Assembly (NCBI RefSeq): GCF_008362905.1
Contig: NZ_VFJB01000004.1
Coordinates: forward strand, 186,001 to 250,000
Length of the DNA: 64,000 nucleotides
Direction: 5' to 3'
Source: Deferribacter autotrophicus
Lineage (GTDB): Bacteria > Chrysiogenota > Deferribacteres > Deferribacterales > Deferribacteraceae
Shown here: one piece after another, positions 1 through 64,000 of the stretch
How the letters are laid out: each line of letters begins with the position of its first letter
Numbering within the stretch: the stretch's first letter is position 1
Translations under genes and position numbers: made by a program
The notes under the pieces: generated by a model
Seen by the model: the letters and a program-made list of their open reading frames with translations, nothing else
What the model was told of the DNA's origin: nothing
The model's database searches: none

Positions 1-527
1 CAATCGGTTTGTCAGGAAAAGATGGAAATCTAATAAAGGCAAAAAAACTTTTGATTACCAAACAGGATGATTTTGTAAAAACGTCAGAAATAATTGACAT
101 TGGCCATGTTGGAACTGTTGAAAGTGTCAATATAAACGTATTGAAAAGTATGATGGAAAACTTCATACCCGTAATTGCCCCTATAGGAGTAGATGATAAT
201 TTTGAGACCTACAACATAAATGCTGACCTGGTGGCTGCAAGCGTAGCCAAGTTTTTAAAAGCTGAAAAGCTTATTCTATTAACCGATGTTCCGGGCGTCC
301 TTGATAAAAACAAAAATCTTATAAGCAGTATAAAAACATCACAGATTGAATCACTTAAAAAGGATGAAACACTCACAGGGGGTATGATTCCAAAAATCGA
401 TGCATGTGCAGATGCCGTTTTTGGAGGTGTCAACAAAGCCCACATAATTGATGGCAGAATTAAGCACTCTGTCCTTTTAGAAATTTTTACTGATTCAGGT
501 ATAGGTACACAGGTTGTGGCAGGATGA
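1..527 (+). CDS. argB: Acetylglutamate kinase, C-terminal part (cut by window edge)
   Basis: Phosphorylates N-acetyl-L-glutamate in arginine biosynthesis, in the cytoplasm. The frame is open to the window edge, so the N-terminal part with the nucleotide-binding glycines lies outside. Visible family features are a GLSGKDG segment at the very start, the acetylglutamate-site stretch around YNINADLVA, LLTDVPGVLD, and the C-terminal GGMIPKIDACADAV followed by HIIDGR. The length seen (about 174 residues) fits the second half of a protein of about 290 residues. The stop overlaps the pcm start by 4 bp, so the two are co-transcribed. The call is secure, the fragment status certain. Confidence 0.93.
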   Translation, partial: IGLSGKDGNLIKAKKLLITKQDDFVKTSEIIDIGHVGTVESVNINVLKSMMENFIPVIAPIGVDDNFETYNINADLVAASVAKFLKAEKLILLTDVPGVLDKNKNLISSIKTSQIESLKKDETLTGGMIPKIDACADAVFGGVNKAHIIDGRIKHSVLLEIFTDSGIGTQVVAG

Positions 528-1126
528 AAATACCTGAAGATTATATTCAAAAAATCATATTACCCTCTTGCAATTATGATAAAAGAATAGCCGAAGCTTT
601 TATAAAAATACCAAGACACTACTTTGTGGATGAAGCACTACATAAATTAGCTTACAAAGATGAAGCACTTCCCATCGGTTTTGGACAAACCATTTCAAAG
701 CCTTCCACTGTAGCAAAAATGACCTTTCTTTTAGACCCTAAACCCGCCGATAAAGTTTTGGAAATAGGTACAGGCTCAGGCTTTCAAGCAGCTATCCTTT
801 CAAAATTAGCCAGTGAAGTTTTTACTGTGGAAAGGATTTCTGGATTGTATAAAAGAGCATCCAGTACCATTCGAAAGTTATTTATTAACAACGTCCGCTT
901 TAAAATCGATAACGGAAAAATAGGATGGGAAGAAAATGCTCCTTTTGACAAAATAATTGTTACTGCAGAGGCTGAAAATTTTCCTGATGAGCTTCTATTA
1001 CAGTTAAAAAATAATGGGAAAATGGTCATCCCCATAAAAGGAATTCTAAAAGTATTTACAAAAAAAGATGCTGATCTGATTGAAGAAGCAGTATCTGAAT
1101 GTAAATTCGTCAAATTTGTTACCTAA
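524..1126 (+). CDS. pcm: Protein-L-isoaspartate O-methyltransferase
   Basis: Repairs isoaspartyl damage in aged proteins by SAM-dependent carboxyl methylation. The 200 residues include the Pcm-type RHYFVDEALHKLAYKDEALPIG region (about 31-52), the GQTISKPSTVAKM substrate segment, and SAM motif I VLEIGTGSGFQAA at 78-90. The ATG overlaps the argB stop (ATGA), which fixes the start. It lies two genes upstream of an RpoS-like sigma factor. In many proteobacteria pcm also sits beside rpoS, which supports both assignments. Slightly shorter than typical Pcm at the C-terminus. Confidence 0.92.
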   Translation: MKIPEDYIQKIILPSCNYDKRIAEAFIKIPRHYFVDEALHKLAYKDEALPIGFGQTISKPSTVAKMTFLLDPKPADKVLEIGTGSGFQAAILSKLASEVFTVERISGLYKRASSTIRKLFINNVRFKIDNGKIGWEENAPFDKIIVTAEAENFPDELLLQLKNNGKMVIPIKGILKVFTKKDADLIEEAVSECKFVKFVT

Positions 1127-1188
1127 TCTCTTCAAAAAACCGTTTTATTGTTGACTAAATCTTTAAAAAATAATAAATAATCATTATT

Positions 1189-1629
1189 GTGAAAAGTGTA
1201 TCTGTTATAGGCACTGCTAAATTTGATTCTCATCTCTGTTTTGTTGCCGAAACAGTTGGCTCTATTCTCGCCAAAAAAGGTTTTGCCATTATATCTGGCG
1301 GTCTTGGTGGCATCATGGAATATGCCTTTAAAGGAGCAAAAAAAGAGAATGGGCTCACCATAGGGATAATCCCTTCTTACAATAAAAGTGAAGCTAATAA
1401 ATACTGCGACATAGTAATTCCATCAGGCATGGGGCATGCAAGAAATATTTTGGTTGTTTCATCAGGCGATATTGTTGTTTCCGTTGGTGGTGAATATGGC
1501 ACAACCAGTGAAATTGCAATAGCTTTAAAGCTCAATAAGCATGTAATAAGCTACAAATCCCCCATAAACCATGAAAACAACTTTATGGACGTAGATACCT
1601 TTATAAATAAAATAAAAGGGTTATTATGA
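1189..1629 (+). CDS. LOG-like Rossmann protein (TIGR00725-type)
   Basis: 146-residue single-domain protein of the DprA/LOG superfamily. Visible motifs are SVIGTAKF at the N-terminus, [16 protein letters not shown] (nucleotide-binding loop) and [17 protein letters not shown], the GGxGT-type signature. LOG relatives are cytokinin riboside monophosphate phosphoribohydrolases or nucleotide-binding proteins, but members this short are uncharacterised, so no reaction is assigned. It starts at GTG (1189); its last codons overlap the start of the sigma factor by 4 bp, suggesting one transcript. Confidence 0.8.
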
Positions 1630-2531
1630 GCTTAGAGTTTGATAACGAATTTGATAACTTGGATAATTTAGAAAATATTGAAAAAGAATTAAGCTCGGAT
1701 GAGCTTGAAAGTATCTCTTTATATCTTAAAGAGATAGTACAGTTTCCTGCTCTCACAAAAGATGACGAAATAGAAATCGCAAAAAAAATAGAAGCAGGTG
1801 ATAAAACAGCAAAAGATTTTATGATAAAATGTAACCTAAAACTTGTAGTCTCTATTGCAAAAAAATACAATAATCGTGGTTTACCTTTAATAGACTTGAT
1901 AGAAGAAGGTAATATAGGTCTAATCAAAGCTGTAGAGAAATTTGACTATAGAAAAGGTTTTAAATTTAGCACTTATGCCACATGGTGGATAAGACAGGCT
2001 ATTGAAAGAGCTATTGTAAATCAGTCAAAAATGGTGAGAATCCCTGTTCATATGAACGAAAATATTAACAAAGTTAAAAAAGCTACGGAAAAACTTAGGA
2101 AAAAATTGAAAAGAGAACCCACCCTTCTTGAACTCTCCACTGAATGTAAAATGTCCCTTCTTGCGATTCAAAAAACCCTTGATGCTATGTTTCAGGATAC
2201 CTCCATTGATAACACTTTAAGTGAAGATGATACAAGCACACTTCATGATATTATTCCTATGGATGAAGAAAAAAGTGATCCTTTTAAAAAGGTTTTAATT
2301 GAAAAAAACAGAGAGCTAATTTTAAACTGGATAGAGTGTCTCACCCCCATAGAAAAAGAATTGATTACCAGAAGATTCGGCCTTCATGGAGGTGATGCAG
2401 AAACTCTAGAGACAATTGGAAAAAGGCTTGGAATTACAAGAGAAAGAGTGAGACAAATTGAAAAAAGAATACTCTCAAAACTGAGAAACCATCTAAAAAC
2501 TAAAAACATAAATCTGGAGGAGCTTTTATGA
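1626..2531 (+). CDS. rpoS: Sigma-70 family factor, RpoS-like
   Basis: Primary-like sigma factor of 301 residues without the long region 1.1/NCR of RpoD. Region 1.2 (about 28-60), region 2 with NLRLVV-type core and [11 protein letters not shown] (115-124), region 3, and region 4.2 [23 protein letters not shown] near the C-terminus are all present. The segment [17 protein letters not shown] (126-142) resembles RpoS (IERAIMNQ) rather than RpoD (ITRSIADQ). Together with pcm two genes upstream, this supports a general-stress/stationary-phase sigma. Another group 2 sigma is the alternative. The ATG overlaps the upstream stop; its own stop overlaps the next gene (ATGA). Confidence 0.82.
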
Positions 2532-3712
2532 TCAAAACCCCCAAGGACGAACTAAACAGAAGATTAAATCTTTTTATCTCCACAATGTCAAAAATTGATC
2601 CAGAATGGGAATTAGCTGTTCTTTTTGATAAAATAAATATCTTTTATTTCACTGGTACCATGCAAAATGGAGTCCTTTTTATCTTTAAAAATAATGGTGC
2701 TCATTTTTTCGTAAGAAGAAATTTCGATAGAGCAAAAGAGGAATCTGAATTTGAAAACCTATATCCCGTAAAGAGTTTCAAAGACATCTTTTCATATTTT
2801 AAATCATTTCCAGAATCAGTATACATTGCAAAAGAAACTTTGCCTATAATTGTTTTTGAAAGATTCAACAAATATTTCAATTTCAAAAATATCAAATCAT
2901 GTGACCTTGCTATCAACTACACAAGGGCTGTGAAAAGCGATTATGAGCTTAATTTTATAAAAAAAGCTGGAGAAATTCACAGAATAACAAAGGAAGAAAT
3001 TGTCCCAAAAATTCTAGCGGTTGGTATGAGTGAATTTGAATTTGCAAGAGAACTGCTCAATCAAATGCTTCGTCTTGGGCATCATGGTGTCACTCGCATT
3101 AGAAGTTACAATGGTGAACTTTACCTTGGAAATATTTGTTTTGGTGAAAACTCCAACTATTACAACTCATTTGATGGCCCTGGCGGTATTAAAGGGGTTT
3201 GCCCTGCTGTTCCCCTCTTTGGCAATCCCGACACGATACTTGAAAAGAATATGCTCATCCATGTTGATACCGCATGTGGATATATGGGTTACTATACCGA
3301 TAAAACTCAAATTTATGCTACGGGTAACCTGCCTCAACATGTTTATGATGAACATAAAAAATGTGTTGAAATTCAAAACAGGGTAGCTGAGCTTTTAAAA
3401 CCGGGTAATACCCCCTCAGAAATTTATGAAAAAGTTATGTCAGAGATTGAAGAAGAATTTTTACCTGGATTTATGGGATACAAATCAAATCAGGTGAAAT
3501 TTCTGGGGCATGGTATTGGCCTTCATGTGGATGAATACCCTGCCATCGCAAAGGGTTTTGACATCCCTCTTGTAGAAAATATGGTTATTGCAGTGGAGCC
3601 GAAAAAAAGTATCGTAGGTATAGGTATGGTAGGAATTGAAAATACATTTCTGGTAACTGAAAAAGGAGGGATATGCCTCACTGGTGATAATCACGAAATA
3701 ATTAACGTCTAA
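2528..3712 (+). CDS. M24 family metallopeptidase (Xaa-Pro aminopeptidase-like)
   Basis: 394 residues with the two-domain creatinase/prolidase-like layout: an N-terminal non-catalytic domain (1 to about 130) and a C-terminal pita-bread domain. All five expected metal ligands can be placed: Asp in [14 protein letters not shown] and the second Asp there, His in [12 protein letters not shown], Glu in VIAVEPKK, and Glu in GIENTFLV. It probably removes N-terminal residues ahead of proline, in the cytoplasm (no signal peptide). Start overlaps the sigma factor stop (ATGA). Exact substrate cannot be told from sequence. Confidence 0.85.
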
Positions 3713-3721
3713 ACGAATAGT

Positions 3722-5266
3722 ATGTCACTCGATTTTAACGAAGACTTCAAAAAAGCCTACGAGCTGGCCACAAACTCTGCAAAATCCTTGTTTATTACAG
3801 GAAAAGCTGGTACCGGTAAATCCACCTTTTTAAGGTATTTAATTGATACCTACAAAAACAATTTTGTTGTTCTTGCACCCACAGGAGTAGCTGCACTTAA
3901 TGTCAAAGGGCAAACAATCCACTCATTCTTCAATTTCCAGCCAAACATCTCACCCCACAACGTGAATAATGTATGGGTGGAAAATCCTGAAATTTATCGA
4001 AGTATTGAGACAATAATCGTGGATGAAATCTCCATGGTAAGAGCAGACTTACTCGATTGCATGGATATCTTTTTAAGACGCTTTAAAGATAAAGATAGAC
4101 CCTTTGGTGGAACAAAAATGATTTTCATTGGCGACCTTTATCAACTTCCACCGGTACTCACTTCCAGCAGCAAGGAAGCCTTTTTAAAAGAATACGAAAG
4201 CCCTTATTTTTTCGATGCAAAGGTTTTTAAAAAACTTGACCTTGAATTTATAGAATTTACAAAAATATACAGGCAAAAAGATGATTATTTTGTGGAAATT
4301 TTAAATAAAGTAAGAAACAACACCATTACTGAAGATGACCTTGCAATTCTGAACAAAAGGGTTAATCCCTATTTCAAGGATGATGATGGATACATCTATC
4401 TTACTTCTACAAACGATCTTGCCGAGAAAATAAATAATGAAAAGCTAAAAAAACTTAAAGGAAAAAACTACCAATTTGAAGGTATTATAAATGGAAGTTT
4501 TACAGAAGAAAATTTACCTACAGCAAAACTTTTGACACTTAAAAAAGGCGCTCAGGTAATGCTGTTAAACAATGATTCTGATGGAAGATGGGTAAATGGT
4601 TCAATTGGCTATATTGTGAACGTATTTGAAGATGATGAATTGATAGAAGTAGAGTTATTAAACGGAAACCGAGTAATGGTAGAACCATTCAGATGGAATA
4701 TGTATCAATATTACTATGATAAAGATGAAAACAAAATTAAAACTCAAATAACTGGCTCATTCATTCAATTTCCCATAAAGCTTGCTTATGCCATCACAAT
4801 CCACAAAAGTCAGGGTAAAACCTTTGACAAAGTCATTATAGACCTTAGCCGCGGCATTTTTTCCCCCGGCCAGCTTTACGTTGCACTGAGCAGATGCACA
4901 AGCTTGGAAGGGATTGTACTTAAAAAGCCAATCAAAAAAGGGCATGTAATGCTCGATAAAAAAGTCATAAACTTTATGACATCTTTCCAGTATCAACTAT
5001 CCGAAAAAAAATACCCTCTAGAAGAAAAACGTAAATTTTTAGAAAAAATGATTACAAAAAAACAACCCATAGAAATTGTTTATCTGAAAACGAAAGATGA
5101 AAAAAGTAAAAGAGTCGTCACACCACTTTCTGTGGGAGAAATGAAATATTCAAGTAAAAAATTTCTCGGTTTACGAGCTTTTTGCCATTTAAGAAAAGAT
5201 GAAAGAGTTTTTCGAGTAGATAGAATTCTAGAAATAAAAGAAGAAACATACAAAAATTTTGATTGA
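3722..5266 (+). CDS. Pif1/RecD-like helicase with C-terminal WYL-like domain
   Basis: 514-residue superfamily 1B DNA helicase. Walker A GKAGTGKST at 27-35, Walker B IIVDEISMVRAD near 98-109, GDLYQLPPV motif III, a UvrD_C_2-type end with AYAITIHKSQGKTFDKV, and VALSRC. The last 65 residues (about 447-512) read like a WYL fold: IVYLKTKDEKSKRVVTPLS then FLGLRAFCHLRKDERVFRVDRI. Pif1 proteins with a WYL tail are known in Thermotoga and others; WYL domains bind nucleic acid or act as ligand sensors. Starts 10 bp after the peptidase stop. Confidence 0.88.
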   Translation: MSLDFNEDFKKAYELATNSAKSLFITGKAGTGKSTFLRYLIDTYKNNFVVLAPTGVAALNVKGQTIHSFFNFQPNISPHNVNNVWVENPEIYRSIETIIVDEISMVRADLLDCMDIFLRRFKDKDRPFGGTKMIFIGDLYQLPPVLTSSSKEAFLKEYESPYFFDAKVFKKLDLEFIEFTKIYRQKDDYFVEILNKVRNNTITEDDLAILNKRVNPYFKDDDGYIYLTSTNDLAEKINNEKLKKLKGKNYQFEGIINGSFTEENLPTAKLLTLKKGAQVMLLNNDSDGRWVNGSIGYIVNVFEDDELIEVELLNGNRVMVEPFRWNMYQYYYDKDENKIKTQITGSFIQFPIKLAYAITIHKSQGKTFDKVIIDLSRGIFSPGQLYVALSRCTSLEGIVLKKPIKKGHVMLDKKVINFMTSFQYQLSEKKYPLEEKRKFLEKMITKKQPIEIVYLKTKDEKSKRVVTPLSVGEMKYSSKKFLGLRAFCHLRKDERVFRVDRILEIKEETYKNFD

Positions 5267-5289
5267 CAAATAAAGCACACTACTATAAA
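5263..5289 (+). promoter_or_regulatory. Possible sigma-70 promoter for ffh-rpsP operon
   Basis: TTGACA at 5263-5268 and TATAAA at 5284-5289, separated by 15 bp, which is short. It overlaps the stop of the upstream helicase gene and lies 46 bp before the ffh start. No other promoter-like pair was seen in the gap. Sequence match only. Confidence 0.4.
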
Positions 5290-5334
5290 TAAAGCAGTTC
5301 AAAAATTTAATAAGTGGCAGGTGATGGGAGTTTT

Positions 5335-6678
5335 ATGTTTGCTACACTAAATGAGAAGTTGAATGCTGTCTTCAGAAAGATTAAAGGACAAGCAAGACTT
5401 ACAGAAGATAACATTAGAGATGCTGTCAAGCAGGTCAGATTAGCCCTCCTTGAAGCAGACGTTAATTATAAAGTTGTAAAAAAATTTGTTTCAGCCGTAC
5501 AGGAAAAAGCCCTTGGCGAAGAAGTATTAAAAAGCCTTACCCCCGATCAAATTTTCATAAAAATAGTTCATGACGAAATTGTTGAAATTCTTGGCGGTGA
5601 TGAATCAGAAGCCAAGATAAAACTAAACCCCATACCTCCCACAAAAATCATGCTGGTGGGTTTACAAGGTTCTGGTAAAACCACCACAGCAGGTAAACTT
5701 GCCCGTTTTTTCCAAAAAAATAAAAAAGATGTCCTGCTTGTTGCAGATGATATATACCGTCCAGCCGCTATTGATCAGTTGGAAGTTCTTGGAAAACAGC
5801 TCAAAGTTGATGTCTTTGCTGATAGAGAAAAGAATGATGCTGTTACCATTGCCAATGATGCTGTAAAATATGCCAAATCTGCTGCTAAAGATGTAGTTAT
5901 TATCGATACTGCGGGTCGCTTACACATAGACGAAAATTTGATGAATGAACTTATAAATATAAAAAATAGTATTCAGCCTGATGAAATCCTTTTTGTGGCT
6001 GATGCAATGACAGGACAGGATGCTGTCAATGTTGCCAAAACTTTCAACGAGATGCTTGGCATCACTGGTGTCATTCTCACAAAACTTGATGGCGATGCCA
6101 GAGGTGGTGCTGCTCTTTCCATCAGAGAAGTCACCGGTAAACCAATAAAATTCGTCGGTACTGGAGAAAAACTCGACGCATTTGAACAGTTTTACCCAGA
6201 CAGGATGGCTTCAAGAATCCTCGGTATGGGAGACATAGTTACCCTAGTGGAAATGGCCCAGGATGCCATTGAAGAGGGAGAAGCTGAGAGACTTGCCGAT
6301 AAGATCCAGAAGAAAGGGCTTGATTTTAACGATATGCTTCAACAGATGAAAATGATAAAAAGAATGGGATCCTTCGAAAGTATATTAAAACTATTACCTG
6401 GTTTTTCAGGTATGGGGCAAATCAACGTTGATGACTCTCAATTAAAAAGAATTGAAGCCATTATCAATTCCATGACCCCTCAAGAAAGAACAAATTATAA
6501 AATACTTAATGCGAGCAGAAAAAGAAGGATTGCAAGGGGTAGTGGTACATCTGTTGCTGAAGTAAATAGACTGGTTCAACAATTACAGCAAATGAATAAA
6601 ATGATGAAAAGATTCAAAAAACAATTTGCTGGTAAAAATAAACTTGACAAAAACATGCTAAAAAATCTTTTTAGATAA
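5335..6678 (+). CDS. ffh: Signal recognition particle protein Ffh
   Basis: GTPase of the signal recognition particle that binds 4.5S RNA and signal peptides and targets nascent membrane proteins to FtsY. NG domain: G1 [24 protein letters not shown] (G3), [10 protein letters not shown] (G4) and [12 protein letters not shown]; the methionine-rich M domain is at the C-terminus ([38 protein letters not shown]). I chose ATG 5335 (MFATLNEKL, 447 aa) because GGGAG lies 4 bp upstream and the homologous N-terminus begins there. The in-frame GTG at 5314 has no good ribosome site. First gene of the ribosomal-protein run. Confidence 0.96.
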
Positions 6679-6692
6679 AAGGAGGTGCTTTA

Positions 6693-6971
6693 GTGGCAAC
6701 AAAGATTAGATTAATGAGAATGGGAAGAAAAAAGAGGCCATTTTACAGAGTAGTAGTGGCTGATAGCAGGGCAAAAAGGGATGGTGCATATATTGAGTCT
6801 CTCGGCTATTACAATCCACTCACAAACCCTGCTGAAATTAAAATTGATGCTGAAAAAGCGTTAGAGTGGTTAAAAAAAGGAGCAATACCAACTGATACGG
6901 CAAGAAGCCTATTGTCAAAAGCGGGAGTTATGGCTAAGTTCCATGAATACAAATTCCCAAAGAAAAGCTAA
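6693..6971 (+). CDS. rpsP: 30S ribosomal protein S16
   Basis: 92 residues, full length. Typical N-terminus [26 protein letters not shown] and the internal ESLGYYNP motif. Starts with GTG 6693, preceded by GGAGGTG. Lies between ffh and khpA in the conserved order ffh-rpsP-khpA-rimM-trmD-rplS. Confidence 0.98.
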
Positions 6972-6986
6972 TAGTGGAGGTGTAAT

Positions 6987-7217
6987 GTGAAAGAGTTAGT
7001 AGAATTTATTGTTAAGTCATTCGTTGATAATCCTGACAAGGTAGTTGTTGAAGAAGTGGAAGGTGAAAAGACTACTGTTATCGAATTGAAAGTTGACCCT
7101 GCTGATCTTGGTAAAGTAATCGGAAGACAGGGTAGAACTGCAAGAGCAATCAGAACAATTCTTGGTGCAGCTGGTATCAAGAGAGGCAAAAGAGTAGTTT
7201 TAGAAATCCTTGAATAA
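6987..7217 (+). CDS. khpA: KH-domain RNA-binding protein KhpA
   Basis: 76-residue single KH domain protein with GxxG-type loop in [20 protein letters not shown]. In Gram-positive bacteria KhpA partners with KhpB/EloR and binds many RNAs; here the role is inferred from family and from its usual place after rpsP. GTG start at 6987 with GGAGG upstream. A strong terminator hairpin begins 6 bp after its stop. Confidence 0.93.
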
Positions 7218-7222
7218 AAACA

Positions 7223-7252
7223 AAAGCCCTCGCAAAGAGGGCTTTATTTTTT
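7223..7252 (+). terminator. Intrinsic terminator between khpA and rimM
   Basis: 9-bp perfect stem AAAGCCCTC (7223-7231) / GAGGGCTTT (7237-7245), GCAAA loop, then A and six T. It ends 4 bp before the rimM ATG, inside what is usually one operon. The GAGGG in the right arm is also the only purine-rich stretch ahead of rimM. Confidence 0.85.
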
Positions 7253-7256
7253 CACT

Positions 7257-7769
7257 ATGAAATATATAAAAATTGGCGTTATAAAAAATTCACACGGTTT
7301 AGATGGCGAAGTAAAAGTATTGCCCATAACGGAGCATCCAGAATTATTTGAGACACTGGATGTATTACTGTTATCAAAAAAAGGTGAAATTGTTAAGTCA
7401 CTTAGAGTGGAAGATATAAGAACACACAATGAATACTATTTAATAAAGTTGGAAAATATTAATGATAAAGAAACGGCAAAGACTTTAAGCGGCCTCGAAA
7501 TAATGTATCCCATCCATCTTTTACCTGAATTAGATGAAAATGAATACTACTGGTTTGAAATTGAAGGGTGGGAAGTTTATGACACAGAGGATAATTTTAT
7601 AGGAACACTTGTGGATTATGAAGAAACAGGTACCGCTGAAGCATTCATAATAAAAGGGGAAAGTACCTACTATATGATATCAAACAATAAAGAACATGTT
7701 TTAAAAATGGATAAAAATAAAAAAAGAATAATTATTAACAGGGATGGGCTTGTAAGTGAAGATATTTAA
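7257..7769 (+). CDS. rimM: 16S rRNA processing protein RimM
   Basis: 170 residues, usual length. N-terminal RimM beta-barrel domain (KIGVIKNSHGLDGEVKVLP) and C-terminal PRC-barrel domain (YYWFEIEGWEVYDTEDNFIG). Assists maturation of the 30S head near S19 and S13. No separate Shine-Dalgarno is seen: the 15 bp before the ATG are the right arm and T-tract of a terminator hairpin. Overlaps trmD by 14 bp. Confidence 0.93.
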   Translation: MKYIKIGVIKNSHGLDGEVKVLPITEHPELFETLDVLLLSKKGEIVKSLRVEDIRTHNEYYLIKLENINDKETAKTLSGLEIMYPIHLLPELDENEYYWFEIEGWEVYDTEDNFIGTLVDYEETGTAEAFIIKGESTYYMISNNKEHVLKMDKNKKRIIINRDGLVSEDI

Positions 7770-9021
7770 CATCCTTACCATATTTCCCAGTATGTTTAAA
7801 TCACCCTTTGAGCTCGGTGTTTTATCAAAGGGGATTGAAAACTCTCTTTTTAAAGTAAACCCTATAAACCTGCGTGATTTTGCTGAAGATAAACACCAAA
7901 TGACTGACGATTATCAGTATGGTGGTGGCGCTGGCCTTGTAATGAAACCTGAGCCCATTGTAAAAGCTGCAAGATATCTAAAAGAAAAAGAAAATTCTCA
8001 CATTGTACTGCTCGACCCAAGAGGTAAAACCTTCAACCAGAAAAAAGCTGAAGAACTGCTGAAACATGACAGCATCACCTTTATCTGTGGAAGGTATGAA
8101 GGTGTAGATGAGCGAGTTAGAGAGCTTGTAGTGGATGAAGAGATTTCTATCGGGGATTTTATTCTTACAGGTGGTGAGTTTGCTGCAATGGTAATCATTG
8201 ATGCTGTTGCAAGGTTAATTCCAGGTGTATTGGGTGATGAGAGCTCACCTGTAGAAGAATCTTTTACCTCAGGACTTTTAGAATATCCACACTACACTAG
8301 ACCTTATGAATTTGAAGGGAAAAAGGTACCTGAAGTACTCGTCTCAGGACATCATCAAAAAATTAATGAGTGGAGACTAGAAAAATCTATAAAAATCACT
8401 TTACAAAACAGAGTTGATTTGTTAAAAAAGTCTGCTCTGGATAGTAATGTTTTGTCCAGAATTAAAAGTTTGCGTCGTCTGTACGTGGGTTTGCTACATT
8501 ACCCCATGTACGACAAGGAAAGAAATATTGTAGCCACTGCCATAACAAATATGGATTTACACGATATTTCAAGGAGTTGTCGTACTTTTGGGGTAAAAAA
8601 ATATTATGTTGTAAACCCTCTTGAAGCTCAACGGGAAATTGCTAAGAGGGTTTTGAAACACTGGAAAAAAGGTTTTGGCGCAACTTATAATGTGAACAGA
8701 AAAGAGGCTTTTGAAGTTACTGATGTAAAGGAAAGCCTCATTGAAGTGATAGATGAGATAGAAAAAAGAGAAGGTGAAAAACCGGTGCTGGTTGCAACCA
8801 CTGCAAGAAAAGTGGAAAATGCAATCAGTTTTGATAATTTAAAAAGTCTTACTTTTCAAAAACCTGTCCTGTTGCTATTTGGCACAGGTTGGGGTTTTGC
8901 AGATGACATGTTTGACATATGTGATTATGTGTTGGAGAGAATTGAAGGGTTTGATGATTTTAACCATTTATCTGTAAGAAGCGCAGTAGCGATAATATTG
9001 AATAGATTAAATATAAATTAG
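7756..9021 (+). CDS. trmD: TrmD fused to a COG4752-like SPOUT RNA methyltransferase
   Basis: 421 residues, against about 240-250 for ordinary TrmD. Residues 1 to about 238 are tRNA (guanine-37-N1)-methyltransferase: [48 protein letters not shown], and [10 protein letters not shown]. From about 242 ([20 protein letters not shown]) a second domain follows with [29 protein letters not shown] and a C-terminal [15 protein letters not shown]. This matches the SAM-dependent RNA methyltransferase family COG4752/PF09936, often a separate gene after trmD. The frame is unbroken. GTG start at 7756 overlaps rimM. Confidence 0.9.
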
Positions 9022-9032
9022 GAGGATACATT

Positions 9033-9380
9033 ATGAAAAATAAGCTTATAGAAGCTGTTGAGCAAGAATATACTGAAAGGCAGCTTCCAGAGTTTAGGCC
9101 TGGTGATACTGTAAGGGTATATTTCAGAATCGTAGAAGGGAACAGAGAAAGGGTTCAACCTTTTGAAGGCGTTGTAATTCGCATTCACAGAAATGGTGTA
9201 TCAAGCACTTTTACTGTAAGAAAAGTTACAGGTAATGTTGGTGTTGAAAGAACTTTCCCTTACTATTCTCCGAGAATTGAAAAGTTGGAAGTAATTAGAA
9301 AAGGTAGAGTAAGAAGGGCTAAACTTTACTACTTAAGAGCCCTTAGAGGTAAAGCTGCAAGAATTAAAGAGAGAAGATAA
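9033..9380 (+). CDS. rplS: 50S ribosomal protein L19
   Basis: 115 residues, full length. Contains [39 protein letters not shown] and the C-terminal [26 protein letters not shown] lies 7 bp before the ATG. Follows the TrmD fusion directly. Confidence 0.98.
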
Positions 9381-9394
9381 TAGAGGGGTTGAAG

Positions 9395-9820
9395 ATGAAG
9401 ACAACTTGGGCAAAACCAGATGTAGAAAAAAAATGGTATCTTGTGGATGCTGAAGGACAAACCCTTGGAAGATTGGCATCCAAGATAGCAAAAATTTTAA
9501 TGGGGAAAAACAAACCTATCTATACACCTTTTATCGATACTGGAGATTTTGTTGTAGTTATCAATGCTGACAAAATTCATGTAACAGGAAAAAAACTCAC
9601 TGATAAAATCTATTACAGACACTCAAGATATCTTGGTGGTTTAAAACAAAGAACATTACAAGAAATGCTTGATAAAAAACCTGAAGAAGTTTTAAGACTT
9701 GCTGTTAAAAGGATGCTCCCTAAAAATAGACTTGGCAGAAAAATGCTCAAAAAACTCAAAATTTATGCTTCAAGCGAGCATCCACACGCAGCTCAAAAAC
9801 CAGAAAAGATAGAGCTTTAG
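9395..9820 (+). CDS. rplM: 50S ribosomal protein L13
   Basis: 141 residues from ATG 9395 (MKTTWAKP). An in-frame TTG six bases upstream is possible, but the GAGGGG ribosome site at 9383-9388 suits the ATG better. Motifs: [52 protein letters not shown] and [19 protein letters not shown]. Paired with rpsI as usual. Confidence 0.97.
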
Positions 9821-9830
9821 GAGGCAATAA

Positions 9831-10220
9831 ATGGCTGAATATTACTACGGAACAGGAAGAAGAAAAACATCCGTTGCAAGAGTATTTTTAAAACCAGGCA
9901 GCGGTAATATTACAGTTAATGGTAAAACTTTAGACGAATACTTTGAGCGTCCTACCCTTAAAATGATTATTCTTCAGCCACTTGAAACTGTGAATGCGCT
10001 AGGTAAATTTGATTTTTACATCACAGTAAAAGGTGGAGGTAAATCAGGACAGGCTGGAGCAGTAAGACACGGAATAGCAAGAGCTCTTTTGGCTTACAAT
10101 GAAGATTTCAGATCACCATTGAAGAAAAAAGGTTTTCTTACAAGAGATCCACGTATGGTGGAAAGAAAGAAATACGGAAAACCAAAAGCAAGAAAGAGCC
10201 CTCAATTCTCCAAACGTTAA
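9831..10220 (+). CDS. rpsI: 30S ribosomal protein S9
   Basis: 129 residues. N-terminal [17 protein letters not shown] and C-terminal [24 protein letters not shown], whose basic tail reaches the P-site tRNA. Starts 10 bp after rplM; last gene of the operon, followed by a strong terminator. Confidence 0.98.
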
Positions 10221-10238
10221 AAAATCTATTTTTATACA

Positions 10239-10275
10239 GGTTGGCACTTACAAAGTGCCAACCACATTTTTTTTG
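10239..10275 (+). terminator. Intrinsic terminator after rpsI
   Basis: 11-bp perfect stem GGTTGGCACTT / AAGTGCCAACC (10239-10249 and 10253-10263) with a 3-nt apex, followed by ACA and a run of eight T. Ends the ffh-rpsI block. Confidence 0.9.
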
Positions 10276-10296
10276 ACAAATTATACTGACAACACC

Positions 10297-11001
10297 CTAT
10301 TTTTTCTGATAAATATAAATAATATCTTGGAAATCTGGGAAAGAGTAAGGAAGGTATTTTTTTATCAATAAATATTTTTCATAATTTTTAAAAAAAATTA
10401 CATTCCCAGATACATTTGGATCTTTATCCGCAATGATTACAAGGTAATTCCCTTTCTTCATCACATCAAAACAATTTATAAGAAAATTATCTTCAGGCGG
10501 CGGCCAGTTTATTAGTGCCACATCAGGATTCTCATCTTTTATTGTTTTAATAGCATCCTGTTTATAAACTTTTATAGGCTTTTCCGTTTCAGTCAATTTT
10601 TCCCATGAAAAATCATCCACAACCTTATCAATCTTCAATCCCATTCTGTTTAAATAATAGCTCACCCAACCGTTTCCTGCCGCTAATTCATAAATCCTTT
10701 TTTTCTTAAACGGCGTTAATATTCTTTTTAAAAAAACGGTATTCTCCCAACATAAAGGAAAATATGTATATCTAACATACTCTTGCCTTATCAAAACACC
10801 AACCTGAGATGGAAAAAGTTTAATTTTACTAAAAATTTTAACTAAGAAATATGATGTCACCAAATTATATTTGTAAAAAGTACAATAAAAATAACTTTCT
10901 AAATGTTTATAAAAATAATAATTATTACTACATAGAAAATATTCTATATGTTTTAAAACATTTTTCTGAAAATATTCATTAAACGATAGCAAACTTACCA
11001 T
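10297..11001 (-). CDS. Orphan methyltransferase-like protein
   Basis: 234 residues, not assigned to a named family. The first 90 residues are rich in Tyr, Phe and Asn. From about 100, KKRIYELAAGNGWVSYYLNR resembles SAM-binding motif I, and VALINWPPPEDN resembles the (N/D)PPY-type motif IV of class I methyltransferases. No signal peptide or clear membrane segment. It stands alone, antisense to both neighbours, and its codons look more AT-rich than the flanking genes. An inactive or specialised methyltransferase is plausible; substrate unknown. Confidence 0.55.
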   Translation of the reverse strand: MVSLLSFNEYFQKNVLKHIEYFLCSNNYYFYKHLESYFYCTFYKYNLVTSYFLVKIFSKIKLFPSQVGVLIRQEYVRYTYFPLCWENTVFLKRILTPFKKKRIYELAAGNGWVSYYLNRMGLKIDKVVDDFSWEKLTETEKPIKVYKQDAIKTIKDENPDVALINWPPPEDNFLINCFDVMKKGNYLVIIADKDPNVSGNVIFFKNYEKYLLIKKYLPYSFPDFQDIIYIYQKK

Positions 11002-11058
11002 TTTTATGCTATAGTTATAATTAAGATTTTTTTAACTCTTGTCAATAGGAGGTTTTTT

Positions 11059-11538
11059 ATGCAAAAACTAATCAGAGTAGAACCAGAAAAGTGTATAGGC
11101 TGTAAGACCTGTGAACTGGCATGCTCATTCAAGCACACAGGCGAATTTTCTCCATCAAAATCAAGAATTGTGAATGAAGTTTTTCTTGAAGAAGGGATAT
11201 TCATTACAGCCACCTGTATGCAGTGTGACGATCCTTGGTGTCTTAAAGCCTGTCCAAAAGGTGCCATTGAAAAAGACGCCATTACTGGTGTGGTGACTGT
11301 AGTTGACGATAAATGTGTTGGATGTAGAACATGTGTTAGCGCATGTCCATTCGGAATGATAAAATACGCTCCATGGAAAAAGAAAGTTGACAAATGTAAC
11401 CTTTGTGGTGACGATTACCCTGAATGTGTAGCTTTTTGTCCGACAGGTTGTCTCACATATTCCGAAGAAGACACTCCTACAAGAACCAAAATAAAGAAAT
11501 TTTTAAACGTATTAAAAGAAGGGAACTTGGAGGTGTAA
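11059..11538 (+). CDS. Polyferredoxin subunit of aldehyde oxidoreductase (AorA-type)
   Basis: 159 residues with four cysteine clusters for four [4Fe-4S] centres: [35 protein letters not shown] and [15 protein letters not shown]. This is the HycB/DmsB-type electron-transfer fold. GGAGG lies just before the ATG. It is followed 1 bp later by the tungsten enzyme gene. Inferred role: carry electrons between the W cofactor subunit and the FAD subunit or a ferredoxin. Confidence 0.88.
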
Positions 11539-11539
11539 T

Positions 11540-13336
11540 ATGTTTGGTGGATGGACTGGTAAAATATTAAGAATAAATTTAACTGATAAAAGCTACAAAA
11601 TTGAAGACCTAAATTACGATTGGGCTAAGAAATTTATCGGGGGACGAGGCCTTGCAGTAAAATATTTTACTGAAGAGGTATCTCCGGATGTGGATCCTTT
11701 ATCGCCTGAAAATAAGCTCATTATGGCAACAGGCCCACTAACTGGAACGTATGGTGCGGCAAACGGAAGATATATGGTAATTACAAAAGCACCTTTAACA
11801 GGTACCATCGCCTCATCAAACTCAGGTGGATATTTCCCTTCCGAAATGAAGTATGCAGGCTTTGATATGATAATATTTGAAGGTAAAGCTGATAAGCCTG
11901 TTTATGTAACTATCTATAACCAAAATGTTGAAATTAGGGATGCTTCACACCTCTGGGGAAAAACCACAGATGAAGTGGAAGATATCATCAGAGAAGAATT
12001 TCATGGTGATGCAAAAATAGCTTCCATAGGCCCTGCAGGTGAAAAGCTTGTAAAATTTGCTTGTGTTATGAACGATAAACACAGAGCTGCAGGTAGAAGT
12101 GGTGTGGGAGCAGTAATGGGAAGCAAAAACCTAAAAGCAGTAGCCATCAGAGGTACCGGCGGAGTGAAAATTGCCAAAAATGATGAGTTCAGAAATGCAG
12201 CTTTCAACGCTTATAAACTGATGAAAGAAGCTCCTGTCACTTCTCAAGGTCTTCCATTGTACGGTACTGCCGTACTTGTTAACGTGATTAATGAAAACGG
12301 TCTTCTACCTACAAAAAACTTCCAGTTTGATACCTTTGAAGGTGCCCAAGATATTTCCGGTGAAAAATTGGCTCAAACCTATCTTAAGAGAAACAAAGCC
12401 TGTATGGGTTGTATTATAGGTTGCGGTAGAGTAACACAATTAGTGGGAGAAGTGGTTAAAGAAGGTCCAGAGTATGAAACTATCTGGGCACTGGGTGCTG
12501 ATTGTGGAGTCAGTGACCTTAAAGCCGTAACAAAAGCAAACTATATCTGTAACGAATACGGTATGGACCCTATAACAGCAGGAGCCACCCTTGCATGTGC
12601 TATGGAAATGTACGAAAAGGGGCTTATCCCTGATGCTGATGTTGATATGCCTTTGCGCTTTGGAGACCCAGAAGTTCTTGTTACTATGATAGAAAAGATG
12701 GCTAAAAGGGAAGGTTTTGGTGATAAATTAGCAGAAGGTTCTTATAAGTTATCTGAGATGTATGGTGATACTTATTATTCTATGTCTGTAAAAAAACTTG
12801 AGTTCCCTGCCTATGACGGAAGAGTGGCTCAAGGTATGGCAATAAACTATGCTACAAATAACAGAGGTGCTTGTCACGTAAGAGGATACCTCATATCTCC
12901 GGAAATATTGGGTATCCCCGAAAAACTCGATCCAACATCCACTGATGGAAAAGCCGAATGGTGTAAAGCATTTCAAGATGTAACATCTTTAGTGGATTCC
13001 AGCGGTATCTGTCTTTTCACAACCTTTGCAATCACAGCAACTCAGGTGACAGACTTCCTCAATGCAGCAATTGGATTTGACTATCCAGAAGAATACTACG
13101 TCCAGTGTGGCGAAAGGGTATGGAACCTTGAAAGACTTTTCAATCTAAAAGCAGGGATTGATCCAAAGCAGGATACACTACCAAAGAGAATTCTTGAAGA
13201 ACCTGTATCTGACGGCCCTCATAAAGGTAGTGTAGCAAAACTTTCCGAAATGTTACCAAAATATTATGAAGTCCGCGGTTGGTCAAAGGATGGTATTCCA
13301 ACCGAAGAAAAATTAAAAGAATTGGATTTGGCATAG
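11540..13336 (+). CDS. aor: Tungsten-dependent aldehyde ferredoxin oxidoreductase
   Basis: 598 residues, typical for the AOR family. N-terminal [29 protein letters not shown], the pterin-binding [24 protein letters not shown] and [23 protein letters not shown], and the iron-sulfur [10 protein letters not shown] motif (about 288-297). Family enzymes oxidise aldehydes to acids or, run backwards, reduce acids. The gene order FeS protein - AOR - MoaD-like - FAD protein matches the AorABC-type enzymes known from Aromatoleum, which can use NAD or other acceptors. Substrate not predictable. Confidence 0.92.
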
Positions 13337-13346
13337 GGTACCCCCT

Positions 13347-13586
13347 ATGCCCCTTTTAAAATTTATTGGTTTACTTCAAAAAAAATATGGTGAAAAAATT
13401 TTTCTTAATTATGAGGGTAAGTTAAGCCTCATTTTGCAACGTATTATGGAAAAAGAAGATATGGAAAACGAATATCTTCAAATACTAGTTAATGGGAAAT
13501 ACACAAAAGATTTAAGTTTGCACATTAATCAAAACGATATTATTACACTATATATTATTGGTGGTACAGGATATCCCGGAGGATGA
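13347..13586 (+). CDS. MoaD/ThiS-like sulfur carrier
   Basis: 79 residues with beta-grasp character (LKFIGLLQKKYGEK, VNGKYTKDLSLHINQNDIITLY) and the diagnostic C-terminal diglycine (GYPGG). After adenylation and thiocarboxylation such proteins donate sulfur to molybdopterin. Its place inside the AOR cluster suggests service to the tungsten cofactor of this enzyme. Overlooked easily because it is small. Confidence 0.8.
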   Translation: MPLLKFIGLLQKKYGEKIFLNYEGKLSLILQRIMEKEDMENEYLQILVNGKYTKDLSLHINQNDIITLYIIGGTGYPGG

Positions 13587-13587
13587 A

Positions 13588-14817
13588 ATGAAAAAATACG
13601 ATATTGTAGTCTTAGGTAACAGCGCAGCAGGCTTAAGTTTCATTAATACAATAAGAAAATATAATAAACCCCTATCCGTACTTTTGATAGACAGAGAAGA
13701 ATATGCCGCTTACTCACGAGTACTTACCCCCTATTATATTTCGGGGAAAACGGATAGAAATGGAATATTCATTGTTGATAAAGAATATTATTCAAAAATT
13801 AACGTAGACACAATTCTTGGAGAAGCAGTTATAAATGTAGATTTTGAAAAAAGAGTTGTTACTACTGATAAAGGGAACGAAATCACTTACAACTATCTTT
13901 TTATCGGTTTGGGAGCAGAAGCTAAAAGAACGGGCTTTGAATCTGATAAAATCTTAAACCTCAGACATTTGGACGATGCTGATAAGCTCCACTATTTTTT
14001 TAACAATGCAAAATCGGTGGCAGGATTTGGCGCCGGGCTTGTCACAATTCCCCTGCTCTCGCATATGAAAGATGAAATTGAAAAACACCTCATCATCTCA
14101 TCCGATAGGGTCTTTTCAAGGGTTTTAGATAAAGAAGCCTCTCAATTTGTGGAAGATGCCATGTTAAAAGCAGGGGTAAAAATCTATAAAAAGGATGACA
14201 TAGTTTCTGCAAACGAGAAAAATGACAAAATAAACATTACTCTTAAATCAGGAACATCCATTGATGTGGATTTTGCTATCATAGGAAAAGGTGTTTCGCA
14301 AAATATTAAACTTTTCGAAAATACTCCTCTTGAAATCGGATGGGGTATCAAAATCGATAAATATTGCAGGACAAATATAGAAAATGTTTATGCCGGCGGA
14401 GATATTGCTCAAGATTTTGATTTTATTACAAAAGAAGATACCACTCAGGGTAACTGGATTACAGCAGTAGAACACGGAGAAATTGCCGCAAAACATATAG
14501 TGAGATTAAATGAAGCATATGAAGGTAGCCTAAAAAACAACACCACTGAGGTATTTGGTGTTGAGGTAGCAGTAGTAGGTTATTTTAAAGAAGATGTAAA
14601 GACTGTCACCTATTACAATAAACAGGGAAATATTTTTAGAAAAATATTTTTAGACGATGACGATACCATAATTGGCTGCACAATGATAAATGAGACTAAT
14701 GATGCAGGCATATACTATGGACTCGTAAAAAGAAGAGTTAAATTTAACGATTTTTACAAACCGAACAAATTTCACAATTTTTCAAAAATCCACTACGCCA
14801 CAACTTATTTAAAATAA
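13588..14817 (+). CDS. FAD/NAD-dependent oxidoreductase subunit of AOR (AorC-type)
   Basis: About 409 residues from ATG 13588, which has CCCGGAGG 5-12 bp upstream; an in-frame ATG at 13558 lies inside moaD and is unlikely. FAD motif VVLGNSAAGLSFINTI at the N-terminus, NAD-binding region AGFGAGLVTIPLL in the middle, and NVYAGGDIAQDFDF before the C-terminal domain, as in pyridine-nucleotide-disulfide family proteins. Probably passes electrons from the FeS subunit to NAD(P). Last gene of the cluster, followed by a terminator. Confidence 0.86.
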   Translation: MKKYDIVVLGNSAAGLSFINTIRKYNKPLSVLLIDREEYAAYSRVLTPYYISGKTDRNGIFIVDKEYYSKINVDTILGEAVINVDFEKRVVTTDKGNEITYNYLFIGLGAEAKRTGFESDKILNLRHLDDADKLHYFFNNAKSVAGFGAGLVTIPLLSHMKDEIEKHLIISSDRVFSRVLDKEASQFVEDAMLKAGVKIYKKDDIVSANEKNDKINITLKSGTSIDVDFAIIGKGVSQNIKLFENTPLEIGWGIKIDKYCRTNIENVYAGGDIAQDFDFITKEDTTQGNWITAVEHGEIAAKHIVRLNEAYEGSLKNNTTEVFGVEVAVVGYFKEDVKTVTYYNKQGNIFRKIFLDDDDTIIGCTMINETNDAGIYYGLVKRRVKFNDFYKPNKFHNFSKIHYATTYLK

Positions 14818-14833
14818 TACATATCTATTTTTT

Positions 14834-14856
14834 GAGGGCCTAGCCCTCTTTTTTAT
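14834..14856 (+). terminator. Intrinsic terminator of AOR operon
   Basis: Stem GAGGGC (14834-14839) / GCCCTC (14843-14848) with a 3-nt loop, followed by a T-run. Confidence 0.75.
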
Positions 14857-14973
14857 AGAAATAATTTTCTTTAGTTTCATAAATTAAGTATTATATTCTA
14901 ATGTTTTTCAATGATTTGGTTTTGAATTCCAATTATAGCATCAAGTGCTTTTAAATAAGTCATACAAATTTTT

Positions 14974-15555
14974 AATTAGTTGCCGCTAAAAAAGCGGCAA
15001 CTAATTTATAGTAAATGATTTATTTTAATTTTATCATAGAAATTCCCCCAGTTTTTTGGTAATTTATACAGGACATAAAGGGGGTAAACCCCCTTTAAAT
15101 CCCTCGAACTTAAAGGGGAATACCCCCTTTAGAACCCCCGTTAAGAGGATAATACTGTAAATAATTGTTATTAATAAATTAGTTTTCTTAAAAAGAAAAC
15201 CAATTTAGGGGATGAAAATTATATTATTACCTTAAGGATGTTGCACAATGCACAAATAAATATGCGGAAGATTAACTATATACTTAATATATTGATAATA
15301 AAGAGATTACTTCGCTGACGCTCCTCGCAATGACGATAATATTAACGTCATTGCGAGGAGCGTCAGCGACGAAGCAATCTCTTTGTTTTTCAATGTGTTA
15401 CAAAAATAAATGAACTCCTGTTGTGCAATATCCTTACCTTATTTCATGTTTTTCATATGTATTGCATTTTTTTAACTTTTTGCTAGAAAACTTATTTAAA
15501 AATTATAAGATATTATTGATACTTAGTTCTCACTTTTTCAGTGAGAACTAAGTAT
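14974..15555. repeat. Multi-hairpin intergenic repeat, copy A (interrupted by a MITE)
   Basis: Fills most of an 800-bp gene-free gap. Hairpin 1, AATTAGTTGCCGCT / AGCGGCAACTAATT, at 14974-15006. G-rich hairpin AAAGGGGG / CCCCCTTT at 15077-15096, and a similar one at about 15112-15130. Hairpin 3, AATTAGTTTTCTT / AAGAAAACC, from about 15176. Hairpin 4, ATACTTAGTTCTCACT / AGTGAGAACTAAGTAT, a 16-bp perfect stem, at 15519-15555. A 200-bp element sits at 15235-15434. The same order of hairpins with similar linkers recurs at 41401-41656. No ORF is credible here. Confidence 0.75.
15228..15441. mobile_element. 200-bp MITE-like element with 7-bp target duplication
   Basis: Terminal inverted repeats AGGATGTTGCACAA (15235-15248) and TTGTGCAATATCCT (15421-15434) differ at one position. 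TACCTTA flanks both sides (15228-15234, 15435-15441). The inside is a large palindrome (about 15299-15384) whose arms contain CATTGCGAGGAGCGTCAGCG and are much richer in G+C than the host. It encodes no protein, so it must be mobilised in trans if at all. The inserted copy splits the multi-hairpin repeat. Confidence 0.75.
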
Positions 15556-15574
15556 TTTCTGTACTTAAAATAAA

Positions 15575-15600
15575 AAAAGCCGGGCAGATGCCCGGCTTTT
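15575..15600 (-). terminator. Intrinsic terminator of groEL
   Basis: GCCGGGC (15579-15585) / GCCCGGC (15590-15596) with A-run and T-run on either side, so it can also act on the other strand. Lies 25 bp past the groEL stop. Confidence 0.88.
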
Positions 15601-15625
15601 CAAAACCCTGTTAAACAGGGAGATA

Positions 15626-17266
<1,641 letters not shown>

Positions 17267-17282
17267 TTATATTCTTAATTAA

Positions 17283-17576
17283 TTACTTCTCAATGATACC
17301 AAGAATATCGTCTTCTCTCATGATAAGATATTCTTCACCATCAATTTTGATATCAGTACCAGCATATTTGCTGAAAAGAATTCTGTCGCCAGGTTTTACT
17401 GTAAGCTCAATCTTTGTACCGTTTTCTAAAACTTTACCAGGACCCACTGCAATTACCTCACCCTCTTGTGATTTTTCTCTTGCAGTATCTGGAATAATAA
17501 TCCCTGATTCTGTTTTTTCTTCTACTTCGATCCTTTTTACAAGAACTCTGTCCTGAAGTGGTTTGATGTTTGCCAT
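17283..17576 (-). CDS. groES: Co-chaperonin GroES (Hsp10)
   Basis: 97 residues. [30 protein letters not shown] contains the mobile loop, and [26 protein letters not shown] the barrel. GGAGG before the ATG. Separated from groEL by 28 bp. Confidence 0.98.
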
Positions 17577-17600
17577 GGTTACCTCCTCTATTTTTTATTA

Positions 17601-17627
17601 TTAGCAACCAACATTATCGAGTGCTAG
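17601..17627 (-). promoter_or_regulatory. CIRCE-like HrcA operator upstream of groES
   Basis: On the minus strand: CTAGCACTC, 9 bp, GGTTGCTAA. The CIRCE consensus is TTAGCACTC-N9-GAGTGCTAA; the first half differs at one base and the second at two. Spacing is exact. It begins 25 bp before the groES ATG, where HrcA would block initiation. Confidence 0.75.
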
Positions 17628-17796
17628 CAGAGTTATATATATAAACTGCAATAAAAAAATCAAGAGTTTTTTTATAGAATAAACCGTGGTTACAATTTAG
17701 CTAAACTTTATACAGCCAAATTTAACTTTTGTATTGATATAATCTTAAATATGATTTATACATTAATTAATCACTAATTAAATAGGAGTCAAAATA

Positions 17797-19209
17797 ATGG
17801 GAAAAACGCTATTGAAAAAAGTTTGGGAAATCCACAAGGTGGCAGAAATTTCAGGTGGCAGGGATCAATTATTTATAGGCTTGCATTTAATACACGAAGT
17901 TACAAGTCCACAAGCATTTTCTATGATACGTGAGCTGGGCTTAAAAGTTCTTTTCCCTGAAAGAACATTTGCCACATGCGACCATATCATACCCACCGAA
18001 GATACCTCAAGGCCTTTTAAAGACCCTCTTGCCGAAGAAATGATGCAAGCCATCGAAAAAAATACAAAAGAGTTTGGTATAAAATTCTTCTCTCCAGAAA
18101 CAGGGAAACAGGGGATTGTTCATATTGTAGGTCCCGAATTAGGCTTAACACAGCCGGGGATGACTATAGCATGCGGTGACTCTCACACTGCTACACACGG
18201 AGCATTTGGTGCTATTGCGTTTGGCATAGGAACATCACAGGTAAGAGACGTTCTTGCGACACAAACCCTTGCTATGACACCGCTAAAAGTAAGACGTATT
18301 GAAGTAAACGGAGCACTCAAACCTGGTGTTTATGCGAAAGATATCATTTTATATCTTATAAAGAAGCTTGGAGTAAAAGGTGGTATAGGTTATGCCTATG
18401 AATTTGCCGGAAGTGCTATTGAGTCCCTTTCTATGGAAGGGAGAATGACTGTTTGCAATATGGCCATCGAAGGTGGTGCAAGGGTTGGATATATAAACCC
18501 TGATGAAACTACCTATAATTATTTAAAAGGAAGAGAATACGCCCCTAAAGGTAATGAATGGGAAAAAAGAATAGAATACTGGGAAAGTATCAAATCAGAT
18601 CCAGATGCAGATTATGATGATATAAAACAGTTTGAAGCAAATGATATTGAACCCATGGTAACCTGGGGAATTAATCCAGAACAGTGCATATCAATAACAG
18701 AAAAAATTCCAGAACCTAAAAATGATGGTGAGAAAGAAGCCCTTGAATACATGAAATTCAAACCTGGCATGCCTATCAAAGGTGTCAAAATTGACGTAGC
18801 ATTTATCGGTAGCTGTACAAACGGTAGGATAGAAGATTTGAGGGAAGTAGCTAAGTATATAAAAGGGAAAAAGGTTGCAAAGCATGTTAAGGCATTCATT
18901 GTCCCTGGGTCTATGGGGGTAAAACTTCAAGCAGAAAAAGAAGGTTTACATGAAATCTTTATGGATGCCGGTTTTGAATGGAGAAACCCTGGATGCTCCA
19001 TGTGTCTTGCCATGAACCCTGATAAGCTTGTGGGGGACCAAATTTCTGCTTCAAGCTCAAATAGAAATTTCAAGGGAAGACAAGGTTCACCAACAGGAAG
19101 GACTTTACTTATGAGCCCTGTAATGGTGGCAGCTGCTGCAATTGCCGGAGAAGTGGCTGATGCAAGAGAAGTTTTTAATATTAAAAGTGGAAGTGAAGGT
19201 GGAGAGTAA
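17797..19209 (+). CDS. leuC: 3-isopropylmalate dehydratase large subunit
   Basis: 470 residues, aconitase superfamily. [32 protein letters not shown] (first cluster cysteine) and [21 protein letters not shown] with the CxxC that completes the [4Fe-4S] site. Bacterial-type LeuC, isomerising 2-isopropylmalate in leucine synthesis. AGGAG precedes the ATG. leuD follows 72 bp later; no leuA or leuB is in the window. No leader peptide with leucine codons was found in the 150 bp upstream. Confidence 0.95.
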
Positions 19210-19281
19210 AAGTGAAAAAACTCTTTACTTACATCCTTTTTTTCACCTTTCACATTCATTTCAAAATAAGGAGGAATCGTT

Positions 19282-19884
19282 ATGAATTTGGGTGCAATTA
19301 AAAAGATAAGTGGACGGATTGTACCAATTGTGGGTGATGACATAGATACAGATAGAATTATTCCTGCAAGATACCTGAAATGCGTTACTTTTGATGGACT
19401 TGGAGAATTTGTATTTTATGATGAACGGTTTGACAAAAATGGCAAAAGTTTAAATCACCCCATTGACAATCCTAAATACAAAGGGGCAAATATCATTTTG
19501 TCTGGTAATAATTTTGGTTGCGGTTCATCAAGAGAACATGCTCCACAAGCAATAAAAAGGGCTGGTTTTGATGCTATTATTGCAGAGAGCTTTGCTGAAA
19601 TATTTTTAGGTAATGCCACTACCTTAGGGATTGTATGTATAACCATCCCTGAGGAAAAAATTGACGAAATAAAATCTATAGTAGAAGCTAACCCTGAAGC
19701 AGAGTGTCACATTGACTTGGAAAATAAAACATTAAATATTGACGGTAAAAATTACAGTTTTGAAATAAAAGAAACAAATAGACAGGCTTTTCTAACCGGC
19801 ACTTACGATAGTCTTTTTGAACTGCTACAAAACAAAGATAAAGTAATCAAACTCGAAAAATCATTACCTTACAGATTTGTATAA
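19282..19884 (+). CDS. leuD: 3-isopropylmalate dehydratase small subunit
   Basis: 200 residues. GDDIDTDRIIPARYLK, the swivel-domain NNFGCGSSREHAPQAIK, and FLGNATTLGIV. Bacterial type (about 200 aa) matching its LeuC partner. GGAGG lies 8 bp ahead. Followed at once by a perfect terminator. Confidence 0.95.
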   Translation: MNLGAIKKISGRIVPIVGDDIDTDRIIPARYLKCVTFDGLGEFVFYDERFDKNGKSLNHPIDNPKYKGANIILSGNNFGCGSSREHAPQAIKRAGFDAIIAESFAEIFLGNATTLGIVCITIPEEKIDEIKSIVEANPEAECHIDLENKTLNIDGKNYSFEIKETNRQAFLTGTYDSLFELLQNKDKVIKLEKSLPYRFV

Positions 19885-19913
19885 ACAGCTGGATTTAAAT
19901 CCAGCTGTTTTCC
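19884..19913 (+). terminator. Intrinsic terminator of leuCD
   Basis: Near-perfect palindrome AACAGCTGGATTT / AAATCCAGCTGTT (19884-19909) that overlaps the leuD stop codon, followed by a T-rich tract. Confidence 0.82.
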
Positions 19914-20020
19914 TTATTTCAAGCAATAAACTTCGCAATTTAGATTTTTTCTAATTTAACTGGAGTCACCCCATTTTTTACAAAACTTTGTTTTAATGAG
20001 TTTGTGGGAAAACATTTTTC

Positions 20021-20105
20021 GGGTTCAAGTTCCCATAAAACCGCCATGGATGGCGGTTTTAGAGGAACTTGTCTCGGAACAAAACTGGACGTTTTGTGAG
20101 AATGT
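20021..20105 (-). ncRNA. Candidate guide (seek/bridge) RNA region 3' of the first IS110 transposase
   Basis: Downstream of the transposase on its strand lie two nested hairpins: CGGAACA...TGTTCCG enclosing CAAAAC/GTTTTG, and CAAGTTCC...GGAACTTG enclosing an AAAACCGCC/GGCGGTTTT stem. IS1111-type elements carry their guide RNA at this place. I could not assign guides to a target, so the call rests on structure and position. Confidence 0.4.
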
Positions 20106-20118
20106 TCCGTGTTAATTG

Positions 20119-21132
20119 TCAACCATTTTCTGTAACCTCTGTTAAATTTTTTAAATATTCTGGATCATATGGCCTACCGTTTTTTAATACACCAAATATT
20201 TGCCTTATCAATTTATTCGCTACTGCTATTATCGCCAATTTCTTCGCTTTACCTGATGATAAAAGCCTTCTATACAAATTTGAACAAAATTTATTATACC
20301 GTATCGCTGACAATGAACATACAAACAATATCTTCCTTATATAAGCATTTCCTCTCCTTGATATATGTCCCCTTCCCCTTACAGATGTCCCAGATTCCCT
20401 AATAGAAGGACACAAACCTATATAACTAACAACCTCCTTCGCCCTCTTGAAATTACGAAAACACTCCAATTTGCCCAACACTATCGACGCTAACTTCATA
20501 CCTACTCCAGGAATACTCATAACTAACTCATATTCCTCTCTATAACGACTTTTCAACAAAACCTCTAGTTCCTGCTCCAATTTCTTAATCTTGCTCTTAT
20601 AGGCGGAAATTACATCTTTATAACACGATATAACCTCTTCTTGTTCATATGGCAATTGGCTAAATCCCTCTATCTGATTATTCAATCTATTTATCTGAGA
20701 TTGAAAATCCTCTATTGCTTTTAAACGACTATCTATCTCATAATATAATTCATCCTTAGGTTTAAATCTCCATTTATAACCATATTCCAGCCCATATTCC
20801 GCTATCAATTTGGAATCCGATTTGTCTGTCTTTGCCTTCCTTAAATTCATATCTGAATATTTCTTTATTGACATCGGATTAGCTACACTTACTTCGTAAC
20901 CTAACTCCCTACTCAAATGGGTGGCTAATTTTAAATGATATACTCCTGTACTTTCCATCATAAAAAGTACTTTCGACCAATCTACTCCTTTTACTTTCTT
21001 AAGAAAATCTTTAGTAAAAGATCTTACACTATTGCTCGTCTCGTAATACTTGTGCGTAGATCCATCATAAAAACTTATTGACAATGTCGACTTTGATACA
21101 TCAATACCTACCACATTTTCAAATCTTCTCAT
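20119..21132 (-). CDS. IS110-family transposase/recombinase
   Basis: 337 residues. N-terminal RuvC-like DEDD domain: VVGIDVSKSTLSISFYDG, MMESTGVYHLKLA, and LRKAKTDKSDSKLIAEY. A coiled-coil linker (about 130-200) is followed by the Transposase_20 domain with MSIPGVGMKLASIVLGKLE, and GLCPSIRESGTSVRGRGHISRRGN containing the catalytic-serine region. Intact, so possibly active. It shares only family-level similarity with the transposase at 41847; the two belong to different subgroups. Confidence 0.92.
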   Translation of the reverse strand: MRRFENVVGIDVSKSTLSISFYDGSTHKYYETSNSVRSFTKDFLKKVKGVDWSKVLFMMESTGVYHLKLATHLSRELGYEVSVANPMSIKKYSDMNLRKAKTDKSDSKLIAEYGLEYGYKWRFKPKDELYYEIDSRLKAIEDFQSQINRLNNQIEGFSQLPYEQEEVISCYKDVISAYKSKIKKLEQELEVLLKSRYREEYELVMSIPGVGMKLASIVLGKLECFRNFKRAKEVVSYIGLCPSIRESGTSVRGRGHISRRGNAYIRKILFVCSLSAIRYNKFCSNLYRRLLSSGKAKKLAIIAVANKLIRQIFGVLKNGRPYDPEYLKNLTEVTENG

Positions 21133-21189
21133 TTTATAATGTCTCCTATATTTTTTCTTGAGCTTTGCTTCCCTTTATACTATCATCGC

Positions 21190-21320
21190 AACATAATACA
21201 GGCTCGTAGCCTAATGTTCCGTCCAGTATTTGGAAAGCTGAAGGTGGGGACAACATTCTCAACGGTTTCTTACAACCAATGAGAAAAATGTCCTTGTTCA
21301 CCTTCAGTGCTCCATACATT
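21190..21320 (-). ncRNA. Structured 5' non-coding region of the first IS110 element
   Basis: Upstream of the transposase: outer stem CTGAAGGTG / CACCTTCAG (about 21238-21308), inner GGACA / TGTCC around a loop, and a GGCTACGAGCC hairpin near 21201-21212. The loop contains ATGAGAAAAATGT (21279-21291), repeated exactly at the element end (21376-21388). This could be the guide RNA instead of the 3' region. The remaining 240 bp up to glyS hold the IS end and the outer TIR only. Confidence 0.35.
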
Positions 21321-21578
21321 ACATAACCTTTTTTTAACTCTTTGTTAATTGTTTATTCCATATTTCTAATATACGATGAGAAAAATGTTTTCCCACAAAC
21401 AATTCAACATAATTTATTGATATATAATTATAATTCAAAACAGCCTCCGAAAAAATGGGGTGACACCAGTAATTTAACTATTGACAATTTAAATTTTTAC
21501 TAGATTAAAAGCATTTTTTCCTTGAAAAATTGCTTTTCTCTAATATATAACAATTCAAACTTTTTTATAGGGGGTATT

Positions 21579-23630
21579 ATGTCTTTTTATATGTTAGAAA
21601 TCGGTACCGAAGAAATTCCTGCCTCATTCATCAATCCAGCAGCTGATTATTTGAAAAATAAAACATCGGAAGAATTAGAAAAAAACAGAATAAAATTCAA
21701 TAGCATTATATCTGGCGGAACACCAAGAAGGCTTTATCTTTACATAGATGGTATTGAGGATAAACAAGCAGATTTAAAAGAAGAAATAGTTGGTCCCCCT
21801 GCAAATATTGCATTTGATGAAAATGGAAATCTTACAAAAGCTGGTATAGGTTTTGCAAAATCAAGAGGTCTTGATATAGCTTCTTTAAAAAAAGTAACCA
21901 CAGAAAAAGGGGAATATCTTGCAGGTATTAAACAGGTAGCTGGTGAAGAGACCACAAAAATATTGCCTGATTTAATCGTCAAGATTATCAGAAATATTCC
22001 CTTCCCAAAGAGCATGAAGTGGGGAACAAAAAAATTCAGATTTGCAAGACCTGTACACTGGTTTTTATCTATTTACAATGGAGATATATTACCTTTTGAA
22101 ATAGATGGAATTAAAGCATCAAATTACACTTACGGCCATAGATTTATGGCCAGAGAAAAAATAATAATTTCAAATTTTGATGATTATAAAACAAAATTAA
22201 ACAATGCCTTTGTTATTATAGATTTTGAAGAAAGAAAAAAGATTATAAATGATGCCCTTAACTCCTTTGGTAACGTAGTAATTGACGAAGAACTCCTTAA
22301 CACTGTAACAAACCTTGTAGAATATCCGCACCCAGTTATGGGACACTTTCCAGAAGACTTTCTAAAATTGCCCAAAGAAGTACTTGTAACTTCAATGAAA
22401 AGTCATCAAAAGTACTTTTATGTAGTGGATGATAACGGTAAAATAACCAATAAATTCGTAGGTATATCAAATACAAAACCAAAAGATGATTCTCTGATCA
22501 GAACAGGTTATGAAAGAGTATTAAAAGCAAGACTCAATGACGCCATGTTTTTCTTTGAAAATGATAAAAAAATCCCTCTATCTGAAAGGGTAGAACAGTT
22601 AAAAAGTGTAATTTATCAGGAAAAACTTGGGACATCCTATGAAAAAATGCAGCGATTTAGAAAAATTGCAAATTACCTTGCGATGGCATTGAACCCCTCA
22701 GCAAAAGAAACAACCGATAGAGCTGCATACCTTTGCAAAGGGGACTTGATGACGGAAATGGTATATGAATTCCCCGAATTACAAGGGATTATGGGAAGAG
22801 AATACGCTCTTATACAGGGTGAAAATGAAATTGTGGCAAAAGCTATTTATGAACATTATCTGCCACGATTTGCCGGTGACGATTTGCCCGAAACTGATGA
22901 AGGCTCTTTTGTATCTATAGCGGATAAAATCGATACAATCGTGGGCTGTTTTATAATCGGTCTTATCCCTTCAGGTAATAACGACCCTTATGCCCTCAGA
23001 AGAAACGCCATCGGTATTATAAATATCATTTTAAATAAAAATTATAAATTAGACCTAAATGACCTAATCAATGTAGCAATGGAAAATTATAAAGAAAAAC
23101 TTAAGTTTGACCAAGATGAAATCTTAAAACTTGTGAGAGAATTTATTCTCACTAGATCCAAACAAATAGCACATTCACAATACGGTGTAAGAAGTGATAT
23201 TTTTGATGCAGTTACAAACAACTTCTCTGATATTGTGGTTATGTTCAATGCTGCTAAAGCATTAAATGAAGTTAGAGAGAAAGATGATTTTATAATTCTT
23301 TCTACTAGTTACAAGAGGATTTCCAATATCTTGAAGAAAAACAATTGGGAAATAACTGATTATAATCCCGAACTTTTCAAAGAAGAAGCTGAAAAAGAAT
23401 TACATTCTCTAATGATTAATAAAGGAAAAGAAATAGAAGATTATATTAATAAAGAAGATTTTGATAAAGCCATAAATGTGTTACTGGAATTCAGAGAACC
23501 TGTAGATAAATTTTTTGATAATGTCCTAGTCATGGATAAGGATGAAAACATTAAAAACAATAGGCTAAGCCTTCTTGCATCTTTAAGAAACATCTTTAAC
23601 AAAGTAGGAGATTTAAGTTATATTAATTAA
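21579..23630 (+). CDS. glyS: Glycyl-tRNA synthetase beta subunit
   Basis: 683 residues from ATG 21579 (MSFYMLEIGTEEIPASFI) with GGGGGT ahead; a TTG 57 bp upstream only extends into the IS flank. Motifs: GGTPRRLYLYI, FPKSMKWG, FARPVHWF, and the HD-domain region GDLMTEMVYEFPELQGIMGREYA. The C-terminal tRNA-binding part is complete. The alpha subunit gene glyQ, often adjacent, is absent; the IS110 insertion lies directly upstream. Confidence 0.95.
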   Translation: MSFYMLEIGTEEIPASFINPAADYLKNKTSEELEKNRIKFNSIISGGTPRRLYLYIDGIEDKQADLKEEIVGPPANIAFDENGNLTKAGIGFAKSRGLDIASLKKVTTEKGEYLAGIKQVAGEETTKILPDLIVKIIRNIPFPKSMKWGTKKFRFARPVHWFLSIYNGDILPFEIDGIKASNYTYGHRFMAREKIIISNFDDYKTKLNNAFVIIDFEERKKIINDALNSFGNVVIDEELLNTVTNLVEYPHPVMGHFPEDFLKLPKEVLVTSMKSHQKYFYVVDDNGKITNKFVGISNTKPKDDSLIRTGYERVLKARLNDAMFFFENDKKIPLSERVEQLKSVIYQEKLGTSYEKMQRFRKIANYLAMALNPSAKETTDRAAYLCKGDLMTEMVYEFPELQGIMGREYALIQGENEIVAKAIYEHYLPRFAGDDLPETDEGSFVSIADKIDTIVGCFIIGLIPSGNNDPYALRRNAIGIINIILNKNYKLDLNDLINVAMENYKEKLKFDQDEILKLVREFILTRSKQIAHSQYGVRSDIFDAVTNNFSDIVVMFNAAKALNEVREKDDFIILSTSYKRISNILKKNNWEITDYNPELFKEEAEKELHSLMINKGKEIEDYINKEDFDKAINVLLEFREPVDKFFDNVLVMDKDENIKNNRLSLLASLRNIFNKVGDLSYIN

Positions 23631-23653
23631 CATAAAATTAGGGGGTAAAAGTA

Positions 23654-26278
23654 ATGAAAAAATACGTTTACTTTTTTGGAAATGGTAAAGCTGAAGGCAA
23701 GGGAGATATGAAAGATCTCCTCGGGGGGAAAGGTGCAGGGCTTGCAGAAATGACCAATCTTGGAATACCTGTTCCTCCAGGCTTTACCATTACAACTGAA
23801 GCCTGTATTGAATACTACAAAAATAATAAGCAATACCCAGAAGGGATGTGGGAACAGGCTTTAGAAGCTCTCAAAAGGCTTGAAGAAGCTGTTGGAAAAA
23901 AATTTGGTGATCCATCAAATCCACTTCTTGTTTCTGTTAGATCTGGAGCAAGAGTATCTATGCCTGGGATGATGGATACAATTTTAAACCTTGGATTGAA
24001 TGATGAAACTGTAAAAGGGCTTGCTGAGATATCAAACAACGAAAGATTTGCTTATGACTCTTACAGGCGATTCATCCAGATGTTTTGCGACGTTGTTCTT
24101 GGTATAGAACACAACAAATTTGAAAGAGTTCTCGACAAAGTAAAAGAAAATAATGGTGCTAAATTTGATACTGACCTTGGTGCTGAAGATTTGAAAGAGG
24201 TTGTAGAACTTTATAAAGAACTTGTAGAAGAAGAGCTTGGAAGAAGCTTCCCTCAGGATACAATGGAACAATTGAGACTCGCTATCAATGCAGTATTTGA
24301 GTCATGGAATAACCAAAGAGCAATAACCTACAGGAAAATCAATAAAATTCCAGATGATTGGGGAACAGCTGTAAATATTGTTGCAATGGTCTTCGGTAAT
24401 ATGGGTAATGATTCAGGAACAGGGGTTGCTTTCACAAGAAACCCATCAACAGGTGAAAAAGAATTTTTTGGCGAATTTCTAATAAATGCTCAGGGTGAAG
24501 ACGTAGTTGCAGGTATCAGAACGCCTGAGCCTATCGCAAAACTTAAAGAGCACATGCCAGAAGTTTTCAAACAGTTGGAAGAGGTTTATAAAAAACTTGA
24601 AAAACACTATAAGGATATGCAGGATATAGAATTTACCGTTGAAAAAGGGAAACTTTATCTTTTACAGACAAGAAGCGGTAAAAGAACTGCTCGTGCTGCA
24701 GTAAAAATTGCTTACGATATGTATAAAGAAGGACTCATTGATAAGAAAACTGCTGTATTGAGAGTTCAACCAGAACAGGTTGATCAACTTCTCCACCCAA
24801 TGATTGATCCAAATGAAAAATATGAAGTGTTGGCAAAAGGTCTTCCTGCTTCTCCTGGTGCTGCAGTTGGTAAAGTAGTTTTTACTGCTGAAGACGCAGA
24901 ACAATGGGCTGAAAGAGGCGAAGATGTAATTTTAGTAAGAAATGAAACTTCTCCAGAAGATATCGGCGGAATGAACGCAGCAAAAGGTATCCTCACTGTT
25001 ACAGGTGGTATGACAAGCCATGCAGCAGTAGTTGCTAGAGGTATGGGGAAAACTTGTGTTGCAGGCTGTGGAACAATCAGAATCGATGAAGAAAATAAAC
25101 AATTTGAAGTAGACGGTAAGATTGTAAAAGAAGGTGATTTCATAACCATAAACGGTTCAACCGGCGAAGTAATACTTGGTAAAGTAAAACTTATAATGCC
25201 AGAACTATCTGGTGAATTTGCTGAAATATTAAAGTGGGCTGATGAATTTAGAAAGCTCGGAGTAAGAACTAATGCTGATACTCCTAAGGATTCAGAAATT
25301 GCAAGGGGCTTTGGTGCTGAAGGTATTGGATTATGCCGAACAGAGCATATGTTCTTTGAAGGTAATAGGATAGATGCTGTAAGAGAAATGATTTTGAGTG
25401 ATACAAAAGAGGATAGAAGAAAAGCCCTTGAAAAAATAAAACCTTATCAGAAGGAAGATTTTATTGGTATCTTCAAAGCTATGGATGGTCTTCCAGTAAC
25501 AATCAGATTACTTGATCCACCTCTTCATGAGTTCTTACCTCACACAGATGAAGATATTGAGAAGATCTCTAAAGCTTCAGGTATCTCAACAGAAGCTCTG
25601 AAGAAAAAAGTGGAAGAACTCAAAGAGTTTAACCCAATGCTCGGTCACAGAGGTTGTAGATTGGGACTCACCTATCCTGAAGTTTATGAAATGCAGGTTT
25701 ATGCAATTATGGAAGCAGCATGCGAATGTAAAAAAGAAGGAATTGATGTAAAACCTGAAATCATGATCCCTCTTGTAGGCCACTATAAAGAACTGGCAAT
25801 ACTAAAAGAAATGGTTGATAACGTAGCAAAGGAAGTTATGGAACAATATGGTGTAGAGGTGGAATACCTAGTAGGAACAATGATTGAATTACCAAGAGCA
25901 GCCCTTACTGCTGATGAAATAGCTCAGTATGCTGAGTTCTTCTCCTTTGGAACTAACGATCTTACCCAAACAACACTTGGTCTTTCAAGAGATGACTCTG
26001 GAAAGTTTTTACCATACTATGTGGAAAAAGGAATATACAAAGAGGATCCTTTTGTTTCCATTGATCAAAGCGGTGTAGGACAGCTTGTTGAAATGGGCGT
26101 GAAAAAAGGTAGAAATACAAGACCAGACTTAAAAACAGGTATTTGTGGAGAACATGGTGGTGATCCAGAGTCAATTTACTTCTGCCATAAAATTGGACTC
26201 AACTATGTGAGTTGTTCACCATACAGAGTCCCAGTTGCAAGACTTGCCGCAGCACACGCTGCGCTGACGGAAGAATAA
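23654..26278 (+). CDS. ppdK: Pyruvate, phosphate dikinase
   Basis: 874 residues, full length. N-terminal nucleotide-binding domain ([24 protein letters not shown]), central phosphohistidine domain with [16 protein letters not shown], and C-terminal PEP/pyruvate barrel with [18 protein letters not shown] and [13 protein letters not shown]. Interconverts pyruvate+ATP+Pi and PEP+AMP+PPi. With the convergent malic enzyme, fumarase and enolase it fits a PEP-pyruvate-malate node. GGGGGT lies upstream. Confidence 0.97.
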
Positions 26279-26304
26279 AAAAGGGGCTTTTTAAGCCCCT
26301 TTTT
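26278..26304. terminator. Bidirectional terminator between ppdK and malic enzyme
   Basis: AAAAAGGGGCTT / AAGCCCCTTTTT stem with a 3-nt loop, A-run on one side and T-run on the other, so it serves both convergent genes. Confidence 0.88.
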
Positions 26305-27636
26305 TTATTTTACTGCTTTACTTTTATAAGCTGCATTTTCCACAGCAAGAGCTACACTTTCATGTACCTGTTTATTTAAAATATTAGGTACCAAATCACC
26401 TTCCATCGCAAATTTTGCAATAGTTTCGCTAGCTGCAATCTTCATTGCATCATTTATTGTATAGGCATTTGCAGCAAGTGCTCCCTTGAAAATACCTGGA
26501 AATGCAAGGGCATTATTGACCGATTTACCATCAGCAGCAAAAAGTGCTCCAGCTGCAATAGCATCTTCAGGCTTAATCTCAGGATCAGGGTTCGTCAGTG
26601 CAAGAATAATCTGCCCATTCTTTACCCACTCCTTTTTAATCAACCCCGGACAGCCAGTGGTCGCAATAATAATGTCCACAGATTTCACCAGCGATTCCAC
26701 TGACTCTGTTTCAAACCCACCTCTTTGAACAAATCTTTTAACCATCTCCTCATTTATATCAAAACCATAAATCTTATCTATTCCATAGGCCATGAGAAGC
26801 TTCTGAATACCGCTTCCTGCAGCACCAAGTCCCAATATACCTACAGATGATTTTCTGATATTCTTAAAGGTATATTTTCCAATATTTATCAATGCAGCAA
26901 GCACCACAACTGCGGTCCCATGCTGGTCATCATGCATAACTGGTATATCAAGTATCTCATCAAGTTCTTTCTCAATCTCAAAACATTCTGGAGCCTTAAT
27001 ATCTTCAAGCTTTATCGCTCCAAAGGTAGGTGAAATATTTTTAATAGTGTCAACAATTACTTTAGGATCTTTACTATCAATAAGAATGGGGATACCATTT
27101 AAACCAGCTAGAATCCTAAGCAGCAGCGACTTCCCTTCCATTACAGGCATGCCAGCTACTGGTCCTATATCACCAAGTCCCAAAATGGCAGTGCCATTTG
27201 TTACAATCGCCACATTCTTTTTTATTGTGGTGTATCTATCTGCCAGAGACCTGTCCTCAAAGATTTTTCTACAGACAGAAGCAACACCTGGTGTGTAAAC
27301 AATACTCAAGTCATCCATGGTCTCTATTTCAATAGGAGTGCTTACTTCGATTTTTCCACCTTCATGCACTTCCATTACCACATCTTTTATCTCTAAAATC
27401 TCTATACCATCCAGTGCATCAATAGCTGAAACAATCTCAGCAAATTTTTTTTCATCATCTGTGTAAATATCAAGATCCCTTATTTTATAGTCTTTACCAA
27501 TATGGACAGTTTTAATCTCACCAAACATTCCCCCATAATCCCCCACAATGGTTGCTACTTTTCCCAAAAAACCTGGTTTATCAAATATTTTAATTCGAAC
27601 TGTACAAATTATCTTATCTGAATACTCAATTCTCAT
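26305..27636 (-). CDS. NAD(P)-dependent malic enzyme with N-terminal ACT domain
   Basis: 443 residues. Residues about 8-80 form an ACT-like regulatory domain (CTVRIKIFDKPGFLGKVATIVGDYGG). The catalytic part follows: IVYTPGVASVCRKI, TNGTAILGLGDIGP, KLEDIKAPECFEIE, MHDDQHGTAVVVLAAL and the Rossmann GILGLGAAGSGIQKLL. Decarboxylates malate to pyruvate. The ACT domain suggests amino-acid control. Preceded by fumC 11 bp upstream, so fumarate to malate to pyruvate is encoded in one unit. Confidence 0.93.
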   Translation of the reverse strand: MRIEYSDKIICTVRIKIFDKPGFLGKVATIVGDYGGMFGEIKTVHIGKDYKIRDLDIYTDDEKKFAEIVSAIDALDGIEILEIKDVVMEVHEGGKIEVSTPIEIETMDDLSIVYTPGVASVCRKIFEDRSLADRYTTIKKNVAIVTNGTAILGLGDIGPVAGMPVMEGKSLLLRILAGLNGIPILIDSKDPKVIVDTIKNISPTFGAIKLEDIKAPECFEIEKELDEILDIPVMHDDQHGTAVVVLAALINIGKYTFKNIRKSSVGILGLGAAGSGIQKLLMAYGIDKIYGFDINEEMVKRFVQRGGFETESVESLVKSVDIIIATTGCPGLIKKEWVKNGQIILALTNPDPEIKPEDAIAAGALFAADGKSVNNALAFPGIFKGALAANAYTINDAMKIAASETIAKFAMEGDLVPNILNKQVHESVALAVENAAYKSKAVK

Positions 27637-27647
27637 ATTTCCACCCT

Positions 27648-29027
27648 CTAAACCATTTTTTTAGTGTCAAAGATTTCTTCAATCTCTTCATCTGATAACA
27701 CTCCTTTCTCTTTTACAATATCTTTAATTTTCACCTTCTTTTTAAATGCATCATAGGCAATTTCTGCAGCTTTATCATAGCCAATTTTCAATGCCAATGG
27801 TGTTACAAGAGCCATTGACCACTCCACAAGCTCACTGCATCTATCAACATTTGCCACTATACCATCAATACATTTTTCAGCTAAGGAAGTGGCAGCATTT
27901 GAAAGTAACTTGATAGAATAAAGCAAATTATCCGCAATAACAGGCATCATAACATTCAAATCAAGCAACCCACTACTCCCAGCAATTGATATTGTATGAA
28001 CATTTCCCATCACCTCAGCAGCCACCTGAATTACTGCCTCAGGAATTACAGGGTTTACTTTTCCTGGCATAATGGAGCTTCCTGGCTGAAGTGATGGTAA
28101 TGTAATTTCTGCTATACCACATCTTGGTCCAGAATTCAATAAACGTAAATCGTTTGCAATCTTCATCAATGAAACTGCCAAAGTATTAAGTGCGCCTGCA
28201 AAATACACAACAGCATCCTTAGCCGCAATACCTTCAAAAAGATTTTCAGCTTGTTTAAATTCTATCCCTGTATTTTTACTAATCTCATCGATGGCAAGCT
28301 TTGCAAAATCTGGATGTGTATTGAGTCCAGTTCCAAGTGCCGTTCCACCTAGAGGTAACTCCTGCAACCCCTTTACACTTTCGTTTATCCTCTCCAATCC
28401 CTTTTTTATCTGCATTCTGTAGCCAGAAAATTCCTGCCCTAAGGTTATTGGCACTGCATCCATAAGATGAGTTCTACCTATTTTAATAATGTCTCTAAAT
28501 TCTTTTTCCTTTTCTAAAAGGCTATTCTCCAGTTTCAAAAGGGCAGGTATCAAATTTTTGTACGTTAATAATGCAGAAGATATATGTATTGCAGTGGGGA
28601 TTACATCATTGCTGGACTGCCCTTTATTTACATGATCATTTGGATGGCACAATTTTTTATCCCCCTTTTGACCTCCCAACAATTCACAAGCTCTGTTAGC
28701 TATCACCTCGTTTACATTCATATTTGTGGATGTACCTGAGCCTGTCTGAAATACATCTATGGGAAACTGGTCGTCAAACTTCCCATCAATTATTTCTTTA
28801 GCTGCTTTTATAATTGCATCAGCGACTTTTTCATTGATTAACCCCAATTTACAATTTGCAACTGCTGCTCCCCTTTTTACTTCAGCTACAGCATATATAA
28901 ATTCCTTTGGCAACCCCTTACCACTTATTTTGAAATTCTCTAATGCCCTAGCAGTCTGTGCTCCATAGTAAGCTGTTTCGGGCACTTTCATCTCTCCCAT
29001 ACTATCTCTTTCCACTCTAAATTTCAT
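27648..29027 (-). CDS. fumC: Fumarate hydratase class II
   Basis: 459 residues. GSGTSTNMNVNEVIANRA, HPNDHVNKGQSSNDVIPTA, IGRTHLMDAVPITLGQEFSG, and the superfamily signature GSSIMPGKVNP. The C-terminus IGYDKAAEIA and overall spacing match FumC; aspartase has MPAKVNP and a different tail. Cofactor-free, heat-stable fumarase. Operonic with the malic enzyme. Confidence 0.93.
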   Translation of the reverse strand: MKFRVERDSMGEMKVPETAYYGAQTARALENFKISGKGLPKEFIYAVAEVKRGAAVANCKLGLINEKVADAIIKAAKEIIDGKFDDQFPIDVFQTGSGTSTNMNVNEVIANRACELLGGQKGDKKLCHPNDHVNKGQSSNDVIPTAIHISSALLTYKNLIPALLKLENSLLEKEKEFRDIIKIGRTHLMDAVPITLGQEFSGYRMQIKKGLERINESVKGLQELPLGGTALGTGLNTHPDFAKLAIDEISKNTGIEFKQAENLFEGIAAKDAVVYFAGALNTLAVSLMKIANDLRLLNSGPRCGIAEITLPSLQPGSSIMPGKVNPVIPEAVIQVAAEVMGNVHTISIAGSSGLLDLNVMMPVIADNLLYSIKLLSNAATSLAEKCIDGIVANVDRCSELVEWSMALVTPLALKIGYDKAAEIAYDAFKKKVKIKDIVKEKGVLSDEEIEEIFDTKKMV

Positions 29028-29089
29028 ATGTTACCTCTTTTCAAATTTTACATCATAAGGTATAATTTTATTATATATGGAGGTCTTAT

Positions 29090-29572
29090 ATGGAATCAAT
29101 AAAATATCTATCTAAACTAACTATGAATCCAAAATTTATTGATTTTACTAAAGAAGAACTTCAAAAGTTTCTCTCATCATGCAAAATAGAAAAGTTCAAC
29201 AAAGGGGATATGATAATTAAAGAGGGAGAAAAAGGGGATAAACTCTACATTGTTGTAGAAGGGCAAGTGGGGGTCAGTAAAGCCATTACTGAAGAGGTGG
29301 TTTTCTTCCTAACAACCCTCAGTGAAGGAGATTTTTTTGGTGAAATGGCCATTCTTACATCTCATCCAAGATCAGCAAACGTATTTGCAAAAACTGACAC
29401 CACTCTTTTATCCTTTGATATAACAGCTTACGATACCTTGAAGAGAGAAGATAAATTACTGTTTGCAAAATTAAACAGCGTATTCGCTGTAACTTTAGCT
29501 GAGCGTTTGTACAAAGTGGAAGAAAGAATAAAACTTATAATAAAAGCGTCCTTAATAAAAGATATTATATAG
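29090..29572 (+). CDS. Cyclic-nucleotide-binding domain protein without DNA-binding domain
   Basis: 160 residues. One cNMP domain (about 25-125) with EGEKGDKLYIVVEGQV and the phosphate-binding cassette FGEMAILTSHPRSANV. No C-terminal helix-turn-helix as in Crp, and no enzymatic domain, so it is a free-standing sensor. GGAGG lies ahead of the ATG. Its stop codon lies exactly at the insertion point of a TIR element. Divergent from fumC. Confidence 0.82.
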   Translation: MESIKYLSKLTMNPKFIDFTKEELQKFLSSCKIEKFNKGDMIIKEGEKGDKLYIVVEGQVGVSKAITEEVVFFLTTLSEGDFFGEMAILTSHPRSANVFAKTDTTLLSFDITAYDTLKREDKLLFAKLNSVFAVTLAERLYKVEERIKLIIKASLIKDII

Positions 29573-29837
29573 TTCTGGCATCACCCCAATTTTTGCAAAT
29601 TACCCTATTAGTAACGGTTGTAGAGGTAAAAGGCAAACAGAGAAATAGCAAAATAGTAAAAGTTCAAGGTTCAATGTTTAAAAGGTTAAGGTTTAGGTTT
29701 AGGCTAAGTGAATAAATTTCCAGTATCACTCTTACAACCCTTATTACCTTTAAAACCTTTACTACTCTTATGACCGTTGATAACCATGAAAATAATTCTC
29801 CTGCTTATAAAAAATCGGGGTGACATCAAATTATATA
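29564..29837. mobile_element. 258-bp TIR element (MITE-like), related to the one at 19952
   Basis: Ends CTGGCATCACCCC-AATTTTT (from 29575) and ...AAAAATCGGGGTGACATCA (to 29828), the same end motif as the element at 19960-21469. ATTATATA occurs on both sides (29564-29571, 29830-29837). Inner flanks show an imperfect long inverted repeat (AACGGTTGTAGAGGTAAAAGG against a similar inverse near 29730-29780). No ORF. Fills the convergent gap between the cNMP protein and the mnmC-like gene. Confidence 0.7.
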
Positions 29838-29850
29838 ATTTGTACTTTTC

Positions 29851-30546
29851 TTAAAGTATCAATTTTTTATAGAAAACAGTTCCTGGCTGAAAGCCATCAG
29901 GTAGTTTTTTCGTCTGATAAGGGATAAAACCAGCCCTGTAAAATTCCTTTCTTACGCTATTCCTGCAAGAATAAGTTACGACACAACCATCTTCTTTTAA
30001 AAGATTATATAAAATCTTATAAACATTTAATTGCCACATCTCAGGATTTTTTGATTTACTGAATGGATCAAAGTAAATCACATCAAACTGTATATTGATA
30101 TACTGAACTGCCCTAAAAAAATCATCAAGAATTATATAAAGTTGATAATTTTTATATGTTACATCATCCAAAAGCTTTCTAAGATAATCATACCCTCTTT
30201 TTGGCCAAAATAATGGATACCCTTTTACCAATTCTATCAGAGTAGGATCCTTTTCAATGGACACAATATTGAGTTTATTTTTAATTTTGTTTTTTTCTAA
30301 CTCCTCAATAGTTGCAACAATATTATATCCTAGCCCAAAAAATATATCTAGCAGCCAAACTTCTTCATTTTTACATAATTTTTCTATAATACCTGATGGT
30401 ATCACAAACTTATGCAAACTTTCTGTATAAGCACCAATAGACTTTGCGTGATACCCTTCTTTGTAACTGATATTATAAAAACTTATAGAGCCATCAGCTG
30501 TTGCAAAGGGTTTCTTATTACCTGATAATGGGATTAAATTCGGCAT
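29851..30546 (-). CDS. MnmC/DUF752-like methyltransferase
   Basis: About 231 residues from ATG 30546; an upstream TTG at 30558 is possible. MTase features: WLLDIFFGLGYN (motif I) and FDVIYFDPFSKSKNPEMW (motif IV region), then C-terminal YSCRNSVRKEFYRAGF, typical of the MnmC N-terminal-domain family that methylates 5-aminomethyl-2-thiouridine in tRNA. The oxidase domain of E. coli MnmC is absent, as in many thermophiles. Overlaps the nadB 3' end by 29 bp. Confidence 0.75.
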   Translation of the reverse strand: MPNLIPLSGNKKPFATADGSISFYNISYKEGYHAKSIGAYTESLHKFVIPSGIIEKLCKNEEVWLLDIFFGLGYNIVATIEELEKNKIKNKLNIVSIEKDPTLIELVKGYPLFWPKRGYDYLRKLLDDVTYKNYQLYIILDDFFRAVQYINIQFDVIYFDPFSKSKNPEMWQLNVYKILYNLLKEDGCVVTYSCRNSVRKEFYRAGFIPYQTKKLPDGFQPGTVFYKKLIL

Positions 30547-32068
30547 TTTCAAACACAATGTGCCAGTTTTCTTTAATTCTTTCAGGGAAATCCCTTCTAT
30601 AGTGAGCTCCCCTGCTCCCTTTTCTAGTCAGAGCAGCCAAAATCATCATCTTTGCAAGCTGCAGCATATTGTAATACTCCATACAATTTCTACACACAGA
30701 TACTTCATCTCTAAAATCACTCAATTTACTATCAACATATTCCAATGCACTAAGTAACCCATTCTCATCCCTTGCGATACTCACATATTTCCACATAATA
30801 TCCTGCAACTCTTTGATTTGATTACTAGCAGAACACTCTTTATAGCTAAAATTGTTATCGCTTATTTCATTAATTTCTTTATCCATTAAATCAATAACAG
30901 CAGCTTTTGCAGCTCTACCACCAAACACGACACTTTCTAGCAAAGAATTGCTTGCAAGCCTGTTTGCACCGTGTACACCTGTACATGCGCACTCACCACA
31001 TGCATACAGCCCACTAACCTTTGTTCTCCCCCACACATCTGTTTCAATGCCACCCATATAATAATGAGCAGCAGGACTTACAGGGATTAAATCTTTCGTA
31101 ATATCAAGACCAAACTCTTTTAAGGTTGAATAAATCTTGGGAAATCTATTTTTTACAAATTCCTTTTCAAGATGTGTCATATCAAGATACACATATTCAG
31201 CATCAGTTTTTTCCATCTCAAAAAATATGGCTCTACTCACCACATCTCTTGGGGCAAGTTCCCCTTTCTCGTGATAATTAAAACAAAACCTTTCCTTTTT
31301 AATATTTCTTAAAACGCCACCTTCCCCACGCATTGATTCACTTAATAAGAAAGCTGGAGTATCAGGTAGATGCAAAGCTGTAGGGTGAAATTGATAAAAC
31401 TCTAAGTCTTTTAGAACAGCTCCTGCTCTAAAAGCAATCGACAATCCATCCCCTGTGGCAACTTCAGGATTTGTAGTGCGTTTAAAAAGCCTTCCTGCAC
31501 CGCCTGTAGCCAGAATAACTCCCTTTGAAAAAATATTAACAATTTCTTTTTTCTCTTCATCAATAGCTTTTATTCCAAAAACTTCTCCATTTGCCATAAG
31601 TAAATCAAGAGCAAAATAATTTTGTAAATATGTAATTTTTTCTAATTTTTCCGCATAACTTTTCAATGCTCTCACAATTTCACGCCCGGTAGCATCCCCA
31701 TGAGCATGAATAATCCTATTTACCGAATGAGCTGCTTCCCTTGTAAAATCAAGGTGATCACCGTGCATATCGAACTGAGCACCCCACTTTATGAGCTCTT
31801 TGATATACTTTGGTCCCTCATCCACAAGAGTCATCACAGCATCCTTATCACACAAACCATCACCAGCTTTTATTGTATCTTCATAATGAAGCACTATATC
31901 ATCTTCATCAGATAGCACCACAGCAACACCACCCTGTGCATGCTCAGAGCTACCCTCTCCCACTGCCGATTTAGTAATAATTGCAACACTGCCATGGAAT
32001 GCAAGTTCCACAGCAGCACGCAAACCAGCAGCACCACTACCTATTACAAGAAAATCATATTTTAACAT
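30518..32068 (-). CDS. nadB: L-aspartate oxidase
   Basis: 516 residues. FAD motif VIGSGAAGLRAAVELA, GEGSSEHAQGGVAVVLS, HAHGDATGREI, EFYQFHPTALH, and the C-terminal PVSPAAHYYMGGIETDVWGR. Makes iminoaspartate for NAD synthesis; close to succinate dehydrogenase flavoproteins, but length and the GxSSxHAQGG motif favour NadB. Under anaerobiosis it can use fumarate as acceptor. Starts directly after the stop of the outer-membrane protein gene. Confidence 0.92.
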   Translation of the reverse strand: MLKYDFLVIGSGAAGLRAAVELAFHGSVAIITKSAVGEGSSEHAQGGVAVVLSDEDDIVLHYEDTIKAGDGLCDKDAVMTLVDEGPKYIKELIKWGAQFDMHGDHLDFTREAAHSVNRIIHAHGDATGREIVRALKSYAEKLEKITYLQNYFALDLLMANGEVFGIKAIDEEKKEIVNIFSKGVILATGGAGRLFKRTTNPEVATGDGLSIAFRAGAVLKDLEFYQFHPTALHLPDTPAFLLSESMRGEGGVLRNIKKERFCFNYHEKGELAPRDVVSRAIFFEMEKTDAEYVYLDMTHLEKEFVKNRFPKIYSTLKEFGLDITKDLIPVSPAAHYYMGGIETDVWGRTKVSGLYACGECACTGVHGANRLASNSLLESVVFGGRAAKAAVIDLMDKEINEISDNNFSYKECSASNQIKELQDIMWKYVSIARDENGLLSALEYVDSKLSDFRDEVSVCRNCMEYYNMLQLAKMMILAALTRKGSRGAHYRRDFPERIKENWHIVFENAEFNPIIR

Positions 32069-32791
32069 TTAAAACCTCAATCCAAGTTTAATCCCATACT
32101 GATTAACCACCCCAATACTTGCCTCAGCATTTATAACAAAAAAAGGAAATGGTGAAAACTGCAAACCTGCAAGGGCTCTAAAAACCGTTTTACGTACATC
32201 ATCAAGATCAACAAGGTCACTGTGTTCTTTAGTATGTATTCTAAGAGCCGTAACCCCCGCATAAGGAGTGAACATTAAGAACCCTTTACTAACAAGCAGA
32301 TCTAAGGACTGAGTGTTCACATCAAGCTCATCAACCCCCTCAAGCTTAGAAAAGGCACCCCTGATTGCAACAGCAGGCATCGCCACATTCCCTTTCAATA
32401 TGGCATATTTTAACTCCACACCCCATAATCTGATATTTGTTCCTGGCACATAAGTGTACATACCACCCACATCAATTCCAAAAGGTAAACCCTTTTGTAT
32501 ATGCAATCTTGGAACAGAAATATATGAGTATGGATCCTGATCATTGAATATTGCTTTCCAATACTTTTTCCCCTCATTTATATCTGTAACAACAAGTTCT
32601 GCTGCCACATCAAACCCTGTGATTCCTAAAGGCTCTGCAGGTGACATCGGATTAAATTGCAATGCTACCCCTATCTCTTTGGACAAATCCTCAAATTCAC
32701 TTTGAAGAATTTCCTGTGAAAATTCCAAATCTTTTGCGAATCCTACCACTGAAAAAAGCAAGATAAAAAACAAAATATAAAATTTTTTCAT
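32069..32791 (-). CDS. Probable outer-membrane beta-barrel protein
   Basis: 240 residues with a signal peptide (MKKFYILFFILLFSVVGFAK, cleavage about residue 19-20). The mature part alternates short beta-strand-like segments, and the chain ends in LGLRF with a terminal Phe, the usual mark for outer-membrane insertion. No named family recognised. Between radical SAM and nadB genes with almost no gaps. Confidence 0.65.
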   Translation of the reverse strand: MKKFYILFFILLFSVVGFAKDLEFSQEILQSEFEDLSKEIGVALQFNPMSPAEPLGITGFDVAAELVVTDINEGKKYWKAIFNDQDPYSYISVPRLHIQKGLPFGIDVGGMYTYVPGTNIRLWGVELKYAILKGNVAMPAVAIRGAFSKLEGVDELDVNTQSLDLLVSKGFLMFTPYAGVTALRIHTKEHSDLVDLDDVRKTVFRALAGLQFSPFPFFVINAEASIGVVNQYGIKLGLRF

Positions 32792-32793
32792 TA

Positions 32794-34089
32794 CTACCTC
32801 CTCTTTAAGTTAGGCAGCCCGAAATCTTTATAAAAATCTTTTTTCGGTCTGTTAAAGTAACCAAACTTAATATGCTTAAACTTCTTCTTAATCAATTTTA
32901 GCATATTTTTAATCCCCATGATCTCTTCCACTTTAAATTTCATACGCTCAAAAAGATAATCAGGGTCTATATTAAGATTTCTTAACTGTATAAGTTCCAC
33001 CTTGTAAGCAGATAAAAAGTCAAGGAGAGCGTTTACTTCACTTTCCCTATCATTGATACCAGGCATCATCAAATAATTCAGCGATACATACACACCATAT
33101 TTGTTAGCAAGCTCAATACTTTTGAAAACATCATCCAATTTATAACCTACAGGGTTATAATAAGCATTATATGTGGACTCCACAAAACTGTTAATACTCA
33201 CCCTAATACTGTCAAGCCCTGCATCAAATAACATCTTCATTTTCTCTGGATCACTACAATTGGAGTTAAAATTAATGGTAAGCTCTGGTGCTTTCTTTTT
33301 GATTATGGAAACAGCCTTTGCAATTCTATCAGCCACCATTATCGGATCCCCTTCACACCCCTGTCCAAAACTGATAATGGGATCCTTTGCCACTTCATAA
33401 TGGTTTAACGCCACTTCCACAATCTCTTCTACAGAAGGGACAAAATCAATCCTTTGCTGAGGTGAAGGGCAACACTCTGCTGGTTGAAGAGAAATACAGC
33501 CAATGCATCTGCTATTGCAAACCGGGGAAGTGGGCATAGGGCATTCCCATCTACCATAGAACACATTTTTTGCTGCAGTACAGTGATACTCCAATGCACA
33601 TTTTGCGAGTTGTTTATATAATCTATTATTAGGATATTTCGATAATAGCTTTTCCACCCTGAATCTAAATTTATCTGTAAAGTCAAAAAGCTTTGGATTC
33701 CATTTATTATCTTTATCTACCTTTATGGCAGGAACTACAAACTTTCCATTTAACCATCCCACTGCTGTGTATGCATAAAGTGGATATATCAAAGATGATG
33801 TTTTTTTATAAGCTGGCAAAAACAGTCTCAAGTACCCTGGAGGTAAAAAAACAGATACTGCATAACCTCTACTAAATTCTTCTAAAGTAGCAGTTTCAGG
33901 ATTATAGGCTATTGGATTGGAATCAGGCATATAATAAAAGGTAGTACACTCTGGAATTTCGATTAGCTCAAGTTCGTATGGAACAAAATTGTAATTTTCA
34001 CTTCTAACCACCATCTTTAAAGATGGGTGGTCATATATGTTTCCATTCTTATCAGCATAAACTAAATTTGGAATCTCGTACAATGTCAC
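32794..34089 (-). CDS. Radical SAM protein of unknown substrate
   Basis: 431 residues. Radical SAM cluster motif CNSRCIGC (Cys 191, 195, 198: CX3CX2C), then FGQGCEGDPIM (GGE-like motif region) and the TIM-barrel pattern INFNSNCSDPEKMKMLFDAGLDSIRVSIN. The 190-residue N-terminal part has no family I recognise. GTG start at 34089; a TTG six bases downstream has better spacing to GAGGA. First gene of the run ending with the mnmC-like gene. Confidence 0.78.
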   Translation of the reverse strand: MTLYEIPNLVYADKNGNIYDHPSLKMVVRSENYNFVPYELELIEIPECTTFYYMPDSNPIAYNPETATLEEFSRGYAVSVFLPPGYLRLFLPAYKKTSSLIYPLYAYTAVGWLNGKFVVPAIKVDKDNKWNPKLFDFTDKFRFRVEKLLSKYPNNRLYKQLAKCALEYHCTAAKNVFYGRWECPMPTSPVCNSRCIGCISLQPAECCPSPQQRIDFVPSVEEIVEVALNHYEVAKDPIISFGQGCEGDPIMVADRIAKAVSIIKKKAPELTINFNSNCSDPEKMKMLFDAGLDSIRVSINSFVESTYNAYYNPVGYKLDDVFKSIELANKYGVYVSLNYLMMPGINDRESEVNALLDFLSAYKVELIQLRNLNIDPDYLFERMKFKVEEIMGIKNMLKLIKKKFKHIKFGYFNRPKKDFYKDFGLPNLKRR

Positions 34090-34207
34090 TCCTCTAAAAT
34101 CTAAAAGTTTAGCAAATAATATTGTCTTTTTATGAAATTTTCAATATAAATAAATGTAAACCGAAATATCGCAAATTTACAGATTTTATAAAAATTTTAG
34201 GGGGTAA

Positions 34208-35503
<1,296 letters not shown>

Positions 35504-35515
35504 ATATACAAATAT

Positions 35516-35548
35516 GGGGGAGATTACCCTCCCCCCTAACTTTTTTTA
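35516..35548 (+). terminator. Intrinsic terminator of eno
   Basis: GGGGGAG (35516-35522) / CTCCCCC (35529-35535) with a 6-nt loop, then CTAAC and seven T. Confidence 0.75.
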
Positions 35549-35583
35549 TTGACAATTAAAAATAAATAGACTACCCCATTAAT

Positions 35584-36513
35584 ATGTCAAAAAATAATAA
35601 AAAACTAACCATTCTTGTTTTTGATGAGTCACAACTTAGAGAGATTAAGTCTCTATCAATTAAGAAGAAAACTATAAAAATCGCTATTATCTCTCTAATA
35701 TCAATATTTTTCATCACCATAGTATCTTTATTTTTACTATCCAAACTCTACAGTGAAAGAAAACAGATGCTCAGCTATAAAAGTGAAAATGAGTTGTTAA
35801 AAATTAGATTGACCGAATACGCCAAAAAAGTAAACGAAATTGAAAGTAAGCTAGTATATTTAGAAAATTTAGAAAAACAGGTTAGAGAATTAGCACAATT
35901 TAATGATGAAAAAAATAAAAAACTTGCAATTGGCGGTAAAGAAATAGATATTTTAAGAGAATATTCAGCTGTAGCTGAAAGAAAAGAAACCGAATTTTTT
36001 AATGATTTAAACAATATACTTTTATCTTTATCATCAGAAATTGAAAAAAAGCAAAACAGCCTTTCCGAGCTTATCAATTTCCTAGAAGAACAGCGTCTTA
36101 TGATGCTATCCACCCCATCCGTATGGCCTGTAAGAGGTTGGATTTCCAGCAAATTTGGATATAGACTCTCCCCTTTCACCGGCAAAAGGGTTTTCCATGA
36201 AGGGATAGACATTGCAGCAAGATATGGTGCTCCTGTAAGAGCAACAGCAAAAGGGATTGTAATTTATGCTGGTTATAAACCAGGATACGGTAAATTAGTT
36301 ACCATCGATCATGGGTTTGGATATGTCACAAGATATGCACATAACAGCAAGATTCTTGTAAAAGTAGGTCAAAGAGTCGAAAAAGGTGATATAATAGCAA
36401 AGGTTGGAAGTTCTGGACATAGCACAGGGCCTCATGTTCACTATGAAGTGCTTGTAAATGGAATCCCCGTAAATCCAATAGAATTTATCAACGAAGCATC
36501 AAACGACCAGTAA
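35584..36513 (+). CDS. Membrane-anchored M23 (LytM) peptidase
   Basis: 309 residues: cytoplasmic basic N-terminus, one membrane helix (about 28-50, IKIAIISLISIFFITIVSLF), a coiled coil (about 55-170), and a C-terminal LytM domain with HEGIDIA (HxxxD) and HVHYE (HxH) zinc ligands. Both ligand motifs are present, so it is probably an active peptidoglycan endopeptidase rather than an EnvC-like activator. No clear ribosome site. Stands alone between eno and thiI. Confidence 0.87.
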   Translation: MSKNNKKLTILVFDESQLREIKSLSIKKKTIKIAIISLISIFFITIVSLFLLSKLYSERKQMLSYKSENELLKIRLTEYAKKVNEIESKLVYLENLEKQVRELAQFNDEKNKKLAIGGKEIDILREYSAVAERKETEFFNDLNNILLSLSSEIEKKQNSLSELINFLEEQRLMMLSTPSVWPVRGWISSKFGYRLSPFTGKRVFHEGIDIAARYGAPVRATAKGIVIYAGYKPGYGKLVTIDHGFGYVTRYAHNSKILVKVGQRVEKGDIIAKVGSSGHSTGPHVHYEVLVNGIPVNPIEFINEASNDQ

Positions 36514-36602
36514 CCTGAAAATAGTATTAAGTATTAAATTTTAAGCGTTAATTTTTCCTATTTTGTCTTTGTCAAATCCTGAACTATTATAATTCTTAGC
36601 AC

Positions 36603-37778
36603 TTAACACGTTGTATCGTAAGGGCTGATTTTTACGATTTCATAATTGTAAGGGATTTTCTCACCCAATGCATCAATCACTTTTCTCTCTTCTGCAACAA
36701 CCGCATCAATTTTACCTTTTGTCTCAGGGTTCTTTGGTGAAAAAAGATGACAGCAATCTATCCCTTCCGTTATTGATATTTCATAAGTTCTAATTTTTTT
36801 TGCAATGTTCTCAATCTCATCCTTATCAAACCCAATTAATGGTCTCAACACCGGCAATTTTGCCACTTCATTAATACACATAATATTTTCAAGCGTCTGA
36901 CTTGCCACCTGTCCTAAAGCATCTCCAGTAACAATTCCTTTTGCACCATTTTTAACTGCAATCTCTTCTGCAATTTTCAGCATAAACCTTCGTGATAGTA
37001 TTGTCGTAAATTTATCATCAGCAAATTTCTTTATAGCAACCTGAATTTCAGTAAAATTAACTAAATGAAGATTTATTTCCTCATTTGCATAATAGCTCAA
37101 AACCTTAGCTATATCCTTAATCTTTTTTACGAGCGAATCACCTGTGTAAGGAGGAGTGTGAAAATGAACAGGAATAACTTCGCACCCTCTTTTCATCATC
37201 ATCCATGTTGCAACAGGTGAATCAATTCCGCCTGATAACAGAGTAACTACTTTTCCTGATGAAGCGTAAGGTAGCCCTTTTGAACAGCTAAATAGCTTTC
37301 TCATCACAAAGGCAAAATCTTTATGGATCTCCACAATCAATTCAGCATCAGGATGATGAACATCCACATTTAATTTTGGAAAAAGTTCTAAAATTTTACT
37401 TCCTACAATCTGATTAAGTTCCATCGAATTTAATTTAAAAGACTTATCAGTTCGTTTTGCTTTTATTTTAAACGTGTTGTCCTGCTCCTTTACCAACTTT
37501 GATGCTGTTTCAACTAACTTTTCTACTTCTTTTTCTGTTTTATATCCTAAAAATACCGATTGTAATCCAAAAACCTTTTGAAATCTATCCGTTGCACTAT
37601 CAAGATTTTCCTCATTGCGAACTTCAATATAAAAGCGACCTCTTAAAGACTTAGTTTTTCCAAGCGAGTAAAAATCAGCAATCTTTTTAATATGAGCAAA
37701 AACCTTATCTTCAAAATATTTTCTATTCTTCTTTTTCAGTGATATTTCTGAGTAATTAAAGACCAGTACCTTTTTCAT
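36603..37778 (-). CDS. thiI: tRNA 4-thiouridine synthase ThiI
   Basis: 391 residues from ATG 37778, which overlaps the nifS stop (ATGA); a longer start at 37817 is unlikely. N-terminal ferredoxin-like and THUMP domains (KIKAKRTDKSFKLNSMELNQIVG), PP-loop LSGGIDSPVATWMM, then CCHLFSPKNPETKG. No C-terminal rhodanese domain, unlike E. coli ThiI, so sulfur presumably comes directly or through another carrier from the adjacent cysteine desulfurase. Confidence 0.9.
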   Translation of the reverse strand: MKKVLVFNYSEISLKKKNRKYFEDKVFAHIKKIADFYSLGKTKSLRGRFYIEVRNEENLDSATDRFQKVFGLQSVFLGYKTEKEVEKLVETASKLVKEQDNTFKIKAKRTDKSFKLNSMELNQIVGSKILELFPKLNVDVHHPDAELIVEIHKDFAFVMRKLFSCSKGLPYASSGKVVTLLSGGIDSPVATWMMMKRGCEVIPVHFHTPPYTGDSLVKKIKDIAKVLSYYANEEINLHLVNFTEIQVAIKKFADDKFTTILSRRFMLKIAEEIAVKNGAKGIVTGDALGQVASQTLENIMCINEVAKLPVLRPLIGFDKDEIENIAKKIRTYEISITEGIDCCHLFSPKNPETKGKIDAVVAEERKVIDALGEKIPYNYEIVKISPYDTTC

Positions 37779-38881
37779 AACGCAAGCTTTTCCACTCCTT
37801 CTTTTACCATATAGCAAAAATGTTCAATATCCTCTTTTTTCGTATCAGGATGTAACGAAACCCTTATAGATGAATTTACAATAATATCAGAAAGCCCCAT
37901 TGTTTTCAAAACAGATGAGGTTTTCCCCCTGCTACAAGCTGAACCACTTGATACATAAATCCCCTTTCCAGAAAGATAATTGATGAGTACCTCTGAAGGT
38001 AATCTACCTGTTGAAAAATTAAAAATATAAGGAACAGATTTTTCAGGGGAATTTATTAAAAATCTATTTTCTTTGCAAAAATTAACAAGTATTTCTTTCA
38101 ATTCTGTTAAATAATCCCATTTTTCTCTATATTTTTCTCTACTTATCCTTGCAGCTTCTGCAAGTGAATAAGCCCCTATTATATTTTCAGTACCACTTCT
38201 AATACCAAACTCATGCCCACCACCCTCAATAACAGGGTGCAACTTTTCTTTATCCTTCACATAAAAGCCTGCACAACCCCTTAAACCTCCAATCTTGTGG
38301 CCACTGAATGTAGCAAAATCCACGTTCTCAAGATTTATATCTACCTTGCTAAAAGCCTGAACAATATCTGTCATAATTAAAATATCTTTGTCATATCTTT
38401 TAATCTGTTCAGCTATCCTTTCAATGGGATTTAAAGCTCCAGTTTCGTTGTTAACTCCCATTATACAAACAAGTTTTGTATCTTTATCAATTACATCCAA
38501 AACATCTTCTTCTTCCAAAACGCCCTTCTTATTATTAATTAAAATGATTTGTGCTCCCAGTTTTTTCAATGTTTCAAACTGAGCTGTAATTGATTTGTGC
38601 TCCAATGCCCATACAACAATTTTCTGTCTGTCTTTATAATTAAGCCCTTTTAAAACTAAATTGTTTGATTCTGTAGCGGATGCAGTGAAAATAATCGAAT
38701 CTTTTTTTACTTTCAAAATCTCAGCCACTCGCTCCCTTTGTATGTCATAAAACTTCTGAGTTTGAACTGCAGGTGAATATTTAGATGATGGATTATAAAA
38801 GTAGTTCTTGTATAAATCTTCTACCTTAACAAGAATTTTATCATAAACAGGTGATGTAGCTGCAAAGTCAAGATAAATCAT
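37775..38881 (-). CDS. Cysteine desulfurase (NifS/IscS type)
   Basis: 368 residues. PLP lysine in FSGHKIGGLRG, substrate region EHKSITAQFE, and active cysteine in VSSGSACSRGKTS. Releases sulfur from cysteine. Sits between a molybdopterin oxidoreductase operon head and thiI, overlapping both neighbours by 4 bp. It may serve 4-thiouridine, Fe-S clusters or sulfuration of the molybdenum cofactor. Confidence 0.9.
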   Translation of the reverse strand: MIYLDFAATSPVYDKILVKVEDLYKNYFYNPSSKYSPAVQTQKFYDIQRERVAEILKVKKDSIIFTASATESNNLVLKGLNYKDRQKIVVWALEHKSITAQFETLKKLGAQIILINNKKGVLEEEDVLDVIDKDTKLVCIMGVNNETGALNPIERIAEQIKRYDKDILIMTDIVQAFSKVDINLENVDFATFSGHKIGGLRGCAGFYVKDKEKLHPVIEGGGHEFGIRSGTENIIGAYSLAEAARISREKYREKWDYLTELKEILVNFCKENRFLINSPEKSVPYIFNFSTGRLPSEVLINYLSGKGIYVSSGSACSRGKTSSVLKTMGLSDIIVNSSIRVSLHPDTKKEDIEHFCYMVKEGVEKLAL

Positions 38882-39135
38882 GGTAAAAATTTAAATTTCT
38901 TGATAGGTTTTAATGCTTTAGTTATAGGTAGCCTACCTTCAAGATTTTTATATTCTTCTTTTGTGATAATTGTCTTTTCCACAAGCTTTCCATTGTTATC
39001 AAAAATATACAGTTCATATCTATCTACACTACGATTGTTAAAACTTATCAGCGACATTATAATCACTATTACAATAAATGCTGCATACCAGTATTTTAAA
39101 TACTCTCCACCAAAATACTTATTAAATCTTTTCAT
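38878..39135 (-). CDS. Small single-pass membrane protein
   Basis: 85 residues from ATG 39135, which overlaps the upstream stop (ATGA). One membrane helix (YWYAAFIVIVIIMSLISF) and a soluble C-terminal part of about 55 residues (YELYIFDNNGKLVEKTII). No family recognised. Its translational coupling to the molybdopterin enzyme and the desulfurase suggests a shared role. Confidence 0.65.
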   Translation of the reverse strand: MKRFNKYFGGEYLKYWYAAFIVIVIIMSLISFNNRSVDRYELYIFDNNGKLVEKTIITKEEYKNLEGRLPITKALKPIKKFKFLP

Positions 39136-40808
39136 AATTTCTTGCACACCTCTACAAATGTATCATAAATTGCAACGCCATTATCACTATCAGTGGGTAT
39201 AGATTTTGTCAAGGTATTAACAATAAAATTACCTATTTTTCTGTTTTTATAAATCATTACTGCACCGTTACACACTCTATTATCTTTTTTAGCCCTTACT
39301 TCAACATATCCATATTCATTTTTCAAAATTACAGTATCACCATCAGAAATTTTAAGGCTATCTGCATCTGTCGGATTTATATAAACAAACTTTCCGTATT
39401 CATAATTTTCAGATAACTGTGAGTTGAGATAATGATAATTTGACATGGTTAAAAGTCTGAATCTCCCCTTCTCATTGTAAGGACAAATTATTGGAATCTC
39501 TCGTTTCTTGTAATCTCTTTCATCAGTATTCTCTTTTATCATAACTTCATCAATCTCTTTAAAATCAATTGAAATCTCAAGGTACTCTGCAACGTTTTTT
39601 ACAACATCCAAGTCATTTGGTAAATCTATTACCTTTTCCTTCCTAATATTATCAAAATTAAAAAAGTAACTTCCCATGGCATCAGGTTGCGCAAACATTC
39701 CACCAACTTTAACAAAATAGTCAGCATATTTTGTTGTCTCTGTAAAATTGGTATCCACCACAACTACTTTTTTATTTGAAAGCTCTTGCTGCCAAACACC
39801 AGATTCTGGATATGTAATGATTGGATTTGCCGCCACAATCACAAAAACATCAAAAAAACCCTTTTTCAGATAATTTGGAATCTCATAAATTTTTATTTTT
39901 TTCTTTTTATCCGCTTTCTGTTTTTCAAAATTGATCTTTGATGGCCTACCAAAATATAGATATCTTTCATTATCTGTTTCCACTGCCAGTCTATTAATCC
40001 AGTTAACTATATTTTTCCCGTTTAAATAACGCTGTAAACCGAATCCTGTTATTATCCCAACCTTCTTTTCTCTAAACAATGACAACAAATATTCAAAATC
40101 ACTTTTAGACACCCCACAATAAGTAAATAAGTTATTAGTATTCAACGATCCATTATATTTCAAATTATCCAGAATTGAAGCAGCTAAGATTCCATCAGAG
40201 GCAGGGTTAATTCTAATATATCTATCTGCTATTTTAGCAGTTTCTGTATAAATTGGATCAACGTATATAATCTCTTTTCCATCCCTTTTTAACTCTTTCA
40301 AATAAGCATAAAGATGGGGACTGACCGCCTTACAGTTTTTCCCTAAAAGTAGGATGGTATCTACTTCTCTCAAGTTTTCATGAGGTGGATTTACAACACA
40401 ACCAAAATCCTCCTCATGGGCTGTAAGACCTGTTTCATCACAGAGACTCCCCTCCACAAAATATAAATTCTCAAAATTTGCAAAAAGTAAATCATAATAC
40501 CCCATAAATAATCCAAGACTGCCACTACCTCTTAAATAAAGTATATTTTTATTTCTGCTCTCTAATAAGAAGTTTGCGACCTCTTTGCATACTTCATCAA
40601 AACTTTTTCTAACCCTTTTTCCTTCTTCAACTACATACGAGTAATCATCTGATAGCACTTCCCTTTCATAAAATCCTTTTAGCTTTTTACAGACAAACGG
40701 AGTGGGAATATTTACTTTATTTACATATTTAAAATTAAATTTATCATCTACCTCAAAGGGGCAACAGTCTGGACAGTCTTTTGAACAAAAATAATTTTTT
40801 CTTTTCAT
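39132..40808 (-). CDS. Stand-alone molybdopterin oxidoreductase (formate dehydrogenase-like)
   Basis: 558 residues, shorter than most family members (700-900). N-terminal cysteine cluster CSKDCPDCCP plus a later FVCKK suits one [4Fe-4S] centre. VEGSLCDETG provides a probable Mo/W-ligand cysteine (about residue 137). ILLLGKNCKAVSPH, IVAANPIITYPESG and the C-terminal dinucleotide-binding barrel (VYINPTDADSLKISDGDTV) follow. No Tat signal, so cytoplasmic. No partner FeS subunit is adjacent. Substrate unknown. Confidence 0.78.
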   Translation of the reverse strand: MKRKNYFCSKDCPDCCPFEVDDKFNFKYVNKVNIPTPFVCKKLKGFYEREVLSDDYSYVVEEGKRVRKSFDEVCKEVANFLLESRNKNILYLRGSGSLGLFMGYYDLLFANFENLYFVEGSLCDETGLTAHEEDFGCVVNPPHENLREVDTILLLGKNCKAVSPHLYAYLKELKRDGKEIIYVDPIYTETAKIADRYIRINPASDGILAASILDNLKYNGSLNTNNLFTYCGVSKSDFEYLLSLFREKKVGIITGFGLQRYLNGKNIVNWINRLAVETDNERYLYFGRPSKINFEKQKADKKKKIKIYEIPNYLKKGFFDVFVIVAANPIITYPESGVWQQELSNKKVVVVDTNFTETTKYADYFVKVGGMFAQPDAMGSYFFNFDNIRKEKVIDLPNDLDVVKNVAEYLEISIDFKEIDEVMIKENTDERDYKKREIPIICPYNEKGRFRLLTMSNYHYLNSQLSENYEYGKFVYINPTDADSLKISDGDTVILKNEYGYVEVRAKKDNRVCNGAVMIYKNRKIGNFIVNTLTKSIPTDSDNGVAIYDTFVEVCKKL

Positions 40809-40907
40809 AAAACTAGATTACACATTTTTTATCTATGAGTAAAGTTTTTGCTTATATATGTTGAAAAATTTTTAAAATTATTTTAAAAATCTTTTGAGGA
40901 GGCTAAC

Positions 40908-41402
40908 ATGAAAAGAATTATATTTTTAATACTTATTGTTTTTTTAACATTCTTTGGTTGTAATCAAAATAATAACCAAGCAACCTCAACCTCTCAAAAA
41001 ATCACTGAACTTAAAAATATAAATGTAGCAGAATTTAAAAAACTTAAAGAACAGTACAGCGATAAAGTAATCCTTGTAAATTTCTTTGCTTCCTGGTGTC
41101 CACCTTGTAGACAGGAAACCCCAGGGTTTATCAAAGTATATAACAAATTAAAGGATAGTGGATTTGTAATACTTGGTTTCTCCATTGATGATAACATTGC
41201 TGATGCAATTAAATTCGTTAATGAGATAGGTATTACCTATCCTGTTTTCCATGCTGACCGCTCACTTGAATCCTATTTTAATATCAATACCATTCCAACT
41301 AGCATCTTTTATATAAAAGGTGGAAAACTTTATAATCTTCATGTGGGCTACATTGATGATAAAACTCTCGAAAATTATGTAAAAGAATTACTATCCAAAT
41401 AA
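40908..41402 (+). CDS. TlpA/ResA-like thioredoxin lipoprotein
   Basis: 164 residues with a lipoprotein signal (lipobox ending FFGC, Cys about 19) and a thioredoxin fold with active site SWCPPCRQE, and the cis-Pro region IPTSIFYIKGG. Periplasmic thiol reductant, for example for cytochrome c maturation. GAGGAGG ahead of the ATG. Its stop abuts the first hairpin of a repeat. Confidence 0.88.
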   Translation: MKRIIFLILIVFLTFFGCNQNNNQATSTSQKITELKNINVAEFKKLKEQYSDKVILVNFFASWCPPCRQETPGFIKVYNKLKDSGFVILGFSIDDNIADAIKFVNEIGITYPVFHADRSLESYFNINTIPTSIFYIKGGKLYNLHVGYIDDKTLENYVKELLSK

Positions 41403-41656
41403 TTAGTTGCCACTGAAAAGTGGCAACTAATTAATAATAAATGATTTGTTTTAATTACCTCATAAAAATTCCTCCAATTTTTGAATACTTTTCAGGACTT
41501 AAAGGGGGTTAGCACCCCCTTTAGAACCCCCGAAAAATAAGATAAGATTGTTAATTATTTTTAGTAAATTAGTTTTCTAAAGGAAACTAGTTTAAATATT
41601 ATAAAATCATAAAAATCTTTATTTAATAATTAGTTCTCACTTTTTCAGTGAGAACT
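41401..41656. repeat. Multi-hairpin intergenic repeat, copy B (left of IS110)
   Basis: Same order as copy A: hairpin 1 AATTAGTTGCCACT / AGTGGCAACTAATT (41401-41432), G-rich hairpin AAAGGGGG / CCCCCTTT (41501-41522), hairpin 3 AAATTAGTTTTC / GAAACTAGTTT (41566-41593), hairpin 4 TTAGTTCTCACT / AGTGAGAACT (41630-41656), cut by the IS110 after CT. Linkers such as AAATGATTT and TCAGGAC-TAAAGGGG are shared with copy A. No gene. Confidence 0.75.
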
Positions 41657-41685
41657 CCTACGTTTTTTTGTTGTATAAGAAAATT

Positions 41686-41840
41686 ATATTATGTAATGAA
41701 TTAAGAATGGGACAGAGGACTACAGTGGGAATAAGCTTAAAAGCTTCATATTTAGTCTGTCCCCCGTCCCGAAAGTCCCTATTGGTTGATTTGGCTATCA
41801 AGCCACTGTCAAACGGGAGTTTGGATTCGGGACTAAAATA
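41686..41840 (+). ncRNA. Bridge RNA of the IS110 element
   Basis: Two closed loops in tandem. Target loop: stem GGGACAG (41709-41715) / CTGTCCC (41757-41763), left guide CAGTGGGAAT (41723-41732), right guide TTAG (41752-41755). Donor loop: stem GTCCCGAA (41766-41773) / TTCGGGAC (41826-41833), left guide TGGTTGATT (41783-41791), inner hairpin TGGCT/AGCCA, right guide GGGAG (41815-41819). All four guides pair with the observed target flanks or the element's own ends, allowing G-U pairs. Start of transcription is inferred from the junction promoter. Position upstream of the recombinase fits the IS110 group. Confidence 0.82.
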
Positions 41841-41846
41841 TTTTAA

Positions 41847-43046
41847 GTGAGGTTTGACATGAAAAATGACAAATTTGCTTTCTTTATAGGTGTTGATGTT
41901 TCCAAAGATAAGTTTAATTGCGCTATTATTAACAATAAGCTTGAACTTCTCAAAGAAGCTGAATTTCAAATGGACATTGATGGTTTTAACAGCTTCTATG
42001 ACTTGATTAAAAAGTATGACTCCTCTATCATTGCTCTTGAATCTACTGGCAGCTATCACATTAACCTCTTAGCATCCCTTGTATCCAAAAAGAAAGATGT
42101 CTGTCTTATTAATCCAGCTCTCATCAAAAAATTTGCCCAATCCGTTACTCTCAGAAAAACCAAAACCGATAAAATTGATGCTGTTATCATTGCTAAATTT
42201 ATAGCTAAGAATATTGAACATTTCAATTATTTTGCTCTTCCTGAGTCCAATGATATTATCGCACTTGCCAGGATGAGAGAACATATTACTCAGCAGATTG
42301 CAAGAGTTAAGACTCAGCTTAAACAGCATCTTACTGTAGTATTTCCTGAACTTGTGGCAAATGCCAATGTATTTACTCAATCCATTTTGCATATCCTTAA
42401 ACATATGCCTACAGCTGAAATCATCAGGAATGCTAATGAAGATGATATTCAAAAGATTCTTGATGAATTGAAGTTTGCACATAAGTCAAATATTACCCCT
42501 CAGAAGCTCATATCCCTTGCTAAATCCTCCATTGGTATTTCCTCTGATATCTGGGCTACTGTCATCAAAGAAGATGTTGAAATGCTCATATTTCTTAATA
42601 GCCGACTTGATAATATTACGAAGGAATTTATTGATAAAATAAAATCTTCCAAAAAAGATGATATGGAGATTATTACTTCTATCAAAGGAATTAATGATAT
42701 TACCGCTGCCCATTTTCTTGCAGAAATTAAAGATATAAACAGATTTGCCAACAAAGGTAAACTTGCTGCCTATGCCGGGATAGATCCTGCTATTAAACAA
42801 TCCGGAAGTATGTATAGTAACGGCAGAATAAGTAAAAAAGGATCCCGGTCCCTTAGGCGTATTCTTTATCTTATGGCAAGTGGTGTTATGAAGTTTAATG
42901 AGTATTTTAGAGCGTATTATTTGAAAAAGAAGGAGGAAGGTATGCCTCATAGAAAAGCTATGATTGCATTGTGTAACAAACTTGTGCGTGTACTTTATGC
43001 CATGCTTACAAAAAAAGAGGTTTTTCATATGCCTAAATTATCTTAA
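41847..43046 (+). CDS. IS110-family recombinase (bridge-RNA-guided)
   Basis: 399 residues; a GTG-initiated longer frame is not needed, as ATG at 41859 (MKNDKFAF) lies behind GAGG and may be the true start. RuvC-like DEDD domain: FIGVDVSKDKFNCAII, IIALESTGSYHINLL, LRKTKTDKIDAVIIAKFI. Coiled coil (about 120-260), then Transposase_20: TSIKGINDITAAHFLAEI and AAYAGIDPAIKQSGSMYSNG with the serine region, and RISKKGSRSLRRILYLMA. Intact. Cuts and joins DNA at the CT core under RNA guidance, by analogy with IS621. Confidence 0.93.
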   Translation: MRFDMKNDKFAFFIGVDVSKDKFNCAIINNKLELLKEAEFQMDIDGFNSFYDLIKKYDSSIIALESTGSYHINLLASLVSKKKDVCLINPALIKKFAQSVTLRKTKTDKIDAVIIAKFIAKNIEHFNYFALPESNDIIALARMREHITQQIARVKTQLKQHLTVVFPELVANANVFTQSILHILKHMPTAEIIRNANEDDIQKILDELKFAHKSNITPQKLISLAKSSIGISSDIWATVIKEDVEMLIFLNSRLDNITKEFIDKIKSSKKDDMEIITSIKGINDITAAHFLAEIKDINRFANKGKLAAYAGIDPAIKQSGSMYSNGRISKKGSRSLRRILYLMASGVMKFNEYFRAYYLKKKEEGMPHRKAMIALCNKLVRVLYAMLTKKEVFHMPKLS

Positions 43047-43071
43047 TAATTTTTAATATTTATAGTTGACT

Positions 43072-43416
43072 AATTAGTTACTGCTGAAAAAGTGTATTTT
43101 ATTGATAAATGGAAAATTATTCATTTGTGATATTTGCAAAGATGATACTTAAAGGGGGCAAGCCCCCTTTAGAACCCCCTATAAAGAAAATAAAATGGAT
43201 AAGAATTTATTTATTATTTTTTACATAAATTAGTTTTCTAACGAAAACTAATTTAGGGGGCAAGCCCCCTTTAGAACCCCCGAAAAGGTTTAGAGTTTAC
43301 AATAAATTATATCAAATAACAGATTTTAGTAATTGATGGATAACAATCAGTATAATAAGGAAAAACATATTAACTATTAATTAGTTGCCACTTGAAAAAG
43401 TGGCAACTAATTAACG
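43072..43416. repeat. Multi-hairpin intergenic repeat, copy C (right of IS110)
   Basis: Starts with a decayed TTAGTTACTGCTGAAAAAGTG hairpin. Then G-rich AAAGGGGGC / GCCCCCTTT (43151-43170), hairpin 3 AAATTAGTTTTC / GAAAACTAATTT (43227-43254), another G-rich hairpin (about 43255-43272), and a 17-bp perfect hairpin 1, TTAATTAGTTGCCACTT / AAGTGGCAACTAATTAA (43377-43414), 8 bp from the nikR stop. Before the IS110 arrived, B and C formed one repeat of about 600 bp bounded by hairpin 1 at both ends. Confidence 0.7.
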
Positions 43417-43421
43417 TTAAA

Positions 43422-43823
43422 TTATGAAATATCTGCAACCGTTAAAGATGTATCCTTGATATTTTTAAGTGTTTTTAAACGTCTATAAAGCCCTTCCACC
43501 TCATTACTTTTCCCTTTTACAATTATAACTTCGAAACAGTTATCATGGTCTAGATGTATATGCTGTGATGAAATTATAATATCATGATACTCATGTTGTA
43601 TTTCCAAAAGTGTATTAACTGCATCCTTTTCATGATGGTCATAGAGTATCGAAATTATTCCTGCAATTTTTTCCCCATGTTGCCATTTACTTTGAGTAAT
43701 ATATTTTTTTATTAAATCATAAATTGCCTTTGATCTGGTCTCATAACCTTCCTTTTTTATTGCATCGTCAAACTGATGTGCTATATCTCTTGGAAGTGAT
43801 ACTCCAAACCTGACTACACCCAT
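43422..43823 (-). CDS. nikR: Nickel-responsive regulator NikR
   Basis: 133 residues. N-terminal ribbon-helix-helix (VVRFGVSLPRDIAHQFDDAI) and C-terminal ACT-like metal domain. Nickel ligands of E. coli NikR (His76, His87, His89, Cys95) are matched by QHEYHD, SSQHIHLDHDNC. Represses nickel uptake genes when nickel is bound. Divergent from a metal ABC transporter 65 bp away. I could not find a convincing GTATGA-N16-TCATAC operator in that gap. Confidence 0.92.
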   Translation of the reverse strand: MGVVRFGVSLPRDIAHQFDDAIKKEGYETRSKAIYDLIKKYITQSKWQHGEKIAGIISILYDHHEKDAVNTLLEIQHEYHDIIISSQHIHLDHDNCFEVIIVKGKSNEVEGLYRRLKTLKNIKDTSLTVADIS

Positions 43824-43888
43824 ACATACCCCTTATTAAAAATTGTAATTTATTTTATTTAATATATAATCAAGTAGGAGGTTGCAAC

Positions 43889-44701
43889 ATGAAAAAAACA
43901 TTTAAAGCTATTTTTATTTTTGTAGCAATCCTTTTTATTCTATCAATTCAAGGATATTGTCTAAAAATAGCAACGCCCATTTTCCCTATTTATGACCTTG
44001 TCAACCTAATTGCAGGGACAAACTCAGATACAATATATGTTATCAAACCAGGAGAAAATCCACATCATTTTGAACCAACCATCGAAACAGTAAAAAAGAT
44101 GAACAATGCTGACATATATTTTGGCATAGATAGAAGATTTGATGGATGGGCAAATAAAATTATAAAAAGCAATAAAATAATTTTTTTAAATGACTTTATA
44201 AAATCTGATAACCCACATATTTGGCTCTCTTTTAATGACCTCATAGCAATTTCAGATATTATTACTAGGTCTCTTTGTAATCTGGATAAATCTAACTGTA
44301 ATATTTACAAAACAAATTCAAACCTTTTAAAAAACAAATTATTGGATTTAAAAAATAAATACAATTTTCAAAATATTACGGTTATTGAGTGCCATCCTGC
44401 ATGGACAAAGCTTTTAAGTGAAGTTGGTATCAAATCTATTGGTTTTATTAAGAAAGGGAAAGAACACGAACCAAGTATCAAATCTCTCTCAACACTCCTA
44501 AAAAAGGCAAAGAAAAACAATGTAAGATTTATAATTTGCTCAACCAACGATAAAAGCAAAATAAATGATACAGTTGCTAATGTTTTAAACGCAAAAAAAA
44601 TAGTCCTTGAATCCATAGGTGGATATCCACCTTACAGTTCCATATTTTCACTCTTTGAAATAAACCTACGAAGAATATATAATGGGGTATATGGAAAATA
44701 A
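43889..44701 (+). CDS. Metal ABC transporter substrate-binding protein (ZnuA-like)
   Basis: 270 residues with signal peptide (cleavage near residue 25). Cluster A-I binding protein; probable metal ligands are His in NPHHFEPT, His in NPHIWLSF and His in VIECHPAW. No His-rich loop. Such proteins bind Zn, Mn or sometimes other metals; the nikR neighbour raises the possibility of nickel. AGGAGG ahead. Overlaps the ATPase gene. Confidence 0.85.
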   Translation: MKKTFKAIFIFVAILFILSIQGYCLKIATPIFPIYDLVNLIAGTNSDTIYVIKPGENPHHFEPTIETVKKMNNADIYFGIDRRFDGWANKIIKSNKIIFLNDFIKSDNPHIWLSFNDLIAISDIITRSLCNLDKSNCNIYKTNSNLLKNKLLDLKNKYNFQNITVIECHPAWTKLLSEVGIKSIGFIKKGKEHEPSIKSLSTLLKKAKKNNVRFIICSTNDKSKINDTVANVLNAKKIVLESIGGYPPYSSIFSLFEINLRRIYNGVYGK

Positions 44702-45470
44702 CTTTGTAATAGAGATAAAAAATTTAGACGTCAAAATAAACAACAAATTAATACTTCAGAATATTAATCTCACTCTAAAAGAAAAAGAAATTATGGCCAT
44801 AGTTGGCCCAAACGGTGGAGGTAAAACCACATTAATAAAAACCATATTGGGATTTTATAAACCATCTGCAGGGACTATAAAAATCATGGGAAAACAATTT
44901 CAAAAAATTCCAAAAGGATTGATTGGATATCTTCCACAAAAAGATTTGATTAATTACAATTTCCCAATACTGGTTTATGATGTTGTTTTAATGGGAAGGA
45001 GAATATTAAAAAAATTTTTAGAAAAAACCACCGATAAAGATAAAGAAATCTGTCTTGATGCCTTAGATAAAGTTGGTATGTCTGGGTATTTAAACAGACC
45101 TTTTAATAAACTTTCAGGTGGACAAAAACAAAGAGTCTTAATTGCAAGACTTTTAGCCATGAAACCAAAAATCTTACTATTTGATGAACCAGCCACTGGG
45201 TTAGATGTAGTGGGACAAGAAGATTTTTATGAATTGATTAATAAACTTAAAGAAGAAGAAAAAATATCCATCCTTATGGTAACCCATGATATTGGTGTAA
45301 TCTCCAGTTATGTAGATATGATAGCATGTTTAAACAGAACAATACACTATCATGGTCCTCCAGAACATGGTATACAGCCAGAAATTTTAGAAAAGGTTTT
45401 TGGTAAAAACATACAGTTTGTCATTCATGACCACCGCTGTGCCACATGCAGAGGTTTCAGTGATGAATGA
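44691..45470 (+). CDS. Metal ABC transporter ATP-binding protein (ZnuC-like)
   Basis: About 259 residues from ATG 44691 (GGGGT just upstream; another ATG at 44682). Walker A GPNGGGKTTL, Q-loop LPQKD, signature LSGGQKQRV, Walker B ILLFDEPATG. The C-terminus carries HDHRCATCRG, a His/Cys cluster that may bind metal. Overlaps both neighbours, so translation is coupled. Confidence 0.9.
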   Translation: MENNFVIEIKNLDVKINNKLILQNINLTLKEKEIMAIVGPNGGGKTTLIKTILGFYKPSAGTIKIMGKQFQKIPKGLIGYLPQKDLINYNFPILVYDVVLMGRRILKKFLEKTTDKDKEICLDALDKVGMSGYLNRPFNKLSGGQKQRVLIARLLAMKPKILLFDEPATGLDVVGQEDFYELINKLKEEEKISILMVTHDIGVISSYVDMIACLNRTIHYHGPPEHGIQPEILEKVFGKNIQFVIHDHRCATCRGFSDE

Positions 45471-46260
45471 TCTTTTTGCCATAGACATAATAAAATACTC
45501 CTTTCTCACTGGACTAATACTCAGTGTCTTGTGCGGTTTTTTATCTTTTTTTATTGTTGAGAAAAAACTTTCTTTTTTAACAGTAGCAGTATCTCATTCA
45601 GCATTTGGAGCACTTGCCTTAGCATTATTAATAAATTTTAACCGTGATGCTATACTTTATATCTTTTGCTTTTCAGTAGCCTTAATTGTGTTTGAAATTA
45701 AAAAGAGAACAGTGATAGAATTTGAAACTATTTTGGGAATATTTTTCGCATTCACCATGGCTTTGGGAATAATTTTTTTAAAGTTTAGCAATAATGGAGC
45801 ATTTGATTTAAACGCCACCCTGTTTGGAAGTGTAGTATCATCAACAAAATCAGATTTAATAAAAACTGCATTTATTGGCATATTGATTTTTGCAGTGTAT
45901 TTTTTATTTTTCAAAGATATTATATTCACCCTTTTTGACGAAGATGTGGCAAAAGTTTCTGGAATAAATACAAATTTTATAAACTACATAATCTTATTTA
46001 GTATAACACTGGTTATAGTTACAGGTATTAAAATTATAGGGATTATCCTTCTAACTGCTTTCATGACGATACCAGCAAGTATCGCACTAAATTTTACAAG
46101 TAGCTATAGAGCAACTATTCTTGTATCAACTATTTTATCCTTAATTATCTTTACTGGCTCATTCTTTCTTGCCTATTTTTATGACCTACCACCAGGTGCC
46201 ACTACTGTTGTGGTTGGAACAATCATTTTCACTCTAGTACATATCATAAAATCAAACTGA
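45463..46260 (+). CDS. Metal ABC transporter permease (ZnuB-like)
   Basis: About 265 residues from ATG 45463 (MNDLFAIDIIKYSF), overlapping the ATPase stop by 8 bp; the longer frame from 45400 would add ATPase sequence. Seven to eight hydrophobic helices typical of the ABC-3 family, including LLTAFMTIPASIAL and PPGATTVVVG. Forms the membrane channel with the two preceding genes. Confidence 0.88.
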   Translation: MNDLFAIDIIKYSFLTGLILSVLCGFLSFFIVEKKLSFLTVAVSHSAFGALALALLINFNRDAILYIFCFSVALIVFEIKKRTVIEFETILGIFFAFTMALGIIFLKFSNNGAFDLNATLFGSVVSSTKSDLIKTAFIGILIFAVYFLFFKDIIFTLFDEDVAKVSGINTNFINYIILFSITLVIVTGIKIIGIILLTAFMTIPASIALNFTSSYRATILVSTILSLIIFTGSFFLAYFYDLPPGATTVVVGTIIFTLVHIIKSN

Positions 46261-46384
46261 GTTATAAATATTAGAATATACGGATATCAGGATATTCAAA
46301 TATTTGTCAATATTGATTTTTTTATTGACTGAGTTTTGGGCATTTGATATTATATATTTACATTTTATTTAATGGAGGTGGCCC

Positions 46385-47593
46385 ATGAAAAAAAATCTTT
46401 TAAGGTTTATTTTAGCACTATTCGTAGTCTTTAGTTTATTCTTTGCTGGTTGTGCAAAACAAGCACAAAAACCTGCAGCAGCTGAAACTCCAAAGAAAAG
46501 TGTAAAAGAACTAATTAAAGAAGCTGGTTTCGAAATTGTTGATTACGATTATGTAAAAGGATTAGTAGGAAACGGCTTAAGAAAGTTTGAGAAAGTGGTA
46601 ATAATTGATGCCAGACCAGAAAGAAAGTATGACTCAGGGCATATACCTGGTGCTATCAATATCCCTGACACCAAGTTCAACCAATATGTGGGACAATTAG
46701 GAAAATTAAATATTACAAAAGATACTCTACTTATTACATATTGTGGCGGTTTTCATTGTATTAAAAGTTATCATGATGCAAAATATCTGAGAGATAAAGG
46801 TTACAAAAACATTAAAGTATATCTTGCAGGGATGCCAGATTGGTCTAAAAAATCTTATGCAGAAATCACTCATAAATATGCAAAAAAATTGCTGGATAAA
46901 GGGGTTTTATTTATAGATGCTAGACCTGATAGAAAATGGAAAAAAGGGACTATCCCAGGTGCTATCAATATTCCTGATACAAAATTTATGAGAAACCCTG
47001 AACCATATCTTGCAAAATTGCCTCAAGATAAAAACACACCTATCGTAGTTTTCTGTGGTGGTTATAAATGTGTAAAATCACATAACGTTGCAAGATTGTT
47101 AAAAGAAAAATATGGATACAATAAAGTATATGCTTACGCAGGTGGTTTACCTGAATGGAAACAGCTTGGATATGCTGTTGCAGCTCCTGGAGCAAAAGTA
47201 ATCAAAAAAGCAGTTTCTACTCAAACAGTAGGCACTATAAAGCCTGGTCCAGATGAAGGAACTGTAGCTATAGAATTTTTTAAAGCTATAATTGATGATA
47301 GACCTTCAAACATCCATATAGTAGATGTTAGATCACCTGAAGAATTTGCAGAAGGACATGTAAAAGGCGCCATTAACATCCCAGTAGATGATATGTACAA
47401 AAAGGGTTGTGATTATATAATCAACAAATTACCAAAAGATGGCTATATCATTTTTATGTGCGCATCTGGTGGTAGAGCTGGAGAAATGTATTTTGGCCTA
47501 TTGGAAGACTGTAGTTACAAAGAGATGAACAGATTATATTTCCTTGATGCTCACGTTGACTTCTCAGGCGGTAAATGCAAAATCACAGAATAA
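46385..47593 (+). CDS. Periplasmic lipoprotein with three rhodanese domains
   Basis: 402 residues. Lipoprotein signal with lipobox FFAGC (Cys22). Three rhodanese domains: 1 at about 45-155 with Cys120 in YCGGFHCIKS; 2 at about 165-262 with Cys224 in FCGGYKCVKS; 3 at about 290-402 with Cys359 in CASGGRAGE. The first two loops are near copies (CGGxxCxKS, two cysteines), the third is a conventional CxSGxR loop. Likely sulfur transfer in the periplasm. Followed by a terminator and an octaheme cytochrome gene. Confidence 0.87.
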   Translation: MKKNLLRFILALFVVFSLFFAGCAKQAQKPAAAETPKKSVKELIKEAGFEIVDYDYVKGLVGNGLRKFEKVVIIDARPERKYDSGHIPGAINIPDTKFNQYVGQLGKLNITKDTLLITYCGGFHCIKSYHDAKYLRDKGYKNIKVYLAGMPDWSKKSYAEITHKYAKKLLDKGVLFIDARPDRKWKKGTIPGAINIPDTKFMRNPEPYLAKLPQDKNTPIVVFCGGYKCVKSHNVARLLKEKYGYNKVYAYAGGLPEWKQLGYAVAAPGAKVIKKAVSTQTVGTIKPGPDEGTVAIEFFKAIIDDRPSNIHIVDVRSPEEFAEGHVKGAINIPVDDMYKKGCDYIINKLPKDGYIIFMCASGGRAGEMYFGLLEDCSYKEMNRLYFLDAHVDFSGGKCKITE

Positions 47594-47630
47594 TTAATCT
47601 TAAAATAATCTAACTTAATGTAGCGTATCA

Positions 47631-47662
47631 GGGTAAGACTGACAGTCTTACCCTTTTTTTTT
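47631..47662 (+). terminator. Intrinsic terminator after the rhodanese gene
   Basis: Perfect 10-bp stem GGGTAAGACT / AGTCTTACCC with loop GAC and nine T. Separates the rhodanese and cytochrome genes. Confidence 0.92.
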
Positions 47663-47692
47663 ATTTACATTTGATTTTATCTGGAGGTTGTC

Positions 47693-49171
47693 ATGAGATA
47701 TTTATCAGCATTACTAATTATTTTCTTCAGTTTTTCCATCGCACTTGCCGACGGATATTATGATCCAAAAGAGTATTACAAAAGTAAAGACTACGAAAAG
47801 TACAAATCAAGAAGTGCCAGAAAAGCTAACCCCCACAAAAAACTCACTGGTTATACTGGAGCATTTTACTGCGAAAAATGTCATCCTGGTGCCATTGAAG
47901 AGGTTATGAACTCAATCCATTACAAATGGGCAGGAAAACTCCCACCTAACTATCTCATAGAAAACGGCAAGGCTGTCACAGGTGGCAAAGAAATCGGTAA
48001 AAAATACAAGCTTGGTAGTTGTCCAGGTGCATATCCTCTTGCAAACTATTTAGGAATATTACCAGACAAAAATGGAAAAAAAATTGGATTAGGTTGTGGT
48101 AAATGCCACGTTGGTGGTGGTTATCCCCCAGTTGAATTCAAAAAAGCGATGTTTGAGCAAAAAAACGCCATTGAATGTCTTCTGTGCCATGCTGAAGAGT
48201 ATGATATGTCAAAAAGAAAAGTTATAAAAGTAGGAGAAAAAAACGGTAAACCAATCTTGAGATTAACACAAGATATGAGTGATAAGGCATTGCAATCTGT
48301 GGGTAGACCTACAAATGAAGCCTGTATGAGATGTCACTATACTGCAGGAGGAGGACCTCTATTTAAGCGTGGTGTTGATTATGCAGATGATACGGATGTT
48401 CATGCAGCTATAGGATTACTTTGCGTAGATTGCCACACTCCAAGGCCAAGAAAAGATCATGGTATGGTAAGAAGTCTTGGATTGGATATTTGGAACTATG
48501 ATCACTATACAAAAGAAGAAGGGTGCATAAAGTGTCATCCAGGTAAAATACATAAAGATAAAAGATACGATGCAGGATGTAATGGTAAAGTAGCCTGCGT
48601 AACATGTCATATTAAAACTACAGGTGGTTTGATGATGAAAGATTTCAGTCAAATGCATCAAAGTAAAAAAAGTGGTTTCTGGCTATTCAAGACAATAGTA
48701 AAGGACGAACATAGTGTGCCTGTAGTTTATAAATGGTGGGATGGAAAAGCAAGGGAACCCTTTATCCCTCAAGGGGATCCTAAAGATAAAAACAGCAAGC
48801 TCTATGTGTTTAAAAAATTTGAGCAGATTATTCCTGTGGATAAAAACGGAAACAGGCTTCCTTATAAACTTGGTATTGTCACAAAAATGGGGCCCGGAAA
48901 AGACGAAAATGGGAATAATATACCTGATAACATCGAAAAAGCTACTCTTATTGGTGTAAAACTTGGAAAATTCCTAAATGGTAAACCAGAAAATCCTGGT
49001 ATAAAAAAATCTCCTATAGCTGGATTCAAAAAAATTACTGAATACTTTATGGTAAGCCATGGAGTTCTTCCAAAAGAAGAAGCCTTAACATGTAAAGATT
49101 GCCATGGAAACAATCCAGTTATAAACTGGAAAGAACTGGGAATGGAAAACCCTGTAACTATTAATCAATAA
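47693..49171 (+). CDS. Octaheme cytochrome c (tetrathionate reductase-like)
   Basis: 492 residues with signal peptide (cleavage after ALAD, near residue 20). Eight CxxCH haem motifs: CEKCH, CGKCH, CLLCH, CMRCH, CVDCH, CIKCH, CVTCH, CKDCH. The pattern CEKCHPGAIEEVMNSIHYKW followed by a GCGKCHVGGGYPP and IECLLCH resembles octaheme tetrathionate reductase (OTR). OTR-family enzymes reduce tetrathionate, nitrite or hydroxylamine in vitro. The rhodanese lipoprotein upstream hints at a sulfur substrate. The exact reaction is unknown. Confidence 0.82.
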   Translation: MRYLSALLIIFFSFSIALADGYYDPKEYYKSKDYEKYKSRSARKANPHKKLTGYTGAFYCEKCHPGAIEEVMNSIHYKWAGKLPPNYLIENGKAVTGGKEIGKKYKLGSCPGAYPLANYLGILPDKNGKKIGLGCGKCHVGGGYPPVEFKKAMFEQKNAIECLLCHAEEYDMSKRKVIKVGEKNGKPILRLTQDMSDKALQSVGRPTNEACMRCHYTAGGGPLFKRGVDYADDTDVHAAIGLLCVDCHTPRPRKDHGMVRSLGLDIWNYDHYTKEEGCIKCHPGKIHKDKRYDAGCNGKVACVTCHIKTTGGLMMKDFSQMHQSKKSGFWLFKTIVKDEHSVPVVYKWWDGKAREPFIPQGDPKDKNSKLYVFKKFEQIIPVDKNGNRLPYKLGIVTKMGPGKDENGNNIPDNIEKATLIGVKLGKFLNGKPENPGIKKSPIAGFKKITEYFMVSHGVLPKEEALTCKDCHGNNPVINWKELGMENPVTINQ

Positions 49172-49174
49172 AAA

Positions 49175-49203
49175 AAGCCCCTTTAAAAGGGGCATTTTTA
49201 TTT
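49175..49203. terminator. Intrinsic terminator after octaheme cytochrome
   Basis: GCCCCTTT (49177-49184) / AAAGGGGC (49186-49193) with A-run before and T-run after; can serve the convergent gene at 49205 too. Confidence 0.8.
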
Positions 49204-49204
49204 A

Positions 49205-50059
49205 TCAGAATCTACCATGACCTCCACCATGGTCACCTGCTCCATCGGTACCCATTCCTCCTGATGAACTGGCATCCATACCTGTGCTTCCAGCACTACC
49301 AGCATCATGTCCTACATCCGCACCTCTAGCTCCATGTTCCATATTTTCACTCATCTGTTCTGCTATATCTTTAGGATCTCCCATTCTTGCCTGTTCCATA
49401 AAAGCCTCTCGCATCTCTTTCATTTCTCTAGCTGTAAATTCATGTTTCATAGCATTATTTATCACATCCTTCGCTTCATCAGAGCTTACTCCATGTCTAG
49501 CCATCTCTTTAGCCATTTCGGTAACCTCAAGGGCATAATTTTCCTTCTCTTTTACCCTATCCATCTTCTGCTCCAAGGCCTTAATCATATCATCCATATG
49601 CTCTTTCTTCATACCTGCGGCCATTGCATCTACAATATTCTGGGCTACTCTTGCTCTCATTTGAGCATTCAACTTCATACGCTCAACCTTTTGATAAGCA
49701 TATGCATATCTGTTTCTGACCTGGTTTAATGCCTCATAAATCTTTTCAGTACTTACATTTTTAGCAAGCCCTTCATTCACTTTAGACACCATTGGTCCTA
49801 CCGGCAAACCCTGCTTTTTCGCTTCCAAAATTGCATCGATCACTTTTGCCGCATATCTGGTTTGAACCCTCTGCTGAAGCATATTTTTTACCATATTTAA
49901 AGCATCTTCTGATTTAATTCCTGCTGCCAACATTTCTTGCACTTTTGCTTTTAGCTGAACAGGAGTCTGTTCTAATAATTCCTCTTCAGTAACTGCAAAA
50001 CTAATAACCGCAAACATTAAAACCAATATTAAACTCAAAAATACCTTTTTCATCTCCAA
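49205..50059 (-). CDS. Secreted helical-repeat protein with Gly/His-rich tail
   Basis: 284 residues, signal peptide (to about 22, SFAVTEEE). The mature part is almost all helix, with repeats of about 40 residues built as (A/H)G(I/L/M/V)-x5-(M/V/A)-x10: AAGIKSEDALNMVKNML, KQGLPVGPMVSKVNEGL, AAGMKKEHMDDMIKAL, RHGVSSDEAKDVINNAM. The last 45 residues are Gly/Ser/Asp/His-rich, ending HGGGHGRF. No family recognised. It has its own ECF-type promoter, so it is a likely member of the sigma regulon encoded next door. Confidence 0.7.
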   Translation of the reverse strand: MEMKKVFLSLILVLMFAVISFAVTEEELLEQTPVQLKAKVQEMLAAGIKSEDALNMVKNMLQQRVQTRYAAKVIDAILEAKKQGLPVGPMVSKVNEGLAKNVSTEKIYEALNQVRNRYAYAYQKVERMKLNAQMRARVAQNIVDAMAAGMKKEHMDDMIKALEQKMDRVKEKENYALEVTEMAKEMARHGVSSDEAKDVINNAMKHEFTAREMKEMREAFMEQARMGDPKDIAEQMSENMEHGARGADVGHDAGSAGSTGMDASSSGGMGTDGAGDHGGGHGRF

Positions 50060-50087
50060 ACCTCCTTGATACCGTTTTCACCCATAT

Positions 50088-50114
50088 AACGATTAAGTGG
50101 GTAAAAAGGTTACG
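50088..50114 (-). promoter_or_regulatory. ECF-type promoter of the helical-repeat gene
   Basis: On the minus strand CGTAAC (50114-50109), 17 bp, CGTT (50091-50088). CGTT lies 28 bp before the ATG. It fits the motif found ahead of the sigma gene and of the Tyr-rich secreted gene. Confidence 0.6.
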
Positions 50115-50436
50115 GAAAATTTTTAAAAATACAATTTTCTCCACCAAAATCGTCTTTCTCTTTCAACTCACAATCAGGAATGTAAAGTTTACCATCAACT
50201 TTATAAAAATATTTTATCTCTTTTGAAGCAGGATGTTTAATCTTCACAACCCAAATATCATTTTTAATTTTTTCAGCTTTGTGTTTCTCAAAACCGTCTA
50301 CATCAACATATAATTCTATATTTTTAGATGAATCATCTCTCAAATAAAAAAGAAGACTATCATCCTTCTTTTTAACATAATGAGAAGCACAAGATATAAA
50401 TAAAAATGATAAAAGTATAATTATACTTTTTTTCAT
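50110..50436 (-). CDS. Small lipoprotein with E-set (CBM48-like) domain
   Basis: 108 residues. Lipobox LFISCAS (Cys16). The rest resembles a degenerate glycogen-binding/E-set fold: IELYVDVDGFEKHKAEKI, then KYFYKVDGKLYIPD and KEKDDFGGENCIF, matching the (Y/F)xxVD...D(D/G)FGxxN end of the domain in the adjacent anti-sigma factor. Stop-start overlap (TAATG) with that gene. Possibly presents the signal, or competes for the ligand sensed by the anti-sigma. Confidence 0.7.
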   Translation of the reverse strand: MKKSIIILLSFLFISCASHYVKKKDDSLLFYLRDDSSKNIELYVDVDGFEKHKAEKIKNDIWVVKIKHPASKEIKYFYKVDGKLYIPDCELKEKDDFGGENCIFKNFP

Positions 50437-51008
50437 TATGCATCCTCCTTTAATTCTAAAATCGAATTAACATTCCCAAAATCATCCCTTTCTTTCGCTA
50501 TGATTGTGGGATCTGGAGTACTGTACTTATCATCCACTACAAAACTATATTTATGCTCACCCGGTTTCAATTTCAATGAAACTTCAAAATAGCCGGTATT
50601 ATCAATCCTTTTCATCTTAATTCTTTGCCAATTCGTAAAAGTCCCAGCGATTTCAACCTTTTTTGCATCTGGTTTATAAATGACAAATCTATATTCTTTT
50701 ATCATTTCATTTGGTTTCAAAGCGACAGAATTAGATGAATTTTGAAAATTCAATACCGCAAAAATTATTAATATCGATGCAACAACAGACATTATTGCCG
50801 GAACAAATCTAAAATTCATTTTTCTCCTTTGTTCAAAATTAACTTCTCTTTCAGGCTCAATATAATCACGCAATAAATATTCCTGACCAATAAATTCCAA
50901 TACCTCTTCGCCAAATGTTGAATCTTTCATAACCTCTTTAATAAAGATTTCTTTTTCTTTTAACGTAAGTTCATCATCAATATATTTACTTATTAAAAGC
51001 TCTCTCAT
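50436..51008 (-). CDS. Anti-sigma factor with periplasmic AMPK/CBM48-like domain
   Basis: 190 residues. N-terminal 60 residues are helical and acidic (LLISKYIDDELTLKEKEIFI, the usual start of anti-sigma factors), without the zinc-binding HxxxCxxC. One membrane helix at about 68-87. The periplasmic part (105-187) has the E-set glycogen-binding pattern: KKVEIAGTFTNWQRIKM, LKPGEHKYSFVVDD, DDFGNVNSIL. Overlaps the sigma gene by 4 bp, the normal sigma/anti-sigma arrangement. Ligand unknown; a glucan is a guess from the fold. Confidence 0.78.
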   Translation of the reverse strand: MRELLISKYIDDELTLKEKEIFIKEVMKDSTFGEEVLEFIGQEYLLRDYIEPEREVNFEQRRKMNFRFVPAIMSVVASILIIFAVLNFQNSSNSVALKPNEMIKEYRFVIYKPDAKKVEIAGTFTNWQRIKMKRIDNTGYFEVSLKLKPGEHKYSFVVDDKYSTPDPTIIAKERDDFGNVNSILELKEDA

Positions 51009-51475
51009 TTTAAACCTCCTTTTAGGATTTGCCTAAGTTTCTGCCTCGCTCTATGTATTTTAACTTTGATATTTGCCACACTTAAGCCTGTAATTTCACT
51101 TATCTCCTTGTAACTCAAATTATCCGAAACCTTTAAAGACAGTATCTGTCTTTCTTCAAGTGGTAATTTCTGCATTGCTTTAAGCAGATTTTTATAATCT
51201 TCTTTTGCAATTAAAGATTCTTCTACATCAGTTATAGATAGAGTCACTTCTACATTCAGTTCGCTGTTTTTCTTGGATTTTCTGTAAAAATCAATATACA
51301 AATTGTAGGCTATTTTATACAATAAGCTTTTATTATAAACTTTATAGTTTTCATAAATTTTTATATAAGCATCCTGCATAAGATCAGATGCCAAATCATA
51401 ATCGCCGGTTAGCTTTAATAAATAATTGAAGAAAGGAACTTTCGTGTTTTTATAAAACTCTTTTAATTCTCTCAT
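51005..51475 (-). CDS. ECF-family RNA polymerase sigma factor
   Basis: 156 residues. Region 2 (KLTGDYDLASDLMQDAYIKI, KIAYNLYIDFYRKSKK) and region 4 (LPLEERQILSLKVSDNLSYK, ISEITGLSVANIKVKIHRARQ). An ECF promoter pair lies directly upstream, so it is probably autoregulated and held by the membrane anti-sigma encoded next. The inferred -10 is only 11 bp from the ATG, so its mRNA leader would be very short. Confidence 0.9.
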   Translation of the reverse strand: MRELKEFYKNTKVPFFNYLLKLTGDYDLASDLMQDAYIKIYENYKVYNKSLLYKIAYNLYIDFYRKSKKNSELNVEVTLSITDVEESLIAKEDYKNLLKAMQKLPLEERQILSLKVSDNLSYKEISEITGLSVANIKVKIHRARQKLRQILKGGLK

Positions 51476-51486
51476 CCTACCATTAT

Positions 51487-51512
51487 AACGTAATAAAAAA
51501 ATGAAGGTTACA
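51487..51512 (-). promoter_or_regulatory. ECF-type promoter of the sigma operon
   Basis: Minus strand TGTAAC (51512-51507), 16 bp, CGTT (51490-51487). Matches the classical ECF pattern (AAC -35, CGT -10) and the two other sites in this locus. Confidence 0.65.
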
Positions 51513-51546
51513 ATTTTTGAATTAAATTAGAAAAATATGTATGTTA

Positions 51547-51588
51547 AAAAAAGATGCTCGCAATTTTGATTTAGCGAGCATCTTTTTA
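51547..51588 (-). terminator. Intrinsic terminator of the Tyr-rich secreted gene
   Basis: 14-bp stem AAAAAGATGCTCGC / GCGAGCATCTTTTT with a 12-nt loop, just past the stop at 51591. Insulates the sigma operon from it. Confidence 0.85.
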
Positions 51589-51590
51589 TT

Positions 51591-52025
51591 TTATTTATTT
51601 CTAAAAAAGCCACTACCTGGAGTAACCGGATTTCCATTAGCATCTTTTACCAAACTACCGGTAGAATCCACTATGTAACCATCACTATTCACACTATAAC
51701 CTCTTTCTGTTAAATTCTTATATTGCCTGCTGTTACTTGAGCTTGAAGATCTTGAGCCTTTATATTGATTCTTGTTCTGATATTGTGAACCACTTCCTGC
51801 ACCTTGCTTAGAACCTTTGTACTGATATTTATACTGGTGCTTATACTGGTTATTATAACTACTACCTGATCCATAATTATACCTGTAGTTTTGCTGATAA
51901 TTATAACTGTTTGAATTAGAATATCCACCCATCATTCCGCCTCTACCTGATCTCATACCCCTTGCATAGCTGTCAACAACCAAAAATACAAATAATACAC
52001 TTAATGCTAATACTACTTTTTTCAT
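51591..52025 (-). CDS. Secreted Tyr/Asn/Gln/Ser-rich low-complexity protein
   Basis: 144 residues. Signal peptide (cleavage near SYARG, about 21). A Met/Gly/Arg-rich stretch (GMRSGRGGMMGGY), then about 65 residues of Tyr, Asn, Gln, Ser, Gly and Lys in a NQYKHQYKYQYKGS-like periodicity, then a short ordered C-terminus (VNSDGYIVDSTGSLVKDANG). No family recognised. Composition resembles prion-like or amyloid-forming secreted proteins. An ECF-type promoter matching that of the adjacent sigma gene lies upstream. Own terminator. Confidence 0.7.
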   Translation of the reverse strand: MKKVVLALSVLFVFLVVDSYARGMRSGRGGMMGGYSNSNSYNYQQNYRYNYGSGSSYNNQYKHQYKYQYKGSKQGAGSGSQYQNKNQYKGSRSSSSSNSRQYKNLTERGYSVNSDGYIVDSTGSLVKDANGNPVTPGSGFFRNK

Positions 52026-52052
52026 TTCTTACCTCCATTTTTTTTATTCTTA

Positions 52053-52078
52053 AACGTATTTGCCACTCAAAAGTTACA
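52053..52078 (-). promoter_or_regulatory. ECF-type promoter of the Tyr-rich secreted gene
   Basis: Minus strand TGTAAC (52078-52073), 16 bp, CGTT (52056-52053), 27 bp before the ATG. Same hexamer and spacing as the sigma gene promoter. Confidence 0.65.
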
Positions 52079-52190
52079 ATTTTTTTTTTGCAGCAAACTT
52101 AAAAGATATTAAACAAAAATGATACCAACTTTACTAAAGGCATAAAAGCTTGATATTCTTGGAAATATTTGCAACCAGGGTAAAATCAAC

Positions 52191-52219
52191 TGTGTAAATT
52201 TTACACATATGTGTAAAAT
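52191..52219. promoter_or_regulatory. Overlapping palindromes, probable regulator-binding site
   Basis: TGTGTAAA-T-TTTACACA (52191-52207) overlaps a perfect 22-bp palindrome (52198-52219) centred on ACATATGT. Together they give three GTGTAAA half-sites in alternating orientation. It lies 18 bp past the carbonic anhydrase stop and 166 bp upstream of the Tyr-rich gene. Low G+C and lack of a T-run argue against a terminator. Regulator unknown. Confidence 0.45.
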
Positions 52220-52237
52220 CTATACAACTTACATAAA

Positions 52238-52873
52238 TCAAAAATTCAAAGGTTCAAATTTTTGTTTTTCAAAATTGTAAGCGTAGATTTCACCGGTAGA
52301 TATAATATAATGCCAACCAAGTAAATTGAGCTTTTTCTCTTTGTATCTCTCTCTAATATACGGATAAGTCAAAAGATTTTTTAATTGACATACAATATTC
52401 ATCTGCTCAACAAAAAGCTGTAAATATTCTTCATGATGCACTTCAATTTTTTTAATCTCATCAATAATACAAGCAGAAATTTTAAGCCACTCTCTTATAT
52501 TTGGCAAATCATTGAGTTGTTGAAACCCTTGTAAAAGTGTTTTACACCCACCACAATTTGAGTGACCACAAACCACAATATTCTCAACATTCAGCACATT
52601 TACAGCATATTCAATGGCAGCTGTTGTACCAGCATAATCCTTTGCTACTCTATAAGGAGGCACAATATTAGCTATATTTCTGACAACAAAGAGTTCACCA
52701 GGCAATGTTTTTGTAATTAAGTTTGGAATAACTCTGGAGTCAGAACAACCAATAAACAAAGTATGAGGAGATTGTTTGTCCTTTAATTTTTCATAAATGT
52801 GCTGAAGATTATTAAAATCTTCTTCTCTAAACTTAAGGGTACCTTTTAAAAGATTATCAATGCTTTTCGGCAT
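52238..52873 (-). CDS. Beta-class carbonic anhydrase
   Basis: 211 residues from ATG 52873 (MPKSIDNLL); longer in-frame starts lie within mce. Zinc ligands and catalytic dyad: CSDSR (Cys, Asp, Arg) and CGHSNCGGC (His, Cys). Interconverts CO2 and bicarbonate. Overlaps the mce stop by 17 bp; bicarbonate supply would fit a methylmalonyl-CoA/carboxylation context. Confidence 0.9.
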
Positions 52874-53264
52874 GCTGACACAATTCCGTAAGTACACCAT
52901 TGGTGCTCTTTGGATGGACAAAAGCGATTAATTTTCCATGTGCACCCGGTTTTGGAGTCTCATCTATTAATTTGAAACCAGCATTTTTAAGGGTATCTAT
53001 TGCTAATTGCACATCGTCCACAAGGTATGCTATGTGATGAATCCCTTCCCCTTTCTTTTCAATAAATTTGGCAATGGGGCTCTCCTCAGAAGTGGGTTCC
53101 AACAACTCGATATTAGATTCTCCCACCTTAATGAATGCCGTTTTCACTTTCTGGGATTCAACTTCTTCAAAATGATAAGGTTTTACACCAATTGTCTCAT
53201 AAATTTTCAAAGAATTATCAAGATTTTTTACTGCAATTCCGATATGATCAATCTTTTTTAGCAT
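52857..53264 (-). CDS. mce: Methylmalonyl-CoA epimerase
   Basis: 135 residues, glyoxalase/VOC fold. [20 protein letters not shown], the Glu in [36 protein letters not shown] and the C-terminal [16 protein letters not shown] contain the His and Glu metal ligands. Converts the D- and L-forms of methylmalonyl-CoA. The mutase genes are not in this window. Confidence 0.92.
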
Positions 53265-53298
53265 GACATCCTCCTCTTATCTCATAAAGTGATAATAA

Positions 53299-53321
53299 GG
53301 GGAAGACTCCCCCTCTTCCCC
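53299..53321 (-). terminator. Possible terminator after gatB
   Basis: GGGGAAGA / TCTTCCCC with a 7-nt loop. On the minus strand it is followed only by TTATTAT, a weak T-tract. Confidence 0.4.
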
Positions 53322-53350
53322 ACAATGTCTCAAAAATAGATTTATAAGTA

Positions 53351-54787
53351 TCAGCTCAACAATTTTTGTAAAAGCTCATTCACAAGCTTCGGATTAGCTT
53401 TTCCTTTAGTCTCCTTCATAACCTGACCAACAAAAAATCCCTGAAGCTTTTTCTCTCCATTTTTATACCTTTCCACTTCCTTAGGATTAGCCTCAAGAAC
53501 TTTTTTCACAATCTCTTCTATGGCTGATTCATCAGATATCTGAATTAACCCTTTTTCCTCCACAATCTTTGATGGAGATTTACCACTTTCAAGGGTTAAC
53601 TGATACACCTCTTTACCAATTTTACCTGAAATTTTTCCTTCATCTATCAATTTTACTATTTCTGCTATATGCTCAGGCTTCACATTCAAATCAAAGATAT
53701 CACACCCTTTTTCATTCACGTCTCTCAAAACTTCACTCATAATCCAGTTACTTATAGCTTTTGGATTGCTATGATGTTTTACTGCCTTTTCAAAATAATC
53801 CGCATATCTTTTATTTGACGTTAATACCTCAGCATCATAACTTGGAAGTCCATACTCTTTTATAAATCTCTCTTTTTTGGCATCAGGTAATTCTGGTAAT
53901 GTCTCCCTGACTTCATCCACCCACTCTTTCTCAACTATAAGAGGCACAAGATCTGGATCAGGGAAATATCTGTAATCGTGGGCTTCTTCTTTGCTTCTCA
54001 TAGAAAGAGTAATCCCTCTGTTTGGATCCCACAACCTTGTTTCCTGAACTATCACGCCACCTTCATCTAGTATTTTAGCCTGCCTTTTTATTTCATACTC
54101 AAGTGCCCTCTGCACATTTCTAAATGAGTTCATATTCTTAATTTCAGTCTTAGTTCCAAACTTTGTTTCACCTACGGGCCTCAAGGAGATATTTGCATCA
54201 CACCTTAAAGAACCTTCCTCCATATTACAATCAGATACCTCAATATACTCAAGTATTGTTTTCAATTTCTGCAAATAAGCTCTTGCCTCTTCAGGTGTCC
54301 TGATATCAGGTTCACTAACTATTTCTATGAGTGGAACACCCGTCCTGTTCAAGTCCACATAACTGTGCGCAGGTGACCCAAGATTCTCTCCATGTATTGA
54401 TTTTCCGGCATCTTCCTCCATATGAATTCTTGTAATCCCTATCTTCTTTTTCTCACCATTTACTTCAATCTCTATATAACCATTTAAACAGATAGGCAGT
54501 TCATACTGAGAAATCTGATACCCTTTTGGCAAATCAGGATAAAAATAATTTTTTCTAGCAAAAACACTTTTTCTCTGTATCTCACAATTCAATGCTAACC
54601 CTGCCTTAATCGTGTATTCAACTGCCTGCCTGTTTAAAACAGGTAATACCCCAGGCATACCTAAACATACAGGGCATACATGCGTATTTGCATCAGCTCC
54701 AAATTCAGTAGAACATGAACAAAATATTTTACTCTTTGTTGATAACTGAACATGTACTTCAAGACCAATTACAGCTTCATATTTCAT
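53351..54787 (-). CDS. gatB: Asp-tRNA(Asn)/Glu-tRNA(Gln) amidotransferase subunit B
   Basis: 478 residues. [57 protein letters not shown], and [15 protein letters not shown]-terminal YqeY-like tail ([18 protein letters not shown]). Transamidates misacylated tRNAs together with GatA and GatC, which are elsewhere. Confidence 0.97.
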
Positions 54788-54811
54788 AACAACTCCTCTT
54801 TTTAACTATTA

Positions 54812-55168
54812 TTATTCCCAAACACCATTTTCTATAAGTATAGCATCCTTTAAATCTAACCTGTATACATAAATCCAAGCAATATGTTCCTCTCCCTTTG
54901 CATAAACAGATGTAAGCTCCCTTTCAAACCCTTGTTCAATATAATCAAGAACCGGGAACAATTTTTTAGTATTCAATAAATAGTAAAGTTTACCATAAAT
55001 CTTGTAATTTCCATCTTTGATGTATGCTGGTTGATTGGTTTTTGATAATTTATAAAGACTCCCAATAGTATATGCATCAATTTCAGTAATTATATATGGC
55101 TCAACTAATGAATAATTAGGATACCCCATTTTCAAAAGGCCATACACAAACAACTTATCTATAAGCAT
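54812..55168 (-). CDS. Gamma-glutamylcyclotransferase-like protein
   Basis: 118 residues. LFVYGLLKMGYPN matches the (Y)GxLxxG nucleation loop of the GGCT/AIG2 fold, and FPVLDYIEQGFERELTSVYA the segment with the catalytic-type Glu/Asp and the Y/F-x-R-E pattern. Substrate cannot be inferred. Separate from both neighbours. Confidence 0.7.
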   Translation of the reverse strand: MLIDKLFVYGLLKMGYPNYSLVEPYIITEIDAYTIGSLYKLSKTNQPAYIKDGNYKIYGKLYYLLNTKKLFPVLDYIEQGFERELTSVYAKGEEHIAWIYVYRLDLKDAILIENGVWE

Positions 55169-55205
55169 GTGCTACTTTTATTATTTTTTTTCACTTTTGT
55201 AAAGA

Positions 55206-56162
55206 TTATATTCTAAAAGGGCAAGCGGTTTCATGAGTATCTGAAATGGAGATAAGATCTCCAGAGATTTCAGCACACTCACTCTTAGCATAAGGGCAAC
55301 GTGTTCTAAATCTACATCCGGATGGTGGATTTATGGGACTTGGAATTTCTCCTGTTAAAACCATTTTTTTCTCTTTCTCTTTACCTATTTCAGGAACAGA
55401 CTCTAAAAGTGCCTGAGTATAAGGGTGCATCGGTGAATTAAAAATATCATCAACCGTTCCTTTTTCCATAATCTTACCAAGATACATAACTATAATTCTG
55501 TCTGAAATATGCCTAACCACACTTAAATCATGGGATATAAAAAGATACGTAAGTTTAAACTCTTCCTGCAAATCCAGTAAAAGATTCAAAACCTGTGATT
55601 GAATACTTACATCAAGGGCACTAACAGGCTCATCGCAAACTATCAGTTCTGGATTCAAAGTCAAAGCCCTTGCAATCCCAATCCTCTGTCTTTGACCACC
55701 TGAAAACTGATGTGGATATCTATAGTAATGCTCCTTCAAAAGTCCAACCTTTTCCATAAGAAAGTAAACTTTCTCTTCGATTTCCTTGTTACTCAAATTT
55801 GTATTCAATTTTAAAGGCTCTGCAATAATATCTCCAACTCGCCATCTTGGATTTAAAGATGAATAAGGATCCTGAAAAATTATCTGAACACTTTTTCTAT
55901 ACTCTTTTAACTCTTGTCTATCTTTTTTAGTGACATCTTCCCCTTTGAATAAAATTTTACCTGATGTGGGCTCTTCTATTTTTAAAATCAGTTTTCCCGT
56001 TGTGGATTTTCCACATCCCGATTCACCCACAATACTCAAAGTTTCTCCGCGATGAACGATAAAAGATACATCATCAACGGCTTTTAAAATAGCTTTTTGT
56101 CCAAATTTACCTTTTTTTATCTCATAGTATTTCTTTAAATTTTCAACTTTTAAAAGCTCCAT
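55206..56162 (-). CDS. dppF: Oligopeptide/dipeptide ABC transporter ATPase (DppF-type)
   Basis: 318 residues from ATG 56162 (MELLKVENLK), which overlaps the dppD stop. Walker A GESGCGKSTTGK, signature FSGGQRQRIGIARAL, Walker B ELIVCDEPVSALD, and the C-terminal oligo_HPY motif PPSGCRFRTRCPYA with cysteines. Powers import with DppD. Confidence 0.9.
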   Translation of the reverse strand: MELLKVENLKKYYEIKKGKFGQKAILKAVDDVSFIVHRGETLSIVGESGCGKSTTGKLILKIEEPTSGKILFKGEDVTKKDRQELKEYRKSVQIIFQDPYSSLNPRWRVGDIIAEPLKLNTNLSNKEIEEKVYFLMEKVGLLKEHYYRYPHQFSGGQRQRIGIARALTLNPELIVCDEPVSALDVSIQSQVLNLLLDLQEEFKLTYLFISHDLSVVRHISDRIIVMYLGKIMEKGTVDDIFNSPMHPYTQALLESVPEIGKEKEKKMVLTGEIPSPINPPSGCRFRTRCPYAKSECAEISGDLISISDTHETACPFRI

Positions 56163-57136
56163 CAAAACACACCTTCTGCTTTAAAACAGGCTACAAAATG
56201 TCCATCTGTTATCTCTTTTAATTTAGGCTTCTCAGTTTTACAAATCTCTTTTGCAAAAGGGCATCTAGGCCAAAAAGTACATCCTTTGGGCAAATTGTAT
56301 AAACTTGGCACATTACCCTCAATAGAATAAAGGCGGCTTTTTCTTCCTCCTCTATGGCTTGAAGGGATAGAAGCAATCAACCCCTGAGTATAAGGATGCT
56401 TAGGTTCATCAAAAATTGTTTTTTTACTACCTTTTTCCACAATATTCCCTGTATACATTACTGCCACATCGTGGGCCATTTCATAGACAACACCCAAATC
56501 GTGAGTGATGAAAAGAATAGAAGTCCCTTTTTTCTCCTGTAGCTCTTTCATAAGTGCAAGCACTTGAGCCTGAATGGTAACATCAAGAGCTGTGGTAGGC
56601 TCATCGGCAATTAATAATTCCGGTTCACATGCCATTGCCATAGCAATCATCACCCTCTGTCTTAGACCACCACTCAGTTTAAAAGGATAATCCTTAAGCC
56701 TTTCTTCAGCTGATGGTATCCCTACAAGTTTTAATGATTCTACAGCTTTATCATGTATCTCTTTCTTAGAAAGCTCAGGCTGATGCAACTTGAGAACTTC
56801 TTTTATCTGAAAACCGATTGTATATGAAGGATTCAAAGATGTCATTGGCTCCTGAAAAATCATGGAGATTTTCTTTCCACGAACTTTTCTCATCTCTTTC
56901 TCGGTCAAATTCATCAAATTTTGACCGTTAAGTAAAATTTCTCCCTTTATAATTTTCCCTGGTTTTTCAATCAATCTCATTATAGATAAAGAAGTAATGC
57001 TTTTTCCGCTACCTGATTCCCCCACAAGACACAAAGTTTTCCCTTTTTCAATATCAAAACTTACACCGTTTACTGCAACAACCCTACCTTTATCAGTATC
57101 AAACACAGTGGTTAACTCTTTCACTGACAACAACAT
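56162..57136 (-). CDS. dppD: Oligopeptide/dipeptide ABC transporter ATPase (DppD-type)
   Basis: 324 residues. GESGSGKSITSLS, LSGGLRQRVMIAMAMACEPELLIADEPTTALD and PKGCTFWPRCPFAKEIC tail. Coupled by overlap to dppF and 1 bp from dppC. Specificity within dipeptide/oligopeptide/nickel importers cannot be decided from the ATPase. Confidence 0.9.
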   Translation of the reverse strand: MLLSVKELTTVFDTDKGRVVAVNGVSFDIEKGKTLCLVGESGSGKSITSLSIMRLIEKPGKIIKGEILLNGQNLMNLTEKEMRKVRGKKISMIFQEPMTSLNPSYTIGFQIKEVLKLHQPELSKKEIHDKAVESLKLVGIPSAEERLKDYPFKLSGGLRQRVMIAMAMACEPELLIADEPTTALDVTIQAQVLALMKELQEKKGTSILFITHDLGVVYEMAHDVAVMYTGNIVEKGSKKTIFDEPKHPYTQGLIASIPSSHRGGRKSRLYSIEGNVPSLYNLPKGCTFWPRCPFAKEICKTEKPKLKEITDGHFVACFKAEGVF

Positions 57137-57137
57137 G

Positions 57138-58004
57138 TTATCTATCCTTCTGTTTTGGATCTAATACATCCATCAGTCCATCACCTACAAGATTGAAACC
57201 TAAAACAGTCATAAATATTGCAAGTCCTGGATATGTAATCATCCATGGAGCTCTCATTATGTACTGCAAAGAGTCGGACAACATGGCACCCCATTCTGGG
57301 GTGGGTGGTTGAGCACCAAGCCCCAAAAAGCTAAGCCCTGCAGCTTCCAATACTGCAGACGCAAAACCCATTGTAGACTGAACAATAATAGGGGCCATAC
57401 AGTTTGGAAGAATAACTTTAAATATTAATCTCATATTAGATGAACCATTCACCCTAGATGCAATGACATACTCTTTTTCTTTTTCTTGTAATACAGACGC
57501 CCTCACAATCCTTGCATAAGATGGTATCCCAACCACTCCAATAGCAATCATTGCATTGTATAGGCTTGGCCCTAACATTGACACAATTACAATGGCAAGT
57601 AAAATGGCCGGTACTGCAAACATTATATCCACAATACGCATAATAAAAGCATCCACTTTTTTACCATAAAAACCTGCAATTGAACCCATAATCAAACCAA
57701 AAAAAAGCGAAATCCCCACTGAAATTGTCCCTATCATAAGGGAAATCCTGGCACCATAAACAATCCTAGAAAAAACATCCCTTCCGAAATCATCTGTACC
57801 CAAAATATGTGGCCATTTGCCAGCTTCAGACCAAACAGGTGGTAGCAATCGTGATTTTAAATCCTGAACAGTAGGATCATATGGAGCAATCAATGGTGCA
57901 AATATAGCCATTAAAATAAGTATTGACACAAGAATAAGGCCAAAAACTGCTGATTTATTTTTTCTGAATCTTTGAATATACTCTTTCAATAACGACTCTT
58001 TCAT
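57138..58004 (-). CDS. dppC: ABC transporter permease DppC-type
   Basis: 288 residues from ATG 58004 (MKESLLKEYIQRF), sharing one base with the dppB stop. N-terminal OppC_N segment, about six membrane helices, IAPYDPTVQDL, and the EAA loop EAAGLSFLGLGAQPPTPEWGAML. Confidence 0.9.
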   Translation of the reverse strand: MKESLLKEYIQRFRKNKSAVFGLILVSILILMAIFAPLIAPYDPTVQDLKSRLLPPVWSEAGKWPHILGTDDFGRDVFSRIVYGARISLMIGTISVGISLFFGLIMGSIAGFYGKKVDAFIMRIVDIMFAVPAILLAIVIVSMLGPSLYNAMIAIGVVGIPSYARIVRASVLQEKEKEYVIASRVNGSSNMRLIFKVILPNCMAPIIVQSTMGFASAVLEAAGLSFLGLGAQPPTPEWGAMLSDSLQYIMRAPWMITYPGLAIFMTVLGFNLVGDGLMDVLDPKQKDR

Positions 58005-59008
58005 CAATCAAGCCTTACTTTAGGATTAATTAATGCATACACAATATCTACCAAAAGGTTTATTACAATGAAAATAACGGCTATAATCAATGTGGCACAC
58101 TGAACCACCGGAAAATCCCTTTGATAAACTGCATTAACAAGCCATTTCCCAATACCTGGCCAACTAAATGTTGTCTCAGTCAAGATGGCACCTGCAAGAA
58201 GAGTACCAAACATAAGGCCGATAATGGTTACAACAGGAATGGAAGCATTTCTGAAAGCATGTATCATTATCACACGTAATGGTGAACACCCTTTTGCTTT
58301 TGCAGTTTTAATGTATTCTTCCTTCAAAACATCAAGCATACTGGAGCGAGTCATTCTTGCAATAATAGCCATAGGTATGGTACCTAATGCAAAACCGGGA
58401 AGAATAAGGTGTTTTAACGCATCCCAGAAAGCTTCATAATCTTTAGCTATCAATGAATCTATTAGATAAAAACCTGTTATCTTATCAATATAAAACTCAT
58501 AGGAAAGCCTTCCTGATACTGGTAGCCACTCAAGTCTAACAGCAAAGAAGTAGATAAGAAGAAGTCCAAGCCAGAAAACAGGCATAGATACACCAGCTAG
58601 TGACCCCACCATACTGGTATAATCAAAGACAGAATACCTTTTAACAGAAGCAATTATACCTGCTGCAATACCAATAATTACAGCAAAAAACATACTAACA
58701 ACAGTCAACTCAACAGTAGCAGGAAATCTGTCCCAAAACTCTTTGATAACATCCTGTCTGCTTTTTATAGATTTACCAAAGTCCCCTTTTAGAGCTTTTT
58801 TTGCAAAGATAATGTACTGAACATAAAGAGGTTTATCCAACCCCATTTCTTTTCTCAGCTTTTCTACTGATTCTTTACTGGCATGTTCACCCAACATAAC
58901 AAGAGCAGGATCACCTGGGGCTAAATGAATCATTGCGAAAACTAATATGGAAACACCAATTATTGTCGGAATAGCCCAAAACAGTCTTTTCACAATATAG
59001 TAAAGCAT
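58004..59008 (-). CDS. dppB: ABC transporter permease DppB-type
   Basis: 334 residues. KRLFWAIPTIIGVSILVFAMIHLAPGDP start, six membrane helices, EAA loop region YIKTAKAKGCSPLRVI. Lies 187 bp downstream of dppA, beyond a terminator-like hairpin. Confidence 0.92.
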   Translation of the reverse strand: MLYYIVKRLFWAIPTIIGVSILVFAMIHLAPGDPALVMLGEHASKESVEKLRKEMGLDKPLYVQYIIFAKKALKGDFGKSIKSRQDVIKEFWDRFPATVELTVVSMFFAVIIGIAAGIIASVKRYSVFDYTSMVGSLAGVSMPVFWLGLLLIYFFAVRLEWLPVSGRLSYEFYIDKITGFYLIDSLIAKDYEAFWDALKHLILPGFALGTIPMAIIARMTRSSMLDVLKEEYIKTAKAKGCSPLRVIMIHAFRNASIPVVTIIGLMFGTLLAGAILTETTFSWPGIGKWLVNAVYQRDFPVVQCATLIIAVIFIVINLLVDIVYALINPKVRLD

Positions 59009-59125
59009 GTTTAGTACCCTTTAATTTAAAAACCAAGAAAATATACTTTTAAATCTTCAAATGTCAAGCTTCTTTTTGTTTCAATGTATTAAGCATTCTT
59101 AAACATCTGTATACTCAAAATAAAA

Positions 59126-59160
59126 AGAGCCGAGCACCCATTAAGCAGGGACTCGGCTAT
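59126..59160 (-). terminator. Terminator/attenuator between dppA and dppB
   Basis: AGCCGAG (59128-59134) / CTCGGCT (59152-59158) with a 17-nt loop; on the minus strand it is followed by CTTTTTATTTT. Would allow high dppA but lower dppBCDF expression, the common ratio for binding-protein operons. Confidence 0.65.
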
Positions 59161-59195
59161 GTTCTCTTTGTTTCTTTTTGCAAATATAAAAATCT

Positions 59196-60794
59196 TTACT
59201 TATCTAACCATACCTTATGAAATCTTCTCTTACCTACAGGATCAAGTTTAAATCCCATAACATTTTTTCTCATAGGCTCCACAACTATTGAATGCGCAAT
59301 TGGTACCCAAGGTACATCTTTGTGGAAAACTTCCTGAGCTTTTCTATAAAGCTTAGTTCTTTCTTCTTTGTCAGTAATCACTTTTGCTTTTTCTATCAAT
59401 GAGTCAAACTCTTTACTTCTATAAAATGCGATATTCTGAGCTGGTTTTACCGCAGCTTTTGAACTCAACAATACATAAAGGAAATTGTCTGGATCACCAT
59501 TATCACCTGTCCATCCCAATAATGCCATAGAGTGCTCACCATATTTTGTTTTTTGTAAATATGTACCCCAGTCATAAGATACTATTTTTGCTTTGATTCC
59601 CACCTTTGCCAAATCAGCCTGAATAGCTTCAGCTACTTTTCTACCATTTGGCATATATGGCCTTGGCACAGGCATTGCCCAAATATCTGTTTCAAAACCA
59701 TTTGGATATCCAGCTTTAGCAAGCAACTTTTTAGCTTCTTCAGGATTGTATTCATAATCTTTTATATCATCATTGTATGACCACATTGTAGGAGGAATTG
59801 GGTTTTTGGCAGGCACACCAAAACCAGCATAAACAGCATCTACAATATCTTTCTTGTTAATAGCAAGATATATAGCTTTCCTCACTAATGGGTTATCAAA
59901 AGGTTTCTTTTCTGTATTCATTGCAAGATAACCTACATTTAGGCCTTCCTGTTTAACAAGTTTAATATTTGGGTCTTTTTCAAGCTCTGCTACCTCTTCA
60001 GGATTTGGAAAGTCCATAATATGAATCTGACCTGTTTTTAGCTCTGCAGCACGAACAGAATTATTAGGGATAACTTTCAGAATAAGTTTATCAATATATG
60101 GTCTTCCAGCCCAGTAATCTTTATTTGCTTTAAAAATTATCCTGTCATCTTTAATCCACTTTACAAACACAAATGGCCCTGTCCCCACTGGAAATCTTCC
60201 AATATCCTCAGGACGCCCTTCTTTTAAAAGCTTGTCGGCATATTTTTTGCAAAGGATAGATGCAAAATCCATTGCAAGGTTAGCTATGAATGGTGCTTCT
60301 GGCTTATTCAATATGAATTTTACTGTGTATTTATCAACTTTAACAATATCCTTCACTATATTGCTCATATCCATAGCTTGCCAATACTCGTAAGCACCAC
60401 CAACCTTGTGGTATGGGTGATTTGGATCGAGCTGTCTTTTTAATGAAAAGATAACATCATCAGCTGTAAACTCTACATCTTCTTTGAAAAACTTTGTTTT
60501 GTGGAATTTTACCCCTTTTCTAAGATGAAATACATACTCCAGTCCATCTTTGCTCACTTCCCAGCTCTCAGCCAATGCTGGCTCAATTTCGGTTGTACCG
60601 TACTTGAACTGTACCAAATTATCATAAATTTGAGTTGTTGCATAAAATGTTTCACCATCAGTAGCATGGGCAGGGTCCATTGTTACAGAATCACCTCCCC
60701 TACCAAATACAAGGGTTCCACCATACCTTGGTTCTGCAAATGCTGACGTAATTAGTAAAGCCAAAACGGTTACAACTAACAAAAACTTCTTCAT
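59196..60794 (-). CDS. dppA: Peptide ABC transporter substrate-binding protein (DppA-type)
   Basis: 532 residues from ATG 60794 behind AAGGAGG; the longer frame to 60824 lacks a ribosome site. Signal peptide (MKKFLLVVTVLALLITSAFA). SBP_bac_5 fold: RYGGTLVFGRGGDSVTMDPA, ALAESWEVSKDGLEYVFHLRKGVKFH. Periplasmic; binds dipeptides or a related ligand. With no nickel-ligand evidence, peptide is the default. Confidence 0.9.
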   Translation of the reverse strand: MKKFLLVVTVLALLITSAFAEPRYGGTLVFGRGGDSVTMDPAHATDGETFYATTQIYDNLVQFKYGTTEIEPALAESWEVSKDGLEYVFHLRKGVKFHKTKFFKEDVEFTADDVIFSLKRQLDPNHPYHKVGGAYEYWQAMDMSNIVKDIVKVDKYTVKFILNKPEAPFIANLAMDFASILCKKYADKLLKEGRPEDIGRFPVGTGPFVFVKWIKDDRIIFKANKDYWAGRPYIDKLILKVIPNNSVRAAELKTGQIHIMDFPNPEEVAELEKDPNIKLVKQEGLNVGYLAMNTEKKPFDNPLVRKAIYLAINKKDIVDAVYAGFGVPAKNPIPPTMWSYNDDIKDYEYNPEEAKKLLAKAGYPNGFETDIWAMPVPRPYMPNGRKVAEAIQADLAKVGIKAKIVSYDWGTYLQKTKYGEHSMALLGWTGDNGDPDNFLYVLLSSKAAVKPAQNIAFYRSKEFDSLIEKAKVITDKEERTKLYRKAQEVFHKDVPWVPIAHSIVVEPMRKNVMGFKLDPVGKRRFHKVWLDK

Positions 60795-60903
60795 AAGACC
60801 TCCTTTTTTTGGGTTTAACCACACTAAATTTATCTATTTTGAATAAAAACTCAAGAAAAATTATAACATTATTTTAGTTTAAACAAACTTTTTTGAATAC
60901 ATA

Positions 60904-60933
60904 AAAAAAGCCCTGCATAACGGCAGGGCTTTT
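60904..60933 (-). terminator. Intrinsic terminator after proS
   Basis: AAAAGCCCTGC / GCAGGGCTTTT stem with a 6-nt loop and A/T flanks; 6 bp past the proS stop. Confidence 0.85.
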
Positions 60934-60938
60934 AACAA

Positions 60939-62660
60939 TTATATTTTACCTTCTCTTAACTCATCCAAAAGTTGCAATGTCTTATCAATCACATCCTCTT
61001 TTTTAACAGTAACAATTTCACCTGTTTTTCTTATGAAAATCTCCACATTACCCTGAGAAAGAGATTTGGCGCCTACATTTATCCTGAGAGGATATCCCAC
61101 AAGGTCTGCATCATTAAACTTAACACCAGCTCTTTCATCCCTATCATCAATCAAAACATCAACCCCTTCTTTTTGAAGCCTTAAATAAACTGTTTCTGAA
61201 AGATTTACCACATCTTCAGAATTTGTATTTATAGGCACTACAACCACTTCAAAAGGAGCAAGCTGCACAGGCCAAATTATCCCTTTTTCATCATGATTCT
61301 GCTCAATGGCCGCTGCTGCAGTTCTTCCTATACCTATACCATAACACCCCATTACCATCAATTTTTGTTTACCATCTTTATCAAGATAATAAGCGTTCAT
61401 CGCTTTAGAATACTTTGTCCCAAGTTTGAAGATATGCCCCACTTCAATCCCTTTTGTAATCTGATACTCGCCCTCTCCACACCTTGCACATTTATCACCA
61501 GGCACAGCATTTCTGAAATCACCAAAACCATCCACATCAAAATCTCTACCAAGGTTAGCATTTATCTGATGCTTATCCTTTTCATTAATACCAAGGACGA
61601 AATTTTTCATATACTTTATTTCATAATCTGCATAAATTGGGATTTTAAGTCCTTTTGGTCCTGAAAATCCTACAGGTCCACCTGTAATTCTAAGAATCTC
61701 ATCTTCATTAGCGAACTCCACATAAGAAAGGTTGAAAAAGTTTTTAACTTTAACAAGGTTTAACTCCCTATCACCTCTAATAAGAATAGCAAAAAATTTA
61801 TTATCACCTTTAACAATGAGTGTTTTTACATGTTTATGAGGTGGAATCCCAAGGTACTCAGCTACATCCACTACTCTTTTTATATTTTCTGTGGTTACAA
61901 TTTCTGACTTTTTCTCAGGCTCATCAGGGACTACCCCTTCATCCAGGACAGGGGCTTTCTCAATGTTTGCTGCAAAATCGCATTTTGTACAGCTGATAAC
62001 AAAATCCTCTCCGGTATCAGCTGTTACCATAAACTCATGAGAAAAAGAACCACCAATCGCTCCTGAATCTGCTTCAACCACTTTATATTTCAAACCACAT
62101 GCCTCAAATATTTTACAGTATGCATCATACATTTTTTGATAGCTAGCTTCTGCCCCAGCATCATCCACATCAAAAGAGTAAGCATCTTTCATAATGAATT
62201 CTCGCCCTCTCATTAAACCAAATCTAGGTCTTACTTCATCTCTAAATTTTGTCTGAATCTGATAAAGATTTAAAGGCAGTTGCTTATAAGATTTTACCTC
62301 ATTTCTCACTATATCAGTAACCACTTCTTCATGGGTAGGCCCTATGCAAAAATCTCTATCGTGTCTGTCTTTCAATCTTAATAATTCTTTACCATAAACA
62401 TTCCATCTACCGCTTTCCATCCAAAGCTCGGCAGGGACAACAGCTGGCATTAAAACCTCAATGGCCCCAGCCTCATTCATATACTTTCTAACAATATTTT
62501 CCACTTTCTTAATAACTTTCAATCCTGCAGGCAGATAATTATAAATACCGGCAGCCACCTTCCTTATCATACCGGCTCTAAGCATATATTTATGGCTTAC
62601 AACTTCAGCTTCACTTGGATTTTCCCTTAAAGTTGGCAAAAAATAATTTTTTAATCTCAT
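60939..62660 (-). CDS. proS: Prolyl-tRNA synthetase
   Basis: 573 residues, bacterial ProS1 type. Motif 1-2 (HKYMLRAGMIRKVAAGIYNYLPAG, GPTHEEVVTDIVR, FRDEVRPRFGLMRGREFIMKDAYSF), the inserted YbaK-like editing domain (about 230-390, with GGPVGFSGPKGLKIPIYADYE), motif 3 GCYGIGIGRTAAAAIEQ, and the anticodon domain. Divergent from the TRAP genes. Confidence 0.97.
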   Translation of the reverse strand: MRLKNYFLPTLRENPSEAEVVSHKYMLRAGMIRKVAAGIYNYLPAGLKVIKKVENIVRKYMNEAGAIEVLMPAVVPAELWMESGRWNVYGKELLRLKDRHDRDFCIGPTHEEVVTDIVRNEVKSYKQLPLNLYQIQTKFRDEVRPRFGLMRGREFIMKDAYSFDVDDAGAEASYQKMYDAYCKIFEACGLKYKVVEADSGAIGGSFSHEFMVTADTGEDFVISCTKCDFAANIEKAPVLDEGVVPDEPEKKSEIVTTENIKRVVDVAEYLGIPPHKHVKTLIVKGDNKFFAILIRGDRELNLVKVKNFFNLSYVEFANEDEILRITGGPVGFSGPKGLKIPIYADYEIKYMKNFVLGINEKDKHQINANLGRDFDVDGFGDFRNAVPGDKCARCGEGEYQITKGIEVGHIFKLGTKYSKAMNAYYLDKDGKQKLMVMGCYGIGIGRTAAAAIEQNHDEKGIIWPVQLAPFEVVVVPINTNSEDVVNLSETVYLRLQKEGVDVLIDDRDERAGVKFNDADLVGYPLRINVGAKSLSQGNVEIFIRKTGEIVTVKKEDVIDKTLQLLDELREGKI

Positions 62661-62839
62661 CTAAACCCCCAATTTTTTATTTTACTTTATCAAACTAATA
62701 ATAAATTTTCAATTATTAAAAAACTACCCTAATGACATAGTTCGTTAACTTTATTCAGCATTGTTTAACCAATTTTAAATCTTGACTGTTATAAAAAAAA
62801 AGCGTATATGCGCTAAAAAATCAATCCCAGGAGGTTAAC

Positions 62840-63373
62840 TTGAAGTTAATCGCTAAAATCATGAAAATCATCGATATGTTTAATGAGTGGTTTGGTAATA
62901 TTGTAATCTGGATTTCTACTTTAATGGTACTTGTGGTTTGTTATGATGTAACCACAAGATATGTTTTTAACAAAAGTTCTGTTGCCGTGCAAGAGCTTGA
63001 ATGGCACCTTTTCGGTTTTCTTTTCCTTTTGGGCGCTGCTTACACTTTAAAACATGACAGACATGTAAGAGTGGACGTATTTTACGATAAGTTAACTGAA
63101 AAAAAGAAAGCTGTAATTGATATCATCGGAACACTTCTGTTTTTAATACCTTTTTCAATTTTAGTAATTTACACATCTAAAAATTTCGTCATCAACTCTT
63201 TTCTTATTAAAGAAGGATCTCCTAACCCCGGCGGATTACCTTACAGGTTCATTTTAAAAAGTGCCATCCCTGTAGGGTTCTTTCTTGTTCTACTTCAGGG
63301 AATATCATTACTTATTCGCAACTTCTTAATATTAACAGGTAAAAAAGAATATCTAGAAGGGAGTCAAAAATGA
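62840..63373 (+). CDS. dctQ: TRAP transporter small permease (DctQ-type)
   Basis: 177 residues. TTG start at 62840 is supported by AGGAGG 6-11 bp upstream. Four membrane helices; family pattern VQELEWHLFGFLFLLGAAYTLKHDRHVRVDVFYDKL. Works with DctM and a periplasmic DctP, here not adjacent upstream. Overlaps dctM (ATGA). Confidence 0.9.
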   Translation: MKLIAKIMKIIDMFNEWFGNIVIWISTLMVLVVCYDVTTRYVFNKSSVAVQELEWHLFGFLFLLGAAYTLKHDRHVRVDVFYDKLTEKKKAVIDIIGTLLFLIPFSILVIYTSKNFVINSFLIKEGSPNPGGLPYRFILKSAIPVGFFLVLLQGISLLIRNFLILTGKKEYLEGSQK

Positions 63374-64000
63374 CAGAAGCTATGCCTCTGATTCTATTTA
63401 TAACTGTTTTCGGTCTTTTACTACTCGGTTATCCCGTTGCATTCACTTTAGGTGGTGTTTCTTTATTTTTTGGTCTTGCTACTTTCGGTTTAGATTTTTT
63501 TAATTTACTCCCTTTAAGAATCTGGGGACGTATTACCAATGTGGTTTTAATTGCTGTTCCTCTTTTTGTTTATATGGGGGTAATGCTTGAAAAATCAGGT
63601 CTTGCTGAAGAGTTGTTGGAAACAATGGCTCTACTTTTCGGTAAATTAAGAGGCGGTCTTGCCATCTCAGTTGTGGTGGTTGGTGCTCTACTTGCAGCCT
63701 CCACAGGAATAGTTGGTGCCACTGTGGTAACTATGGGGCTTTTAAGTTTACCTACTATGCTCAAAAGGAACTACTCACCTGAACTTGCCACAGGGACTAT
63801 ATCAGCATCAGGTACTTTAGGACAAATTATTCCTCCAAGTATCGTCCTTGTTCTTCTTGGCTCAATCTTGAATGTGGATATCGGCTCCATGTTTATTGGC
63901 GCTGTTGTACCCGGCTTGATGCTTGTGATCTTATACATCATCTATATAGTAATCATGGCCATCGTAAAACCTGAATCATGTCCGGCCATGCCAAAAGAAG
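63370..64000 (+). CDS. dctM: TRAP transporter large permease (DctM-type), cut by window edge
   Basis: Open frame from ATG 63370 to the window end, about 210 residues of an expected 430. N-terminal LFITVFGLLLLGYPVAFTLGG, VPLFVYMGVMLEKSGLAEEL, ASTGIVGATVVTMGLLSLPTML and SGTLGQIIPPSIVLVLLG are typical of DctM. Na+-driven uptake of an organic acid is the family role. ATGA overlap with dctQ. Confidence 0.92.
   Translation, partial: MTEAMPLILFITVFGLLLLGYPVAFTLGGVSLFFGLATFGLDFFNLLPLRIWGRITNVVLIAVPLFVYMGVMLEKSGLAEELLETMALLFGKLRGGLAISVVVVGALLAASTGIVGATVVTMGLLSLPTMLKRNYSPELATGTISASGTLGQIIPPSIVLVLLGSILNVDIGSMFIGAVVPGLMLVILYIIYIVIMAIVKPESCPAMPKE

What the first reader, a model, noticed from the sequence alone, without database searches (positions are those of the whole stretch)
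14974..15555. Undescribed multi-hairpin repeat with compensatory stem changes
Three gene-free regions share an ordered array of hairpins whose stems all begin TTAGTT and end AACTAA. Between copies the stems vary in a paired way: GCCGCT/AGCGGC, GCCACT/AGTGGC, CTCACT/AGTGAG, TTCTT/AAGAA. G-rich AAAGGGGG/CCCCCTTT hairpins lie between them. Covariation implies the folded form is selected. The palindromes are too many and too regular for terminators, and there is no ORF. It could be a structured RNA, a DNA-processing substrate or a non-autonomous mobile unit.
Basis: partly seen in the sequence, partly recalled or inferred. Interest (0 to 1): 0.7.

Follow-up and report, generated by a model that had tools for sequence, protein, structure and literature searches.

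The report
Hairpin-ended mobile DNA repeat (MITE)
The hairpin array is a small transposon without its own genes, with hairpin ends, scattered through the genome of a deep-sea vent bacterium, and an RNA-guided insertion sequence uses those hairpin ends as its landing sites.

Summary
The hairpins are real. They are the ends of a dispersed non-autonomous transposon (MITE), about 100-570 bp long, in Deferribacter autotrophicus SL50 (assembly N50 matches contig C1). Each end is a 23-bp hairpin next to a 6-7 bp target duplication of the form TAnn(n)TA. The single-arm terminal repeat, TAGTTnCnnCTGAAAAAGTG, also ends a Bacillota insertion sequence with a 460-aa ISNCY transposase. Seven further ISNCY elements were read: four share the CTGAAAAA repeat core, and four have a perfect 6-bp TAnnTA duplication. 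No ISNCY transposase was found in D. autotrophicus. Copies with the same layout occur in Omnitrophota genomes. The window's array at 14974-15555 is one MITE carrying two further insertions. The "CTCACT" and "TTCTT" stems are different hairpins, not compensated variants of one. Real covariation exists, but at the base of the stems, between the target duplication and the inner arm. It runs in both directions and comes with flipped loops, which fits template-switch repair of DNA palindromes rather than a selected RNA. An IS110 element sits in these hairpin ends at 8 of 9 copies; loops of its predicted bridge RNA match this target and its donor junction. A new variant of a known kind.

The parts
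14973..14978 (+). left target-site sequence TAATTA of MITE copy 1
   Evidence: duplication test
14979..15001 (+). left-end hairpin H1 of copy 1, GTTGCCGCT-AAAAA-AGCGGCAAC (carries the one true compensatory change in the core)
15069..15212 (+). repeat B inside copy 1: G-rich hairpins (15076-15131) and middle hairpin H2 (15175-15207); limits approximate. B also occurs without H1/H3 at L068 and L072
15235..15433 (+). repeat C inserted in copy 1: ends AGGATGTTGCACAA / TTGTGCAATATCC, 8-bp duplication TTACCTTA (15227-15234 and 15434-15441), contains the ATTGCGAGGAGCG palindrome
15526..15548 (+). right-end hairpin H3 of copy 1, GTTCTCACT-TTTTC-AGTGAGAAC
15549..15554 (+). right target-site sequence TAAGTA of copy 1; differs by one base from the left copy and matches the inner arm TACTTA (15520-15525)
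41400..41655 (+). MITE copy 2: H1 core 41406-41427, H2 41565-41594, H3 core 41633-41655
41657..43071 (+). IS110-family element inserted after GAGAACT of H3; transposase ORF 41847-43046 (+); CT at both junctions
41709..41833 (+). predicted bridge RNA of the IS110 element: target loop 41709-41763 (GTGGGAA), donor loop 41766-41833 (TGGTTGATT)
43072..43413 (-). MITE copy 3 (subfamily D), reverse orientation: single-arm terminal repeat 43077-43094, H1 core 43384-43407, duplications TAATTA

Best explanation
The array is a MITE: a short transposon without coding capacity whose two terminal inverted repeats have each become a hairpin. Shown: dispersed copies; paired ends; 6-7 bp TAnn(n)TA target duplications; the same terminal repeat on an element with an ISNCY transposase; an IS110 element inserted at one fixed position in these ends. 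Inferred: the MITE was moved in trans by an ISNCY (DDE-type) transposase that bound GTTnCnnCTGAAAAAGTG, cut next to it and joined it to a staggered TAnn(n)TA target; that transposase is now gone from, or too divergent to detect in, this genome. Inferred: the palindromic ends and their covariation at the stem base arise because DNA polymerase switches template within a palindrome, which makes the two arms alike and sometimes flips the loop. Inferred: the IS110 element inserts into these ends because its bridge-RNA target loop pairs with AGTGAGAACT/AGTGGCAACT.
For: Dispersed copies: 118 BLAST matches to the 261-bp query in one genome. The terminal repeat at up to one mismatch occurs 71 times in this genome and 0 times in the congener. 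Duplications: in 27 units, 11 match perfectly at 6 bp against 5.0 expected in permutations (p 0.00015 for the mean match) and 3 at 7 bp against 0.26; among the 18 units that are not TAATTA, 5 are perfect against 0.95 expected. Same terminal repeat on a coding element: L130 has TAGTTACTCCTGAAAAAGTG / TAGTTACTCCTGAAAAAGTA ends, TAGTTA on both sides, and a 460-aa protein hitting NF033593 (ISNCY) at 1.8e-143. Seven further ISNCY elements read: 4 of 7 share the CTGAAAAA repeat (L189, L205, L206, L207), and 4 of 7 have a perfect 6-bp TAnnTA duplication (L205, L206, L207, L210). Multi-hairpin MITEs with the same end type in Omnitrophota. Covariation confined to stem positions 1-7: H1 n=38 and H3 n=23, 0 of 20,000 permutations as high; none at positions 8-12. 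Count tool: 14 and 16 cells changed on both sides, 0 of 500 shuffles as high. Direction and flips: all four ends with inner arm TACTTA (L058, L061, L062, L070) have TAAGTA outside and TAATTA at the other end, while in L035, L056 and L060 the inner arm follows the flank; loops are inverted in L038, L074 and one H1 of L070, and probably L078. IS110: 8 of 9 copies in a MITE end, 6 in H3 and 2 in H1. Guides: target loop to H3 8 of 9 paired (0.75% of background 9-mers), donor loop to donor 9 of 9 (0.7%), each loop not matching the other's partner.
Against: No ISNCY transposase was found in D. autotrophicus or the congener above weak DDE-level similarity (best E 3.1e-4 and 8.2e-6), so the partner is inferred from other phyla. 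13 of 27 units lack a perfect 6- or 7-bp duplication. L208, L209 and L210 do not share the CTGAAAAAGT repeat, and L209 and L189 show no matching TAnnTA duplication. No empty site was demonstrated. In an unrestricted search of the whole IS110 left end the target guide is not significant (56.8% of background 9-mers do as well), and the loop limits were widened by two bases after a first attempt failed for the target. The predicted fold of the left end is only modestly stable (z -1.87), and its minimum-energy structure does not show the two loops as cleanly as the centroid.
Confidence: 0.86

Rival explanations
1. A structured RNA (riboregulator or ncRNA) whose folded form is under selection.
For: Stems are near-perfect and covary beyond shuffles and slid controls.
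Against: No Rfam match at gathering threshold. Covariation is limited to the 6-7 bp that are target duplication plus adjacent inner arm, apart from one core pair in one copy; 6 of 16 (H1) and 9 of 16 (H3) stem pairs never vary. One arm of the covarying outer pairs is flanking target DNA. Loops are inverted in several copies. Interiors differ and are often replaced by other repeats.
Confidence: 0.05
2. A REP/REPIN-like element moved by a Y1 (RAYT or IS200/IS605) transposase acting on single-stranded hairpins.
For: Short intergenic palindromes in inverted pairs, and targeting by IS110, are as described for REPs (PMC1525189 abstract; PMC11208160 passages).
Against: No PF01797 (Y1_Tnp) match in the genome, while the control genomes ring in 5 of 14. 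Target duplications are present, which IS200/IS605 chemistry does not make (recalled). The single-arm repeat is on a DDE-type ISNCY element.
Confidence: 0.04
3. The covariation is made at transposition itself: the inner arm pairs with the single-stranded target overhang and either selects the target or templates gap repair, so the hairpin is a working part of the mechanism. (A variant of the best explanation that differs only in the cause of the covariation.)
For: Excess pairing stops at about the length of the duplication (positions 1-7, none at 8-12).
Against: Both directions of change are seen, and L035 matches over 11 bp, beyond the duplication. Inverted loops are a reported mark of template switching (PMC8604942, start of abstract).
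Confidence: 0.15
4. Bidirectional transcription terminators or mRNA-stabilising hairpins kept by the host.
For: All 25 measured units are free of ORFs of 100 aa or more.
Against: Palindromes lack consistent U-tracts, come in ordered pairs with target duplications, and in L062 the unit sits inside what reads as a pre-existing terminator stem.
Confidence: 0.04

Closest known systems
MITEs derived from ISNCY-family (NF033593) insertion sequences
   Same: Non-coding, terminal inverted repeats of the autonomous element, TAnn(n)TA target duplications, dispersed intergenic copies.
   Different: Ends palindromised into hairpins; multi-hairpin interior; no autonomous partner found in the host genome. 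I found no published ISNCY MITE of this type in the searches listed.
REP / BIME / REPIN elements
   Same: Short intergenic palindromes, inverted pairing, used as IS110 targets.
   Different: No Y1/RAYT transposase in the genome, target duplications present, no GTAG foot (the foot is recalled).
IS621 (IS110 family) inserting into REP elements
   Same: One fixed site in a dispersed palindrome, CT core, bridge-RNA loops pairing with target and donor; in IS621 too the natural target differs from the loop's exact specificity at one base (PMC11208160 passages).
   Different: Target is a hairpin end of a MITE; the bridge RNA here is predicted, not tested.
IS4321/IS5075 (IS1111 group) inserting into Tn21-family terminal inverted repeats
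   Same: An IS110-family element that uses the ends of another transposon as target (title only, seen in the PMC11208160 reference list).
   Different: Different target repeat and element; the targeted transposon here is a MITE.

Membership tests
MITE | short, non-coding, with inverted-repeat ends | tested here: met
   25 units of 99-570 bp, no ORF of 100 aa or more overlapping by more than 30 bp; inverted ends
MITE | target-site duplication | tested here: met
   14 of 27 units perfect at 6 or 7 bp, above permutation; 13 of 27 imperfect
MITE | shares ends with an autonomous element | tested here: met
   L130 in a Bacillota MAG; not found in the same genome
ISNCY family | encodes an ISNCY transposase | tested here: not met
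   the window element encodes nothing; it is at most a derivative, not a member
ISNCY family | TAnnTA duplication next to a CTGAAAAAGT-type repeat | tested here: met
   MITEs and 4 of 8 ISNCY elements that have both (L130, L205, L206, L207)
REP/REPIN | RAYT (Y1) transposase in the genome | tested here: not met
   0 matches to PF01797
IS200/IS605 derivative | no target duplication, Y1 transposase | tested here: not met
   duplications present; no Y1
IS110 (element 41657-43071) | DEDD and Transposase_20 domains | tested here: met
   PF01548 7.3e-32, PF02371 1.9e-26; NF033542 7.4e-73
IS110 (element 41657-43071) | bridge RNA with loops pairing to target and donor | tested here: inconclusive
   loops match specifically when limits are set by the stems, not in the unrestricted search
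structured RNA family | match to a curated family or shown transcript | tested here: not met
   0 Rfam matches; transcription not testable here

The most novel reading that the evidence does not exclude
The palindromised end is a functional module rather than a scar. A single 23-bp hairpin, being two terminal repeats back to back, can itself move and be given a target duplication, and its inner arm pairs with or rewrites the incoming target duplication, so the element imposes its own stem on each new site. In Omnitrophota genome G060, 4 of 6 single hairpins (L175, L176, L178, L179) are flanked by direct 6-7 bp repeats with at most one mismatch, clearly better than the inverted match.
Probability: 0.13. 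Interest if true: 0.75.

Novelty: new variant of a known kind. Interest (0 to 1): 0.5.

Why it matters
It warns against reading covariation as proof of a selected RNA: here real, statistically strong covariation sits between a transposon's inner arm and genomic target DNA. It gives a natural record, in about 60 copies of one palindrome in one genome, of what looks like template-switch correction (arm matching plus loop inversion). It links an orphan MITE to a transposase family and adds a case where an RNA-guided IS110 element depends on the ends of another mobile element.

Tried and rejected
IS630 (DDE_3, PF13358) as partner, suggested by a first reading of a TA duplication: no match in the genome, and the duplication proved to be 6-7 bp. 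Y1/RAYT: no match. The terminal repeat in relatives: 45 genomes of the order, only scattered matches outside G000, at most three in a genome. The palindrome in genome contigs: 0 matches; single-arm repeat: 36 loci, most of which read like coding sequence and are taken as chance, the others giving L112, L120, L121, L122, L126, L130, L136 and L141. Viral contigs: 2 and 1 matches, none convincing; ISNCY transposase in viral contigs: none. 147 Omnitrophota genomes: only G060 with the hairpin and only G184 with a 32% ISNCY relative. Literature on ISNCY MITEs and IS110/MITE: nothing matching in the listings. No empty-site comparison was attempted, because the congener lacks the repeat and I had no other strain of the species.

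Full report
Source. The window is G000:C4:186001-250000. Contig C1 of G000 is 319,692 bp, exactly the N50 given for Deferribacter autotrophicus SL50T in PMC6896113 (passages read); the identification rests on that number and on the genome size. That paper lists IS110 but not ISNCY or IS200/IS605 for this species, and the words MITE, palindrom and hairpin do not occur in its main text.

Observation. The loose TTAGTT...AACTAA pattern occurs 78 times per strand genome-wide against 20 for a reversed control. BLAST with one unit gives 118 matches in this genome. The terminal repeat does not occur in the one congener: 0 matches at up to one mismatch.

Anatomy. Reading 54 stretches (layout) shows one design: left hairpin H1 (GTTGCCACT-GAAAA-AGTGGCAAC), a variable interior that may hold G-rich hairpins and a middle hairpin H2, and right hairpin H3 (GTTCTCACT-TTTTC-AGTGAGAAC). 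H1 and H3 are inverted relatives of each other, as terminal repeats should be. Subfamily D has an unfolded right end...CACTTTTTCAGCAGGAAC, which reveals the single-arm repeat GTTnCnnCTGAAAAAGTG. Complete units measure 99-570 bp over 25 measured, and none overlaps an ORF of 100 aa or more by more than 30 bp. The four D copies compared are 93-99% identical. By my reading by eye, 48 of the 54 stretches hold at least one such end.

Target duplication. Over 27 units the left and right flanks match at 6 bp in 4.74 positions on average against 4.34 in permutations (p 0.00015); 11 are perfect at 6 bp (5.0 expected) and 3 at 7 bp (0.26 expected). Examples are TAAATTA (L049), TAAAATA (L060), TATTTTA (L081) and TACATA (L086).

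The transposase family. A scan of genome contigs (84,980 species genomes) with the single-arm repeat gave 36 loci. Most read like coding sequence, but L130 (Bacillota MAG) has the repeat at both ends of a 1.6-kb element flanked by TAGTTA on both sides, with a 460-aa ISNCY transposase. A second, internally shortened copy lies in the same genome (L189). Plasmid ISNCY elements support the type: Thermobacillus TAGTTTCCCCTGAAAAAGTC with TACTTA duplication, Rhodococcus and Mycobacterium ACTTCGACCTGAAAAA with TAGCTA and TAGTTA, Marinobacter TAGCTA with a different repeat; Skermanella has a longer duplication and a different repeat, and Rhizobium none that I could read. In the host genome the best similarity to this transposase is E 3.1e-4 over a DDE segment, so the MITE looks orphaned.

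Elsewhere. Omnitrophota genomes hold the same kind of element: H1-type hairpin, a GGGGG/CCCCC hairpin, further hairpins, and an H3-type hairpin, one with the arm TTAGTTCTCACTGAAAAA identical to D. autotrophicus (L112/L183). It is sporadic: 1 of 147 Omnitrophota relatives of G060, counting G060 itself. In G060, 4 of 6 single hairpins are flanked by direct repeats with at most one mismatch, clearly better than the inverted match. I read these as two-end fusions, like solo LTRs, or as 23-bp mobile units; this is not settled.

The covariation. The nine core pairs hardly vary; the one true double change in the core is in the window copy (1 of 26 distinct H1 rows). The outer pairs do covary: 14 (H1) and 16 (H3) cells changed on both sides over the whole stem, no shuffle as high in 500. 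Permuting inner against outer arms among copies gives 0 of 20,000 as high for positions 1-7 in both classes and no excess at positions 8-12. The outer arm here is target DNA. Two directions are visible. The inner arm TACTTA is shared by L058, L061, L062 and L070, whose right flank is TAAGTA while the left flank stays TAATTA, so the flank was probably rewritten. In L035, L056 and L060 the inner arm departs from the family and follows the flank, in L035 over 11 bp. Loops are inverted relative to the element in L038, L074 and one H1 of L070, and probably L078. Arm homogenisation plus spacer inversion is what template switching between inverted repeats is reported to cause (PMC8604942 and PMC8794818, starts of abstracts seen in the search listing). 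I therefore assign the covariation to replication; this is inference.

The IS110 element. Its 399-aa transposase is present in 8 identical copies and one 94% copy. All 8 lie after GAGAACT of H3 (6) or GGCAACT of H1 (2), with GTTGACT|A at the other junction. The ninth, diverged copy lies after AGTGCAACT, a look-alike outside a MITE. The left end holds two stem-bounded loops. The target loop contains GTGGGAATA, pairing 8 of 9 with GTGAGAACT when G:T is allowed (0.75% of background 9-mers), and the donor loop contains TGGTTGATT, pairing 9 of 9 with TAGTTGACT (0.7%); neither matches the other's partner. With the narrower loop limits first tried, the target match was not significant, and over the whole left end it is not significant either. 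The right-hand guides UUAG and GGGAG pair with CTAA and CTCCT. The bridge-RNA pairing rules used are those in PMC11208160 (passages read).

Verdict. The thing is an ISNCY-type MITE with hairpin ends, used as a landing site by an IS110 element: a new variant of a known kind.

Noticed in passing
window 20119-21132 (-) and L193-L200: A second IS110 lineage (337-351 aa, 8 copies read) sits in another dispersed repeat, between GGGAAAACATTTTTC and CTCACAAAACGTCC, flanked in most copies by GGGGTGACTCCAG-type ends.
   Followed up: partly
L048, L201, L202: A third IS110 lineage (336 aa, 3 copies) sits in the ATTGCGAGGAGC palindrome, so three IS110 lineages in one genome each use a different dispersed repeat.
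   Followed up: partly
L050, L051, L053, L076: A 95-bp repeat with ACACGTGT ends is inserted at the same point of the H1 loop at four loci, with a TGA/TCA duplication; a similar end also lies outside a hairpin in L075.
   Followed up: partly
window 15235-15433; L060, L039, L056: Repeat C (ends GGATRTTGCACAA, 8-bp duplication TTACCTTA in the window copy) carries the ATTGCGAGGAGCG palindrome and inserts inside the MITEs.
   Followed up: no
L062 1990-2370: A MITE sits between GTAGCCCGG and CCGGGCTTTTTTTT, as if inserted in the loop of an existing terminator.
   Followed up: no
L067, L056, L070: Neighbouring MITEs share a single hairpin or carry an H1-type core at the right end, suggesting recombination between hairpins.
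   Followed up: no

Follow-up and report, generated by a model that had tools for sequence, protein, structure and literature searches.

A conserved cassette in Deferribacter autotrophicus and other anaerobes points to an autoregulated ECF sigma/anti-sigma circuit with three promoters

In the window (the whole 64,000-nucleotide stretch of Deferribacter autotrophicus DNA analysed here), an ECF sigma factor and a candidate anti-sigma factor very probably form a self-contained, autoregulated circuit that drives its own gene cassette from three promoters. The cassette comprises genes for the sigma factor, a CBM48-type anti-sigma factor, an E-set lipoprotein, a secreted protein of predicted helical structure and a low-complexity secreted protein. 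The membership proposed in a preliminary description of this DNA (sigma, anti-sigma, an E-set lipoprotein and two secreted proteins) is that of the conserved cassette itself, and sequence comparison across two phyla indicates that cassette and promoter motif together constitute a conserved circuit. The features are as follows, in the order in which the − strand is read.

52053..52078, − strand: putative ECF-type promoter of the Tyr-rich secreted gene, TGTAACTTTTGAGTGGCAAATACGTT (TGTAAC-N16-CGTT)
51591..52025, − strand: Tyr/Ser/Gly-rich small secreted protein, low-complexity, 144 aa (open reading frame)
51548..51587, − strand: probable terminator with a 14-bp stem, 12-nt loop and T tract (-20.4 kcal/mol, z -7.3)
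51487..51512, − strand: putative ECF-type promoter of the sigma operon, TGTAACCTTCATTTTTTTATTACGTT (TGTAAC-N16-CGTT)
51005..51475, − strand: ECF sigma factor, SigM-like, 156 aa, with regions 2 and 4 (Pfam and TIGRFAM models)
50436..51008, − strand: anti-sigma candidate, 190 aa, with a 4-nt overlap with the sigma gene
50110..50436, − strand: E-set lipoprotein, 108 aa, lipobox ..LFISC
50088..50114, − strand: putative ECF-type promoter of the helical gene (CGTAAC-N17-CGTT)
49205..50053, − strand: secreted all-alpha repeat ("helical") protein with a Gly/Ser/His-rich tail, 282 aa from the ATG
49177..49193, − strand: terminator-like hairpin closing the cassette, predicted to function on both strands

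The window contains three matches to GTAAC-N16/17-CGTT, at 50088-50113, 51487-51511 and 52053-52077 of the − strand; chance would give 0.24 in the whole window, and no shuffle gave three. Exact matches number 15 across the 2.535-Mb genome, and the Poisson probability of three falling within 2 kb is ~2.7e-7 per 2-kb stretch. The three sites are real and not a product of chance, and each is present as an exact match with the letters first reported for it (CGTAAC-N17-CGTT once, TGTAAC-N16-CGTT twice).

The placement of these sites differs from gene to gene. At the Tyr-rich gene we measured 27 nt from CGTT to ATG, the distance originally given, and the leader contains GGAGG; in Deferribacterota relatives the motif stands at the matching position 5' of the small secreted gene. 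For the helical gene a distance of 28 had been claimed, but the gap is 34 nt to the ATG at 50053, which has AAGGAGG just 5' of it, and 28 suits only an in-frame TTG at 50059. The stop codon with which the lipoprotein gene ends (TAA, 50112-50110) falls within the GTAAC of this site, as it likewise does in several relatives. The most informative of the three distances, absent from the preliminary description, is that at the sigma gene, where only 11 nt separate CGTT from the ATG and there is no Shine-Dalgarno sequence. Between the Tyr-rich and sigma genes, the hairpin at 51548..51587 is probably a terminator that insulates sigma from its upstream neighbor, which would explain why sigma needs a promoter of its own here.

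The window sigma factor matches Sigma70_r2 (1.4e-6) and r4_2 (2.6e-16) in Pfam and scores 77.5 bits against TIGR02937, above the cut-off of 42.9; it also matches TIGR02950 at 4e-31, yet remains under the cut-off of that model. It has regions 2 and 4 and lacks region 3, which places it among the ECF (group IV) factors, and the motif and its conservation point to the other property expected of this group, a predicted AAC/CGT promoter with a 16-17 spacer at its own gene.

The adjoining gene encodes a protein with the architecture of a class I anti-sigma factor (ASD): N-terminal helices (residues 2-10, 16-26 and 30-48), a hydrophobic helix (73-89) that we read as a TM helix, and an extracytoplasmic beta domain (104-186), all specified by a gene that follows sigma. 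From gene order and architecture only, we infer that this protein binds sigma. None of 36 anti-sigma members matched a named ASD or anti-sigma Pfam domain, and the members have no conserved Cys/His set corresponding to the zinc motif (HxxxCxxC); zinc-less ASDs exist, so a missing zinc motif does not exclude an ASD. The C-terminal domain is a CBM48/AMPK-beta (E-set) domain. PF16561 and PF02922 both score above cut-off, 36/36 members match, the AMPK1_CBM score of the window protein is 2.5e-15, and its fold aligns with 1z0m (TM-score on target 0.88, E 4.6e-8). At the positions that we take to be the AMPK sugar contacts, the invariant W127 and N181 line up with the tryptophan and asparagine; the column aligned with the lysine is mostly Ser (26/36 members) and that aligned with the second tryptophan is variable, such that the AMPK-type contact set is kept in part (Trp, Asn) and lost in part (Lys, second Trp). 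Glycan sensing by this domain is possible, with no detailed support from the contact residues. The E-set lipoprotein cross-matches the CBM48 region of the anti-sigma protein in five loci (L047, L056, L059, L063 and L064).

Conservation of the cassette is evident within the class. Besides the window, 40 related genomes contain 21 loci with good sigma matches (E<1e-20), and among the first 20 loci examined the anti-sigma gene is present in 20, the lipoprotein gene in 19 and the helical gene, by tblastn, in 18; the contig of one locus (L048) stops inside the anti-sigma gene, and a later profile search detected the helical gene in L064's genome, G038, as well. In most related loci a small low-complexity secreted gene lies 5' of sigma. 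Class-wide, the anti-sigma protein occurs in 23 of 48 genomes and the helical protein in 22, these being the same genomes; the sole anti-sigma-only genome (G016) is interrupted by a contig end. The congener G001 has neither anti-sigma nor helical protein, and the cassette is absent from it. Relatives in the order carry the motif 5' of the small secreted gene, the helical gene or both, with the variants CAGTT and TAGTT in some families. The sigma-proximal promoter had suggested that the window copy was acquired horizontally from Desulfobacterota; a tree of sigma plus anti-sigma contradicts this, grouping the window with Deferribacterota (97% SH-aLRT, by a quick method).

The footprint of the motif extends further. 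A search with the window anti-sigma sequence alone gave no matches and one with an alignment gave 363 relatives, the best 80 of which, mostly from Desulfobacterota with some from Deferribacterota, make up our locus set. These 80 loci were chosen by anti-sigma similarity and are mutually related, so that counts over them, of genes and of motifs alike, are not independent trials. Sigma is present in 80/80, anti-sigma in 80/80, the lipoprotein in 78 and the helical protein in 72. In 61 of the 80 an exact motif occurs no further than 100 nt from where sigma starts (shuffles gave a mean of 0.06 and never more than 2). CGTT and the sigma start are exactly 11 nt apart in 45, as in the window, and the motif is found somewhere in the cassette, at times divergently oriented, in 79. 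The motif is near sigma in 27 of 39 representatives that share less than 60% sigma identity. The consensus over loci is TGTAACCTTT-N12-CGTTAT, and over 143 sites the conserved letters outside the search pattern are CTTT after GTAAC and ATA after CGTT. The original suggestion that the motif fits ECF logic is supported, as the motif accompanies the cassette over two phyla, at fixed positions and far above shuffles. Three loci are rearranged (L184, L198 and L205), with the helical gene 5' of sigma and its own motif kept; in L184 the lipoprotein gene is also upstream of sigma.

Ribosome-binding sites across these loci differ between sigma and its putative target. Upstream of sigma the best Shine-Dalgarno match reaches at most 3 of 6 positions in 59 of the 80 loci (best 80 of 363 relatives), and upstream of the helical gene it reaches 5 or 6 of 6 in 38 of 72. 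Given the 11-nt gap and the poor Shine-Dalgarno match, we predict that sigma is translated from a message with little or no leader, and the target messages would have normal leaders. Most Deferribacterota relatives are without a sigma-proximal motif, indicating that a leaderless sigma is not universal.

The helical protein has a confidently predicted structure (mean pLDDT 90) that found no match in the PDB at E<=0.001. The Tyr-rich protein matched no Pfam or NCBIfam family above cut-off, and tblastn gave one weak match (L056, 34%); it occupies the place that Gly/Ser-rich and DGTG-repeat secreted proteins hold in relatives. At the DGTG-repeat genes, which are divergent small genes (L158, L178, L179, L183, L188, L190, L193 and L204), CGTT lies ~84-97 nt from the ATG, compared with 30-40 nt at most helical-gene sites, and these genes possibly share a conserved 5' leader element. 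Convergent with the cassette in the window, on the + strand at 46385-49171, are genes for a lipoprotein with several rhodanese-like repeats and then a multihaem cytochrome.

The regulon in this genome looks confined to one locus. A whole-genome scan, proposed at the outset as a check, gave a divided answer, with the motif at background frequency genome-wide and clearly above background at the locus. None of the other 12 exact matches lies in the sense orientation shortly 5' of a plausible start, and the pattern searches by which we scanned the genome found no unlinked target. A wider regulon reached through a relaxed motif was rejected: the 43 near-matches (60 for a reversed control) are mostly inside genes and amount to background. 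Because the whole-genome counts are near background, the regulon would be small, consisting of the cassette and occasional family members. Two such members occur in genomes whose unlinked sites played no part in defining the motif. In G042, a one-mismatch site (444463) on a 6.84-Mb contig lies more than 1.5 Mb from the cassette (about 5354382) and ~180 nt 5' of a DGTG-repeat secreted gene (L211), a family found elsewhere in the cassette. The other member is a frameshifted helical-gene paralog in G010 (L230), unlinked at a distance of ~590 kb, with TGTAAC-N17-CGTT from 57 nt 5' of its ATG and AGGAGG in its leader. A transposase-like frame (317 codons) is upstream of this paralog (G010:C1:628046-629003).

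Three further sites were noted. A perfect motif in Desulfosarcina alkanivorans (L209, G045:C1:612053-612080) is followed by a ribosome-binding site and a 13-codon frame, and is perhaps a decayed target gene. An intergenic region (L012, G000:C8:100294-100321) contains dense CGTTACG / CGTAACG repeats, possibly a repeated palindromic element. G037 lacks the cassette and has one zero-mismatch site, which was rejected as a target; it is inside a long gene whose product resembles ribosomal protein S1 and is attributable to chance.

Could the sites have another origin? That they are chance matches in AT-rich intergenic DNA has a negligible probability in our estimation; the genome-wide background frequency of the relaxed motif is what chance would give, but conservation, together with the enrichment in the window and the clustering within 2 kb, already refutes it. 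It is improbable, though less remote, that another sigma factor reads these promoters. Candidates would be the second ECF that the genome encodes (C2:91550-92008) or the housekeeping sigma, and the GTAAC/CGT promoter form is common to many ECF groups. Against this, the motif tracks this particular cassette across two phyla, and zero-mismatch sites in the 40 relatives are at the cassette, save for the intragenic one in G037. Sigma-70-like hexamers in the region number 18, which is shuffle level (14.5).

We consider it very unlikely that the bipartite motif is instead the operator of a DNA-binding regulator or an RNA element. Its fixed position and partial overlap with coding sequence would suit such an element. 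However, the motif lacks dyad symmetry, its AAC/CGT form and 16-17 spacing are what one expects of an ECF promoter, the sigma-proximal copy leaves almost no transcribed leader, and no further regulator is conserved in the cassette. The preferred reading is that the motif would be the promoter of the sigma factor encoded beside it.

A working scheme can be built on what is seen directly in the DNA, namely the anatomy of the cassette, the conservation of cassette and motif, the fixed 11-nt spacing and the missing Shine-Dalgarno sequence. The membrane anti-sigma factor, whose helical domain would face the cytoplasm and whose CBM48/E-set domain would lie outside, beyond a single TM helix, would hold sigma until an envelope or extracellular cue frees it. 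RNA polymerase with the freed sigma would then start at TGTAACCTTT-N12-CGTTAT. One promoter would raise sigma, anti-sigma and lipoprotein together; a second, with the lipoprotein stop codon inside its -35 element, would raise the helical-repeat secreted protein; and a third would raise the low-complexity secreted protein, the targets presumably having an extracellular role. Because the sigma message would begin no more than a few nucleotides before its start codon and lacks a ribosome-binding site, its translation would be leaderless or nearly so; this may cap the amount of sigma and keep it scarce, and its targets, with normal leaders, would be abundant.

Autoregulated ECF/anti-sigma pairs are a known kind of system. 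Like the SigM/SigX/SigW-type ECFs with a membrane anti-sigma, the window sigma has regions 2 and 4 only, an overlapping downstream anti-sigma gene and a predicted autoregulated AAC/CGT promoter; the consensus of Bacillus SigX is TGTAAC-N17-CGAC. Unlike them, the circuit described here has an anti-sigma with a CBM48/E-set domain, a sigma message predicted to be near-leaderless, and targets from uncharacterised families; it occurs in Desulfobacterota and Deferribacterota. The sigma also scores too low for the subfamily and equivalog models listed, TIGR02950 among them, to pass their cut-offs. The anti-sigma domain resembles the glycogen-binding CBM48 domain of AMPK-beta in fold, sequence and the Trp and Asn contacts, and differs in the loss of the lysine and second tryptophan contacts and in its predicted location outside the cell, on an anti-sigma factor. 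The main ECF classification aside (Casas-Pastor and others 2021), we found no description of the E-set anti-sigma, the placement of the sigma start or the secreted target families in the literature searched, and the sigma group may already be numbered in the published classification.

More speculatively, and as a reading less probable than not, we suggest that these systems may be an undescribed ECF group dedicated to surface-matrix homeostasis in anaerobic Desulfobacterota and Deferribacterota, in which the E-set/CBM48 anti-sigma might monitor either a polymer outside the cell or the circuit's own secreted products, the E-set lipoprotein might be a competitor or co-sensor, and leaderless translation might set sigma dosage. 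To our knowledge, few ECF systems have been worked out in these two phyla. What began as a guess about three sites is now a testable circuit spanning both, with a promoter consensus good enough for predicting unlinked targets. It would provide a regulatory context for three functionally uncharacterised families of secreted proteins, one with a confidently predicted all-helical fold and no solved relative, and its sigma gene would be a natural example of translation that dispenses with a leader.
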